64,000 nt of DNA from Zygnema cylindricum (taxonomy: Eukaryota; Streptophyta; Zygnematophyceae; Zygnematales; Zygnemataceae): assembly GCA_037447655.1 (NCBI GenBank), contig JBBHKE010002758.1, positions 1 through 64,000 on the forward strand. Reading direction: 5' to 3'. Positions within the stretch are counted from its first letter, which is position 1. Each line of letters opens with the position of its first letter. A program made the position numbers and the translations under genes. This document shows positions 1 to 64,000 of the stretch, piece by piece. The notes under the pieces are model-generated. The model worked only from the letters and a program-made list of their open reading frames with translations. It did not search any database and was not told the origin of the DNA.

Positions 1-342
1 GACACAATACGGCATGACAGTTGTCGTGCATGTGTCTAATCGAACCAAAAAACATGCAAACCAACTAGCTGGCGAGTAGAGAAAGTGGAATTGACAACAA
101 CAAAGTAAATCATGAGGGAAAAAGAATTATAATACATAGCAAAAATGAATATGACATTGTGAAATGGAGAAAAAAGGTGGAAAGAGTGGGCAACGAAGGT
201 GAGTGGGCAGCCGTGAGAGAGATCCATTTATCCCCCCCCCCCCCACAAGCTCCTTAGCCTGCGGAGGAGTTGGTCAACGAATTCGGAAGCCCGCAAAGAC
301 GCGAATCGAAAGTCTCATCTGTAATGAGTTTTTGCTTGGAAT
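1..342. other. non-coding, no feature recognised
   Basis: No gene, LTR or tRNA is recognisable. The only visible peculiarity is an uninterrupted run of 13 C at about 232-244. Short open frames here have no family resemblance. Confidence 0.4.
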
Positions 343-705
343 CTAGATCATGCGAAAAATCCTACAAAAAGCGTGAAGCACCAATTTTCGCATGCTCCTT
401 AATAGTCTATAATCTTGACCCTGTGAACTCAACATCCCATAAGAAATTGTCTTGACAGTCGCGAGAAGACATGGAGAGATGTCACTATCAAATGTGTTGA
501 TACCCGAATAAGTCGGAAGTGCCGTTGCTGAATGAGCCATGATAGGCAATGGTTTCCGTGCTGAAATAAGTGGAAGGCAAATCTTCCGCTCAGGAAAGTG
601 ATTCGATCTGTAAGAGAATGTTTTATTCTGATTATGTGGGCCTAAAAGAGGCCGAAAATCGAGAGTCTCGGAAGGATAATAGAGATTATCCCAATCAGTG
701 GGCAT
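343..705 (-). other. unidentified minus-strand ORF, 120 codons
   Basis: This is an open frame from ATG at 705 to a stop at 343. The composition is not low-complexity. The C-terminal part contains a segment reading ISYGMLSSQGQDYRLLRSMR, which weakly recalls the region before and in helix C of plant cytochromes P450 (aromatic-R-x-x-R-K type). The match is impressionistic, other P450 landmarks (heme cysteine loop, ExxR) are absent, and the frame is only a quarter of a P450 in length. The minus-strand sequence upstream (720-1690) has a leader-like, T-rich character, so this could be one exon of a host gene or a relic of one. I do not assign a function. Confidence 0.2.
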
Positions 706-828
706 AAGAAAGATAAAAACAAAGGACGACCAAATAGCGAAATCGTTCTATACGAGATGCTTCAAATGCTTAGCCACACCACTCACTTGCCAACCAGCCA
801 GTAAGTCTCTAACAAGGCCTCGACGGCC

Positions 829-998
829 AGATCTTTCAGGAAACCGTATTACGGAAACTTTTTACCTTGCAAACAAGTGGGCAAGGCCGAAAAGCCAGAT
901 CTATAAAGGCAGAAAAATTGTTATCCAAGCACACACAGGGGCAGATCTACATCAACACAATCACAAAGAGAACTATCCAGGGCCATTAATGGCCAGAT
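829..998. repeat. scattered GCCAGATCT motifs
   Basis: The 9-mer GCCAGATCT or a one-base variant occurs four times: about 830, 893, 936 and 990, separated by 40-65 bases of unrelated sequence. Similar CAGATCT and TAGATCT words recur near 2960-3030. The spacing is irregular, so this is a dispersed motif cluster, not a tandem array. No gene is supported. Confidence 0.35.
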
Positions 999-1532
999 CT
1001 AAGCAATAACGTCCACTCCAAGCAATGAGAAAAATCACAGAAAAACGCAAGACCACTCATGACTATATTACAAGCAAAGAAAGCTAGGAAATGCAATTGC
1101 TCAATACAATTGGGTTTAATGAGACCCAATCCACGCACGAACCCTCTAAAAGGTCAACCAAATATCTTTACACGCTCTTGCGCCTAGAGGGCAATCGTAA
1201 TACTTACATAACACCTTTAATAATCTGGTGATTATCAAAAGCGAGCCGCAACTGGTTGTCGCAGCTCGGGCTGTACAGAGCGCCGAAGTGTGAATCCGCT
1301 CCACAACTTGCTCCCAAAAATTCCTCTAAAAGGGGTCTCTCTCCAAGTGTCCTTTGAACCGCGCCGGCCCTCACCTTGTGAATGTCCACACCCAAAGGAA
1401 GAGGAAAAGAAATACGGGAACAAAGAAAAGAAAGGCAAATGAACTTGGAAGTGAGTTAGGATTAGGGGAAAGGGGCTACCCAAACCCTAGGTTTTCGGCA
1501 AACCTTAGGCCAAAAACAATTCTGATTCTACT

Positions 1533-1603
1533 GGAAACCCTAATTCTGCAGGAAACCCTAATTTTGCAGAAAACCCTAATTCTGCAGAAAAACCCTAATT
1601 TGA
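1533..1603. repeat. 18-19 bp minisatellite with telo-box core
   Basis: Four consecutive units of about 18-19 bp share the core AAACCCTAATTCTGCAG. ACCCTAA is the plant telomere-repeat word and also the telo-box found in many plant 5' leaders. On the minus strand it reads as TTAGGGTTT units followed by CT-rich sequence down to about 1380, which resembles a plant 5' untranslated leader. Either an interstitial telomere-derived minisatellite or an expanded leader motif would explain it. Confidence 0.6.
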
Positions 1604-2022
1604 CAACCAAAAAAACTAAATCGTCAGAAAATATAGGTGTAAATCTGGAGCAAAGAAATAGAATAGGATAAGGTAAGAGGAAAGCTCTTAAAAAAATTAA
1701 TTGGAGAAAATAAGTTAAAGTATTTCAAATGTATAAATTTTAGATATATATCAATTTTTATAATTTTTCTTCAAAGGCAAACTAAAAAAGAAACTACAAG
1801 TGGAGAAAAAATAGGATTAAAACCGATTGAAAAATTCAACTCGGTCAAAAGGAAGAAACCGGATTAAAAACATGTGATAGAAAATTTAGAAATGGATAGA
1901 TAGATTTTAAATGGTAAATCATGTTTTATATATGTTTTTTTCTTAAATTTTTTGTTCTCGCACCAAACTGAGAAGCAAAACTGAAAATGACAGGTAAATT
2001 GGACTGAAAATGGAAAAGACAA

Positions 2023-2382
2023 AACCAAGAAGCAAAACTGAAAATGAAAGATAATATTATTTTTTTAAGTTTTTTCAACAAAAAAATAAAAATTATACAT
2101 AACAATTTTTCGATTTTTTAAACACACAACAAGAGAGAGGAGAAGGATAATTGAGAGTACAAGAATACTAAGCCAATGGGTAGCCACTAGGCTACACGGT
2201 CAACCAAGAACCAAAACTGAAAATGAAAGATAATATTTTATATTTTAAGTTTTTTCAACAAAAAATTGAAAATTATATATAACAATTTTTCGATTTTTTA
2301 AACACACAACAAGAGAGAGGAGAATGATAATTAGAGAGTACAAGAATACTAAGCCAATGGGTAGCCACTAGGCTACACGGTC
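2023..2382. repeat. two-copy tandem repeat, unit about 179 bp
   Basis: Copy 1 is 2023-2201 and copy 2 is 2202-2382. Both start AACCAAGAA and end in GGCTACACGGTC, with only a few substitutions and small A/T-run length changes between them. Nothing inside is coding. The high similarity indicates a fairly recent local duplication. Each unit contains the segment AACAATTTTTCGATTTTTTA and a GAGAGAGG run. Confidence 0.85.
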
Positions 2383-2480
2383 TGGGCGTATTCTTTACAG
2401 GAGTTAAGTCTAAGATTTCCAATAAGAAAAACAAAACCAGAAAAATGCAAGAAAACAACAATAAAAATCTGCGGAGAATC

Positions 2481-2670
2481 CGAGATAACCAGATCTTGGC
2501 ACGCCGCAAAAAGTAAATACAATAAATCAACGTTAAAAATCTGCACAAAATCCGAGATAACCAGATTTCGACACACTAATAATCAATTGCAGAAAATGAT
2601 AATAGGAAACAAGCAATGGAAAGCTATATAGAATCCAAGATAACCAGATTCTAACAAACCACCAGCAAAC
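2481..2670. repeat. degenerate repeats with AATCCGAGATAACCAGAT core
   Basis: The core occurs near 2488, 2538 and, as a variant, 2632, at intervals of about 50 and 95 bases. The spacer lengths differ, so this is a decayed array or a dispersed motif. No coding potential is evident. Confidence 0.45.
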
Positions 2671-2958
2671 TCCAACAAAGGCAACAAAAATTAGACAACA
2701 AAATGTCAAACCCCAATCCATTGATTGCATCCACAAGGGTTTAGACACAGCCTTAGAAAGTAGGCAGAATCCACACTAAAAGAGGTTGTTGAAGGGAAAC
2801 CGTGCAGACTCCGGCCAAAACCGACTGAGTTAAATTGTAGGGCTTACAAGAAAAGTATAGTAAGGAAAGGGAAAGACTAAGCGCTTCACCTTAGGTTTAT
2901 AGGTTTATAGGGATTATCGAATGCGTCAAATACTTCACCTTCACCAATCGTGATACCA

Positions 2959-3210
2959 TCAGATCTGACAATCTTGATCGTTGAATCCCCCAGGGCATAC
3001 ACGCTTGCGCCAGCTCGCTAGATCTGCCGCACGCTCAAAAGATTTGCGGAGCCGTCTGGAAGATCCAAAGATAAGTTGGATCTCAAAGATTCGCTCAGAT
3101 CCATTTGGATCTAGTGAAATTAAGCCAAGTCGTACGGTACCAACTGTATCGACGGAAAGTACTTGACCGCTTGCGATAGTTATTTTTTTAGGGACCGTTA
3201 AGGCGCGCAT
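2959..3210 (-). pseudogene. copia-type protease-region relic
   Basis: The 83-codon minus-strand frame contains ITIASGQVLSVDTVGTVRL. Its spacing and pattern resemble the segment of Ty1/copia polyproteins just after the aspartic protease DSGA loop (I-x-x-A-x-G, then V-x-G-x-G-x-V). No active-site aspartate and no neighbouring pol domain is visible, and the fragment is cut on its right by the LTR of Copia-A copy 1. It does not match Copia-A or Copia-B in this window, so it would be a third copia family. A chance resemblance is possible. Confidence 0.3.
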
Positions 3211-3461
3211 TGTTGAAATTATTAGTTTTATATGGTATTTTCTAGGTCTAAATTTAGTACAAATAGGAAAAGAAAAGAGGGACAGTCTGCCTCCGCCTCC
3301 TCTCTCTACCCACCATACTAATCGTAGTCACTGAGGGATATCTCTCTACCCACCATACTTGTCGTAGTCACTGAGGGATAGAGAGGGTGGCTGAGTCATG
3401 GCTGTCCTAGCTTAAAAGGCAGGTCTAAAGAGTGACTTATGTCACTCTCAACAAAAGGTTG

Positions 3462-3523
3462 AGTCTGGCAGGACTCGAACCTCTAACCGGCAGAGCGTGG
3501 CGTAACCGTTAGCTCTAACCAGT
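3462..3523 (-). other. antisense tRNA-like module in LTR
   Basis: Read on the minus strand, this contains GGTTCGAGTCC (3471-3481), an exact RNA polymerase III B-box, preceded by an A-box-like TTAGAGCTAACGGTTA (3505-3520). The other Copia-A LTRs have a related module at the equivalent position and also antisense to the element. A complete cloverleaf with a seven-pair acceptor stem is not evident here, so this is not called a tRNA gene. Confidence 0.6.
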
Positions 3524-4069
3524 CTGTCGTAGAAGTCTGTTAGGATACATTAGGTTTGATAATTATATAAACACTGTTGAAACCATGATTCCGATTAACG
3601 CGATGACGAACGGAAGAACATAGAACCAATGTTATATAGTGCGAAGATTATCTCGCACGAAAACAAATGAATCGGACATTGTTTTCGAGGGCTGACATTT
3701 AATGTCGGATTTAATCCGACGGCGTGTATAAATGCCGAGATCGCAGAATGGTCACTTTGGCGTTTCTGGATGTGGCATGCCGTGGCGCCACGTGGAGGGA
3801 TGACATTTGGTCGCAGGAATTTCGAGAACATAAAGGCAAGTTAAAAGCGGACACGCGTCCACTCAATGGCGTTGTTGTATATAGGCCGTATAGAAAGTAC
3901 ATCGGTCATAGTACTTTTCTGATCCCTACAGTGATCTGATTGGTTCGTACTTCAATAGATAGGGGTACAGTGATCTGATTGGTTCGTATTTCAATAGATA
4001 GGGGTTGTGTGAGGGATTTAGGACTCACAGAATTTGGTAGATAGGTACCTCTCTCCCTTTGAGAGTTTG

Positions 4070-4076
4070 TATAAAA
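4070..4076 (+). promoter_or_regulatory. TATA box of Copia-A LTR promoter
   Basis: TATAAAA lies about 220 bp before the LTR end. The equivalent position reads TATACAAAA or TGTACAAAA in other copies. This is a plausible core promoter for the genomic RNA. Confidence 0.5.
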
Positions 4077-4272
4077 ATTGGCATTTTTGCCGGCTCATAA
4101 CTTATGGGCTGGTTGGACGTTTTCAGCGATTCTTTTTGCTATCGACTCAAAGGAGTCCAGGCTTCACAAGGGTGTAGTCAAATTCTTAATTTGCCATCTT
4201 GGGGAGCAGTGGTTGTGGCTTGAAGTGGGTTAGTTAAATACTATCTAGAGGCTTCCTTAATTCTGTTGTCCA

Positions 4273-5190
4273 ATGGAGGACACCGAATTGAAGATTATGG
4301 GCCCACCCTCTAGGGTGCCCACCTTCAATGGATCTAGGTTCATCTATTGGGAAGCCATGAAGATGGGAGCTCTATGCGAAAAACGATACTGGGGTATCGT
4401 CAATTGAGAAGTGAAACGTCCACCTTCGAGAACTCCACCAGGATTTGGAGGAGTAAGGTTTCTTGCAGCAACGGCTGCCTCAGCGGGGGAGGCGCTGTTG
4501 GGGACAGCAGTGTGTCCGAAAAAGGGAAAGGGAAGGAGACACCCCTCACTCTTATTGCCACATTACCGAGAGCGGCGAGCGTGAAGACCGCGGAGAACGA
4601 TACTCAAATGTGGGAGGATGTAAACAAAGCTGCCAATAACTTCATTCTGAGGCACTACACTCAAGCTTTGGTAACCCCTCATCTTCACATTTACAAGGCC
4701 GCGGAGTTGTGGGTGAGTTTGGTGGAGATTTATAGAGTTGAAACTATTCAAGAACTCTAGTTGGCTGAGCAAAAGCTAGTGAGTTACACTTACAAAGGAA
4801 GAAAGATGTTAGATTAGTGGAATGATCTTTCTTGTTTGTATATGGAGATGGAAAGTGCCAGGTGGACAAGTACAATGAAAATGACAGTTAACACCCTTAT
4901 TCTGCAGTTACCTGATGAGTTTGAGAACATAGTGTACCGAGTACAGGAAATGCCTGATAGTTCATGGAAATGGAACACAGTGGTCAGGATGATACTTGTG
5001 CATAAAAACACAATAAAGATTAAGAGAGGAGGAAAGAGCATTGAAGCTTTAGCAGTAGGGGGGGACCAATGGGGGGAGGACTCAAAGAAACCGTACAAAG
5101 TGGAAAGAGACCATTCTTGAGGACTGAGGCCCCCAAAGGGTCTTTGTCATTCTTGCAAAAAGTCGAACACTTCATCGCTGATTAGGTCAG
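4273..5190 (+). pseudogene. gag: Copia-A copy 1 gag (broken)
   Basis: Gag is the nucleocapsid precursor that packages the RNA. The frame can be read from ATG at 4273 inside the LTR, through the primer site, into the P-x-FNG-x-x-F-x-x-W motif typical of copia gag N-termini. The UBN2-like central domain follows (FILRHYTQAL near 4640, then LPDEFENIVYRVQEMPDSSW near 4910). Frame changes occur near 4405, a stop at 4758-4760 and another break near 5118. The zinc knuckle survives only as CHSCKK-like remnants. The N-terminal start is shared with copy 5. Confidence 0.8.
4293..4307 (+). other. primer binding site, initiator tRNA-Met anticodon arm
   Basis: The sequence GATTATGGGCCCACC directly follows the LTR and differs in one base from GGTTATGGGCCCACC, the complement of the anticodon arm of plant initiator tRNA-Met. 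A standard 3'-end primer site (TGGTATCAGAGC) is absent. Drosophila copia is known to prime from the same tRNA region. Confidence 0.8.
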
Positions 5191-8100
5191 CCTGTCGGAG
5201 CTGAGGCTCCAAGAGAACCGTGGAGGGGGTTCTTCCGGAGGGAAGAAAAAGGCATTTGTGGTTACAAAAGTGACAAGAGGAACCGAGGATGAGTCTTTTG
5301 AGGAGGACGGGGAGCTTATTCCTGACGAGAGTCTGGAGGAGAAGGAGATCCCCCGGAGACAGAAGTGTGCTCTTGGAGTAATTCGGGAAGCTCCACAGGA
5401 AGGATGGATCATCGACTCAGGTGCACCATGCATATGTGTCGTGATAAGGAACTCTTCACTAAGCTAAGAAAGATCCCTATTGTAGAGATAGAGTATGGGG
5501 ATGGGAGAGTGGTTACTACAGATCTAGTGGGATCACCAGATCTAAAAGTCTTAGTGGAGGGTAAGACTTCTATACTTACATTCTCAGATGTACTCTACAT
5601 TCCTTAGCTGAGTAAAAATCTTGTCTTTACGTCAGTGTTAGATGAAAAAGAGTTTGATACCTTCACTAGAAAGGGTGTCTTTACAACTAAGTATGGAAAT
5701 GAAGTTTACTTCACGGCAGATAAGGGTAACCAAAGAATGTTTAGGCTGAACCTGAGTAATGAAAAGAAGAATGCTTACTATGTTGGTGTTCCTAAGTTGA
5801 TGATTTCGCATAAGCGGTTGGGACATGTGCATTTTGATACGTTGAAAAAAATGAAAAAGCTTGGGGTAGTAGAAGGCATTCAATTTGGGGATAATAAAAT
5901 GATGGATGATTGTAGTGGTTGTGCCCAAGGTAAGGCTCACAGACTTCCCTTTCCCAAAGCCACCACATATAGAGGTGAGAAAGTACTAGATTTGGTTTAC
6001 ACATATATTTGTGGACTTGCAAAAGTTCCTTTGGTTAGAGGAAAGAGGTTTATGATGAAAATAACTGATGACTGGTCTAGATACTCTAGAGTTTACTTTC
6101 TAAAAACAAAGTCTGAAGCATCAACTTACTTCAAAGTGTATAAAGCATGGAGTGAGAAATTGCATGAAACCCCCATTAAAAGGATAAGGAGCGATAATAG
6201 GGGGGAATATACCTCTAACCAGTTTGAAGAAGTTCTGGGAGATGAGGGAGTGCAGCACCAAAAAATTGTACCATATAACTTGGAACAAAATAGGGTAGCT
6301 GAGAGGTTGAATAGAACACTAGGAGATATTGTATGCAGTATGCTGGCTGACAAGAAAAGAGGAAAGAGATTTTGGGCAGAAGCAATGAACTGTGCCAACT
6401 ACATTAAAAATAGAGTCCTTACCTCAGCTGTAAAGGGAGTGACACCTTAAGAGAGATGGGTTGGAAGGAAACCAGGTATCTCACACCTTAAAGTAATCGG
6501 TAGCCAAGTTTACAATCTTGACACGGATAGGAATAACTGTAAACTAGATGCTAAGGGAAAACGTGGATACTTTGTAGGATATGATGAGGATGTTAAGGGA
6601 TATAAAGTCTATGACTTAGCAAAGAAAGATATCATTCTGGTCAGACACTTAGTTCTCATGGATGTAGGGAAGTCATTTGACCCTTTCAAATATACAAAGA
6701 AGATAAGAATCAGATTTGAGTCCGAAAATGAGGGGAACTCAGTCGTTCCCAAAAGGGACATAAGTGAAACCGTGATTGCAAATTTAGGGGAGATCCGAGA
6801 TACAGAAGACTCACTAGAAACCTCACATACCCCTATGGACTTTGAGGAGATAGAAGACGTGGGACCAGAACCAGCTTCTATGGACAAGGGAGCCGATGAG
6901 ACAGTGAGGAAAAATCGAAGACTTCCATCCATTCCAGCTTTGGAGTTCGAGCGAGGGAGAAGGAGCAGTAAAAGGATACAAGAAAAACATGCCGCTCATA
7001 AGGGAACTAAGCTATCTCACCCAGATGAGCCTCAGTCTTACTCGAAGGCAGTGAATAGTCCGGAGAAAGAAAAATGGATTAGAGCCATAAATGATGAGAT
7101 GGCCTCTATCATGGAAGCAAATACTTAGGAACTAGCGGATTGCCCTCCAGACAGAAAACCTATTGGGTGTAAATGGGTATTTAAACTAAAACTGAACCCA
7201 GATAATACCATTGAGAGATATAAGGCTCGATTGGTAGCGAAAGGGTTCACCCAAAAGGAGGGGATTGACTATGAGGAGACCTTTGCTCCAGTTGTTTGGT
7301 TCCCATCAGTAAGGATTCTCCTCAGTCTGGCAGCAGCGGAAGACATGGAAATACACCAAATGGACATTAAGACAACTTTTCTTAATGGTGAGTTAGAGGA
7401 AGAAATTTTCATGAGGCAACCTGAGGGGTTCGTGGAAGAAGGAGAAGAGAGCAAAGTCTGCAGGCTCATAAAGTCCTTATATGGACTGAAGCAGGCTCCC
7501 CGACAGTGGAATAAGAAACTAGATGAGTTTCTCACCAGTTTGGGATATATCCGGATCAGCTCTGACCATTCTATCTATATGTTTGAAGATAAGAATGGTG
7601 TCATTTTTATTGCAATTTATATGGATGATGTGCTTGTGTTGAGTTAATCTTTGGAAAAAATCAATAAGTTAAAGAAAGATCTTTGAAGCAGATTATATAT
7701 GAAGGATTCAGGGGAGGCAAGATATACTTTGGGGGATCAAATAGAGAGAGAAAGAGGGAAGAAGATTATCAAACTTACTCAAAGAGAAGCAATAGGTAAC
7801 ATGCTTGAGAAATTCCAGATGGAAAATGCTAACAATTGTACCACTCCCATGGACTTGAAAAAGTTAAGTGATGGGAGTGTAAAAGGAGGAGTGATGATCT
7901 TAGATGATCAGATGAGTCCGCATAAGAGAGAGTTTATGAAGTCTATCCCTTATAGACAGGTCGTAGGAAGTTTAATCTATTTCATGAACTGTACCAGGCA
8001 TGACATAGCGGCAGCAGTTGGAGTACTCAGTAGGAGTCTTAATGATCCTAGGAAGAGAGACTGAGAGGCAGCCAAAGGAGTCATGAGATATCTGGTGGGA

Positions 8101-8263
8101 ACCAGAGAGTTATGGTTGCATTTGGGAGGGGAACACACTGACATCACTACTTGGAGTGATGCTAGTTATGGGGAAGAACCTATGAGAAGATGCACTTCTG
8201 GGTATGTGTTGTATATTGGGGAAGGTGCTTGCTGTTGATTTTAGAAAGCTTTAGTCATCTCTA
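5191..8263 (+). pseudogene. pol: Copia-A copy 1 pol: protease, integrase, RT, partial RNase H
   Basis: The protease DSGA motif lies at about 5411, followed by a frameshift into MHMCRDKE. Pre-integrase and integrase core occupy 5635-6450, with WSRYSRVYF, SDNRGEY and NRVAERLNR motifs; the zinc-binding first histidine region reads SHKRLGH, with W replaced. RT is at about 7129-8060, with the catalytic box YMDD in place of the usual YVDD at about 7620. RNase H starts near 8140 (TTWSDASYG) and stops at 8263. Premature stops lie at 5605, 6448, 7126, 7645 and 8062. It is non-functional. Confidence 0.9.
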
Positions 8264-8459
8264 TGTCTCAACTGTGAGGGAGAGAGAGTTGTTCAAGACA
8301 TAAGCTATTTTTGGTTGAGTTCGGTTCAGTACTTACCAAAATTAGTGTGACAGTGAAGTTGGGAGTTCACGGTTCATTCACACTTGGGACACGTGTCGCC
8401 ACTTGAGAGAATACGTGAGTATGTCCTCCATGGGCCTATGGAAATTCGGCAGGACCATG
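8264..8459. other. unassigned spacer
   Basis: This does not align by eye with Copia-A internal sequence, the gypsy, or any LTR in the window. It contains a G-box word GACACGTGTC. It separates the truncated copy 1 from the next LTR. Confidence 0.4.
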
Positions 8460-9448
8460 TGTAATTCTGTGACCTCCATTGGTACATAGAATATCCAGCT
8501 TATGTGAAGCCCTTGGGATAGTATATGCACTTTTGACTTTGACAATGAATAAGTCTCACCCTGGGACCCAAAAACTCTGACCGACTATACCCCTATGTAG
8601 CGTGGACTCCCCTGAGTCCGCTGCAAAAAGGATCACTGAATTTGCTCACCTGAGCATTAAATTATGGCTGACCAAAGTTGGTCCATAAATACAAGTGCAC
8701 TCTGGGAGAGAGGCTGAAAAACCAAAAATATTCTAAGTCCTAAGCTACCTCTCTAAGCGTACTACTAAGGTACTTCGACCAATCATAAGACTGTAAAGTA
8801 CAAGAAGGTACAGGTACCGCTGTACTTCTAGTATGGCCATAGTACAGCATGGCCGTTCCGCTGACGCGTGTCAGATCAAGAACCGTAGTTGCTCTTTCGT
8901 GATATCTGCTATCCAGCCATATGTTGCCACATGTCATCTACCGACATCCTATCTGCAAACCGCCAAAAGGCTATTCCGCATTCCGGCTCCACTGTGAGCC
9001 GTTCGATCAAATCTGGACATTTGATTTCGTATGTCGAAATTAAATGTTAATTCGTATATTTAGTGCGCACCCGATTTCATACGGACCGGTATGTTTCCAT
9101 GCATAAATCGTCCCATAATTAGTTAAATGAAATATCCGGCGCGGCATAACTTTAGATAAATATGGCGCCATATGCATGCATCGATTTCTTCAAGACTTAC
9201 CAGAAAAGGCGCACGGTTGATCCGTATAGTCACCCTCAAGAGGTCACTTGTTCAAATCTCAAAAGGGGCAGTTACATTTTGCATAGAAATCTGTACGGAA
9301 TGATCTGCCTGTCTGATCTACCTGTCTCCTTTGGCTGCAGCAGGCAGCCATGGCAGCCATGGTTGTTTGCAGATCCTCAGTGACTACAACAAGTATGGGG
9401 GTGCAGTAAGTCCATAAGAAAAACTACAAAACACCTCTTTTTCAACTA
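8460..9448 (-). repeat. divergent Copia-A-type LTR, minus strand
   Basis: It starts TGTAATTCTGTGACCTCC, the reverse complement of a Copia-A LTR end, and contains GACTCCCCTGAGTCC, CTGAGCATTAAATTATGG, a GTAC cluster at 8785-8862, and a tRNA-like stretch around 9190-9270 with B-box-like GTTCAAATC. Its far end (CCTCTTTTTCAAC) matches the outer LTR ending at 23091, which marks a subfamily distinct from the ATTTCTACA-ending LTRs. No primer site or polypurine tract adjoins it, so it is probably a solo LTR. No target duplication is clear, and the right boundary is uncertain by some bases. Confidence 0.75.
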
Positions 9449-12400
9449 AAAGTTCAATGTCCATTTCTCATTGCACTCGAAGCTTACGTGTTGGAATCGG
9501 AAAATTCTGATGGTATGACACTCTTCATGTATTACCTCTTGGAGACTATGAGGAAATCTTAGGGAATCCATGGCTACAGAAATGGAATCCGACGATCGAT
9601 TGGCGAAGTGGAAACATGAGAGTGAAGAAAGGTGAATAAGAGTTTAAGGTAAAAACAAGAGTGGCGGGTAACGGAGCGGAAGAGGACGCCAACTTTCAGC
9701 CTTACAGCTTAAGAGGGCACTCAAGAAAGGGGAAACGATTGGTATGGCGATCGTCCAGCCAATGTAGGAGGCGAAGGAGGAGATTACGGAGGAATTGAAG
9801 AAAAAGGATGCCGTCTTTGACTCCAAAGAAGTTGACGACACCGGAAAGACTTCCGAAGAGGCCGCGCAAGTCGTGAAAAAGCTTCTCGAGGAGTACGTAG
9901 ATGTTTTTCCCCCGAGCTCCCTGAGGGATTACCTCTAAAGCGCAAAGTAGACCACAAGATAGAGCTTGTTCTTCGAGCGTTTCCCCCGGCTAATCGAATG
10001 TACAAAATGAGCTACACCGAATTGGATGAACTCAAAAAGCAAGTCTCGGAGTTGGTCCAAGCTGGAGCAATCGAACCGAGCAAGTCACTGTATGGAGCGC
10101 CCGTTCTCTTCGTGAATAAGAAAGATGGAGGCTTCCATATGTGTGTGGACTATCGAGCGCTAAAGAAGTTAACGTGAAGAATACGTACCCTTTACCGAGA
10201 ATAGATGAATTGCTGGATCGACTTTGAGGTGCTAAATATTTCTCGAAGATATGTTTGCGGAGCGGTTACCACCAGATCAGAATTGCAGAGGAGGATGTGG
10301 AAAAGGCAACGTTTAGAACTTGGTATGGCCATTTCCAGTTTCGGGTAATGCCGTACGGGTTGACTAATGCGCCAGCGACTTTTATGCATCTGATGAACTC
10401 TATCTTTTGGCAATATCTAGATGCGTTTGTAATCGTCTTTCTAGACGACATCTTGGTATATGGCCGAATGCTGGAGGATCATATGAAGCATTTACGGAAG
10501 GTCCTACAAGTCTTTCGGGAAAACAAGTTGTATGCAAATAGGAGTAAATGTGACTTCTTGAAGGAGAAAATTGATTTTCTGGGCCATGTGGTGAGCCGGA
10601 ACGGAATCGCGGTAGATCCGAGCAAAACGAGGGCAGTGAAGGAGTGGCCGCAGCCGGTGAATATTACGGAATTGCGGAGCTTTCTGGAATTATGCTCCTA
10701 CTATCGACGTTTTGTCGAAGGTTTCACAAAAATTGCTGCACCACTCACAGAATTGCTCAAGAACGACGTGCCCTACGAATGGAAACTAGCGCAAGGGGCA
10801 GCTTTTAACACACTAAAGGAGCGGTTGGTTACCGCCCTTGTGTTGGCTGTTCCCGACCCGGGCTTACCTTGGACGATAATTACAAACATCAGCGATACGG
10901 CTATTGGAGCGATCCTTATTTAGGATCAAAAAAAGGCCAACAACCCATTGCCTACAACAGTCGAAAGCTAAAGGCAGCGGAGCTTAACTGGGACACCCAT
11001 GAAAAGTTTACAATTGCGATCATCAACGCGCTAGAATTTTGGAAATGTTACGTTCAAAGGAAACGGATAACAATTATCACGGATCACCACGCCCTGCAGT
11101 ACCTGCAAACACAACCGAAGTTGTCAAAGAAACAAGTGCGATGGATGACATTTCTGTAGACATTCGGGCTGGAACTTGTCATTGAGTATAAGCCGGGTAA
11201 GACGAATCCGACGGATGCGCTGTCTAGAAGACCCGGAGTCGCTGCTCCTGTGGCACAGCAACGATCGCAAACATCGCAGGCTGTAGACGTGAGCTCTGTG
11301 AAAAAGAACACCGCAGCGTCGGACGCAGCGCAAGATCCGGAACTCAGCGCAGTCACTATTACGGTGCAAGTGGACGAGCTGTGGCTGAGTAGAATCAAGG
11401 TAGCGTATGACGAAGACAAGACATTAAAAGAACTGATAAATCGGAAGGTATTAGTTCGCACTGCTAATGGTATGTGGCGATACAGACCAAGTCTAACAGC
11501 GAGACTTTATGTTCCGACAAACCGAGAGCTACGTCATTCGATACTTAAAATAAGTCATGATGAACCGCTCAGTGGACATTTCGGCCGGGATAAAACAACC
11601 GCACGTGTCGCTAAGGCGTGTTATTGGCCAAACATGACTCGGGACATTGCGGAGTATGTCCGGACGTGTGACTCCCGTAACATAAACAAATCAGAATCAG
11701 ATCACCAGGGTCTGTTACAATCCCTTCCGATACCATCTACTCCTTGGGAAGCGATTTCGATGGACTTCATCGTTGCTCTCCTGTTGACCAAGGAAGGTTA
11801 TGACTCTATTTTCGTCGTCGTGGATTACTTGACGAAAATGGCCCATTTCTTACCCACAACAACCACAGCCACAGCGAGAGATGTGGCAGACTTATTCTTT
11901 CGAGAGATATTCCGCCATCACCGACTCCCAAAGAGGATCGTCAGCGACCGGGATCGAAAATTTGTGAGTCACTTTTGGAGAAGTGTGTTCGAGCTGTGTG
12001 GAACGTAGCTGGCCATGTCCACAGCTTACCACCCTCAAACGGATGGTCAGACTGAGAGGGTGAATCAGACTTTGGAGGAGGCGTTGCGGGCTTATGTTTC
12101 GGTGCACCAAACGGATTGGGTAAACCATCTAACAACGATTGAGGTGGCGTAAAACAGTGCGGTGCACTCGCCCACGAATGCTACGCCATTCTCCTTCAAT
12201 AGACGACAACCCACCCTTCCACAAAACTTATTGGTCGCCGAATGCCCTACGCCGGCAGCTCGGGATTTTGCCAAAACGTTGCAAGGGAACCTGGAAAAGG
12301 CGGCGACGGCACTCCAACTGGCAAAGGATCTTTAAAAGTCGCAGGCTAACTCTCACCGAAAAGAAAACGTTTTCAGCATGGGTGATAAGGTTCGCCTTAA

Positions 12401-12840
12401 TATGGCAAACCTCTCCTTACCGGGTGCCTTCTCTAAGAAATTAGCACCGAAATTCACGCGCCCATTCACGGTTATGTCACGTGTGGGAGAGGTGGCTTAT
12501 AAATTGGATATTCCGACAAAATGGCATATCCACAATGTCTTCTATGTTTCCCTGCTTAAACCATTTAGAGACCTTGATTCGATATTTCCTAATCGACGGC
12601 AGAATAATCCTTTGCCCCCTGTTCACGGTACCTCAGACGAGTATGAGGTGGAGGAGATACTTCAGTCACGCCGCTCTTGAAATTCCAACGCCAGCCAATA
12701 TCTGGTGCGTTGGAAGGGCTACGGCGCTGAGGACGACTCTTGGGTAAACGAGAAGGATCTGCATTCTCCTGAGTTGCAACGCCGGTTTCAGAAAAAAATG
12801 AGGACACTAGCTTCACCGGAGGGGCAATCGCAGCGGCCGC
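9449..12840 (+). pseudogene. pol: Gypsy copy 1 pol with chromodomain
   Basis: RT core is at 10255-10923 with FLDD at about 10440, RNase H at about 10860-11200, the HHCC finger at about 11545-11690 (HFGRDKTTARV, then a finger whose first cysteine pair reads CDSR so one cysteine is lost), integrase core at 11750-12110 (MDFIVALLL; SDRDRKF), and the C-terminal chromodomain at about 12620-12780 (EYEVEEILQSR; YLVRWKGYGAEDDSW). The chromodomain is the class mark of chromoviruses and is known to steer integration to marked chromatin. Stops at 9769, 10921, 11157 and 12006 and several frameshifts inactivate it. Confidence 0.9.
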
Positions 12841-12842
12841 AA

Positions 12843-13150
12843 TAAAAGGACGAATCACAGAGACGGAACCATTGCAATTATACTAGGGACGCGGCGAGGA
12901 CACGCATCGACGATGTTACCTCACTTCGGCGATACAACGGCGCAACCACCGCAGCGCAATATGGATACAGTACCATCAGAGGAAGGCAGCACCACGCTGA
13001 CAGGAAAACCAAACATCGCAATTTTGTTTCACCACATTGGTGACAACGAACACTCGGTTTCGCCGCAGCAGCGCAGTTTTATAAACGTTGGACGTTGCGA
13101 TACCCTCGCACACGACGACGCTTCACAGAGTCCAAACGTATAACCCTCAA
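12843..13150 (+). other. 3' untranslated stretch of gypsy copy 1
   Basis: This aligns with 19160-19463 of copy 2 (shared words GGGGACGCG, GGTGACAACGAAC, TCGGTTTCGCCGCA, CAAACGT, AACCCTCAA) but runs directly into the LTR at 13151. No purine-rich tract precedes the LTR here, unlike copy 2. The extra ORF found in copy 2 is absent. Confidence 0.7.
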
Positions 13151-13660
13151 GTGTAACAGGGTTACAGAATTGGTTACTTAGTGGCTAGGGCTAGGCTGCT
13201 ATAGTTGCGATTTCAGAGCAACGCAGTTGCGATTCCACAGCAGCGCAGCTGCGATTCCAGACCAGCGCAGCATAACAACATAGTAGCATAGCAACTTAGT
13301 GGCGTAGCAACTTAGTAGCGCAGCAGCAGCGCAGCATAGCAACGCCGCAAAATGTAGATTGACCTGTATAGTTCTAGAACAAAGTTTTGGATAGATCTCG
13401 GTTGATCGTGAAGGTCCACGTGTACAGCTGTATAGTACTAAGTTGACTAGCATTTGTTAGTTTAAATAGTGGAGTAAGACCTAGTGAATGAGACCTCAAG
13501 TAGACCTACACAGCCAGCGCAACCTTGTACTCTCTTCTAAGTAATCAAGCGCAACCTTGTCTGTGAGTTCTGTGTACTCCTGCTGTTGCTACGGGAAGAT
13601 CCTTGGTGTTTTCCGCTGTGCACTGTGACGGGTTGTGGTGTATTGTTGCCTCTTTTACAC
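13151..13660 (+). repeat. gypsy LTR shared by copies 1 and 2
   Basis: It begins TGTAACAGGG and ends TCTTTTACA(C) immediately before the primer site. About 510 bp. It carries a block rich in GCAGCGCAGC, AGCAACGCAG and TAGCAACTTAGT words (13210-13345) and the conserved CAAGCGCAACCTTGTCTGTGAG region near the 3' end. It serves as 3' LTR of the truncated upstream copy and 5' LTR of copy 2. Confidence 0.88.
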
Positions 13661-13672
13661 TGGTATCAGAGC
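13661..13672 (+). other. primer binding site, 3' end of initiator tRNA-Met
   Basis: TGGTATCAGAGC is the standard plant initiator tRNA-Met complement, 12 of 12. It immediately follows the LTR and is 21 bases before the gag start. Confidence 0.93.
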
Positions 13673-13693
13673 TGTTAATCGTGACTCGACAGC

Positions 13694-15310
13694 ATGGATG
13701 GACACGGCGTATCCATTACAGAATTGTTGGCGCAAGTTCTCAGGGAGTTGGAAAGTGTGAGATTACAGAACGCGCAGCTGAGTAACACCGTCACAGCCTT
13801 GGAATCGCGTCTAGGGGAGCGACCTCATGGAGGCGTAGAGAGAGACTCCCGGAGACCGAAATTAAGACTTCCCGATGAGTTTGACCCTGCAAGACACAAG
13901 AACCTTGACTCATGGCTATTCTCCGTGGCGAACTATCTCGAGAATTTTCCTAGCCTATCGGATCGTGAGAAGATTCACTACGCGGGTGGTCTTCTTAAAG
14001 GGGCAGCGGGGGCTTGGTGGAGAACATTGGTAGAGGACGATGAGTCACCGACCGTCTGGGCGCTCTTCGTTCAACTCCTCCGCGACACTTGGCAGCCCGT
14101 CAACACGATGAAGGCGGCGAGAGATAAGATCGCAGTATTGAAGCAACGAACTTCAGTGATGGAGTTTACGCAGCGGTTCTTCGAGTGTAAAGTTCAAATA
14201 CCTAAGATGACGGAGGATGAAGCTGTGGATCGCTTCGTGAAGGGGCTTAAGTCGTCTATTCGTAGAGATGTGGAACAATGGCTTGCACGGGAAAGCACGA
14301 CTCCTCCTCTCTCATCAATCATCCAGTTTGCAAAGCGGACCGATTTGGTCGACTTTAACCTCCGGAGACCTTATCACTACGGGTCGAGCAGTAGCGGAGG
14401 AAACCGACGACACGAAGGTCCAACCCCCATGGAGCTCGCCGCAATTAATGAGGATAAAGAAGCGGTCAACGTCCTGCGGAAAAATAAGAAAACCACCAAG
14501 ACCAAGACCAATGACTTGTCCCCCGAGGAAATCCAGCGGAGGAGGCAAAATGGCCTATGCTTCCATTGCGGTTCTCCAAATCATATGGCTCGAGAGTGTC
14601 CAAAACGGAAAGGTCCCAAAAAGGGAAAACTTACCGTTATGAGGTTAGCCGGTGAAGGAGGAGACCCTTTGATATTTCAGGGTCAAATAGGAGTAAGTGC
14701 AATTAACTTCATGGTGGACTCCGGAGCATCGGGGAACTTCATTAACGAGGCGACGGTGAAAAGGTTGAAACTTCCTCTTGTAGTACTAAATGATCATCAG
14801 TCGGTACAATTGGCCGACAGAGGTTCCTTATCCATTACCCATCGTACCCCGAGGTTATGCGTCTGCATTGGGAAGTTCCGATGGTACGACACGCTTCACG
14901 TATTGCCTCTCGGGGACCATGAGGTAATCTTGGGGAAACAATGGCTGCAAAAATGGAATGCGACAATTGATTGGAGAAGTGGCGCCATGAGAGTGAAGAA
15001 AGGTGAAGAAGAGTTCGAGGTAAAAGCGGGAGCGGCTGGTAAGGGAGCGGAAAAGGGACGCCTGCTTTCGGCCTTACAGCTTAAGAGGGCACTCAAGAAA
15101 TGGGAAACGATTGGTATGGCGGTCGTCCAGCCAATGGAGGAGGCGAAGGAGGAGATTACGGAGGAATTGAAGAAAAAGGATGCCGTCTTTGACTCCAAAG
15201 AAGTTGACGACACCGGAAAGACTTCCGAAGAGGCCGCGCAAGTCGTGAAAAAGCTTCTCGAGGAGTACGTAGATGTTTTTCCCCCGAGCTCCCTGAGGGA
15301 TTACCTCTAA
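13694..15310 (+). CDS. gag: Gypsy copy 2 gag-protease frame
   Basis: 538 codons, open from ATG 33 bases after the primer site, the first ATG after the LTR. The gag capsid region (about residues 60-210) contains LPDEFDPARHKNLDSWLFSV and GAAGAWWRTL patterns of plant Ty3/gypsy gag. The CCHC zinc knuckle CFHCGSPNHMARECPK is at about residues 287-302. The retropepsin loop VDSGASGNF is at about 343-351. The frame ends at TAA 15308-15310, one base out of frame with RT, at a T5C5 run. The same offset occurs in copy 1. The frame is well preserved and could make gag and protease but not the full polyprotein. Confidence 0.9.
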   Translation: MDGHGVSITELLAQVLRELESVRLQNAQLSNTVTALESRLGERPHGGVERDSRRPKLRLPDEFDPARHKNLDSWLFSVANYLENFPSLSDREKIHYAGGLLKGAAGAWWRTLVEDDESPTVWALFVQLLRDTWQPVNTMKAARDKIAVLKQRTSVMEFTQRFFECKVQIPKMTEDEAVDRFVKGLKSSIRRDVEQWLARESTTPPLSSIIQFAKRTDLVDFNLRRPYHYGSSSSGGNRRHEGPTPMELAAINEDKEAVNVLRKNKKTTKTKTNDLSPEEIQRRRQNGLCFHCGSPNHMARECPKRKGPKKGKLTVMRLAGEGGDPLIFQGQIGVSAINFMVDSGASGNFINEATVKRLKLPLVVLNDHQSVQLADRGSLSITHRTPRLCVCIGKFRWYDTLHVLPLGDHEVILGKQWLQKWNATIDWRSGAMRVKKGEEEFEVKAGAAGKGAEKGRLLSALQLKRALKKWETIGMAVVQPMEEAKEEITEELKKKDAVFDSKEVDDTGKTSEEAAQVVKKLLEEYVDVFPPSSLRDYL

Positions 15311-17431
15311 AGCGCAAAGTAGACCACAAGATAGAGCTTGTTCTTCGAGCGTTTCCCCCGGCTAATCGAATGTACAAAATGAGCTACACCGAATTGGATG
15401 AACTCAAAAAGCAAGTCTCGGAGTTGGTCCAAGCTGGAGCAATCGAACCGAGCAAGTCACTGTATGGAGCGCCCGTTCTCTTCGTGAATAAGAAAGATGG
15501 AGGCTTCCATATGTGTGTGGACTATCGAGCGCTAAAGAAGTTAACGTGAAGAATACGTACCCTTTACCGAGAATAGATGAATTGCTGGATCGACTTTGAG
15601 GTGCTAAATATTTCTCGAAGATATGTTTGCGGAGCGGTTACCACCAGATCAGAATTGCAGAGGAGGATGTGGAAAAGGCAACGTTTAGAACTTGGTATGG
15701 CCATTTCCAGTTTCGGGTAATGCCGTACGGGTTGACTAATGCGCCAGCGACTTTTATGCATCTGATGAACTCTATCTTTTGGCAATATCTAGATGCGTTT
15801 GTAATCGTCTTTCTAGACGACATCTTGGTATATGGCCGAATGCTGGAGGATCATATGAAGCATTTACGGAAGGTCCTACAGGTCTTTCGGGAAAACAAGT
15901 TGTATGCAAATAGGAGTAAATGTGACTTCTTGAAGGAGAAAATTGATTTTCTGGGCCATGTGATGAGCCGGAACGGAATCGCACTGGATACGAACAAAAC
16001 AAGGGCAGTGAAGAAATGGCCGCAACCGGCCAATATTACGGAATTACGCAGCTTTCTAAGATTATGCTCCTACTATCGATGTTTTGTCGATGGTTTCACC
16101 AAAATCGCTACACCACTCACTGATTACTCAAGAATGACGTGCCCTACGAGTGGAAATCGGCGCAAGGGGCAGCGTTTAACACGCTAAAGAAGCTGTTGGT
16201 TACCGCCCCTGTGTTAGTTGTTCCCGACCCGGACTTACATTGGACAATAATCACAGACGCCAGCGATTCGGCTATTAGAGCAATCCTTATGTAGGATCAA
16301 GGAAAAGGCGTAGAGCCCATTGCCTACGACAGTCGAAAACTAAAGGCAGCGAAGCTTAACTGGGCCACCCATGAAAAATAAACAATTGCGGTCATGAATG
16401 CGTTGGAGGTTTGGAAATGCTACCTTCAAGGGAAGCGGATAACAACCATCACGCATCACCACGCCCTACAGTACCTACAAACACAGCTAAAATTGTCCAA
16501 GGAACAAGTGAGGTGGATGACATTTCTTCATACCTTCAAGCCGGAACTTGCTATTAAGTATAAGCCGGGCAAGACGAACTCAGCGGATGCGCTGTCAAGA
16601 AGACCCGGAGTGGCTGCGCCAGCGGCGGAGCAACTATCGCAGGCATCGGATGATGTCAACGGAAGCTCAGCGAAGATAAACACCGCAACGTCGGACGCAG
16701 CCCAGGATCCGAAGCTCAGCGCAGTTATGAGTACGTTGCAAGTGGACGAGCAATGGCTAAGTAGGACCAACGCCGCTTACAGCGAAAAACGAGACATTAA
16801 AAGTTACATCATGTAATACTTAAAATGAGTCACGACAAGCCACTCAGTGGACATTTTGGGCGGGATAAAACAACCACAGGTGTCGTTGAGGCGTATTACT
16901 GGCCGAACATGACTCGCAATATTGCAGAGTATGTCCGAACGTGTGAGTCTTGTAATAGGAAAAAATCGGAATCGGGATATCAAGGTGTGTTGCTGCCCCT
17001 CCAGATACTATGTGTTCCTTGGGAGGCGATCTCGATGGATTTCATCGTGGCTCTCCCGTTGACTGAGGAGGGCTATGACTCAATCTTCGTTGTCATGGTC
17101 TATTTGACAAAAATAGCTCATTTCCTACCCACGTCAACTACAGCCACTGCGTGGGATGTCGCGGACTTGTTCTTTCGGGAGATATTTTGCCATCATGGAC
17201 TTCTGAGGAAGATCGTCAGTGACCGAGATCAGAAATTTGTAAGCCACTTTTGGAGAAACCTATTTGAGATGTGTGGCACAAAGTTGGCCATGTCCACAGC
17301 TTATCACCCTCAAACTGATGGTCAGACTGAAAGGGTGAATCGAACTTTGGAGGAGGCTTTGCGAGCGTACGTCTCCATCCACCAAACGGTTTGGGTGAAA
17401 TATTTAACGGCAATCGATGTTACGTACAAAA
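15311..17431 (+). pseudogene. pol: Gypsy copy 2 RT, RNase H and integrase (5' part)
   Basis: RT is entered in the shifted frame at about 15296 (PEGLPLKRKV). A base loss near 15541, a TGA at about 15598 and a break near 16120 interrupt it. RT core 15627-16115 has FLDDILVYG at about 15812. RNase H is split across 16200-16560. The HHCC finger is intact at about 16845-16965 (HFGRDKTTT ... CESCNRKK). Integrase core 17020-17430 has SMDFIVALPL and SDRDQKF. It ends at the solo LTR inserted at 17432. It continues at 18481. Confidence 0.9.
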
Positions 17432-18480
17432 TGTAGAAACTAATGGTTTTATTAGTATTTTCTAGGTCTGAAAAGAAATATAGAAGTCGAGGCAGTCTAT
17501 CTCTAACTTCTCTCTCCAACTCTCAAACTTGTCGCAGTCACTGAGAAATTGGAGAGGAGGCTAGAGCCATGGCTACCTTGGCTATCCTGAGGTTTACGGG
17601 AATTTAATATTAGGGTTTATTAATTTATTTAAAAGGTATGTGCCGGCGGCAGGATTTGATCCTTGTACCTACTGGCCGGCAGACAGGAAATAGCCGGTAG
17701 CCTTAGCCGTTAAGTCTAGCCGTAGTGTTACGTAACATATAGTTTGATATTTATTTAAATGATTATACGTGCGATAAATCATTTAACTGAAATGGATTAC
17801 GGGATACATAGATCCAGTAATATATTATGTACGAATTACGGTACGGGCAAAAATCAGTACCGCACATTTATTTCGTAAGTGAAACAAATACCGCGCATGT
17901 ATTTATTACGGCTATGATTAAATCCGAATTTAATCGAACAGCCGGGATTAGCGCCGAGATCGCGGAGGAAGATTTCGGCGGTTTGTGGCCATCGCCACAT
18001 CGGATGACGCGTGGCAAAATTCCGTTGGATTGTGGAATCTTTGGAGATTATGGCACCGAATCCGGATTTGACATGTGTCGACATTTTGGCCATGTCGTAC
18101 AATGTCCGTACATAAAGTACACCGGCAGCTGTACTTTTGCGTACGAAACTCAATTCTGATTGGTTCCGTTCATCAGTAGATAGAGTCTGTGAGAGAGATA
18201 GGACTTAGAAAAATTAGAAGATAGGACCCCCTCTCCCAGAGAGCTTCTATACAAAAGGTCAACTTTGACCCTCCATAACTTACTGCTCAGGGGAGCAAAT
18301 TCAGAGATTCTTTTTGCTACCGACTCAGGGGAGTCTTACCTTTACAGGGTTGCAGGTGGTTAGGGCTTTTGTCCGCCAGGGTGGTAGTTGTTTTTTCTGG
18401 AACTTAAAGGGGTCAGGATTATCCTAGAGGCTTCTTGGAAGCTGTATACTCTGAGAACTTATGGAGGTCTCAGTGTTTCA
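17432..18480 (+). repeat. solo Copia-A LTR inside gypsy integrase
   Basis: 1049 bp from TGTAGAAACTAATGG to GGTCTCAGTGTTTCA. It is flanked by CAAAA (17427-17431) and CAACA (18481-18485), a 5-base duplication with one change. Gypsy integrase resumes immediately, as seen by alignment to copy 1 around 12150. It contains TATACAAAA and the palindrome GGTCAACTTTGACC at 18257-18270, and an antisense tRNA-like module at 17641-17720. No internal copia sequence remains, so it formed by LTR-LTR recombination. Confidence 0.93.
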
Positions 18481-19159
18481 CAACATTGCTATACACTCGT
18501 CCACGAATTCTACGCCCTTCTCCCTCAATGGCCGACAGTCCACACTACCCCAAAATCTATTGGTGGCAAACTGCCCTACACCCGAAACTCTAGATTTTGC
18601 CCAAAAGATGCAAGGGTACCTGGAAAAGGCAGCAAAGGCGCTCCAATTCGCCAAGGATCGCTAAAAGTTGCAGGTTGACACTCATCGAAAACACATTGTT
18701 TTCAGCGTGGGTGATGAAGTCTGCCTTAATATGGCAAACTTATCATTGCCTGGTGCCCTCTTGAAGAAATTGGCACCAAAATTTACGCGGCTGTACACCG
18801 TTTTTTCGCGGGTGGTAGAGGTGGCATAGTAGTTGGATATATCCGCAGACTGGCATATCCACAATGTTTTCTATGTTTCCTTTCTCAAACCATTTCGCGA
18901 CCCCGATTCGATATTTCTTGGTCGACGATTGAATACTCCTTTACCGCCCGTTAAAGGTACTTCGGATGAGTTTGAGGTGGAAGAGATTATTCAGTCACGT
19001 CGCTCTCGAGATTCCAACTCTCGCCAATATTTGGTGTGTTGGAAGGGCTACGAGGTTGAGGAGGACTCTTGGGTGGACGAGGACGATCTGCATTCACCTA
19101 AGTTGCTGCGCCGGTTTCACTTTGCTTCACCGGAGGGGCATACGGAGTGGCAACGTTAA
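18481..19159 (+). pseudogene. pol: Gypsy copy 2 integrase C-terminus and chromodomain
   Basis: This continues the frame broken by the solo LTR. The chromodomain at about 18960-19090 reads FEVEEIIQSRRS and YLVCWKGYEVEEDSWVDEDD, with the aromatic and acidic positions expected of chromovirus chromodomains. The segment 18833-19159 is open for 108 codons. A frame break lies near 18660 and a stop at about 18827. Confidence 0.9.
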
Positions 19160-19594
19160 AAGAGCGAATTGCAGCATCGCAACCATCGCACTAATATTGG
19201 GGACGCGATGACGAAACACAGATGCGATGTTACCACACCGCAGGGTTATAGCTGCGCAGCCACCGCAGCGCAGCACGGCTATGGTGCCATCAGAAGAGCG
19301 CAGCGCCACAGCTGCGCTGACACGAAAACGCAACGACGCAATTATGTTCAACCACATTAGTGACAACGAACCCTCGGTTTCGCCGCAATTTTACAAATGT
19401 ACGACGCTGTGATAATCTCTCACGTTGTGACACTTCACAGATCCCAAACGTGAAACCCTCAACCTTTTGTGATAAAGTAGCCATCCTCCCTCGCAACCAA
19501 ACCTAGTATAGGCAGTTTAGAGAGTTATTCACTCCGCACCGCCAGCTTATCTTCGCTTCTAGATTTGCCTGAATTGTCATACACGACAGTATCC
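19160..19594 (+). other. 3' region between chromodomain and extra ORF
   Basis: 19160-19463 aligns with 12843-13150 of copy 1, then the copies part exactly at AACCCTCAA: copy 1 enters its LTR, copy 2 continues into about 130 bases of leader-like sequence before the ATG at 19595. No coding frame is seen here. Confidence 0.6.
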
Positions 19595-20874
19595 ATGGCG
19601 TCTTCCTCTTCTCCACCACCAAAAAAGATGAGACTGGTACAAGTGGGGAAAGGGGATATGACCCGTCCTGATAGATTGTTAGTGGCAGCGGAGACCATGG
19701 TAGAGGCATGACGAAGAAGAGTGGTTGAAGCCGAGACAGAACCAGAGGAATCCGCCAGTAGCAAGACTAGACCGGCGGAGACCTGTGGAGGGGAGGGGTC
19801 AGAAAATTCACAAGACCCCGAGTATAACCCACTACATGAGGGGGATCAAGAAGATGAGGAGGATCATGAGCTCTCAAAGGCGGAGGAGCCAGTGCGGGAA
19901 CGAACACCTTCGCTAATCGAGGAACGCCCCTCGGATTTGGAGGTGATGAGAGACCCCAACAAAGAGAGTACCCTAGACCGGCAGTCCTTTGAAAGCTCGG
20001 AAAAGAAAACGGAAGCACAATACCCTAGTGGAGACGAGGTGTTCCTCCTTTCGGGAAGTCAAAGGGAGACGGCCGAGGAGAGTAAAAAGGGAGATGAAAT
20101 TCTCGATTACCTCTTTCCACTCCCTGTCAACACGCAGCATCCGGATCTCAACTTCAGCTTCGCGAAGCGCTTTTATAGGGATCCAAAGGAGTGGTCGAGG
20201 TGTGGCATACAGGAAAGCTTGGGGATCCTATCTTTTTCCCATCCAACGTAACGTCACACCCAGATTCGAATTTTATGTAGATAAAGGACCTCGGGAACAA
20301 CTAGAAGGGTTATGTGCAGCTAAACCCCCATGCCTTGCTGTTTATGGAAGTAGTTGAGGATAACTACCGGTACAGGGTAGATGTTCCCGGGTTGCTTTGC
20401 CAATATCACCCGTGGGATGTCCGCCTTCATGACATCATCTCTTTGGCAGAGGTAACACCTAAGTTACAAGCACTCAAGTTGGCTCGGAGGAATGCTCTGC
20501 AACGGGCCCGAGCAGCCACGAAACATGTGTCCTTCAAGCTAAGGAAGGTACCTAGGTGGGAACCGGCTGAAGTAGAAGCGGAAGAGGTAGTGCAACTTAC
20601 AAAACCCGAAGCACTCCAAATTCCGGCTCCCGAAGTGCCTCCATTGACGGCCATTCCGCCGCAAACCGAAGGACCAGAGGCTGTACCAGAGTAAGGGGAG
20701 AACCAATTTCGGGAGCGAATCACTTAGAGACAATTGGCAGAGGCAAACCATCATGTTGCGCTACTGGAGACCTGATGTGAGCAGCTCCAAAACCAACTCG
20801 ACACCCTCCAACATGAGTTCGAAGAGTACCGTGAAGAGACGTACTGTATCCTCCGGCAATTGCAGTTTCCTTAA
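19595..20874 (+). pseudogene. extra sense ORF between gypsy chromodomain and 3' LTR
   Basis: Unrecognised protein of about 425 codons if lesions are ignored. It starts ATG GCG TCT at 19595 with a basic PPPKKMR segment. A TGA at 19709 is in frame, then an acidic Glu-rich tract follows (19721-20090; for example DQEDEEDHELS). A better-structured central part spans two frame changes (about 20200 and 20300; FAKRFYRDPKEW, then FMEVVEDNYRYRVDVPGLL and LARRNALQRARAA). After a TAA at 20692 the same frame continues to 20874 with in-frame TAG and TGA and a heptad-like coiled-coil (EQLQNQLDTLQHEFEEY). No signal peptide, membrane segment, zinc knuckle or protease motif is visible, so it does not look like env, gag or pol. 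It could be a captured host gene. It is absent from copy 1. Confidence 0.6.
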
Positions 20875-20918
20875 GTTAGAAAAGTTCAGCGGGACGCTGA
20901 ATCCTAGTGGGAGGCACT

Positions 20919-21150
20919 GTAACAAGTTACAGAGTTGGGTCTTTAGTGGCTAGCAACTAGGATGCTATAGTTTCGGTGTCAGAGTAGCGCAGCTTCGATT
21001 CTAGACCAGCCCAACATAGCAGCGTAGCCACTTAGCGGCACAGCAGCTAAGTAGCACAGCAATATAACAATATAGCAACGCCACGGAATGTAGATGGAAC
21101 GGTAGAATTCTAGAATTATTTTTTGGATATATCTCGACTGACCGTGACGG
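20919..21150 (+). repeat. gypsy copy 2 3' LTR, first piece
   Basis: It begins TGTAACAAGTTACAG after a purine-rich GTGGGAGG stretch (20909-20916) that is the likely polypurine tract. It matches 13151-13415 and is broken at the direct repeat GACGG by an LTR insertion; the rest resumes at 23092. Confidence 0.88.
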
Positions 21151-21487
21151 TGAAATTCGATGGTCTCCATTGACCCACAGAATGAACAGCCTATGTAAAG
21201 CCTCTAGGATAGTATTTTCCCCTTCTATTTTCCCGCTGAATAAGCGCCGCCCAGGCACACAAATATTTTGACCACTTTCACCCTTATAAGGACAAGACTC
21301 CCTTGAGTCAAACGCAAAAAGAATCACTGAATTTGCTCCCCTGAGCAGTAAGTTATGGCTGGTCAAAAATGACCTTTACAGTTACAAGCTCTCTTAGAGA
21401 GAGAGGTACCTAAATATTACTAATTCTCGGTCTGCCTACTCACGACTACCTACTACTAAACCCTAGTCCAATAGGAAAACTATATAG

Positions 21488-22534
21488 TGAAACTCTGAGA
21501 CCTCCATAAGTCCTCAGAGTGGACAGCTTCCAAGAAGCCTCTAGGATAATCTTGACCCCTTTGTGTTTTAGCAAAAATAACTGCCGCCCTGGCAAATAAA
21601 AACCCTGACTACCTTCACCCTTGTGAAGGCAAGACTCCCCTGAGTTGATAGCAAAAAGAATCTCTGAATTTGCTCCCCTGAGCAGTAAGTTATGGAGGGT
21701 CAAAGTTGACCTTTTGTACAGAAGCTCTCTGGGAGAGAGGGTCCTATCTTCTAATTTTTCTAAGTCCTATCTCTCTCACAGACTCTATCTACTGATGTAC
21801 GGAACCAATCAGATTTCAGTTCCGTACGTAAAAGTACAACTGCTGGTGTACTTTATGTACGGATATTGTACGATATGGCCTAAATGTCCACACGTGGAGT
21901 ATCCGGATTCGCTCCTTAAATCCTCGGAGATGCCGCGCTCCAATGTTACATCGCCACGTGTCATCCGATGTGGCGCTGCCCACAAACCGCCGAATTCTCC
22001 TTCCGCAATCTCGGCGCAATTTTCGGCCGTCCGATTAAACTCGTTTTTGATCGTAGCCGTAATAAATACATGCGCGGTATTTGTTTCGCTTCCGAAATCA
22101 ATGCGCGGTATTGATTTCATATCCGTACCGCAATTCGTACTTTTACAATTCTATATCTATGTGTCCCGTAAATAGTTATAGTTAAATGAATTATCCAACG
22201 TGTACCTGTATAAATAATTATCGTACTATATACTACGTATCAGTACCTGTAGACTTAACGGCTAAGGCTACCGGCTATCTCCTAGCTGTTGGCCGGCAGG
22301 TACCAGGATCAAATCCTGCCGCCGGCATATACCTTTTAGTAATTAATCCGTAGACTAATATAAATTTCCCGTAAACCTGAGGATAGCTTAGGTAGCCATG
22401 GCTCTAGCTTCCTCTCCAATTTCTCAGTGACTGCGACAAGTTTGAGAGTTGGAGAGAGAAGTTAGAGGTAGACTGCCTCGGCTTCTTTGTTTCTATTTAG
22501 ACCTAGAAAATACTTAAAACCATTAATTTCTACA
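21488..22534 (-). repeat. solo Copia-A LTR nested in another LTR
   Basis: 1047 bp, from TGAAACTCTGAGACCTCC to ATTAATTTCTACA, with perfect TATAG duplications at 21483-21487 and 22535-22539. It carries the palindrome GGTCAAAGTTGACC at 21698-21711 and the tRNA-like module at 22251-22328. It is the youngest of three stacked insertions here. Confidence 0.94.
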
Positions 22535-22879
22535 TATAGTAGAAGAAGGTACAATGGGCGATGTACTTATTGTACGACTATTGTACGACAAGGTCTACAA
22601 GGTGACACATGTCAAATCGGAAGCCATGGTTCCTCCTCCCATCTTCTCCAATATCAAATAATGTGGTGCCACGTGGCACCGCGTGACGCTATCTCCGTAT
22701 GCCGCCAAAATCTCACTTCGCGTGGCGGCTATAATACCGGCCGTATGATCAAAACATATTTTACACGGTTCAGATTCGCGTACATGCAGGAAATGCTCCT
22801 TTTGGTTAGTCTCTTGTTAATTAGCTATTGCGTTAATGTTTATATATTTATAAAACCCGTCACGTGTATCGTTTCGTAA

Positions 22880-22949
22880 CGCCTTAATAGTTAAGGCGTT
22901 AGGCTATAGAGAATCTAGAGGTCGCAGGTTCAAATCTAGACATAGGCAT
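22880..22949 (+). other. tRNA-like module in outer LTR
   Basis: The stretch contains AGTTAAGGCGTTAGGC, an A-box-like word, and AGGTTCAAATCTAGA (22926-22940), which holds a B-box GGTTCAAATC. CGCCTTAA and TTAAGGCG also form a perfect local hairpin. The position corresponds to the modules of other Copia-A LTRs. Confidence 0.55.
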
Positions 22950-23091
22950 CATTTTAGTAAAATACCCTTTACTTCAAAAACTGCCACTTTCTTAATATGG
23001 CGGCAGCCATGGCGCCCCTTTGATCCTCACTCTTTTTCTTTAAAGCAAAACTAAAATAGGGAAGTGAACTATTGATTACCTCTTTTCAACA

Positions 23092-23349
23092 GACGGTCCG
23101 CGTCTACAGTTGTACAGTACTAGGTTGACTACCAGCTAGTTAATTTAAATAGAGAAGTAGGCTTAGTCAGAAGAACACTCGTCGAGTAGACCTTCGCAGC
23201 AGGCGTTAAATCTTGTAATTTTCTTCGAGTAATAAAGCGCAACCTTGTCTATTATTATTGTGTACTCTTGCTGCTGTTATGGGGGGATCCTTAGAGCCTT
23301 CTGCTTTACATTGTGGTGTCTTGTGGTGCATACACTTGTCCCTTCTACA
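23092..23349 (+). repeat. gypsy copy 2 3' LTR, second piece
   Basis: It matches 13410-13660 (GTACAGTACTAGGTTGACTA, AAAGCGCAACCTTGTCTAT, GGATCCTTAGAGCC) and ends TTCTACA at 23349, followed at once by Copia-B RNase H. This defines the right end of the gypsy. Confidence 0.87.
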
Positions 23350-23743
23350 AAGAGTAAGCACATGGATGTACTATTACACTTTGTAAGAGAAAAAGTGTTC
23401 TCTAGGGTGATCAAATTATACTATCTGCCAGATGCAAGAATGGTTGCTGATATGCTTACTAAAGCTCTTTCTGCTCCCAAGTTGAACTATTTTAGGAATG
23501 TAGTACGATTGGGTGAATACGTGAGTAGCTCCATTGCGATACTGCCATGCTGTGTTAGCCCAAAATTAGGATGTAGTGGACCCAGGTGATTAATTGGTTT
23601 GATGCACTGCTATGTTGCCATGTTGCGCTGCTATGGCTACGATGCTATGTTGCGTTGTTATGGTTGCGGTGCTATGCTGCCATGATGCACTAAGTGCGAC
23701 ATCGCAGCTGCGTTGATACACTGAGTCTAAAGCTTTAGGGGAG
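23350..23743 (+). pseudogene. Copia-B RNase H end and 3' untranslated region
   Basis: The frame reads SKHMDVLLHFVREKVFS and LPDARMVADMLTKALSAPK, the C-terminus of a copia RNase H, nearly the same as 28565-28729. A T/G-rich stretch with repeated GCTATG and GTTGC words follows, then the polypurine tract AAAGCTTTAGGGGAG ending at 23743. The N-terminal remainder is missing because the gypsy lies immediately upstream. It is the 3' end of a Copia-B element sharing the next LTR. Confidence 0.88.
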
Positions 23744-24446
23744 TGTTGATTTCGGAAAGCTTTAAGTCTCGGTATACTAGTGTGACGGCAGAAAGGTAGT
23801 AATCTGTAGCGTAAGTTTCAAAAGGATATGCGTCATCATTTTAGTGCAGTATAGGACAACGCAGCTGCTATGTAGACAGAGCAGCGCAGCTATTTTGGTT
23901 ACAGAGTAGCGCAGGAGCGCAGCTGCCTTGCAAACAGAGCAGAGGAGCAGCAAAGTTGCGACACATAGAGGACAAACGCAGTTGCGGTTACTTTGGATAT
24001 GATCCGTACAGACAACGCTGTTGTTGCTATCTTGGATATGATTCGGTGCGGGACACCGCTGCCGCGGGTGATGTGAATGTGATCCAATATGGGACAACGC
24101 ATATACGATTGATATGATTAAAGTCAACAAACGAGATTCATAAGAGTATCACAAGTGACTTAGCCGACAAGTATTTGTACAATCACTTAATATAGATTCT
24201 GAGTAGTATTGACTGTTCGATGATAGATTAGGTTGGCACGATTAGGAACTAGTAGATCTCAATAGGTGGGTTGATTTTGGACGTACCTCTCAGGTACACT
24301 TGTATCGGCGATAGAACATCGAAAGTATAAGACTTAGGACTTAGATCTTTTTTATGTATCCGGTTTTATAAGTAGTTAAATTGCAAACAGTTTTTGGGAA
24401 ACTTCTAAGTATTATATCTTGAGTGTTTTCAGGTCAATTGTTTTCA
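23744..24446 (+). repeat. Copia-B LTR (5' LTR of the complete plus copy)
   Basis: It starts TGTTGATTTCGG after the polypurine tract. The end is placed near 24446, before AACTTTGGGAGTTG, by conservation among four copies, and is uncertain by tens of bases because no primer site was recognised. It contains repeated GCAGCGCAGC-type words (23850-23960) and paired GGACAACGC blocks. Confidence 0.75.
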
Positions 24447-24583
24447 AACTTTGGGAGTTGTCATTGTTTTTGCTACTTTTTATTGTGATATAGTTTTGTG
24501 AGGTTTTGATGCTTTTGCAAGAATTGGTGAGCACTTGAAAACAGTTGTTTGGTAGGATTCTTGATCGCTTCTGAGAGTGTATC

Positions 24584-25578
24584 ATGTCTACTTCTACTAC
24601 TACTACTTCTCCTCCACCTGCAGCGGTAATCGTAGATCAACAAGTTATGGGCTTGTCTTCAAGAATTCCTATCTTTTCCGAGGAAAAGTATGTTTACTGG
24701 GCGGATATGGTGGAGACACATTTTGAGAATGTCAATCTTTTGGATATATTCGATGGTTCGCTGGATGAATCTGGTCCGTCATGGTCTAAGAAAAATAAAC
24801 ACGCTCGTTCTATTTCGAAATTTTGTATATATGAGGACTTAGCTATGTCTCAGATAAAAATGAAAAATGCAATTGATATTTGGAAATCCCTTAAAAGTGA
24901 TTATGAAAAGGCTAATGTCCAGGAAAAGCTTCTATTAGCTGGAAATATTTTGGACTATAAATACACTGGCGTTACAATGGCTAAATATTCTAACAAATTT
25001 TGCATTCATGTAGATGCACATGCTTGTACAGGTGGTGTGTTTCCTCTGTTTCAACAGGCACCTTTGCTCATGAGGGGTCTCCCTCGTAGTATGAAATAAG
25101 CATCTGTCATGCTCAAACAAAAAGATAAAGCTAGCTGGACTTTACAGTTAGCCATCAATATTTTACTAGAGGAGGAAGCAACATCTAATACTCTCAATGT
25201 TGAGCAAGTAGAGGCTTTTAATTCAGATTTTGGGAGGAAAGGTCAGTTTAATCAGCAATGTCATCAGTTTACCCAGTTCAGACAGTTTAATCAGGATGGA
25301 AATAGACAATCTAACAATGCATGTTTTTATTGCAATGAGAGAGGTCATGGAAACAAATTCTGTCGTAAACTTAAAAAAGTTAACGATACAGGTTTATATA
25401 GGCCGAGATGGAAACAAAGTGAGGTTTACAAAAGCTTCACGGGGCCTACACCTCGTGGAAATGCACTGTTTTCAGCTTCTTCATCACTCCAAGACGAGAT
25501 TCTAACATTTTATGAGGAGGACGACACGGATCTATTCGCTATGGCGGCAATAATTGAGGGCTCAAAGGACACTGGATG
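24584..25578 (+). pseudogene. gag: Copia-B gag
   Basis: ATG at 24584 begins a low-complexity STSTTTTSPPP tail, followed by FSEEKYVYWADMVETHF, the copia gag N-terminal W-containing motif. The UBN2-like middle region reads NAIDIWKSLKSDYEK. One stop (TAA at 25097-25099) interrupts the frame, which then resumes to a CCHC knuckle CFYCNERGHGNKFC at about 25322-25364. A TGA at 25577-25579 (SKDTG*IMDTG) precedes the protease. Apart from these two stops the gag is continuous. Confidence 0.9.
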
Positions 25579-25579
25579 A

Positions 25580-28500
25580 ATAATGGATACAGGAGTGTCA
25601 GCCCACATGTGCTGGAACAAGGACATCTTCAAAAATCTGAAAGTAACGCCGGAGAAAAATATTTATTATGCTTGTGGAATGAGTGTCCACACTTGTGCTA
25701 TGTGTGATGTGTCTTTGCTAGTTGATGTAGAAGGAAAAACAATTGAAAGAACCCTTCACAATGTCTTATTTGTGCCTGACTTTATGAAAAATTTGTTTTC
25801 TACATCGTTGGTAGAGAGTAAAGGCTTTGAGGTTAATTTGAAAAATGGTCGGCAGGTTGTTAGCAAAAATGGCAAGGTTGCGGTTAATGGTACTAGAGAT
25901 AGTAGCAAGATGTACCGTATGGATATGGCAATACCAAGGAGAATGATGTTCTGTACCCTGGTGTTTTACACTCAGATGAGTTGTGGCATAAAAGATTAGG
26001 CCATGTAAACTATGATAGTTTGAGGAAAATGATCCTTGCTGGAAAAATAGAAGGTGTATCAATCACAGATGAGCCGGTCAAAACTTGTGATGGTTGCGCT
26101 TCAGGCAAAATCCACAGATTGTCATTTCCTAAGAGTGTGAGCATCGGTCAACGAAAATTTTACAACAAATTCATTCGGATGTTTTTGGTCCTGCGAAGGT
26201 TCCATCTGCCGGGGGGATGAAATACATGGTTACCCTCACAGATGATTTCTCCAGGTTTACAAAAGTTTACTTCATGAAGGAGAAGAGTGAAGTGTTTGGT
26301 CACTTCAAACACTATAAAGCATGGGTTAGAAAACTTCATAATTCACCTATTTTGCAGCTCAGATCAGACAATGGTGGTGAATATACGTCGAAAGAATTTG
26401 AAACCTTTTTACTCGAGTAAGGTATTAGTCATCTATTGACTGTTCCATATTCACCGAAACAAAATGGGGTGTCGGAAAGACTAAATAGAACTCTCACGGA
26501 GAGCTCTAGGTCGATGCTCGCAGATAAAAATGTGGATCCAAAATTCTGGGCTGAGGCTCTAAATTGTGCACTTTATATTAAGAATAGGATAGCATCTAGA
26601 TCAATAGACACTACTCCTTACGAGATTTGGACAGGTAGCAAACCAGATGTTAGCCATTTCAAAGTCTTTGGTAGTCAATGTTTTATCTTGGATACGTCTA
26701 CGGACAGATGGAAAATGGAACCGAAGGGATTACTAGGTATTTTGTTAGGATATGATGATCACTCTAAAGGTTACAAAGTCTTTGTATTTCAGAGGCAGAA
26801 AATAGTTGTAGCAAGGAATATCATTGTCAAAGATGAGCTTGACTCGATAGATATATTTCAAATGACAGAGCAGCAAAAACAACAAAAAATACAGGAGTAT
26901 GTCATCTTAGATTGCATGCAAGAAATTGTCTCGCAGGCGCAACATTCTCCGGTAATGACTCCAGAGTCAAACTCTCTCCAAATTCCTCATCCAGTTCAGT
27001 TCCAACAGGACCATTAGCAGTCAATACACACGGATCGCAACCAGCGCAATGCGCGGCATCCGACAATCTCAACCTCAGAATTTCCGGGGGGAAGAAGATC
27101 CAGCAGCGACCTGTAAGCAAGTTCTCACTTTGCCTACTCCGTAGCCTTAAAGAAGCCTTTGATCATTCAGGAGGCCTTCTCATCACCAGAACGGAATCAC
27201 TGGATCGAGGCAGCAAACGACGAAATGAAGTCCATCATGGAGGCTCAAACATGGTTGCTTGTGAACCTTCCTCCAGACCGAAAAGCGATCGGCAACAAAT
27301 GGGTATTCAAGGTGAAGTTAAATCGCGACAACACCATTGAACGTTATAAGGCCAGACTTGTGGCAAAGGGGTATAATCAAAAGGAAAGAATCGATTTTGA
27401 AGAAACATTTTCTCCGGTTGAGAGATTTCCGACAGTTAGGATTTTGTTGTCCCTAGCTGCTATAGAAGATATGGAAATACATCAGATGGATGTAAAGGCA
27501 TCCTTTTTGCATGGAGAACTAGAAGAGACCATTTACATGCAGCAGCCTGAAAAGTATGTGGAACCTGGAAAAGAGCACTTAGTATGCAAGTTGCTAAAAT
27601 CTTTGTACGGCCTAAAACAGGCCCCCAGACAGTGGAATCTGAAGCTTGATGAATTCCTAACTAGCCTAGGATTTCAAAGGATAAGTTCAGATCACTCTGT
27701 CTACGTTCTAAAGGGTGAAAATGGGATAGTGTATATAGCGGTGTATGTAGATGATTTACTATTAATTAGCAAATCAATGGCTGAAATTAACAAAATCAAA
27801 ACTGCTCTAAACTCACGGTTCGAGATGAAAGACCTCGGTGAGGCAAAATATATTTTGGGTATTCAGGTAGAGAGGGACAGAAATAAGAAAGTAATAAAAT
27901 TGACTCAAAAGGAGGCTATTGGAAACATGTTAGATGAGTACGGAATGCGGGGGGCAAAAGGATGTCTAACTCCAATGGAGGTTTGGCAGAAGTTAGAGGG
28001 AGAAGAGACAGACCCAGGTGTCATTGTTAGCGAGTATTTAGAATCAGAGGAGAATGATTCTATGACACAAATACCTTACAGACAGATAGTCGGAAGCTTA
28101 ATATATTTCATGAATTGTACCCGTCTTGACATTCCTGCAGCAGTCGGGGTACTGAGCAGGAGTCTAGAGAATTCGAGAAAATCTGACTTTGATGCAGCAA
28201 GGAGAGTCTTAAGATATTTGGCCGGAACCAAAGACCTCAAACTCACACTAGGCGGAGGAGAAGTAAAACTGCAAACGTGGAGTGATGCAAGCTATTGCGA
28301 CATGCCAAGCCGGAAGTCCACCACGGGATTCGTTCTACAAGTTGGGAACGGCACTTGCTGCTGGAGCAGCAAACTTCAAAAGGTGACAACAGAGTCGACA
28401 ATGGATTCAAAATATATGGCAGCAAGCTCGGCCCTCAAAGAACTCTTATGAGTAAAATCCATGTTACAAGAACTAGAATACATGCAAATTGGTTCACAAG

Positions 28501-28729
28501 TGATCTGGTGTGATAACCAGGCTGCCATTGCCATTGCCCCTAACCCGAGTCGTCACTTCAAAAGCAAGCACATGGATGTACGATTACACTTTGTAAGAGA
28601 AAAAGTGTTCTATACAGTGATTAAATTATGTTATTTGCCAGATGCAAAAATGATTGTTGATATGCTCAATAAAGCTCTTCCTGCTCCTAAGCTGAAGTAT
28701 TGTAGAGACGCAGTGAGATTAAGTGAATA
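25580..28729 (+). pseudogene. pol: Copia-B pol: protease, integrase, RT, RNase H
   Basis: The protease loop reads MDTGVSAHMC (DTGV where DSGA is usual) near 25583. A break at about 25925-25980 precedes the HHCC finger (LWHKRLGHVN, CDGCASGK). Integrase core spans 26217-27000 with a TAA at 26418-26420. RT and most of RNase H form one 430-codon open frame, 27159-28451, with YVDD at about 27748, WVFKVKLN and LYGLKQAPRQWN. A TGA at 28449-28451 separates the RNase H C-terminus (28461-28729; CDNQAAIAI, KHMDV). It is the best preserved RT in the window. Confidence 0.92.
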
Positions 28730-28887
28730 GTTGAATTGTTGCATTGCTACACTACCACTCTGGGATAAGTCCACCATACAGATATAGGACTGGGTGAATT
28801 GCTAACTGCTATATTGCTATGCTGCGATGCTGCGCTAGTTTATCATCGCAACTGCGCCGGTATACTGAGTCTAAAGCTTTAGGGGAG
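28730..28887 (+). other. Copia-B 3' untranslated region and polypurine tract
   Basis: A short region with GCTATGCTGCGATGCTGCGCT repeats is followed by the polypurine tract AAAGCTTTAGGGGAG (28873-28887), identical to 23729-23743. Confidence 0.8.
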
Positions 28888-29400
28888 TGTTGTCTTTTGG
28901 AAATATTTCAGTCTCAGAGCAGTGCACCAGCGCAGCTGCTATATAGACAGAGCAGCGCAACAGCTATACAGACAGAGCAGCGCAGCAGCAAAGCAGCGCA
29001 GCAACGAAGCTGGAACACATACAGGACAACGCAACCACTATTATATTTGATATGGTTTGTACGGACAACGCAGCAGTCTGATATTCTTAATGTGCTTCTG
29101 TATAGAATAGAGCAACTGCGATAGATACGATTCTAGTCAACTTAGTGGGTAAACTCAGTGGTAGCTTAGTTATAGCTTAGTGGTAGCTTAGTGATAGCTC
29201 AGTGGTAGCTCAGATTTGTGGTAGCTTGGTGGTTTGACGTACCACTCAAGCACAGTGGTATTGTCAGTTCAAAACAAGTATAAGACTTAGGACTCAGAAC
29301 ATATTATGTATCCAGACTTCCAAGTAATAAAACTGCAGACAATTTTTTGGGAAACTTTTGAGTATTATATCTTCAGTGTTGTCCGGTCAATTGTGCTGAA
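28888..29400 (+). repeat. Copia-B LTR (3' LTR of the complete plus copy)
   Basis: It starts TGTTGTCTTTTGG. It contains GCAGCGCAGC words at 28935-29010 and an 11-12 bp repeat of the type GTGGTAGCTTA at about 29158-29233. At about 513 bp it is shorter than the 703-759 bp siblings, so it has lost internal sequence. The end is approximate. Confidence 0.78.
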
Positions 29401-29525
29401 ACTTTGGGAGTTGTCAGTGTTTATGCTACTCTATATTCTGATAGAGTTTTGTGAGGTTTGGATGCTTGTATAAGAATTGGTGAGCACTTAAAAACAGCTG
29501 TTTTAGTAGGGTTCTTGATATCTTC

Positions 29526-29665
29526 TGAGAGTGTATCATGTCTACTTCTACTACTACTGCTGCTCCTCCACCTGCACCCGTGAGAGTGTATCATGTCTAC
29601 TTCTACTACTACTGCTGCTCCTCCACCTGCACCCGTGGTCGTAGAAGAACAGGTAGTTGGCACTA
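29526..29665 (+). pseudogene. Copia-B gag stub with 55-bp duplication
   Basis: Leader and gag start of a further Copia-B copy downstream of the LTR. A 55-bp unit covering TGAGAGTGTATCATG and the first gag codons is perfectly duplicated (29526-29580 and 29581-29635). Homology to gag stops at about 29665. An open frame runs on to 29895 but its downstream part resembles nothing in gag. Confidence 0.8.
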
Positions 29666-30660
29666 TCTTTCCTTTGGGTGATTTTTGGACTTTTTGGCTG
29701 TTGGAAATCGAGAAGAGTCCGGTCGGTCCCGAGTTGCGGAGACCGAGGGGTGAAGGAGGACCATACCTATTTGCGGTACCATCAGGAGAGGTGTCACCTT
29801 TTCTCATTGTCATCGTTAATTGCTGGGGTATGATGAGCTTGCTTTGCCATATTTTATATAGTCTATCTTTTATTCTATTTTATGGGGCAATGTAATATTG
29901 TTAAATCTGAAACAACCAATCAAATTTCTTTCTATATTTCTATGTGGTGGTGCATTTGTATCTTTGTTTGTAATTACCTTTTTGTTTGGGCATTACCTTG
30001 CCGAAGTTGAGTGCAAACCCCTTTTGATCAAAACAGTGGGTTTTGAGGGAACAAGTGTTAAAGACTTCTAATGGATTAAGCAAAATTCGGAGATCAACTC
30101 AGAGGCCGAAAACCCACTCCCTTTCCCCGGCCAGGTTGGAAAAGGAAGGGAACAGAGGAAATATCTTCTCGCCTCCCCGTGCACTCAATCTTATTTCCTA
30201 TCCGATTGCCTCCCCTGTGTTGCATGCATGTCTATGGGAGGGATGTGGGCAGAAATAGGCATGATCATCATTATGGGAAGCATCCGCATTTGGGGGGTTA
30301 TTTGCAAGACTCCGATGCACACTATTTTTGGCGGTGGGCCCTTCTCTTATGTTTCCCACGCACGCTCGACAAGACGTGCACACGGATAAATAGGGCCTAC
30401 TTTAAAATATGCAGAGAAAGACGTCAAAACGACTATAATTTGTATAGAGATACCATTAGCGCTCGTTGTCACCCTCATGAGGGAAGTTTGTTCAGAGATA
30501 CAACACAATACTTGCGTTACTGTACATGAACGAGGCTAAAGTTCCATGGAAGTGAACTTGTTTCATTTTCTGTACAAGTTTATTGAAGATCATGTTCATA
30601 GTCCAAGTTTAGAAAAAAATAAAATAGATTTTTCATTAGCGAATTACTCGATGTCACAAA
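29666..30660. other. unassigned DNA
   Basis: No repeat family in this window matches. Some stretches have gene-like composition (29700-29800, 30080-30240), but no frame shows a recognisable domain and no splice pattern can be argued convincingly. A CACTA interior or host intergenic DNA are both possible. Confidence 0.35.
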
Positions 30661-30663
30661 AAG

Positions 30664-30830
30664 TCGACAAAGATTTGACAACATTGTAGACGTCTAGAAT
30701 CGTCGCTTTTTTTGTAGACATATACAACCGTCGACGATGTACGTCACTAATTGTCTGAATTTTCGTAATCGTCTACAACCGTCACAAGTTTAACTCCACA
30801 TTTACAATCGTCACATTTCAAAGTACACCC
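30664..30830. repeat. CACTA-like subterminal repeat cluster
   Basis: Multiple variants of GTCTACAACCGTCAC occur: TACAACCGTCGAC, GTCTACAACCGTCAC, TTACAATCGTCAC and TAGAATCGTCGC. An inverted counterpart lies at 52140-52270. Clusters of such short motifs in both orientations are typical of the subterminal regions of CACTA (En/Spm) transposons. A terminal CACTA motif is not clearly preserved. Confidence 0.5.
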
Positions 30831-31010
30831 TGTATCGCTATTGGTGTTAAAGTTTTTTTCTTATCTTAAAACATCTTTTCCAACGTATTTATGTCCAATT
30901 TTCGGTGGGAGACTGTCAATTGGAAGATGAGAATCTTAGTTCTCAATCGCAAGCGTTCGATTAGTAATCTAGCCATTGTGTAACAACAAAATATGTTTTA
31001 AGGGCGAACC

Positions 31011-32155
31011 TCCATTAGAGAAAAAATGGGGTTGTTTACTAGAGGACGAACGTTGTAGTGCAACTTCGTACCATTTTTTTCTCGTCAGATGTACCATGTA
31101 TACTTAATACATGTCACGATACCCAAACCCTATGGGCGTAAAGCTTGACCGTTTGATGATTTTCTTTTTCCCGTTGAGCAATCGCGCAAATCATCCAATG
31201 AGTAAATAGTCTGCTTGTGCAAATATTCCCTATAACTTTTTTGTTTGAAAAATAGTTTTGAATTTTTCAAATTTGAAAAGTAGCCTATATGGTACTAACC
31301 AAAATGAACCAACGTAGGTAAGATGTTGTTTATTGACATGACATAATAGACTACTCCACAAGATACCACAACTGCTTAATGTCTTTGTATGTTTACTAGG
31401 ACAGGCAAATGGAATAGAGGCCTAAGGGTTGACTTCCATTAAAGTAAAATTGGGGTAGTTAATAAGTCGGCGTACGTTTTTTAACAACTTCGTACCATTT
31501 TTTTTTCATGCGAAACATTTTTACAGGATACCTCTCAAGATAACCTACGAGTATGTGTGGAAAATTTGACCGTTGGATGTTTCGATTTTTCAAATCCATG
31601 AAGTAACCCCGCAAATCATCCAGTGTAAGGATAATTTCCTCGCGGGGACACTAGAGTCATACTGGATGTGTAACATTGGTACATGTGAAAAAACAAAATA
31701 ACATCCATGACAGACACGCGATCACATGCCTACACGTCGTACAGGCCATGTGCCTTCCACCACGTAGATGCAAGTCCACCGAACATATCACCGCACGCTC
31801 TTTCTCTCATCCAATGACCCTCAAAATTTGCCTCGCCTTTCTACCATTTCGTTTCGAAATTTTTATTTCATTTTTTTAATTAAAAGTTGGTCGCAAACTC
31901 ATCATACGAGTCATTAGCTACCTCCGCTGGTAAACATATCACGTTCAATTTTTTTGTTTAAATAATATTATTACTTTTAAAGTTTTAATATAACCTACGT
32001 GTGGTACTCTCCAAAATCGTGGTACTAACCAAAATGAGCCAAAGCAGGTGAGAGGGTTTTTACTAACTTGACACAATGGAAAACCGTGCTAGTAAACCAT
32101 GTTAGAAGATGTGTCGTACGTTTATCAGGATCGCCTAATGGAATGAAGGCCTAAG
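31011..32155. repeat. degenerate duplicated unit A-B-A'-B'
   Basis: Segment A (31011-31220: CTTCGTACCATTTTTTT, then TTGACCGTTTGATG and AAATCATCC) recurs at 31435-31640. Segment B (31291-31430: GGTACTAACCAAAATGA to GGCCTAAG) recurs at 32021-32155. Spacing differs (424 against 730 bp), with about 300 extra bases after A'. No coding frame is convincing. Confidence 0.65.
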
Positions 32156-32344
32156 TTGGATAATATAAGCACCAACAATTTTACACGGTGTACTGTAACG
32201 ATTTCATTTTCGCACGTTATAATGCTTTGTAAATTAGTACGTAGGATCTTCAATAGAATACAAAGTACCATTTCAAAGTACCAGTTACATGGTCACACCC
32301 CTTTTGGGTACGGTAGCATGTGAGCAAAACTTAGTGGTGTTATT

Positions 32345-32426
32345 TTGTCTTTTAGTGAAGACTCATTGTGTTGTTCTACGACAACCACTACAGGTGGAGG
32401 AGCAGCAGTAGTAGTGGATGTAGACA
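32345..32426 (-). pseudogene. Copia-B gag stub, minus strand
   Basis: Reverse complement of the Copia-B gag start (initiator ATG is CAT at about 32425-32427, followed by the serine-threonine-rich codons). It stops near 32345 in almost the same gag region as the plus-strand stub at 29665. It sits outside the LTR at 32565-33322. Confidence 0.75.
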
Positions 32427-32564
32427 TGATACACTCTTAGAAGCTATCAAGAATCCTCCCAAACAATGGTTTTCAATTCCTCACCAAATCTGATACAAAT
32501 GTCATAACTTCACAAAACTCTGTCCTAATACACTGTATCACAAACACTCACAACTCCCAAAGTT

Positions 32565-33322
32565 TGAGCACAATTAACCCAACAAAACCGAATATATAAC
32601 ACCCAAACGTTTCCCAAAAATTATTTACAATTTTACTACATGGAAGTCTCTATATAAGAAATATTCTAAGTCCTATGTCTTACACTCACTGTGAGTATAA
32701 CTAACTAACTTGTCCTATTACATAGTACTACCTGAAATAGTAGTACTCTACCTCTAACCCAAGTGTACCTAAGAGGTACGTCCAAAATCTAATAGCAACA
32801 AAAAACAAAATATGTTTCGTAACACTATTAATTAATTAACTATCTTACAGCCAACATTGCTCAGATATCTTTCAAATAGCGACCGTACAAATATTTGCAG
32901 CTTGCTGAGTTAGAAAATCCCGGATGTGTCCATCCGGCTGTCGCAAATCACTTGCCACTCTAGTCACTTCTGGCCCCTTTATGAATCTTGTCCGTTGAGA
33001 TTATTCATATCAACCGTAATTGTGTTGTCCCGTACATGACCATTTCCCAAATAACCGCTCTTCTCCAAATGCGTTAGATCATTCAATTTAGTTTGTTCGG
33101 CAGGTGACAAGTAGAACAACTTGTCCGTGTATTTTTACAGATTCTGTGCATTCATGAAGTGATGATGCGTGTTCTCTTACCGTACTCTACACTCCTCGTA
33201 CTTTCGCTAATGTCACACTATTAGAGGTAAGTATTAAAGGGCTTTGGCCAAAATATATTATAAGTCCTAAACTTCCTCTCACACCTCTATTTACTGAGAC
33301 TAATAGCTTCCTTAAAACAACA
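32565..33322 (-). repeat. Copia-B LTR, minus strand, left copy
   Basis: This aligns along its length with 51331-52089. The outer base is 33322 (AACAACA then CTCCCATAAAGCTTTAG, the reverse complement of the polypurine tract). It is the 3' LTR of the minus-strand element. The end near 32565 is approximate. Confidence 0.82.
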
Positions 33323-33556
33323 CTCCCATAAAGCTTTAGACTCAAGTAGTCACTTAGACATTAACATCTACGCAGTACTTTTAGGGGCAGGAAAAGCTTT
33401 AGTCAACATATCAGCAATAATTTTTGCATTTGGAAAATAACATAATTTAATGACTCTCGAAAACACGTTTTCTCTTACAAAGTGTAACCTTTTATCCATG
33501 TGTTTGATTTTGAAGCGGTGACAAGGTTTAGAGGCAATGGCAATGGCAGCCTGGTT
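33323..33556 (-). pseudogene. Copia-B RNase H C-terminus, minus strand
   Basis: Reverse complement reads the KHMDKRLHFVREN-like and LPNAKIIADML-like end of RNase H with altered residues, polypurine tract and short 3' region. It is cut at 33556 by the Copia-A copy 2 insertion, within CAGGCTGCCATTGCCATTGCC (QAAIAIA). It rejoins 47222. Confidence 0.85.
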
Positions 33557-34589
33557 TGCAACTCTAAGACCTTCTTAGGTCTTCTAAGTAGGCAACTCAC
33601 ACGAAGCCTCTATTATAACCCTGACCCCTTTGTGTTTCAGCAAGAATGACAACCACCATGGCAAACAAAATCTATGACCACCTTTACCCCTGTAAAGACA
33701 AGACTCTCTTGAGTCTATAGCAAAAAGAATCTCTGGATTTGCTCCCCTGAGTAGTAAGTTATGGAGGGTCAAAGTTGACCTTTTGTACAGAAGCTCTTTG
33801 GGAGAGAGGGTCCAATCTATCAAATTTTTCTAAGTCCTATCTCTCTCTAAAACTCTATCTACTATAGTACGGCACAAATCATAATACTGTGTCGTACAGA
33901 AAGGTACAGGTGCTGGTGTACTTTTTTTACGGCCATTGTACGACATGGCGAACAAGTCCACAAATGTCATTTTTGGATTCGTTCCTCTAATCTCCGGAGA
34001 TGCCATAATCCGGTATAATCGTGCCATGTGTCAATCGATATGACGTCGAGCGCAAACCTCCGAAAACCTATTCCGTGATCTCTGCATGCTTCGTGGCCGT
34101 CCAATTAAGCTGGATTTTAATCGTAGTCGTCATAAATAGTTGCGCGATATTTGTTTCGCCTTCGAAACAAAGTGTGCGGTATCCGTTTTGGATGTTCTGT
34201 ACGCCGTGCAACACAAACTCTATCTATGTCCAAAATATCCCTTTAAATGAAATAGCCTACGTAAAAGTATTTATACAATTATAAAACCATGTATCGTATA
34301 ACCTTGACCTAGTCTAATTCGTTAAGGCTACTGCCTAGCGGCTGCTCTGATGGACGGCATGTACCGAGTTCAAATACCGTGTCCGTCAATCACTATTTTG
34401 GTAAATCTACCACTCTAATGTCTTTCCCATCTGGAAAGTATAGTGGCCATGGCTCTATCTCCCTCTCTTACTTTAAGTAACTACGACAAGTGTGGGAGCT
34501 GGAGAGACGAGTTAGAGGCAGACTGCCCCTGCATCTTTTTTGCATTTTACAAAACCTAGAAAATACTAAAATAACCTTTAATTTCTACT
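33557..34589 (-). repeat. 3' LTR of Copia-A copy 2
   Basis: It begins TGCAACTCTAAGACC and ends TAATTTCTAC before the polypurine tract complement CTCCCCTTATTTTCTAG. A GTAC cluster lies at 33869-33937, and a tRNA-like module at 34308-34388 with AGTTCAAATACC at the B-box position. The gag-start ATG equivalent is lost here. Confidence 0.9.
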
Positions 34590-36756
34590 CTCCCCTTATT
34601 TTCTAGTCACTCTTTATTATAAGGCCACACTTCTCCCTGCAGAAAATTAGTTTAAGGAAAGGCACAGGTTTTGCCACCATATCTTCTACTATTTCACTAT
34701 CTGGTTTATACTCCAAACTGATTATTTTGTTTTTCTACTTTCTCCCTAACCAAGCTATGTCTAATGTCCATGTGTTTGGCTTTAAAGTGATGTTTAGGAT
34801 TGGCAGAAATGGCAATGGCTGCCTGATTATCACAAAACACCTTTTGGACACCACTATTTAGATGACCAAGCTCACTAAGCAAAGACTTAACCCACAATGC
34901 TTTACAGTAGAGCAAAAAGCCATGTACTCAGCCTCCATGGTGGACTAAGCAATGACCTTTTAATGCTTGCTGCTCCAGCAGCAAGCCCCATCACCCACAT
35001 ACAATACATATCAAGACGTGCATCTCCTCATAGTAGCATCCCCATAGCTGGCATCACTCCAAGTGGTGATGTGAGTATTGTTCCCTCCCAAAAGAATCCA
35101 TAGAACCCTAGTCCCTATGAGATATCTAAGGACTCTCTTAGCTGCCTCCTTATCTTTTTTAGTGGGAGCATCCAAACTCCTACTTAGTACTCCTACGGCT
35201 GCGGCTATGTCCGGACGGGTACAATTCATGATATATATTAGGTTGCCCACTACTTGTCTATAACGGATGGTCTGCATAAATCTTTTCTCTTACGGGCCTA
35301 CATTTTCATCTAAGATAATAACCCCCTCTTCCACACTCCCCTCAGTTCCTTTCTTTAATTCGATAGGAGTGGTACAACTATTAGCCATGTCCATTTAGAA
35401 TTTTTCTAACATGTTTCCAATGGCCTCCTTTTGAGTTAATCCTATTATCTTTCTATCTATGTCTCTCTCTACCTGAATTCCCAAAATACACCTTGCTTCT
35501 CCCATATCGTTGATCTCAAATCTTCCTTTTAGATTATTTTTCAACTAATTTATTTTATCCATAGATTTACTTAAAACAAACAAATCATCAACATAAATTG
35601 CAATAAAAATAATTCCTTCCTCATCTTCAAATAAAAAATTTGAGTGATCGGAGCTCATCCGAATATATCCCAAACCTGTAAGAAACTCATCAAGCTTCTT
35701 GTTCTATTGCCGGGTCACGTGTGTCAGCCCATACAAAGATTTGATCAATCGGCATACCTTGCTTTCCTCCCCTTGCTCCACAAATTCCTTGGGCTGTCGC
35801 ATAAAAATTTCCTCTTCCAACTCTCCATGTAGCAAGGTCGTCTTGATGTCCATATGATGCACTTCCATGTCTTCTGCTGCCACCAGACTGAGAAGTATCC
35901 AAACCGAAAGAATCCTGACGACTAGAGAAAAAGTCTCGTTGTAGTCAATTCCCTCTTTCTGGGTAAATCCATTTGACACTAACCGAGCCTTGTGGCGCTC
36001 AATGGTGTTATCCGGGTTGAGTTTCATCTTAAACACCCACTTACACCCAATTGGTTTCTTGTCATGAAGACCATCCACCAATTCCCATGTATCGGCCGCC
36101 ATCATTGAGGCCATCTCCTCATTAATGGCTGTCTTCCACTGGTTTCTCTTAGGACAAGTCATTGCCTCATAATAAGTTTGAGGTTCATCGGGGTGAGACA
36201 ATTTGGTTAACTTATTGTTAACTTGCCTCTCTTGCAGTCTTTTGCTGCTTCTTCTTCCTCCCTCTAACTCGGTTGCTAGAAAAGATGGCTCCCTTGGATT
36301 TTTCGGAATAGTTTCTACTTCTCCCCTATCACTTGCTTCCAGGTCGATTTCCACCATGTCTTCCGCTTTGGTTGGAGTTGATACTAGGGGTTGCACATTT
36401 GGGTCCTTCTCGATCTGATCTGTACTTGTAAGATCATTATCTTCTTGAAATCCTGGATAGTTATGAAGCTTAGAATCATCAGAATTTTCTGACTCAAATC
36501 TGATTTTGACTGTCTTTGTATGCTTAAAGGGATCTATACATTTTCTTTCATCCATAACCACTAGATGCTTCACTAGGATAATATTCTCTCTTTTGAGATC
36601 ATAGACTCTATATCTCTTTACATCTTTATAATATCCTAGTAGATATCCTGGTCTTCTTTTTGGGTCTAACTTCCAATTTGACCGATCTATGTCTAAACTG
36701 AACACTTGACTACCGAAAACTTCTAAGTGTGAAACATTTGATTTTGGCCTCTCCAT
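34590..36756 (-). pseudogene. pol: Copia-A copy 2 RT-RNase H
   Basis: Read on the minus strand. RNase H is at about 34600-35040 (FCDNQAAIAISANPKHHFKAK), and the RT C-terminal part at 35011-35600. The main 350-codon frame (35704-36756) spans the integrase tail, linker and RT N-terminal half up to SLYGLTHVTRQ, where the usual KQAPRQ is altered. YVDDLFVLSKS is encoded near 35570-35600. Frame is lost between 35280 and 35704. Confidence 0.88.
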
Positions 36757-37946
36757 CTCTCATAGGGTATTTCGCCTTTTACTGTTGAAGTAAGAACTCT
36801 ATTCTTGAGATAATTTGCATAATTCATTGCTTCGGCCCAAAACTTCTTTCCTATCTTCTTATGTGACAGCATACTCTTAACACTATCACTCAATGTTCTA
36901 TTTAATCTTTCAGCTACACCATATTGCCCAGGATTTTCAAGAACTGTCTTTTGTTTTTGCACTCCATCTTCTCTCAAAAAATCCTCAAACTAGTTAGAGG
37001 TATACTCTCCACCATTGTCGCTCCTTTCTCTCTTGATAGAGGTTTCATGGAGTTTTTCACTCCATGCTTTATATTGTTTAAAACATTCCCGAGCCTCTGA
37101 CTTATTTTTCAAAAAATACACCTTAAAATACCGAGACCAATCATCGGTGATAGTCATCATAAATCTCTTCTCTCTGCGTGATAGCACTCTGGCCGGCCCC
37201 CAAAAATCTTTGTGAACTAAATCTAGAATATTTTCTCCTTTATAGGTGGCAGTTTTTGGGAAGGGTAACCTGTGTGCTTTACCTTGAGCACATCCACTAC
37301 AATCACTTAGATTCTCACTTTCACCGAACTGAATCCCTTCCTCTACTCCCATCTTTTTCATCTCTCTTAACTTATCTAGATTCACATGCCCAAGCCTCTT
37401 ATGCCACAACATTATATCATCAACACCAGCATAATAAAGTTTATTTTTTTTATTGCTTAAAATCAGCCTAAACATCCGTTGGCTACCATTTTCAGCAGTG
37501 AAATAAACTTCCTCCTCAAAACTAGCACTAAAAACTCCTTTCCTAGTGCTAGTATCAAAACCCTTATCATCTAATATAGACGTAGAGATGAGGTTTATGT
37601 TCAACTCTGGAATAAACAATACATCGTAGAATGTAACTATGGATGTCTTTCTTTCTACTAACACTTTTAGATCTACCGATCGTATAAGAGTAGTAGTGAC
37701 TATCCTCCCATCCCCGTAGTCTATCTCTACGGTGGGAATCTTTCTTATCTTGGTGAACAAGTGTTTATCTTTACACATGTGCATTGATGCACGTGAATCT
37801 ACAATCCACCCTGCTTCACCTTTCAATCCACAGAAAGCACATTTCTTCTTTCGTGGAATTTGGACCTCATTTTTCGCTTCCAACTCCTCATCCAATAGGA
37901 GTTCATCGTCCTCGTCCTCAGATTTTGCCTCACGTACCTGTGTCAA
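36723..37946 (-). pseudogene. pol: Copia-A copy 2 integrase and protease, first copy
   Basis: Two frames cover it. 36990-37946 contains the protease loop DSRASMHMC (GA changed to RA, so the active site is altered), the HHCC finger (LWHKRLGHVN, CSGCAQGK) and the integrase core (TITDDWSRYF, SDNGGEY). 36723-36977 contains GVAERLNRTLSDS. At 37945 the protein-coding order jumps back into integrase, marking the internal duplication. Confidence 0.88.
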
Positions 37947-38149
37947 ATCTCTTCTCCCTGCGTGATGGCACTCTGGCCGGCCCCCAAAAATCTTTGTGTA
38001 CTAAATCTAAAATATTTTCTCCCTTATAGGTGGCAATTTTTGGGAAGGGTAACCTGTGTGCTCTACCTTAAGCACATCCACTGCAATCACTTAGATTCTC
38101 ACTTTCACTGAACTGAATCCCTTCCACTACTCCCATATTTTTCATCTCT
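37945..38149 (-). repeat. start of internal tandem duplication in copy 2
   Basis: The sequence from AAATCTCTTC at 37945 repeats that from 37161 at an offset of 784 bp with a few percent substitutions. The repeat continues after copy 3 at 44629 to about 45203. It therefore duplicates integrase to protease-gag junction within the same element. Confidence 0.85.
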
Positions 38150-38154
38150 CTTAA

Positions 38155-39213
38155 TGAAACTATGTGACCTCCATAAGTCCTCAGAGTGGACAGCTTCCAA
38201 GAAGCCACTAGGATAACCCTGACCCCTTTGTGTTTCAGCAAAAATAATTGCCACCCTGGCAGACAAAAACTCTGACCAACTTCACCCCTGTGAAGAGAAG
38301 ACTCCCCTGAGTTGATAGCAAAAAGAATCTATGAATTTGCTCCCTTAAGCAGTAAGTTATGGAGGGTCAAAGTTGACCTTTTGTACAGAAGCTCTCTAAG
38401 AGGGAGGGTCCTATCTTCTAATTGTTCTAAGTCCTATCTCTCTCACAGACTCTATCTACTGATGTACGGAGCCCAATCAGATTTCAGTTTCGTACACAAA
38501 AGTACAGGTGCCGGTGTACTTTATGTACGGTCATTGTACGAAATGGCCTAAATGACGACACGTGGTATGTCCGGATTCGCTCACTTAATCCTCCGAGATG
38601 CCGCGATCCAATGTCATTCCGCCACGTGTTATCTGATGTGGCGATGACCACAAACCGCCGAAATCCTCTTCCGCGATCTCGACGTTAATTCCGGCCGTCC
38701 GATTAAATTCACATTTAATCGTAGCCGTAATAAATACATGTGCGGTATTCGTATCACTAAAGAATTAAACGCGCGGTATTGGTTTCTTATCCGTACCGGA
38801 ATCCGTACTTTTACATTTACTGGATATATGTCTCTCGTAATCAGTTACAGTTAAATGAACTATCCTACGTATAAATGTTTAAGTAATTATCAAACCATAT
38901 AGTACATAACACTACTCCTAGATTTAACGGCTAAGGCTACCGGCTACTGGCTGTCTGCCGGCCGGCAGGTACCAGGATCAAATCCTGTTGCCGGTACATA
39001 TCTTTTAGTAAATTAAACCCCTAACTAAAATATATTTTCCCGTAAACCTCTGGATAGCCTAGGTAGCCATGGCTCTAGCTCTTTCTCCAATTTCTCAGTA
39101 ACTGCGACAAGTTTGAGAAGTTGGAGAGCGAAGTTAGAGATAGACTGCCTCGGCATCTTTCTTATTTCTATTCAGACCTAGAAAATACTTTAAAAAGACC
39201 ATTTATTTCTACA
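38155..39213 (-). repeat. 3' LTR of Copia-A copy 3
   Basis: From TGAAACTATGTGACCTCC to TTATTTCTACA, followed by the polypurine tract complement CTCCCCTTATTTTC. It contains the same GTAC cluster, G-boxes, and tRNA-like module (38921-38996) as the partner LTR. Confidence 0.94.
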
Positions 39214-39226
39214 CTCCCCTTATTTT

Positions 39227-39625
39227 CTAGTCAATCTTTAATTTCAGACCACACTTTTCCCTGCAGAAAATTAGCTTAGGGGAAGGCACAGGTTTGGTCA
39301 TCATATCTGCTACCATCTCACTATCTGGTCGGTACTCTAAGCTGATTATTTTGTTTTCTACTTTCTCTCTAACAAAGCTGAGTCTAATGTCCATGTGTTT
39401 AGCTTTAAAATGATGTTTAGGATTGGCAGAAATAGCGATTGCTGCCTGATTATCACAAAAAAAAATTTGCACACCACTCTTAAGGTGACCAAGCTCACCA
39501 AGCAATGACTTCACCCACATCAATTCTTTTACAGCAAAGCAAGAGGCCATATACTCAGCCTCCATGGTGGACTGAGCAATAACTTTTTGTTGTTTGCTAC
39601 TCCAACAGCAAGCCCCATCAACCAC
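39227..39625 (-). pseudogene. pol: Copia-A copy 3 RNase H, C-terminal part
   Basis: 132 codons. CCWSSKQQKVIAQSTMEAEY, then FFCDNQAAIAISANPKHH and KAKHMDIRLSFVREKV are diagnostic of copia RNase H, including the catalytic E of STMEAEY and D of CDNQA. It is separated from RT by a single stop (TAA) near 39632-39634 in GYVLYV. Otherwise it is well preserved. Confidence 0.92.
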
Positions 39626-39634
39626 ATATAATAC

Positions 39635-40741
39635 TTATCCAGAAGTGCATCTCCTCATCGGAGCATCACCATAACAGGCATCACTCCAAGTAGTGATGTC
39701 AGTATTCTCCCCACCCAAATGCAACCATAAATCCCTAGTTCTTATCAAATATCTAAAGACTCTCTTAGCTGCCTCCCAATCCCTCTTCGTGGGAGCATTT
39801 AGACTTCTACTCAGCACTCTTACAGCTGTAGCTAAATCCGGCCGGGTACAATTCATAAAATAGATTAGACTTCCCACTACTTGCCTGTAAGGAATAGTCT
39901 GCATGAACTTCTGTTCTTCAGGAGATAATTCCTCGTCTAAGACTATGACTCCTTCTTCCTCACTCCCCTCACTTCCCTTCTTCAACTCCATTGGAGTTGT
40001 ACAACTATTAGCTTTATCCATTTGAAATTTTTCAAGCATGTTCCCTATTGCTTCCTTTTGAGTCAGTCTTATAATTTTCCTTTTTCGGTCTCTCTCTAGA
40101 TGAATTCCCCAAATATATTTTGCTTCCCCCATATCCTTCATTTCAAATCTCCCCTTAAGATCGTTTTTCAGTTTATTAATTTTTTCCATTGATTTACTTA
40201 AGACAAGCAAATCATCAACATAAATTGCAATAAATATAAAACCTTCCTCATCTTCGACAACATAGATTGAGTGATTTGAGCTGATTCGGATATATCCCAG
40301 ACCGGTAAGAAACTCATCAAGCTTATTATTCCACTGTCGAGGCGCCTGTTTCAAACCATAAAGAGATTTAATCAGCCGGCATACCTTACTCTCCTCTCCT
40401 TCCTCCACAAACCCTTCGGGTTGTCGCATGAAGATCTCCTCTTGCAATTCTCCATGCAAAAAGGTTGTCTTGATGTCCATCTGGTGCACTTGCATGTCTT
40501 CCGCTGTTGCCAAGCTGAGAAGTATGCGGACGGAGGGAAATCGCACCACCGGGGCAAAGGTTTCCTCGTAGTCAATTCCCTCTTTTTGTGTAAATCCCTT
40601 TGCCACTAATCGGGCCTTGTAGCGCTCGATTGTGTTATCTGGGTTAAGTTTTAATTTGAAAACCCACTTACAACCAATTAGTTTTCGGTTAGGTGGACAA
40701 TCCACCAGCTCCCAAGTATCGGCTGCCATAATTGAGGCCAT
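39635..40741 (-). CDS. pol: Copia-A copy 3 reverse transcriptase frame
   Basis: 368 codons without a stop. TWELVDCPPNRK, WVFKLKLN and IDYEETFAPV mark the RT N-terminus, LYGLKQAPRQWN follows, the catalytic YVDD is in IYVDDLLVLSKS at about residues 175-186, and PYRQVVGSLIYFMNCTRPD leads into RNase H (TTWSDACYGDAPMRRC). It is the longest Copia-A frame on this strand. In life it would be part of a gag-pol polyprotein. It lacks its own start, so the listed start codon is internal. Confidence 0.9.
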   Translation of the reverse strand: MASIMAADTWELVDCPPNRKLIGCKWVFKLKLNPDNTIERYKARLVAKGFTQKEGIDYEETFAPVVRFPSVRILLSLATAEDMQVHQMDIKTTFLHGELQEEIFMRQPEGFVEEGEESKVCRLIKSLYGLKQAPRQWNNKLDEFLTGLGYIRISSNHSIYVVEDEEGFIFIAIYVDDLLVLSKSMEKINKLKNDLKGRFEMKDMGEAKYIWGIHLERDRKRKIIRLTQKEAIGNMLEKFQMDKANSCTTPMELKKGSEGSEEEGVIVLDEELSPEEQKFMQTIPYRQVVGSLIYFMNCTRPDLATAVRVLSRSLNAPTKRDWEAAKRVFRYLIRTRDLWLHLGGENTDITTWSDACYGDAPMRRCTSG

Positions 40742-41689
40742 CTCCTCATTGATGGCTGTCTTCCACCGGTTTCATTCTGGACAAGTCATTGCCTCTCCAT
40801 AAGTTTGAGGTTCATCTTGATGAAATAGTTTAGTTACCTTGTTATTAACCTGTTTTTCTTGTAGTCTTTTGCTACTTCTCCTTCCCCCCTCAAAATCAAA
40901 GGCTGGAATAGATGGTTCTCGTGGATTCTTTCGAACAAACTCGGCTTCTCCCCTATCCCTTGATTCCGAATCAATTTCCACCACGTTTTCCGCTTCGGGT
41001 AGAGTTGTCACTGGAGTTTCCACAGCCGTATCCTTTTCGGTCTGATTTGTATCTGCAAGAATTTCATCTTCTCTAAAACCCGGATAGTTAGGGAGCTCAA
41101 AGTCATCGGAATTTTCTGACTCAAATCTGATTTTTACTGACTTTGTATATTTGAAGGGATCCACAAACTTTCCTTCATCCATAACTACTAGATGTTTTAC
41201 TAAGATTATATCTTCTCTTTTTAGATCAAAAACTTTATATCATTTAACATCCTCATCATATCCTAATAAGTATCCCGGTTTTCCTTTAGGAACTAACTTC
41301 CAGTTAGACCGATCTATATCTAGACTGAATACTTGACTGCCGAAAACCTTTAAGTGAGATAAGTCTGGTTTCCGGCCTGTCCATCTCTCATTAGGTGTTT
41401 GATCTTTTATAGCTGAAGTAAGAACTCTATTTTTGAGGTAATTAGCACAGTTCATTGCTTCTGCCCAAACCCTTTTTCCTCTCTTCTTATCTGACAACAT
41501 ACTTCTAGCACTATCACTTAGTGTTCTATTTAACCTTTCAGCTACCCCATTCTGTTCTGGGTTTTCTGGAACTGTCTTTTGGTGTTGGACCCCATCTTCC
41601 CTCAAAAAATCCTCAAACTGGTTAGAAGTATACTCTCCACCATTGTCACTCCTTATTCGCTTGATTGGAGTTTCATTAAGTTTTTCGCT
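40742..41689 (-). pseudogene. pol: Copia-A copy 3 integrase tail and linker
   Basis: The linker frame 40772-41182 holds the basic motif GGRRSSKRLQEKQV found in all copies before RT. The integrase C-terminal frame 41240-41605 holds NGVAERLNRTLSDSARSML and NCANYLKNRVLTSA. A stop at about 41237-41239 (YKVFD region) and one near 40769 break continuity. Confidence 0.88.
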
Positions 41690-42940
41690 CTATGCTTTAT
41701 ACTGTCTAAAACAATCCTGAGTTTCGGACTTGTTTTTCAAAAAATACACTCGGGAATACTGAGACCAATCATCAGTGATAGTCATCATAAATCTCTTCCC
41801 CCCCGGTGAGGGCACTTTAGCAAGTCCCCAAATATCTGTGTGTTCTAGATCTAGAATTTTTTCTCCCTTATAGGTGGTTGTTTTAGGAAAGGGTAATCTG
41901 TGTGTTTTACCTTGAGCACATCCACTACAATCACTTATATTATCATTCTCACTAAACTTAATCCCTTCCACCACTCTCATCTTTTTCATCTCTCTTAACT
42001 TGTCTAGATTCACATGCCCAAGCCTCTTATGCCACATCATAATATCATGAACACCAGCATAATAAAGTTTCTTCTTTTCATTACTTAAAACCAGCCTAAA
42101 CATCCCATGGCTATCTTTCTCAGCAATGAAATAGACATCCTCCTCAAAACTAGCAGTAAAGACTCCTTCCGTAGTTGTAGTAAAAAAACCCTTATCATCT
42201 AATACGGATGTAGAGATGAGGTTTTTGTTCAGCTCCGAAATAAACAATACATCGGAGAATGTTACTATGGATGTCTTTCCTTCTACTAACACTTTCAAAT
42301 CTACCGATCCTACAAGAGTAGTGGTGACTATCCTTCGATCCTCGTACTCTATCTCTACGGTGGGAATCTTTCTTATCGTAATGAACAGGTGCCTATCCTT
42401 ACACATGTGCATGGAGGCACCTGAATCTACAATCCAACCTGCTTCACCTTTGAATCCACCGTAAGCACATTTCTGCCTTCGTGGTATTTGGACCTCGTTT
42501 TTCGCCTCCAACTCCTCATCCAAAAGGAGCTCATCGTCCTCGTCCTCGGATTCCGCCTCATGTACCTGTGTCACAAGGGCCTTTTTCTTTCCTCTCGGGG
42601 TACCACCGGTCTGCCCCTCTTTTAACCGAAGCTCGGTTAGCTTAGTGCACTCTGCCATATAGTGCCCAGGTTTCTTACAAAAATGACATAAACCTTTGGG
42701 AGCCCTTGGTCCGAACTCGTCGGTCTGATTTTTCTGCTCCCTCCCGCCATAGTTTCCGACCGGTTTCCAGGAATCCTTGTTCCTCCAATCGGTCGCAGTT
42801 GCCAAGGCTTGGCCACTCTTTCCTCCTCTTCGGATCTCAATCGTATTCTCCCGAACGAGAATCATCCCTACCACTGAGTTCCATATCCACCTTGAGTCCG
42901 GCAAGTCCTGCACATGATTGACTATGTTCTCGAAACTCAT
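41690..42940 (-). CDS. gag-pol: Copia-A copy 3 gag C-terminus, protease and integrase N-terminus
   Basis: 416 codons open. In order: gag end (PDSRWIWNSVVGMILVREN), CCHC knuckle CHFCKKPGHYMAEC at about residues 87-100, an acidic ESEDEDDELLLDEELEA linker, retropepsin DSGASMHMC near residue 170, pre-integrase WHKRLGHVN and CSGCAQGK (HHCC), and integrase core start ITDDWSQYSRVYF. It shows the single-ORF gag-pol arrangement typical of Ty1/copia. It is interrupted at 41690 by a stop in KAWSEK. Confidence 0.9.
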   Translation of the reverse strand: MSFENIVNHVQDLPDSRWIWNSVVGMILVRENTIEIRRGGKSGQALATATDWRNKDSWKPVGNYGGREQKNQTDEFGPRAPKGLCHFCKKPGHYMAECTKLTELRLKEGQTGGTPRGKKKALVTQVHEAESEDEDDELLLDEELEAKNEVQIPRRQKCAYGGFKGEAGWIVDSGASMHMCKDRHLFITIRKIPTVEIEYEDRRIVTTTLVGSVDLKVLVEGKTSIVTFSDVLFISELNKNLISTSVLDDKGFFTTTTEGVFTASFEEDVYFIAEKDSHGMFRLVLSNEKKKLYYAGVHDIMMWHKRLGHVNLDKLREMKKMRVVEGIKFSENDNISDCSGCAQGKTHRLPFPKTTTYKGEKILDLEHTDIWGLAKVPSPGGKRFMMTITDDWSQYSRVYFLKNKSETQDCFRQYKA

Positions 42941-43564
42941 CGGGTAACTTCATCAGTAAACAGTTAACCTTTTATTTTTCACTAAAATCTTTTCCCGCAC
43001 TCTCTAGCTCATGAAGAGTGTAGCAAGCTCATAGTAAAAGTCCAACATCTTCCCCCCTTTGTATACATACTCCTTAACTTTCTGATCAGCCAACTGTTGT
43101 TGCTGAATCGTACCACTTCGGTACATCTCTATGAGAGCCATCCAAAGATCGGATGCCCTTTCTACCTGCAAATGAGGACATGCAAGTCCTTGAGTGAGAT
43201 GGCGTAGGATGAAGTGCTTTGACGCCATATTGTTGAAGTCCCTGGTTTTAGTATCATTCTCCTCGTTCCTCGGAATAGGTGACATGAATGCCGAACCAGT
43301 TGTTATTGGTGTGGTCGCCTCCTTCTCCTTTCCTTTGTCCACCACCTCTCGTTCTTTTGTTTCCTCCGTTGAAGGTGGATCCTCTTTTCTGGTGAATCTA
43401 TTTCCTCCAAACCCTGGAGGAATTCTATGACTTGATAGACGCCCCAACTTTCCACTCACTATCCCCCAAAACCTTTTTTCGCATAGAGCTCCTCCCATCA
43501 TACTTTCCAGTATATGAAGCCAGTTCCATTAAAGATTGGTACCTTAGAGGGTGGGCCGATAACC
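42941..43564 (-). pseudogene. gag: Copia-A copy 3 gag N-terminal half
   Basis: The 165-codon frame 43004-43501 contains GALCEKRFWGIV and FILRHLTQGLACPHLQVERASDLWMALIEMY, the UBN2-like gag domain. Upstream of its internal ATG the frame extends through IFNGTGFIYW to the primer site, so the true N-terminus is in the LTR. The LTR-encoded ATG is mutated to ATT in this copy and the primer-site ATG to ATC. A break at 42945-43004 separates it from the next frame. Confidence 0.88.
43550..43564 (-). other. primer binding site, initiator tRNA-Met anticodon arm
   Basis: Plus-strand GGTGGGCCGATAACC against GGTGGGCCCATAACC expected: 14 of 15. It abuts the 5' LTR with no spacer. Confidence 0.85.
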
Positions 43565-44623
43565 TGAAACTCTGAGACCTCAATAAGTCCTCAAAGTGGA
43601 CAGCTTCGAAGAAGCCTCTAGGATAACCCTGACCCCTTTGTGTTTCAGCAAAAATAACTGCCACCCTGGCAGACAAAAACACTGACCAACTTCACCCCTG
43701 TGAAGAGAAGACTCCCCTGAGTCGATAGCAAAAAGAATCTATGAATTTGCTCCCTTAAGCAGTAAGTTATGGAGGGTCAAAGTTGACCTTTTGTATAGAA
43801 GCTCTCTGAGAGAGAGGGTCCTATCTTCTAATTGTTCTTAGTCCTATCTCTCTCACAGACTCTATCTACTGATGTACGGAGCCTAATCAGATTTCAGTTT
43901 CGTACACAAAAGTACAGGTGACGGTGTACTTTATGTACGGCCATTGTATGACATGGCCTAAATGTCGACACGTGGTATGTCCGTATTTGCTCCCTTAATC
44001 CTCGGAGATGCCGCGATCCAATGTCATTCCGCCACGTGTCATCCGATGTGGCAATGACCACAAACCGCCGAAATCCTCTTCCGCGATCTCGGCTTTAATT
44101 CCGGCCGTCCGATTAAATTCACATTTAATCGTAGCCGTAATAAATACATGCGCGGCATTCGTATCACTAAAGAATTAAACGCGCGGTATTGGTTTCTTAT
44201 CCGTACCGGAATCCATACTTTTACATTTACTGGATATATGTCTCTCGTAATCAGTTACAGTTAAATGAACTATCCTACGTATAAATGTTTAAGTAATTAT
44301 CAAACCATATAGTACATAACACTACTCCTAGACTTAACGGCTAAGGCTACCGGCTACTGGCTGTCTGCCGGCCGGCAGGTACCAGGATCAAATCCTGTCG
44401 CCGGTACATATATTTTAGTAAATTAAACCCCTAACTAAAATATATTTTCCCGTAAACCTCTGGATAGCCTAGGTAGCCATGGCTCTAGCTCCTTCTCCAA
44501 TTTCTCAGTAACTTCGACAAGTTTGAGAAGTTGGAGAGCGAAGTTAGAGATAGACTGCCTTGGCTTCTTTCTTATTTCTATTCAGACCTAGAAAATACTT
44601 TAAAAAGACCATTAATTTCTACA
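43565..44623 (-). repeat. 5' LTR of Copia-A copy 3
   Basis: 1059 bp. Regulatory-looking content: palindrome GGTCAAAGTTGACC at 43775-43788, five GTAC words at 43874-43938, two CACGTG G-boxes at 43969-43974 and 44033-44038, and the tRNA-like module at 44331-44406. It directly follows the primer site. Confidence 0.95.
44331..44406 (+). other. tRNA-like foldable module in LTR
   Basis: It can fold into a closing stem TACCGGC (44348-44354) with GCCGGTA (44400-44406), seven perfect pairs; a middle arm CTGCCGGCCGGCAG (44365-44378); and a T-arm CAGGATCAAATCCTG (44383-44397) with a seven-base ATCAAAT loop resembling a B-box. A-box-like TAACGGCTAAGGCTACCGG precedes. A D-arm and anticodon are not clear. 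It is antisense to the element. Confidence 0.65.
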
Positions 44624-44628
44624 CTTAA

Positions 44629-46173
44629 CTTATCTAGATTCACATGCCCAAGCCTCTTATGCCACAACATTATATCATGAACACCAGCATAATAAAGTTT
44701 CTTCTTTTCATTGATTAAAATTAGCCTAAACATCCATTGGCTACCTTTTTCAGCAAAAAATAAAACTTCTTCCTCAAAACTAGCAGTAAAGACTCATTTC
44801 CTATAGTATCAAAACCCTTATCATATAATACATACGTAGAGATAAGGTTTTTGTTCAGCTCCGAAATAAACAATACATCGGAGGATGTAACTATGGGTGT
44901 CTTTCCTTCTACAAACACTTTCAAATCTACAAATCCTTCAAGAGTAGTAGTGACTATCCTCCCATCCCTATACTCAATTTCTTCGGTGGGAATCTTTCTT
45001 ATCTTAGGGAACATGTGTTTATCCTTACACGTGTGTATGGAGGCACCTGAATCTACAATCGAGCCTGCTTCACCTTTCAATCCACTGAAAGCACATTTCT
45101 GCTTTCGTGGAATTAGGACATCGTTTTTCGCTTCCATCTCCTCATTCAATAAAAGTTCATCGTCCTCGTCGTCGCATTTTGCCTCATGTACTTGTGTCAC
45201 AAGGGCCTTTTTCTTTCCTCTCGGGGGTCCACTCGTCCGCCCCTCGTTTAACCGCAACTCGGTTAACTTAGTGCACTTAGCTATATAGTGCCCTGTTTCT
45301 AACAAAAATGGCACAAACCCTTGGGAGTCCTTGGTCCGAACTCCTCGGTCTGATTTTTCTGCCCCTCCCCTCGATAATTTTCGACCGGTTTCTTGGAATC
45401 ATTGTTCCTCCAATCGGTCCCAGTTGCAAAGGCTTGCCCACTCTTTCCTCCCCTTCGGATCTCAATCGTATTCTCCTAAACGAGAATCATCCCTACAACT
45501 GAATTCCAAATCCACCTTGAGTCTGGAAAGTCCTGCACACGGTTGACTATGTTCTTGAACTCATCTGGTAACTTCATGAGCAAATAGTTAACCTTCATCT
45601 TTTCAGTTTCAACCTGTCCGGCACTTTCTAGCTCCATAAAAATTGTTGCAAGCTCATTAAAAAAATCCAACATCTTCCCCCCATTGTATACATATGCGTT
45701 AATTTTCTGATCAGCCAACTGCTGTTGCTGGAGCGTACCACTTCGTTACATCCATATGAGAGCCACCCAAAGATGGATGCCCTCTCTACTTGCAAATGAG
45801 AAGATGCAAGCCTTTGAGTAACATGGCTGAGGATGAATTGCTTTGTTGCCATATTGTTGTGGTCCCAGGTATCGATATCATTCTCCTTCTTTCTCAGAAT
45901 AGGTGACATTAATGCCAAATCGGTTGCTATTGGTGTGACCGTCTCCTTCTCCTTTCCTTTGTCAACCACCTCACTTTCCTTTGTGTACTCCGTTCAAGAT
46001 GGATCTGCATCTCTAGTGAATCTGCTTCCAATAAACCGTGGGGGGATCCCAAGACTAGATGGGCGCCTCATCCGTCCACTCACTATTCCCCAAAGTCGTT
46101 TCTCACATTCAGCTTCGTCATCATACTTTCCCATTATATGAAGCCAGTTCCATTGAAGATAGGCACCCTAAAA
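44629..46173 (-). pseudogene. gag-pol: Copia-A copy 2 integrase N-terminus, protease and gag (second copy)
   Basis: It continues copy 2 to the right of copy 3. 44629-44760 is the pre-integrase, 44721-45314 the protease frame (DSGASIHTC; linker CDDEDDELLLNEEMEA), 45277-45300 knuckle remnants, 45476-45718 and 45628-45969 gag. The CCHC knuckle is damaged near 45300. Gag reads back to the primer site with a stop in the N-terminal FIYW motif (TAA at about 46134-46136). It is non-functional. Confidence 0.88.
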
Positions 46174-46188
46174 GGTGGGCCTATAATC
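46174..46188 (-). other. primer binding site, initiator tRNA-Met anticodon arm
   Basis: Plus-strand GGTGGGCCTATAATC, 13 of 15 against GGTGGGCCCATAACC. It abuts the 5' LTR of copy 2. Confidence 0.75.
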
Positions 46189-47221
46189 TGCAACTCTGAG
46201 ACCTCCATAGGTCCTCAGAGTAGGTAGCTCACACGAATCCTCTAGGATAACCCTGACCCCTTTGTGTTTCAGCAAGAATATCTGCCATCGTGACAGACAA
46301 AAACTCTGACCACCTTTACCTCTGTAAAGGCAATACTCCCTTGAGTGTATAGAACAAATAATCTCTGAATTTGCTCCCTTGAACAGTAAGTTATGAAGGG
46401 TCAAAGTTGACCTTTTGTACAGAAGCTCTCTGGGAGAAAGGGTACAATCTATCAAATTTTTCTAAGTCCTATCTCTCTCTAAAACTCATTCTACTGCAGT
46501 ACGGCACCAATCATAATACTGTGTCGTACAGAAAGGTACAGGTGCTGGTGTACTTTCAGTATAGCCATTGTACGAGATGGCCAACAAGTCGACACATGTC
46601 ATTTTTGGATTCGTTCATGTAATCTTCGGAGATGCCGTAATCCAATATGATTGTGCCACGTGTCAATCACTGTGACGTTGACCGCAAATCGCCGAAAACC
46701 TATTCCGCGATCTCGCCATGCTTCGCGGCCGTCTGATTAAGCCGGATTTCAATAGTAGCCGTCATAAACAGTTGCGCGATATTTGTTTTGCCTTCGAAAC
46801 AAAGTGCGCGGTATCCGTTTCGGATGATCCGTATGCTGTACAACACAAACTGTATTTATGTCCAAAATATCCCTTTAAATGAAATAGCCTACGTAAAAGT
46901 ATTTATATAATTATCAAACCATATATCGTATAACCTTGACCTAGTCTAATTGGCTAAGGCTACTGGCTACCGGTTGCTCTGACAGATGGCAGGTATTGGG
47001 TTCAAATCCGGTGTTCGTGAATCACTATTTTGGTAAATCTACCACTCTAACGTCTTTCCCGTCTGGATAGGATACGCGGCCATGGCTCTATCTCCAGGCT
47101 TCACGTGCCAATCGAACACAAGTGTGGGAGCTGGAGAGAGGAGTTAAAGGCAGACTGCCTCTGCTTCTTTTGTGCATTTTACAAAACCTAGAAAATACTA
47201 AAATAACCTTTAATTTCTACA
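46189..47221 (-). repeat. 5' LTR of Copia-A copy 2
   Basis: From TGCAACTCTGAGACC to TAATTTCTACA, 1033 bp, flanked on the right by TGGTT. It carries the best B-box of all LTRs (GGTTCAAATCC, 46999-47009) with A-box-like TGGCTAAGGCTACTGG (46951-46966). Confidence 0.93.
46946..47020 (+). other. tRNA-like module with strong A and B boxes
   Basis: TGGCTAAGGCTACTGG and GGTTCAAATCC are separated by 32 bases, matching the RNA polymerase III internal promoter layout of tRNA genes and SINEs. The flanking arms pair poorly, so a functional tRNA is unlikely. A short Pol III transcript antisense to the retroelement is possible. Confidence 0.6.
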
Positions 47222-50200
47222 TGGTTGTCACACCAGATTAACTGAGGACCAAGCGAAATGTATCATAATTCTTCCAACATAGACTTTACCCATAAGAGTT
47301 TATAAAATGCGGAACTTGTTGCCATGTATTTTGACTCCATCGTAGACTGTGCCGTGACCTTCTGAAGCTTGCTGCTCCAGCAGCAAGTCGCGTTCCCGAT
47401 TTGTAAAACAAATCGAGTAGTGGATTTCCGAATTGGCATGTCGCCGTAGCTTGGATCACTCCATGTTTGTAGCTTCAGTTCTTCTTTCCTTACTGTGAGT
47501 TTGAGATCCTTTCAAATATCTAAGGACTCACTTTGCTGCATCATGGTCTGATTTTCTTAGATTTTCTAAGCTCCTTCTAAGTACCCCAACTGCTGCTACA
47601 ATGTCAGGACGAGTGTAGTTCATGAAATATATTAAGCTTCCCACTATATGTCTGTAAGGTATGAGTGTCATATGATCATCCTCCCTGACTCTAAATATTC
47701 ACTAACAATGACTCTCGGCTAAGTCTCATCACCCTCTAGTTTCTGCCAAAACTCCAATGGAGTTACACACCCTTTTACCCACCGCATTTCATACTTATCT
47801 AACATGTTTTTGATAGCCTCTTTCTGAGTTAGTTTTACTAATATCTTGTTTCTATCCCTCTCTACTTGAATTCCCAAAATGTATTTCGCCTCACCTAGGT
47901 CTTTAATCTCAAAACTTGAATTTTAAGCTGCTTTAATTTTATTAATTTCAACCATTGATTTGCTAATTAGTAACAGATTGTCTACAAACACTACTATGCT
48001 AACTAACCCATCCTCACCTTTTAGAACATAAACATAGTGATGACAACTTATCCTCTTATATCATAAGATAGTTAGAAATTCATCTAGCTCCAAATTCCAT
48101 TGTCAGGCATGTTTTAGGCAATACAAAGATTTTAGCAGTTTGCACACCAAATGCTCTTTTCCTCGTTTTGCATATATCTCAAGCTGCTGCATATAAATAG
48201 TCTCTTCTAATTCTCCATGCAGAAAGGATGTTTTTACATCCATTTGATGTATTTCCATATCTTCTAAGGACAGCAAAATCTTAACTGTAGGAAATCTTAC
48301 AAGTAGAGAAAATGTTTCTTCAAAATCAATTCCTTCCTTTTGATTATACCCCTTTACCATAAGTCTGGCTGAATATCTTTCAATGGTATTATCGGAGTTT
48401 AACTTCACCTTGAATACGCGTTTGCTGCCGATTGCTTTTCGGTCCAGAGGAAGATTTAACAGCTCTAATGTCTGAGCTTCTATGATCGACGTCATTTCGT
48501 TGTTTGCTGCCTCAATCCAGTGATTGCGTTCCGATGATGAGAAGGCCTCCCGGATGGTCAAAGGCTCCCCTGAAGTTGTCGAGTAAGCAAAGTGAGAGCT
48601 TGCTTGCAGCTGGCTACTAGATCTTTTCCCCCCAAAAATTTTGAGCCTTAGATTGTCGGATCCCTCGCATGCATTTGTTGTCTCTTAGTCTGATTTGCAG
48701 ATTCTAACTGTTGTTGACCTGGTTGGAAGTGAATTGTTTGATCATCTCGATGTACCGCATATGATCGCTCAGTAACTTGAGGACTTTGCACCTGTGTTGC
48801 AATAGGCTATTTGTATTCCAGAATGATATATTCCTGCACTTTTTGTTGTTTCTGTACATTTGTCAGTGTGAATAAATGTACCAACTCAAGTTTATCTTTC
48901 ACAATGATATTTTCAGCCACAATTATCTTTTGTTTTTCAAGAACAAAGACTCTATACCCTTTAGAGTTATCATCATATCATAGGAGAATGCTCGGTAACC
49001 CTTTTAAATCCATTTTCCATATATGTTTCGATGTATCTAAAATAAAACATTTACTACCAAAAACTTTGAAATGACTAACATCAGGTTTCCTACCAGTCCA
49101 CACTTCATAAGGCGTAGTCTCTTCTAATCTTTTTATATTCTATTCTTAATATAAAATGCACAATTGAGAGCCTCGGCCCAGAATTTCGGATCCACATATT
49201 TATGTGCAAGCATTGACCTAGAGCTCTCCTGTAGTGTTCTATTTAATCTCTCCGATACTCCATCCTATTCTGGTGAATAAGGTTCAGTCAACTGATGATT
49301 TATTCTTTCTTGGAGTAAAAAGTTCTCAAATTCCTTCGATGTATATTCCCCGCCGTTGTCCGATTTGAGTTCCAAAATTGGCAGATTATGGAGTTTCTCC
49401 ACCCAAACTTTATAGTGTTTGAAGTGACCAAACACTTCACTTTTTTCCTTCATGAAGTATACTTTTGTAAACTGTGAAAAATCATCTGTGAAAGTAACCA
49501 TATATTTCATCCCCCCAGCACATGGTATCTTTGAAAGTCTGAAAACATCAGAATGAATTTGTTGTAAAAGTTTAGTTGACTGATGTTCAAACTCTTTGGG
49601 GAATGGCTGTCTGCTTATTTTTCCTAATGCACAACTATCACTTATTTTAACCGGCTGATCTATTAGAGAGACACCCTCTACTTTGCCAGCATGTACCATC
49701 TTTCTCAAACTATCCTAATTTACATGGCCTAATATTTTATGCCACAACTCATCTGAATGCAAAGCACCGGAATACAGAACATCATTTTCCTTATTATCCG
49801 CCATATCCATACGGTACATTTTATTGTCATCTCTAGTGCCTATGACTGCAACTTTGCCATTCTTAATAACAACCTGTCGACCATGTTTCAAATTAACCTC
49901 AAAGCCTTTACTTTCCACCAAAGAAGTGAAAAACAAATTTTTCTTAAAGTTAGATCAAAGAGGACATTATGAAGAGTGTTTTCCATTGCTTTTCCTTCTA
50001 TATCAACTAGTAAGAAAACATTTCCTACAACACGAGTTTGTACACTCATTCCGCACGCATGATAAATATTCTTATCAGGTGTCGATTTCATATTTTTGAA
50101 GATAACCTTGTTCCATCACATGTGGGCTTACGCTCCTATATCCATTATCCATCTTTTGTCATTTGAGCCCTCCATTGCCGCGGCCATAGCAAATAAATCC

Positions 50201-51190
50201 GCCTCTTCCTCCTCTGAAAGGTTTAGAGAGTTGTCTTGGTGTGACGAAGATGCCAAAAATAGTGCATTTCTACGAGGTGTATGTCCTGTGAAGCTTTGGT
50301 TAAATTGACTTTGTTGCCATCCTGGCCTGTATAAACCCGTTTCGTTAGCTTTTTTAAGCTTATGAAAAAACTTATATCCATGACCTCTTTCATTACAATA
50401 GAAACAAGCATTGTAAGATTGTCTTTGTCCTCTCTGTTTAAACTGTTTAAACTTATTTTGATTCTGATTAAACTGATTTTTTTGTGGAATAAATTGATTT
50501 TTTTGCTGACTAAATTGACGTTTTCTCTCAAAGTGTGTATTGAAAGCCTCTACTTGCTCAGAACTGAGAATTTTAGATGTAGCTTCCTCCTCTAGTAAAA
50601 TATTAATTGCTAACTCTGAAGTCTATCTAGCCTTATCTTTTTGTTTGAGCGTGTCAGAAGCTCCTTTTATAAGACTATGAAGACCTCTCATTACCTATGT
50701 TGCTTGTTGAAACCGAGGAAAGGTGCCACCGGCACAAGCATGGGCATTGATAAGAATGCGAAACTTGTTACCATACTCAACGATTGTGCCACTAGTGTAC
50801 TTATAGTCCCAAATTTTTCCAGCCAAAAGAAGTTCTTCCTAGACATTAGCTTTTTCATAATCATTTTTAAAAGATTTCCAGATGTCAATTGCCTTTTTCA
50901 ATTTGATCCGAGACATAGCCAAGTCCTCAGATATACAAAATTTTAAAATAGACTAAGCCTGTGTATCTTTCTTAGGCGAAGATGGATCTAATTCATACAG
51001 AGAACCATCCAAAATATCCAAAAGATTAACATTCTCAAAGTGAGTCTCCACCATATCCGCCCAGTAAACATATTTTTCCTCGGACAAGATAGGAATTCTT
51101 GATGACAGGCTCATAACCTGTTTTTCTACGACCACTGTTGTTATACGACCACCGCTACAGGTGGAGGAGCAGCACTAGTAGTGGATGAAG
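47222..51190 (-). pseudogene. gag-pol: Copia-B minus copy: RNase H remainder, RT, integrase, protease, gag
   Basis: In minus-strand order: gag start at about 51193, W-containing gag motif (KYVYWADMVETHF) near 51060, knuckle CFYCNERGHGYKFFH near 50380 (last cysteine lost), protease region near 50150 (MDIGA-like), pre-integrase LWHKILGHVN near 49730, integrase core 49265-49708 with SDNGGEY, RT 48103-48561 and onward to 47500 with VDNLLLISK (the catalytic DD changed to DN at about 47975), RNase H to 47222. Many stops. It is more decayed than the plus copy. Confidence 0.88.
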
Positions 51191-51330
51191 ACATGATACA
51201 CTCTCAGAAGCTATCAAGAATCCTTCCAAACAACTGTTTTCAATTCCTCGCCAAATCTGATACAAATGTCATAACTTCACAAAACTCTTTCAAAATTTAG
51301 AGTATCGCACACACTAATAACTCTGAAAGT

Positions 51331-52089
51331 TTCATCACAATTGAACCAACAAAACCAAAGATATAACACCCAAACGTTTCCCAAAAATTGTTTGCAGTTT
51401 TACTACCTGGAAGTGTGGATACAAGAAATATTCTAATCCCTAAGTCTTATACTCATTGTGAGTATCACTAACTAACTTGTTGTGTTACATAGTACTACCT
51501 GAAACAGTAGTTCTCTACCTCTAACCTAAGTGTACCTAACAGGTACGTCCAAAATCTAATAACACCAAAAACAAAATGTGTTTGGTAACACTATTAATTA
51601 ATTAGCTATCGTACAGCCAACATTGCTCGGATATCTTTCAAATAGTGACCGTACAAATATTCGTCCCTTGCTGAGTCAGTAACGCCTGGATGCGTCCATC
51701 TAGCTATGGCAAAGCACCTGCCAGTCTAGTCACTTGTGGTCCCTTTATGAATCTCGTCTGTTGACGTTATTCATATAAACCGTAGCTATGTTGTCCCGTA
51801 CAGGACCATTTCCCGAATAACCACTCTTCTTCTGATCCGTTTGATCATTCAATTTAGTCCGTTCGGCATGTCACACGTGGATTAGCTTGTCCGTGTATTT
51901 TTACAAAATCTGTGCATTCATGAAGTGACGATGCGTGTTCTTTTACTGTACTCTACACTCTGGTGTATTTTCGCTACTGTCACAGTATTAGAGGTAAGTA
52001 TTAAAGGGCTTTGGCCATAATATATTCTATGTCCTAAACTTCCTCTCACACCTCTATTTACTGAGACTAATAACTTTCCAAAAAAAACA
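51331..52089 (-). repeat. Copia-B LTR, minus strand, right copy
   Basis: 5' LTR of the minus element. It aligns with 32565-33322 over about 758 bp with roughly one difference in ten bases. It ends at 52089 before CCTCGTACTAC. No polypurine tract follows, as expected for a 5' LTR on this strand. The left boundary is approximate. Confidence 0.85.
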
Positions 52090-52139
52090 CCTCGTACTAC
52101 TTTTCAAATTGTTCGAACGTTCAAAAACGAATTTTTTTC

Positions 52140-52270
52140 TCTAAGCTCTAATGGTCGTAGACGTGGGTACAATTTGTGACGGTTGTAGATGATTACAAAA
52201 CTCGCGACAATTGACGACCTTTTACAAAGTAGAGACGGTTGTAGACTCCATCAAACAACGCCGAAAGCTA
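52140..52270. repeat. CACTA-like subterminal repeats, inverted relative to 30664-30830
   Basis: GTGACGGTTGTAGATGATTAC, GACGGTTGTAGAC and GTCGTAGACG occur here. The first is the reverse complement of GTAATCGTCTACAACCGTCAC at 30767-30788 with one change. The similarity continues for about 60 bases, so the two regions could be opposite ends of one DNA transposon. Confidence 0.5.
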
Positions 52271-54722
52271 GTAAAAATACATTTTTTCTATAGCTCTTTT
52301 GTTTCATACCGTTATTTTCGTGTTTCACTTCAATAAGTGCGAGATAGTAACATTAGTATGAGAGGGAGAGAGAAAGGGGTTCCTTCCCATTTATTGTTTT
52401 TGCAAAATGACCTCCATTGTTAGAGACCCATGCACAAAAGAAAATTCGTATAAGATGAAAATGGACAATTGAATAGTACGTACAAGTCGCAAACATACAA
52501 TTAGTTATTTTTTTGTGTACTCTGCGTTTTGCATAAATGTTTCAAAATTCACGCCTCGTGCAAAAAGATAAATCCTATTCGTAGTTCGATCGCTACTTTA
52601 AATAAAATTGCCTTTTGAGTGGCTTTCAAATAAAGTTTGACAATGAGGTGGAATGGCGTCGTATTGGGTTGAAAAGAGCAAGACGACAAGTTGTAATACA
52701 TTTTATTATTTAAAATGACAAAAAAATTACTAATGGTTTTTACAATTTTTTGTACAAGAAGGGATTTTATTGTTGCGGACTCTCTTTTTGACAAAAAGAT
52801 AAGAAAAAACCTTACTAAAAGATATGGGAATCTACCCTTTATTATTATAATTCATACATATAACAAACCAATCTGCAATTCACTGTCCGATATTCACATT
52901 ACACACACATCGTTTTCGAGCATCGACAAATTTTTGTGCTGTGAGACATACCCTTTAAGATAACAATATACGTGAGCAAACGTTGAAAACAAGAAAGCAC
53001 TCTAAGCTTTGTTATATGTCATCACACATAGCATCACATTATATCCTAAAATTGATGGTATTATAGGGCTCGGGACATAATTGGTTGGCCGGTGCAAAAT
53101 CACGCTGACACTCTGTGGGACTTCGTAAAAGTATACACCCATGTAAGTTTAATTCAACCATCAATTTTTCCTATGTATTAAAGATTGTTTGTACTACTGC
53201 GTGCATTGCTTTTAGTGAAAAGAAACACTCATTGTTATAAACTTTATTGTGGGTTCAGTGGCTATAAACTAACAAAACATTAACAGTAATTTACACATAT
53301 AGACATCCCCATCCAATAGCCATTGTAGCGAGTGTTCACATAATCGATGTTTAAACTTGAGAAACATGTTCGCACATAAGGGCTTTAAAATAATAAAACA
53401 TTAACGATGATTTACACATATACACATCCCCATACAGTAGTTGTTGTAGCGAGCGTTCACATAGTCGATGTTTGAACTTGTGAGAACATCTTCGCAAAAT
53501 TTTCCCCTATGTTTCATTATTACAAATAAAATCTGATGGTGTTGTCCGTGATAACGCCATTGGATTTTGGATGTCGACGTCCTTATCTGATACTGTTATG
53601 AGCCTTTTATAACCAACTAACGAGCAATTTTAGTGCATATTAACACATTCCACACGTCACGCTATTTAAATACCATGAACTAAAGCCTTTGATATTAATG
53701 AAACCGTATCTATAGTGTACCTTAGGTAAAAATAAGTAATAATAATTATATTTTATGTTCAATGGTCGTTAGTCGTCACTTAACGCGGAAAAAATCGTGG
53801 ATGCTACGTAATTTTGTGACTACGTAATACTCTTTCACGTCAAATTTATCACACGTTGTAGACATCTGTGTTTTTGTTTATTTTGAGACGTATATTTTAT
53901 TGTAGCTTGCACGCTATTGTTGTGGCCCTTGCCAAGTTCTTAGCCTTTTCGCCTCAAATTGTGGTGGATGCTATTTTAAACAGCTGAACCCTTTAGGTGG
54001 GAACGTTGTAGTTATCTCAAACGAAAATCATGTTACCAAACTATTTCAATTGGTGAGATAGTTATTGTTATATTGTTCGAATTGCTCAAAAGCCCACCTT
54101 TTTGTTGTTATAACATATATGTATTCCAAAATTTGTTTTAGCTAGAAGCAACATGTTATTGTTATTAACATTCCATTAAATTATCATTTCCCACCTTAAT
54201 TGTTTGTGGTTTTCAACTGGATGTGTTGAACCAAATAATTCGAACAATGTTCCTACTACTAATTTTATTGAAACACGCTTGTTATTGAGCGAGAAGTTAC
54301 ACATTCGAGCGACATTTTTTTTAAAAGACATAATACACAAAAGACGCAATTGGTATATTTACATATATTGTATAGGAGAAATTACTTTAGAATTTTGTAT
54401 ATAATTGTGTTTGTCAGATATTTGAAGTTAAGAGATAAAAAATTCCACATTTGAGATTTGCTGCAATATGCACTTATTATTATTTGTTCGACATCAAATT
54501 CGAGTGCACAAAAGTACATTGGCAAATGCAATCATAGATATCACCTATTTTCAACGTGTAAATCGGTTCACATCGACTTTATTTTTGTGGAGTAGGGGGC
54601 GTATACAGATATGGGTTGGGTTGTGCTTTCTACTCTTGATTTTTAGGAAATATAATAGCTGTATGCCTAGTTTTTTGTCTTTTTAATCCTCAAGTTTGAA
54701 GTTTTATTATAAAACCATTTTC
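52271..54722. other. unassigned A+T-rich DNA
   Basis: No coding frame with a recognisable domain. Short frames such as 54204-54404 look like chance. It contains the tandem repeat at 53274-53500. It could be the remains of a DNA element or host intergenic DNA. Confidence 0.4.
53274..53500. repeat. two-copy tandem repeat, unit about 121 bp
   Basis: AAAACATTAAC, then TTTACACATATA, ACATCCCCAT, TTGTAGCGAG and GTTCACATA-TCGATGTTT occur in order in both copies (53274 and 53395). Copies differ at about one base in eight. Confidence 0.75.
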
Positions 54723-55734
54723 TCCAACTTTGAGACCTCCATTGGTCCTCAGAGTAGGCAGCTCACAAAAAGCCCCTAGGATAACCCTGACCCCTTTGTG
54801 ATTCAGCAAGAATAACTGTCACCTTGGCAAACAAAAAATCTGACCACTTTCACCCCTTTGAAGACAAGACTCCCCTGAGTCGACAACAAAAAGAAATTCT
54901 GAATTTGCTCCCCTGAGCAGTAAGTTATGAAGGGTCAAAGATGACCTATTTGTACAAAAGCATTCTGGGATAGAGGCTGCCTACCTCAGATTTAACTAAG
55001 TCTAAAACCCCTCGCTAGTCCCTTTACTACTAGCGTACGGCACCAATCAAAACATTGTGTCGTAGAGAAAGGTACCGGTGTTGGAGTACTTTCTGTACGG
55101 CCATTGTGCTAAAAGAGGTGACGTGTGCCACATCCGCACTCGCTCTAAAATTCTTGGAGATGCCGCTAGCAAATGAGATGTCGCCACGTGTCCCTTGATG
55201 TGGTGGTGATCGAAAACCGCCAAAAATTCCACTCCGTGATATCGGCTCTTATCGTGGCCGTCCGATAAAAGCCGACTTTTAATTCTAGCTGTTGAAACAA
55301 ATGTGCGATATATTTGTTTCGTGCGGTACTATTATCCGTACTATACATAACCTATTCTATGTTCTACAAATCTGTTCACTCGTTAAATGTAATTCCTAAC
55401 TTGTTTACCTTTAAGTAGTTATCGTACCCTATATATCTCAACAATGGTCTTAGACTATAAGATAAAGCTAAAGGCTACTTTGACGCACGGTAGGTACCAC
55501 GATCTATTCGTGGGTCCGTCAATCCTTTTGGTAAATCTACCAAGGATCTGCTGTCTGTCTCTCTAGAAAGCTTTAGGCAACCATGGCTCTAGCTCCCTCT
55601 CTAGCCTTCAGAGTCTACGACAAGTGTGGGGGTTTGAGAGAGGAGTTAGAGGCAGACTGCCTCTGCTATTTTCCTGCCTTTATTTTACAAGTTTCAAACC
55701 TATAAAATATTAAAAGAAAACATCAGTTTCTACA
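54723..55734 (-). repeat. Copia-A LTR, minus strand
   Basis: From TCCAACTTTGAGACCTCC to CATCAGTTTCTACA. Flanking bases TTTTC (54718-54722) and TTTCC (55735-55739) could be a mutated target duplication of a solo LTR. Alternatively the purine tract complement TTTCCCCCCCCTAAG at 55735 onward is a polypurine tract and a short internal remnant follows (55745-55785 resembles 34600-34640), making it the 3' LTR of a truncated element. The tRNA-like module is at 55444-55520. Confidence 0.85.
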
Positions 55735-56282
55735 TTTCCCCCCCCTAAGCCCTTATTATAAAACCTTTTCTTCCTATTTTCCATTGTTGTATAGATTGTT
55801 AACCTATTACTACTTTATTGTGGTTAAGCGGTGAAACCTTTAAGGTATTTTATTTGTTACTGTATGTTTTATACCCGAAGATATCGGCCGATCCTAATTC
55901 ATCCATTTGACAACGATAATAGAGAGATATAGAGGCCGCAAAAGTCAAAAAATTTGATACTCGAAACGGACAATTTTTTTTTCAAAATCTGAGTACCTGA
56001 CACCTGACAGGGTTATGTCACTCTCCTAAATTGTTACCCGTTACTTGATACGCGATTACGAAAATAAAAGTTAACCCAAACTCGATTTTTCGCGAATACC
56101 CGTACCCGCCTGCACCCGAATAAGTACAAAATAACAACGCTCATTGTTATTGGCGTTAAGCATAATGAAAAATTATAATTAATAATGATATTTAATGTAA
56201 GCAAACGCGGCAGGTTGTAGTCCACGTCTTTAAATAACGTTGTTAACTCTATTTTGTAATTTTTGGCTATAAATAATAGCGA
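55735..56282. other. spacer with hAT-end fragment
   Basis: It is mostly unassigned. At 56131-56158 there is CTCATTGTTATTGGCGTTAAG, similar to the right terminus of the hAT element (CTCATTGTTATCAGTGTTAA at 59568-59587) and in the same orientation. Confidence 0.4.
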
Positions 56283-56800
56283 CTTATTAACACTAATTAC
56301 GATGAGCGGTGTAGTGGTACATCTCTTTTAACAAAAAATAGTTTGTGTACCTTTTTTTGTTGCTATTTTGTATTTTTGCAATCTCTCTTGACGTATTATT
56401 TTTTTCCTCGACAGTCACCTCATTTAAGAGATTTTTTCCTAATTTTGCGTGTTACTTTTAGATTAATGTTTAAAACTCTTATATTTATGTTTATTCTATC
56501 GCAAATCTAAATTTTTCGCTACATTTTTTGGATGGTTTTTTTTTTTTCGACTACGATACCATGTTACGAATTATGTAAAAAAGGTAAAGTTTTTATTTTG
56601 TATGCTTAAAAAAAAATCTTAGCTTTTCACATGGAAAATCAATTGTGCAAAAAACACATTATGATAAGCAAAAAAAACAAAATTTGTTATGTGATATCAA
56701 CTATATAAATAAGCAAATCACAACATATTTTTAACTATATTATACAAATTTCAACCTCAAACTGAAAAATTACACAAAATCTATAAATCTAAATTTCGTA
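56283..56800. repeat. left inverted repeat of hAT relic
   Basis: It starts CTTATTAACACTAATTACGATGAG against CTTAATTAACACTGATAACAATGAG as the reverse complement of the right end. Similarity persists with indels, mostly in A/T runs, to about 56800. Confidence 0.75.
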
Positions 56801-57021
56801 TTTATACTACAATGTTAAAAATAAGCATTCCCGTTTAAAAAAAAAAAGATAAATACTACAAAAATTGTGAAATACAATAAAAAATTCAAAGAAAAAAAAC
56901 ATTATAACTAATACTAAAAAAATAACAATAATTAAAAACAAAAATAGATTACAAAACAAAACAAAAAACTATGCGTTTAAAAGATCTTAGTTGGATCTAA
57001 CACACAAAAGATCACTTATAA

Positions 57022-57994
57022 TTGAAGCCGCTAGTAAGCTTCTCTTTTTTTGTGATCGTGTTCGAAGCATCCGAAAAATTGCATTCGAACATAGAGGTAG
57101 AAGCCGAAATAGCTAGAACGGATCTAGCGACAAAAGATAGAAGAGGAAATTCTTCATCTTTCGCACGTACGCTTGATTTCTTTTCCGCCATTCAAGTATG
57201 TTAAAGTTCAGTATTTCGTCGTTGGTTAATTTTAAAACAAAGTAACATTTCAATTCATCATTAACGAGCGTTTTTTTGTCGGTGGTAATAAGAACCTCGT
57301 TTTCTTCATCGCTCTCACCAAAAAAAATTGAAGAAACCGTCCATACTTTGCGATGTTTTTCATTTTTTTTTTATACGTTGAGGACTTTTGAAATCATCGT
57401 CATCACCGAGGTCGTTTGCTAGTTCTCGAAGTTTGACCCGCTTTCAGTTTTGGTTTTTGATCCCTAAATTATTTCAAGCCTATGTTTTTGTCGGAGATCT
57501 AAAAGAGCCGCGACAATATGATACTCGTGAAGGCCCCACTTCGATATATAAATTTCATAAAAAGTTCTTTCAATTTTTGCAAGTTTGCAGAATCCGCAAG
57601 GCATTATTTTTCACAATGATTGTAAGATGTTTTTCTTATCTTACAGTGGTCACGGAGAGACAATTGTTGAAACACAACCAAATGTAAAGTAGATTTTTTT
57701 CATTTTTTCAACTTTAGGTATCACTTTTCAGTATCACGTGACAGATCCTAATTATTGGCTTACTCCTACGTTGTACATTATTACAAAGTGCTAATTGTGC
57801 ATTTTATACATTTTTGCAAAGTGCTAATCATGCATTTTATACCGTGTTTCCAAAACTATATCAAATTATTATGTCAATTTCACGCGACATGTAGTAATTA
57901 TTGGTTAATAAATCAGTAGGAATCAAGGTAGAAACCTTCTTTATTGATCATGGTTAAAATTTGTATGATATTTTCTTATTGTTTATTTTCCCCA
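57022..57994 (+). other. possible 5' region of hAT transposase gene
   Basis: Open stretches at 57022-57204 and 57388-57687 have no clear domain; a BED zinc finger expected at the N-terminus of hAT transposases is not recognised. A pyrimidine-rich tract ending TTTCCCCAG at 57995 just before the recognisable coding region looks like a splice acceptor. Its donor cannot be placed securely. Confidence 0.35.
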
Positions 57995-57995
57995 G

Positions 57996-58981
57996 GTTTT
58001 TAAGCATTTTGTCAAGCATTGTTGGATGTTGGTGTTTCGTCAAACCAAAGTGTTGACATCGACCAACTACTCGCGTCTGTCAATAGCGTAAAAAACTACA
58101 TTATATCTTCTGCCAAATATATTCATAGTTTGATTATCCCAAAACTTAGAGAAAATATTGAAAACAATATTTTCGTCACATTTACGACTGATCTCTAGAC
58201 CGAGACAATAAAAATAACCTCATTCATGTCAGTAACCGCTCATTTTATTGACAAAGAATTTAAACTTTATGCACTGACGCTTTAAGTCAATCATTTTCCC
58301 GAGGAAATACATACCGCAGAAAATGTTTTGATGACTTTTAAAAATTGTTTAACCAAATTTGAAATGTCCAATTTTGATGTTTTGGAAAATCGCTGCGTTG
58401 TTGTAACTGAAAATGGCTCTAACATGTGTTCGGTTTAAGGTCTACCGAGTATGTTTACTTGGATACTTTGCGCGGACCATAAAATTGCTACAATTGTGAC
58501 AATGACTTTGAATAAGAGCGGAACTTCCAAAAAAAAAAAAAATAACTTGTGGAAGTTCGTGAATTATTTGATCTAATTGACGCTTGTAAATCATTGGTCA
58601 AGTTTTTCTAACAAAGTAATACACAAAATCTTTTGAAAAACATCTTAAAACAAAAAAACGCAACGAGCTGGAATTATCTGCTCCGAATGCTTAAGAGTAT
58701 TTACGATGCGTTCAACGAGATAAAACCAATCGCTCAAGCAAAAAATAAATTGATACTTTTTGCTTGTATTGATAAAACTCACCTTACCGAACTTATATGA
58801 CTTTTGGATAGGTTTAAAAAGCGACCCTAAAGTTGGGAAAATAAAAAAAATACATTTGGTTGTGTTTAAACTATCGTCTCTCTATAACCACTATAAGATA
58901 AGAAAAACATCTTACAATGACGGTGAAAAAGAATGTCCTGTTGATTCCCCAATCTTGCAAAAATTGAAAGAAATTTTATAA
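57996..58981 (+). pseudogene. hAT-superfamily transposase fragment
   Basis: Read across several stops and frame changes, the region gives FTTDL-stop-TE, with the DLWT aspartate at 58190 and the tryptophan replaced by TAG. ITSFMSVTAHFIDKEFKLYALTL and HTAENV follow, then CVVVTENGSNM (usual TDNASNM) and ILCADHKIATIV (usual CFAHxLNLIV). SWNYLLRMLKSIYDAFNEI corresponds to the TRWNSTYxML motif. The C-terminal dimerisation domain is missing or unrecognisable. It is inactive. Confidence 0.78.
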
Positions 58982-59074
58982 AATTTGCACCACCAAAGTA
59001 GTTTTGTCTAGTTTTCTTTTGTTCTCTAATTATTGTTATTTTTAAAAACGTAGTATTTATACCAAAATTAAATT

Positions 59075-59591
59075 TATAAATTTTGTGTAATTTTGAAGTT
59101 TGAGGTTGAGAGTGTATAATACAGTCAAAAATAAGACGAGGATTTCTTTGATGTGATTTGTTTATTTCTATATTTGATATAATTGAAGAATTTTTGTTTT
59201 TTTTTGCTTATCACAATGTGTTTTTTGCTAATTGATTTTCCATGTGAAGAACTCATATATATATTTTTAAGCATACATAGTAAAAAATTTAACTTTTTTG
59301 CATAATTCACAACATAGTATTGTAGTCCAAAGAAAAACCACCCAAAAAATGTAGCGAAAACTTTATATTTGCGAGAGAAAAAACATAAATATAAGAGTTT
59401 AAACATTAATCTAAGAGTTACACGCAAAATTAGGAAAAAATCTCTTGAAGGAGGTGACTGTTGAGGAACAAAAATATTTGTCAAGAAAGGTTGCAAAATG
59501 ACAAAATAGAAAAAAAAAGAGGTACACGAACTGTTTTTTTGCAAAAGGAGATGTACCACTACACCACTCATTGTTATCAGTGTTAATTAAG
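59075..59591. repeat. right inverted repeat of hAT relic
   Basis: Reverse complement of 56283-56800 with many small differences. The outermost preserved bases are AGTGTTAATTAAG; the Copia-A LTR begins at the next base, so the true terminus may be lost. Confidence 0.75.
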
Positions 59592-60647
59592 TGTAGAAAT
59601 TAATGGTTCTTTTAGTATTTTCTAGGTTTGAACTTGTAATAATAAAATGCAAAAAAAAGCAGAGGCAGTCTGCCTCTAACTCCTCTGTTCAACTCCCACA
59701 CTTGTCGCAGACACTGAAGGTTAAAGAGGGAGCTAAAGCCATGGCTGCCTATGCTGTCCAGAGAGAGATAAGCAGAAGTTTTGGTAGGTTTACCAAAAAG
59801 GTACTTGACAGACCCAGGATTTGATCCTCGTACCTGTTGTCCGCCACAGTCGTCAGTAGCGGTTAGCTTTGTTTTATAAGTCTAGGACCAGTGCTGAAGT
59901 ATATAGGGTTCGATAATTATTTAAATATGTACACGTAGATGAATCCATTTAACGGGGGCAATAGATTCTTAAGACATAGATAAGGTTAGTATAGTAAAGT
60001 TTATAGTACTTCGCGAAACGAATACCGCACATTTTTTTAGACGGCGAAACAAATACCGCGCATTTATTTTTGATTCCTAGAGTTGAAAGTCGATTTTAAT
60101 CAAACGGCCACGATAGGTGCCACGATCGCGAAATATGCGTTTTGGCGGTTTTTCAGGCACCGCCATATCAAATGACAAGTGGCACAACCTCATTAGTTTA
60201 CGGCATCTCTAGAGAATATGGGAACAAATCCGGATAAGGCATGCGTCGACATTTTGGCCATGTCGTACCATTTTTGTACAAAAAGTACTCCGGCACCTGT
60301 ACCTTCTCTACGACACAATATTGTGATTGGTGCCGTAATGTTGTAGTAGAGGGTTTAGAGAGGGATTTATACTTAGAAAAATTGGTAGGTAGCCGCCTCT
60401 CTCCCAGATTGTTTGGGTACAAAAGGTCAACTTTCACCCTTGATGACTTACTACTCAAGGGAGCAAATTCAGAGATTCTTTTTACTATCAATTCAAAAAG
60501 GTCATGTCTTCACAAAGTTTTAGGTAGTCAGTGTTTTTTTCTGCAGGGTGGCACTTATTCTGGTTGAAACTCAAAGGGGTCAGGGTTATCATAGGGACTT
60601 CGTGTGAGTTGTCAATTCTGAGGACCTATAAAGGTCTCACAATTGCA
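59592..60647 (+). repeat. 5' LTR of Copia-A copy 4
   Basis: 1056 bp, TGTAGAAATTAATGG to TCACAATTGCA. The antisense tRNA-like module is at about 59800-59890, and CAAAAGGTCAACTTTCACC lies near 60420. The gag-start ATG found in sibling LTRs reads ATA here (60628-60630). Confidence 0.94.
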
Positions 60648-60662
60648 GGTTATGGGCCCACC
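60648..60662 (+). other. primer binding site, initiator tRNA-Met anticodon arm, exact
   Basis: GGTTATGGGCCCACC, 15 of 15 against the complement of the plant initiator tRNA-Met anticodon arm. It directly follows the LTR. Its internal ATG (60652-60654) is in frame with gag. Confidence 0.9.
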
Positions 60663-61110
60663 TTCTAGGGTGCCCATCATTTATGGAATTAACTTCATAT
60701 ATTGGGAGAGTATGATGATTGGAGCTCTATGTGAAAATAGGTTTTGGGGAATAATGAGTGGACGGGTGAGGCGTCCATTCGGTCTTGGCATCCCTCCATG
60801 GTTGTAAGGAAGCACATTCACCAGAGATGCATATCCATCTCCAACGGAGGAGACAAAAGAAGGGGAGGTGGTGGACAAAGGAAAAGAGAAAAAGACGATC
60901 ACACGTATAGAAACCTGTTCAGCATTTATGTCACTTATTCCGAGGAACGAGGAGAATAATATTGATACCTATGATTATAATAATATGGCGGTAAATCATT
61001 TTATCCTCCGCCATCTTACTCAAGGGCTTGCATCTCTTCATTTGCGCGTAGAGAGGGCATCCGATCTTTGGGTTGCTCTCATAGAGATGTACCGAAATGG
61101 TACGATTCAA
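60652..61110 (+). pseudogene. gag: Copia-A copy 4 gag N-terminal half
   Basis: It reads from the primer-site ATG through FIYWESMMIGALCENRFWGIM, with a TAA at 60807-60809, then the UBN2-like FILRHLTQGLASLHLRVERASDLW in the frame 60868-61119, ending in a TAG at 61117-61119 (QQQ*LANQ). An in-frame TGA at 60619-60621 with no ATG between means the primer-site ATG is the first usable start in this copy. Confidence 0.82.
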
Positions 61111-61119
61111 CAACAGTAG

Positions 61120-62227
61120 TTGGCTAATCAGAAAAATAAATGTTATGTATACAAATGGGGGAAGATGTTAGATTTATGTAATGAGCTCGCAACACTTTTC
61201 ATGGAGCTAGAGAGTGCTAGAAAAATAGAAACTGAAAAGGAAAAGGTTAACTGCATGCTCATGAAGTTACTAGATGAGTTTGAGAAATACTTTTGTGATG
61301 GACTTGCCAGATTCAAGATGGATATGGAATTCACTGTTAGGGATGATTGTCGTTCGAGAAAATACGATAGAGATCCAAAGGGGAGGAAAGTGTGGGCAAG
61401 CCTTCGCAGCCGGGACCGATTGGAGGAACAAGGATTCCAGAAAAAACCGATCGGAAATTATAGAGGGGGTGGTCAGAAAAATCAAACCGATGAGTTGAGA
61501 CCAAGGGCTCCCAAGGTTTTGTGTCATTTTAGTACAAAACCAGTGCACTATATGGCAGAGTGCACCAAGCTTACCAAACTTTGGTTAAAGGTGGGGCAAA
61601 TCGGTGGACCTCCAAGAGGAAAGAAAAAGGCTCTTGTGACACTAGAACATGAGGAGGAATCTGAGGACGAGCACGATGAGCTCTTGTTGGATGAGGAGTT
61701 GGAAGTGAAGACCGAAGTCGAAATTCCTCGAAAGCACAAATGTGCTTTCAAAAGACCAAAAGGTGAAGGAAGTTGGATTTTGGATTCGGGTGCCTCCATG
61801 CACATGTGTAAGGACAAACACTTGTTCACTAAGATGAGAAAGATTCCCACTGTAGAGATAGAGTATAGGGATAGGAGGGTAGTCACTATTACTTTGGTAG
61901 GATTGGTAGATTTGAAAGTCTTAGTGGGGGGGAAGATATCTATAATGACATTCTTTGATGTGTTGTTTATTCTAGAGCTAAACAAAAACGTGATCTCAAC
62001 GTCTGTGTTAGATGATAAGGGTTTTGAGACTAGCACTAGGAAGGGAACCTTTACTGCTAGCTTTGAGAAAGAAGTTAATTTCACAGCTGAAAAAGGAAGC
62101 CAATGGATGTTTAGGCTGATTTTAAGGAATGAAAAGAAGAAACTTCACTATTCTAGTGTTCATGATATAATGTTGTGGCATAAGAGGCTTGGATATGTGC
62201 ATTTAGATAAGTTCAAAGTGATGAAAA
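61120..62227 (+). CDS. gag-pol: Copia-A copy 4 gag C-terminus, protease, pre-integrase
   Basis: Open for about 370 codons of copia sequence (the frame runs to 62271 in LTR-derived sequence). Gag tail, knuckle CHFSTKPVHYMAEC (second cysteine changed to serine), linker ESEDEHDELLLDEELE, retropepsin DSGASMHMC at about residue 223-231, and pre-integrase LWHKRLGYVHLDK, where the second histidine of RLGH is tyrosine. It is truncated before the CxxC of the finger. Confidence 0.88.
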
Positions 62228-63221
62228 TGGTATTTTATATTCTATTTTGTTTGTTGATGGTCTTGCTGTAGTCCTCATACTTATCGTAGTCACTGAGGAC
62301 TAGCAGTCCTGATACTTTTCGTAGTCAATGAGGACTTGCATGCAGCCATGACTACCCCATGAAGACAATGAAATAGACAGAGAGGAACAAAAGACCCAGC
62401 TCTTGCAAAAGATGGAAGGACAGGACCAGGATTTGATCCTGTGACCTCCTAGATAAGACGCGTACTGCATAGCCGTTCGTCTTATCTGTTAGGTCTTGAT
62501 ATTGTTAAAGTATATTGGGTGTGATTAATATATTACGAAATGGCATATTTCATTTAATAATTTGCGAGACAAATTGAACATGGAAAATGTATCGGTATGC
62601 ATGAAATCCGGATCGCATGGAATGTACAAAATGACATTTAATTTCGATGGGCGAAATCAAATGTGCCTATATGATCGAACAGCTCACAAAGGAGTCAGTG
62701 TATCGGAGTGGACTTTTGGCGGTTTGCGGAGCAGATGTCGGCGGCTGACACATGGCGAGTAATTATAGGGCAGCGGATATTACGGGGGGAGCAACTACGG
62801 CTCAAGAACTGACACACGTCAGCGGAGCGGCCATGCTGTACTATAGCCGTACAATAAGTACACCGATACCTGTACCTTTTTATAACTTACAGTCTATTGA
62901 TTGGCCAGGTACACTAGTAGTAGCTTGAGAGAAGGAGTTTAAGACTTAAAAAAATTTAGGTTTCTGCCCCTCTCGTAGAGTGCAACTATATTTATAGGCC
63001 ATCTTTCGCTAGCCACAACTTAATGCTCATGTGAGCAATTTTAGTGATTCTTTTTGCGGCACACTAACGCGAGTCTAAGCTACACAAGGGTGTTGCTGGT
63101 CAATGTTTTTTGCGTTCCAAGGTGACACTTATTCATTGCTAAATTCAAAAGTGTACATATTATCTTAGAGGCTTCATATAAGTTCGACATTCTGTGGACC
63201 AATGGAGGTCACACAATTACA
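62228..63221 (+). repeat. 5' LTR of Copia-A copy 5
   Basis: It ends GGTCACACAATTACA at 63221. The start is placed at TGGTATTTTATATTC by homology to the copy 1 LTR and is uncertain by a few bases. The segment CGTAGTCACTGAGGACT is duplicated at 62274-62334. The antisense tRNA-like module is at 62418-62505 (AGGATTTGATCCTG). TATATTTATA lies at 62988-62997. ATG GAG GTC at 63202 is the proposed gag start. Confidence 0.85.
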
Positions 63222-64000
63222 GGTTATGGGCCCACCCTTTAGGATGCCCATTTTTAATGGAACATGGGTCATATACTAGGAGACCATGATGAGGGGTGCA
63301 TTGTTTGAAAAACGGTTTTGGGGCATTGTGACTGGTCGTGTGCGTCGACCAATCGCAAAATTTGGAGTTTCACCAAGGTTTCGAGGATCTAGATTCACAA
63401 GAGGATTTGCGGAGGTAGAGGTGGTAGAGGATGTTGGAGAAAGCATCGTGTTTGACACTAAAAGGAGAATGGGAAGGAGAAACTCACACCAATGGCTACT
63501 AGATCGGTTCGAGTAGCAGATGTTTAGAAAATCGAGGAAATTAATACTGAAATTTGGGATTTCAACAACACCGTGGCAACTGATTTTATTTTCGGGCGTC
63601 TCACTTAAGCACTTGATACACCTCATCTTCATGTGGACAGGGCGGACGAGTTGTGGGAGGCTTTTTCCAACATTTACAAGAGCGGTACCATCACTAGCAG
63701 AAGCTGGCAGATTAGAAGGTACAAGTATATGTGTACAAAGGGGGAAAGATGTTAGACTTTTGTAATGACTTGGTCGGGTTATTTATGGAGTTGGGGAGTG
63801 CATGAAAAAGGAAGATCGAGAAAGAGAAGGTGGATACTTTGTTGAAAAACTCCCAGATGATTATAAAAACATTATTAACATGCTTAACGATTTGCCAAAT
63901 CATCGATGGATGTGGAATTTCGTTGTGGGGATGATTTTGGTTTGGGAAAGCACAAGTGAGATTTGGAGAGGAAGAAAGAGTGTACGAGCATTGGCTGGTG
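63202..64000 (+). pseudogene. gag: Copia-A copy 5 gag, partial
   Basis: The frame opens at ATG 63202 in the LTR, crosses the primer site, and gives MPIFNGTWVIY with a stop (TAG at 63277-63279) in the FIYW motif. GALFEKRFWGIVTGRV follows from 63298. Further breaks lie at 63514-63516 and around 63765. The gag middle (MLDFCNDLVGLFMEL, LPDDYKNIINMLNDLPNHRW) is recognisable across frames up to the window end. Confidence 0.83.
63222..63236 (+). other. primer binding site, initiator tRNA-Met anticodon arm, exact
   Basis: GGTTATGGGCCCACC, 15 of 15, immediately after the LTR. Confidence 0.9.

Follow-up and report, generated by a model that had tools for sequence, protein, structure and literature searches.

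A gag reading frame that probably opens within the long terminal repeat and crosses a half-tRNA-type primer site in Ty1/copia elements of Zygnema cylindricum

Ty1/copia elements of Zygnema cylindricum carry a primer site of the half-tRNA-iMet type directly adjoining the long terminal repeat (LTR), and their gag gene probably has its start within the 5' LTR, with the frame continuing across that site. The frame across the primer site is real and widespread, and is translated either through the site or from within it. In the mechanism proposed here, the 5' end of the transcript would lie upstream in the LTR, and ribosomes would pass along a leader containing few ATGs and initiate chiefly at the AUG they meet first, located 20 nt before the LTR end (position -20; -26 in family B). 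The primer site would then encode V-M-G-P close to the Gag N terminus, and its own AUG, the complement of the tRNA anticodon CAU and codon 9 of the frame, would provide a back-up or alternative in-frame start. In the main family (family A), the first AUG lies within the loop of a stem-loop at the LTR end, a structure presumably kept for priming, packaging, or control of the start site. The analysis covered a window, by which is meant the whole 64,000-nt stretch that was analyzed (positions 1 to 64,000 of contig JBBHKE010002758.1, assembly GCA_037447655.1), together with the 353-Mb assembly.

Element copies and LTR ends in the window

Two copies within the window display the complete arrangement. 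In copy 1, the 3' part of the 5' LTR spans 3705..4292 on the plus strand, as delimited by the junction and by a blastn match to the LTR piece of locus L008 (75% identity over positions 492-1045 of that piece), and the LTR ends at 4292, where the terminal CA reads AA. The primer site (GATTATGGGCCCACC, half-tRNA-iMet type, 4293..4307, plus strand) adjoins the LTR, and its ATG at 4297-4299 forms codon 9 of a frame that runs from the LTR ATG at 4273 to a first stop at codon 45 (4273..4407, plus strand, by translation). Similarly, copy 5 carries an LTR ATG at 63202, a primer site GGTTATGGGCCCACC at 63222..63236, and a frame of 63202..63279 that stops at codon 26 (all plus strand). The first-pass annotation had noted in both copies an ATG that precedes the LTR end by 20 nt and is in frame with gag through the primer site, and this description holds for each (MEDTELKIMGPPSRVPTFNG in copy 1, MEVTQLQVMGPPFRMPIFNG in copy 5): the LTR ATG shares its frame with the primer-site ATG at codon 9 and also with the P-x-FNG motif of gag. 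A stem-loop whose loop contains the LTR ATG is located at 4260..4288 in copy 1 and at 63189..63217 in copy 5 (plus strand), the hairpin register being taken from alignment A2 and, in copy 1, transferred by position from the LTR end. With frames that stop this early, copies 1 and 5 are dead, and the remaining window copies examined are degenerate. The window gave no Rfam match at the gathering score.

Copy 4 (plus strand; stem-loop at 60615..60643, primer site GGTTATGGGCCCACC at 60648..60662) had been described as a copy in which an in-frame TGA leaves the primer-site ATG as the first start. The primer-site ATG is indeed first, but the reason lies elsewhere: the triplet at -20 is ATA (60628-60630), and it is the loss of this ATG that leaves the primer-site ATG in first place, while the TGA (60619-60621), found within the 5' arm of the hairpin 9 nt upstream of the ATA, is not the cause. 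A TGA at this site is shared by 22 of 26 relatives of copy 4. A correction is likewise needed for the codons that an annealed primer was said to cover (codons 8-13), as the 15-nt site begins with the last base of codon 7 and ends with the middle base of codon 12.

The LTR-end word ATGGAGGTC occurs eight times in the window where shuffled sequences lead one to expect 0.30, and seven of the eight occurrences lie at LTR ends (the exception being 52409-52417), in agreement with the earlier observation that the word is kept there. LTR ends that carry the word and have no adjoining primer site are found at 8460..8479 (a solo LTR or fragment), 21488..21507, 38155..38174, and 54723..54742 on the minus strand and at 18461..18480 on the plus strand. 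Two further minus-strand copies have changed primer sites: one at 46174..46208, in which the LTR end reads ATG GAG GTC and the primer site TTATAGGCCCACC, and another at 43550..43584, in which ATT replaces ATG and the primer site reads TTATCGGCCCACC.

The GGTTATGGGCCCACC site directly follows the LTR both in the window copies and in the assembly-wide pattern described below, and presumably fits the anticodon arm of the plant initiator tRNA; its two initial G residues would pair with tRNA positions 39-40. Assignment of these elements to the Ty1/copia superfamily (Pseudoviridae) is indicated by protein domains matched piecewise and not along one whole element: in loci L006 and L008, Retrotran_gag_2 and Pol_BBD scored above cut-off and zf-CCHC_2 and gag_pre-integrs below it, all in one frame, while rve and RVT_2 scored above cut-off in pieces of the window. 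The Ty1-like 5' layout, consisting of a gag-frame AUG inside the LTR and a primer site inside the gag frame, was found as well.

The frame across the assembly and in diverged families

A search pattern, TRCARGTTATGGGCCCAC, that fixes the primer site and the last four bases of the LTR identified 2496 places in the 353-Mb assembly (1250+1246 on the two counts), as compared to 4 (3+1) for the reversed control. Among the first 80 of these places as listed, which served as the junction sample, 68 carry an ATG exactly at -20, and in 63 the frame from this ATG is also free of stops as far as the primer-site ATG. The first-pass annotation would have been overturned had most intact copies carried stops or frame changes between the LTR ATG and gag; of the 36 sampled copies in which gag is open for 90 codons, however, 31 retain both the LTR ATG and the frame and five do not. 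Longer frames exist, as three of the first eight similarity matches (L005, L006, and L008) are open for at least 529 codons, to the end of the sequence examined. In L006 and L008, a TATA-like word is present at -221.

Defects of the LTR start are shared within two pairs of loci, L055/L059 and L115/L128, which might represent small lineages that have spread without an LTR start; the members of the second pair both carry ATA together with a TAA at codon 5. A wider subfamily defined by TAA at codon 5 was considered and rejected, the stops being scattered on the tree and lying mainly on terminal branches.

Additional families are revealed when the primer site is followed by a base other than C, a configuration found at 993 places versus 4 in the control. 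Forty-eight of the places listed were sampled, 20 in list order (skipping two already sampled) and 28 hand-picked for variety, and within this sample, which is not random on account of the hand-picked places, an open in-frame ATG lies no more than 40 nt before the primer site in 28 of 48 (23/40 and 5/8). Of the 20 places at which such an ATG is missing, nine belong to family D and four to family C; the others are L170, L183 (a family B copy with a stop), L196, L201, L204, L206, and L212.

The most uniform alternative arrangement is that of family B, grouped by us on LTR ends, where the ATG is situated at -26, ten codons before the primer-site methionine, in all 23 rows, L102 among them, and in 22 the frame is open as far as the primer-site ATG. 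In 21 of the 23 rows, the -26 ATG is separated from the primer-site ATG by an out-of-frame ATG at -10. Families E (L195) and F (L197), each known from one copy, have a -20 ATG in frame with a gag-like N terminus, and these N termini are quite different. Family G (L209) was withdrawn as support: its -20 ATG lies in the frame of the primer-site ATG, and the gag-like motif in another.

Families C (L188, L202) and H (L212) contain no in-frame ATG in the 50-70 nt examined upstream, and the gag frame is open over the entirety of that sequence (70 and 50 nt, respectively), with stops in both other frames of C and in one other frame of H. Because the frame stays open throughout, the start in these families may lie deeper in the LTR; family C was accordingly dropped as an example of gag lacking an LTR start, L188 and L202 being open over 70 nt. 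In the gag frame, the LTRs of L188, L202, and L212 read a Ser/Gly/Thr-rich extension (AGASVTPSGSG..., TSGSATSGS...), which suggests that the Gag N terminus is encoded further inside the LTR in these families. Two other members of family C, L177 and L178, have one common stop in the LTR end.

The nine copies of family D (L165, L184-L187, L189, L190, L199, L210) display neither an in-frame ATG in the LTR end examined nor a gag motif in the 60-130 nt after the primer site; in eight of the nine, the LTR end contains just one ATG, located at -49 and out of frame, while 50 nt were covered in L210. A hairpin (GGTCTATTTTAGACC; its length in L210 is 16 bp) closes the LTR of this family beside the half-tRNA site. 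Family D possibly consists of non-autonomous relatives that would have kept the structure and not the start codon.

With regard to genomic arrangement, four family B primer sites (L172-L175), all oriented alike and spaced at about 3.5 kb, lie at G000:C23:324506-335376 and may form a tandem array, and close groups of pattern places on C63, C73, and C90 may likewise be tandem arrays of elements.

Selection, the LTR-end stem-loop, and the choice of AUG

Whether the primer site is translated was approached through patterns of change on a tree comprising 157 junctions, of which 79 came from the 80 listed places and 78 from similarity matches, using parsimony counts that are crude on a tree of decaying copies; repetition of the tests on 155 rows, after removal of two doubly entered loci (L007/L140 and L066/L116), led to the same outcome. 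Over gag on the 157-row tree, codon positions 1, 2, and 3 changed alike on terminal branches (765, 745, and 754 changes), while on internal branches the third position changed most (261, 232, and 413). For codons 13-97, 395 nonsynonymous and 309 synonymous changes were counted on internal branches versus 1268 and 404 on terminal branches (p=6e-21, 155 rows). Within the short segment of codons 13-28, the corresponding counts in the gag frame were 44/48 internal versus 184/78 terminal (p=2.2e-4, 155 rows), and the other two frames gave p=0.29 and 0.64; with the duplicate loci retained (157 rows), these values were 2.4e-4 for the gag frame and 0.28 and 0.89 for the others. Codons 13-28 are thus under purifying selection in the gag frame only. 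As these codons precede the next methionines, translation must start at the primer-site AUG or upstream of it, and since 56 of 60 main-family rows have an in-frame stop no more than 15 codons ahead of -20, the frame could rarely start before -20. The start in the main family is therefore codon 1, in the LTR, or codon 9, in the primer site, and in either case at least part of the primer site is translated. That much of the original proposal, in which gag is read through the primer site, appears well supported by the frame-specific selection on codons 13-28 and by the gag frames of other families that are open into the LTR; that translation begins at the LTR AUG is likely.

The LTR end itself is structured. 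In an alignment of 55 ungapped LTR ends (54 of the 60 first fetched and one more from L056, 48 of them distinct; six of the 60 were excluded for indels or other registers), an 11-pair stem surrounds the ATG-bearing loop. Of its cells, 90% are paired versus 78.5% in shuffles; nine of the 11 pairs are changed on both sides in some row, versus 5.0; double-changed cells number 58 versus 22.3; and the covariation score is 0.341 versus 0.151. None of 500 shuffles reached any of these four values, and 11 of 500 reached the number of pair types, though these controls flatter the stem, the rows being related and the stem having been drawn from the same rows. When the stem was slid by 1-3 columns, at most 54% of cells were paired, with no more than 6 pairs and a score no higher than 0.136. 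RNAalifold predicted only the three top pairs of the A2 stem. In the main family, a covarying stem-loop thus adjoins the primer site and carries the LTR AUG in its loop, a feature that is new here. Codons 2-6 make up the 3' arm, opposite a noncoding 5' arm, so that switches between Asp and Val at codon 3 and between Thr and Ser at codon 4 are matched by compensating changes upstream.

LTR ends labeled c1, c4, c5, and L106, as well as those of families B and D, fold better than shuffles, and those of families C, E, and F and of L006-471 and L056-2812 fold no better; given the result for C, E, and F, the stem-loop is a family-level and not a lineage-wide feature. The family B stem has 97.9% of its cells paired but only one double change, a value reached by 63 of 500 shuffles, and its covariation is for this reason uninformative. 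Much of the conservation of the LTR-end word is explained by the covarying stem-loop and cannot be read as coding alone, and coding constraint was accordingly rejected as its sole cause. The stem-loop as sole cause is not favored either: the -20 ATG persists in E and F, where no fold exceeds shuffles, and family D has a hairpin and no in-frame ATG. By analogy with Ty1 and retroviral structures, a role of the stem-loop in priming or start control would be the favored one.

The evidence bearing on the choice between the two AUGs is mixed. The purifying selection that the first-pass annotation expected on the upstream codons failed to appear: codons 2-8 accumulated 19 internal and 59 terminal nonsynonymous changes versus 13 and 30 synonymous changes (p=0.52, 155 rows), and with duplicate loci kept the result (20/59 versus 13/30, p=0.67) again gave no sign of selection at the amino-acid level. 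Losses of the start and gains of stops within codons 1-8 were not significantly depleted on internal branches (4 internal and 26 terminal, versus 32 and 89 other changes; p=0.16, 155 rows), the four internal events being in part parsimony artifacts that were kept in the count (one node reconstructed as ATA has mostly ATG descendants); a separate count at the LTR ATG gave p=0.24 by one measure and 0.07 by another. The 130 nt before the LTR ATG contain 29 ATGs in 60 related rows, versus 85.3 (sd 6.7) in shuffles, and a downstream control was not depleted (210 versus 184.8). Within the loop, A at -20 and G at -17 are present in 54 of 54 rows, T at -19 in 53, and G at -18 in 48. At -18, the third base of the LTR ATG, G-to-A change is unusually frequent (13 terminal, 2 internal), with 3 changes at the neighboring G of -17 and 1 at that of -15. 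Judged by start context, the primer-site AUG, with G at -3 and +4, looks better than the LTR AUG, which usually has C at -3, and an AUG placed within a hairpin loop may perhaps be poorly recognized during scanning.

These observations allow for a reading in which gag starts at the primer-site AUG and the LTR ATG is a by-product of the stem-loop, giving at most a minor, N-terminally extended form. Such a start at codon 9 would account for the absence of amino-acid selection on codons 2-8, the stronger context of the primer-site AUG (the invariance of which is imposed by the search pattern), the five of 36 open-gag copies that lack the LTR start or its frame, and a conserved LTR end that the covarying stem-loop goes far to explain. 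It is nonetheless unlikely, as a scanning ribosome would meet the LTR AUG first after a leader depleted of ATGs, and as the loop ATGG is nearly fixed around a stem in which nine of 11 pairs change on both sides in some row. The other families point the same way: E and F have the -20 ATG and no significant stem-loop, the gag frame of C and H is open further upstream, and 21 of 23 family B rows interpose the out-of-frame -10 ATG before the primer-site ATG. An initiation of gag translation at the LTR AUG, and not at the primer-site AUG, is therefore the likely course.

Two further explanations depart more widely from a start within the LTR. The final LTR bases of such elements are constrained, and the LTR-end word could in principle be conserved for DNA or RNA reasons only, such as integrase recognition or a priming or packaging hairpin, with the continuity of the frame being coincidental; the covariation of the stem-loop and the LTR ends that fold above shuffles (c1, c4, c5, L106, B, and D) are as this reading would have them. 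We consider it very improbable, because the frame-specific selection on codons 13-28 requires translation to begin no later than codon 13, where the only in-frame AUGs of family A are codons 1 and 9, and because family D retains a hairpin and no in-frame ATG in the LTR end examined. More improbable still is translation from another site, by internal entry or from a spliced RNA that reaches the primer-site frame otherwise: the lack of an in-frame ATG in the 50-70 nt examined of families C and H would suit it, yet nothing found requires it, and, as 56 of 60 rows have a stop just ahead of -20, an unspliced RNA has the two AUGs already considered. A gag frame that opens in the 5' LTR and continues across the primer site remains the probable arrangement.

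A start in the LTR carries with it the proposition, already part of the first-pass annotation, that translation and priming would be mutually exclusive. It is possible, if rather doubtful, that the AUG-bearing stem-loop and the half-tRNA site together act as a switch, whereby ribosomes would melt the stem and cover the site, while annealing of the tRNA fragment would shut off both AUGs simultaneously and commit the RNA to reverse transcription. Since a half-tRNA-iMet site must contain an AUG, the complement of the anticodon, the lineage would under this proposal have been forced to build the Gag N terminus from the primer site.

Relation to known elements and implications

The closest parallel is the Ty1 element of Saccharomyces. 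It is described as having an RNA with a 53-nt 5' UTR and a primer site at nt 95-104, inside GAG and preceded by the GAG AUG, and a "TIPIRT" domain in which start codon, primer site, and structured RNA overlap, and with them the signals for translation, packaging, and priming (PMC5454406). The elements of Zygnema resemble Ty1 in having an AUG in the LTR before the primer site and structured RNA in the same 5' region. Several differences can be noted. Ty1 is primed from the 3' end of the initiator tRNA and encodes pol in the +1 frame (PMC7175516), whereas in Zygnema gag and Pol_BBD share one frame of at least 529 codons (L006, L008), gag continuing into the protease region in the same frame. In addition, where the Ty1 site corresponds to the tRNA 3' end, the site described here presumably matches the anticodon arm (half-tRNA), and its AUG constitutes a second in-frame start.

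Half-tRNA-Met primer sites have also been described in plants, in Osser, Bryco, and part of Gymco-II (PMC6317226); the likeness to these elements is one of primer-site type only, namely a half-tRNA-Met-complementary site beside the LTR. Similarly, the Hemivirus group (Drosophila copia, 1731, Ty5, Osser) would share the half-tRNA primer type, its members being primed from nucleotide 40 of the initiator tRNA (PMC1181622, PMC5371799), and Ty5 is reported to encode a single polyprotein (PMC7175516).

Compared with retroviruses, the Zygnema arrangement is partly familiar. The U5 stem-loops of retroviruses lie immediately 5' of the primer site, and retroviral gag begins downstream of that site. The Zygnema stem-loop likewise adjoins the primer site but differs in carrying the first gag-frame AUG.

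The suggestion that such a layout is unusual was not contradicted by literature searches: among the matches listed, which consisted of open-licence papers represented by titles and the starts of abstracts, no copia element was named in which an LTR gag start crosses a half-tRNA site. Its components are already known, the Ty1-type layout from PMC5454406 and plant half-tRNA-Met sites from PMC6317226, and it is their combination that is a variant not named in those matches.

The present elements form a very abundant lineage, with 2496 pattern places in a 353-Mb assembly, and provide an overlap comparable to that of Ty1 with a different primer. How the RNA of a retroelement is apportioned between translation and reverse transcription is still debated, with Ty1 as a leading model, and the diverged families described here permit comparative tests. 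If gag is annotated from the first ATG that follows the LTR, the true N terminus of the protein could be overlooked. Half-tRNA-iMet sites always carry an AUG, and elements that possess them must consequently use that AUG, read through it, or tolerate an upstream start.
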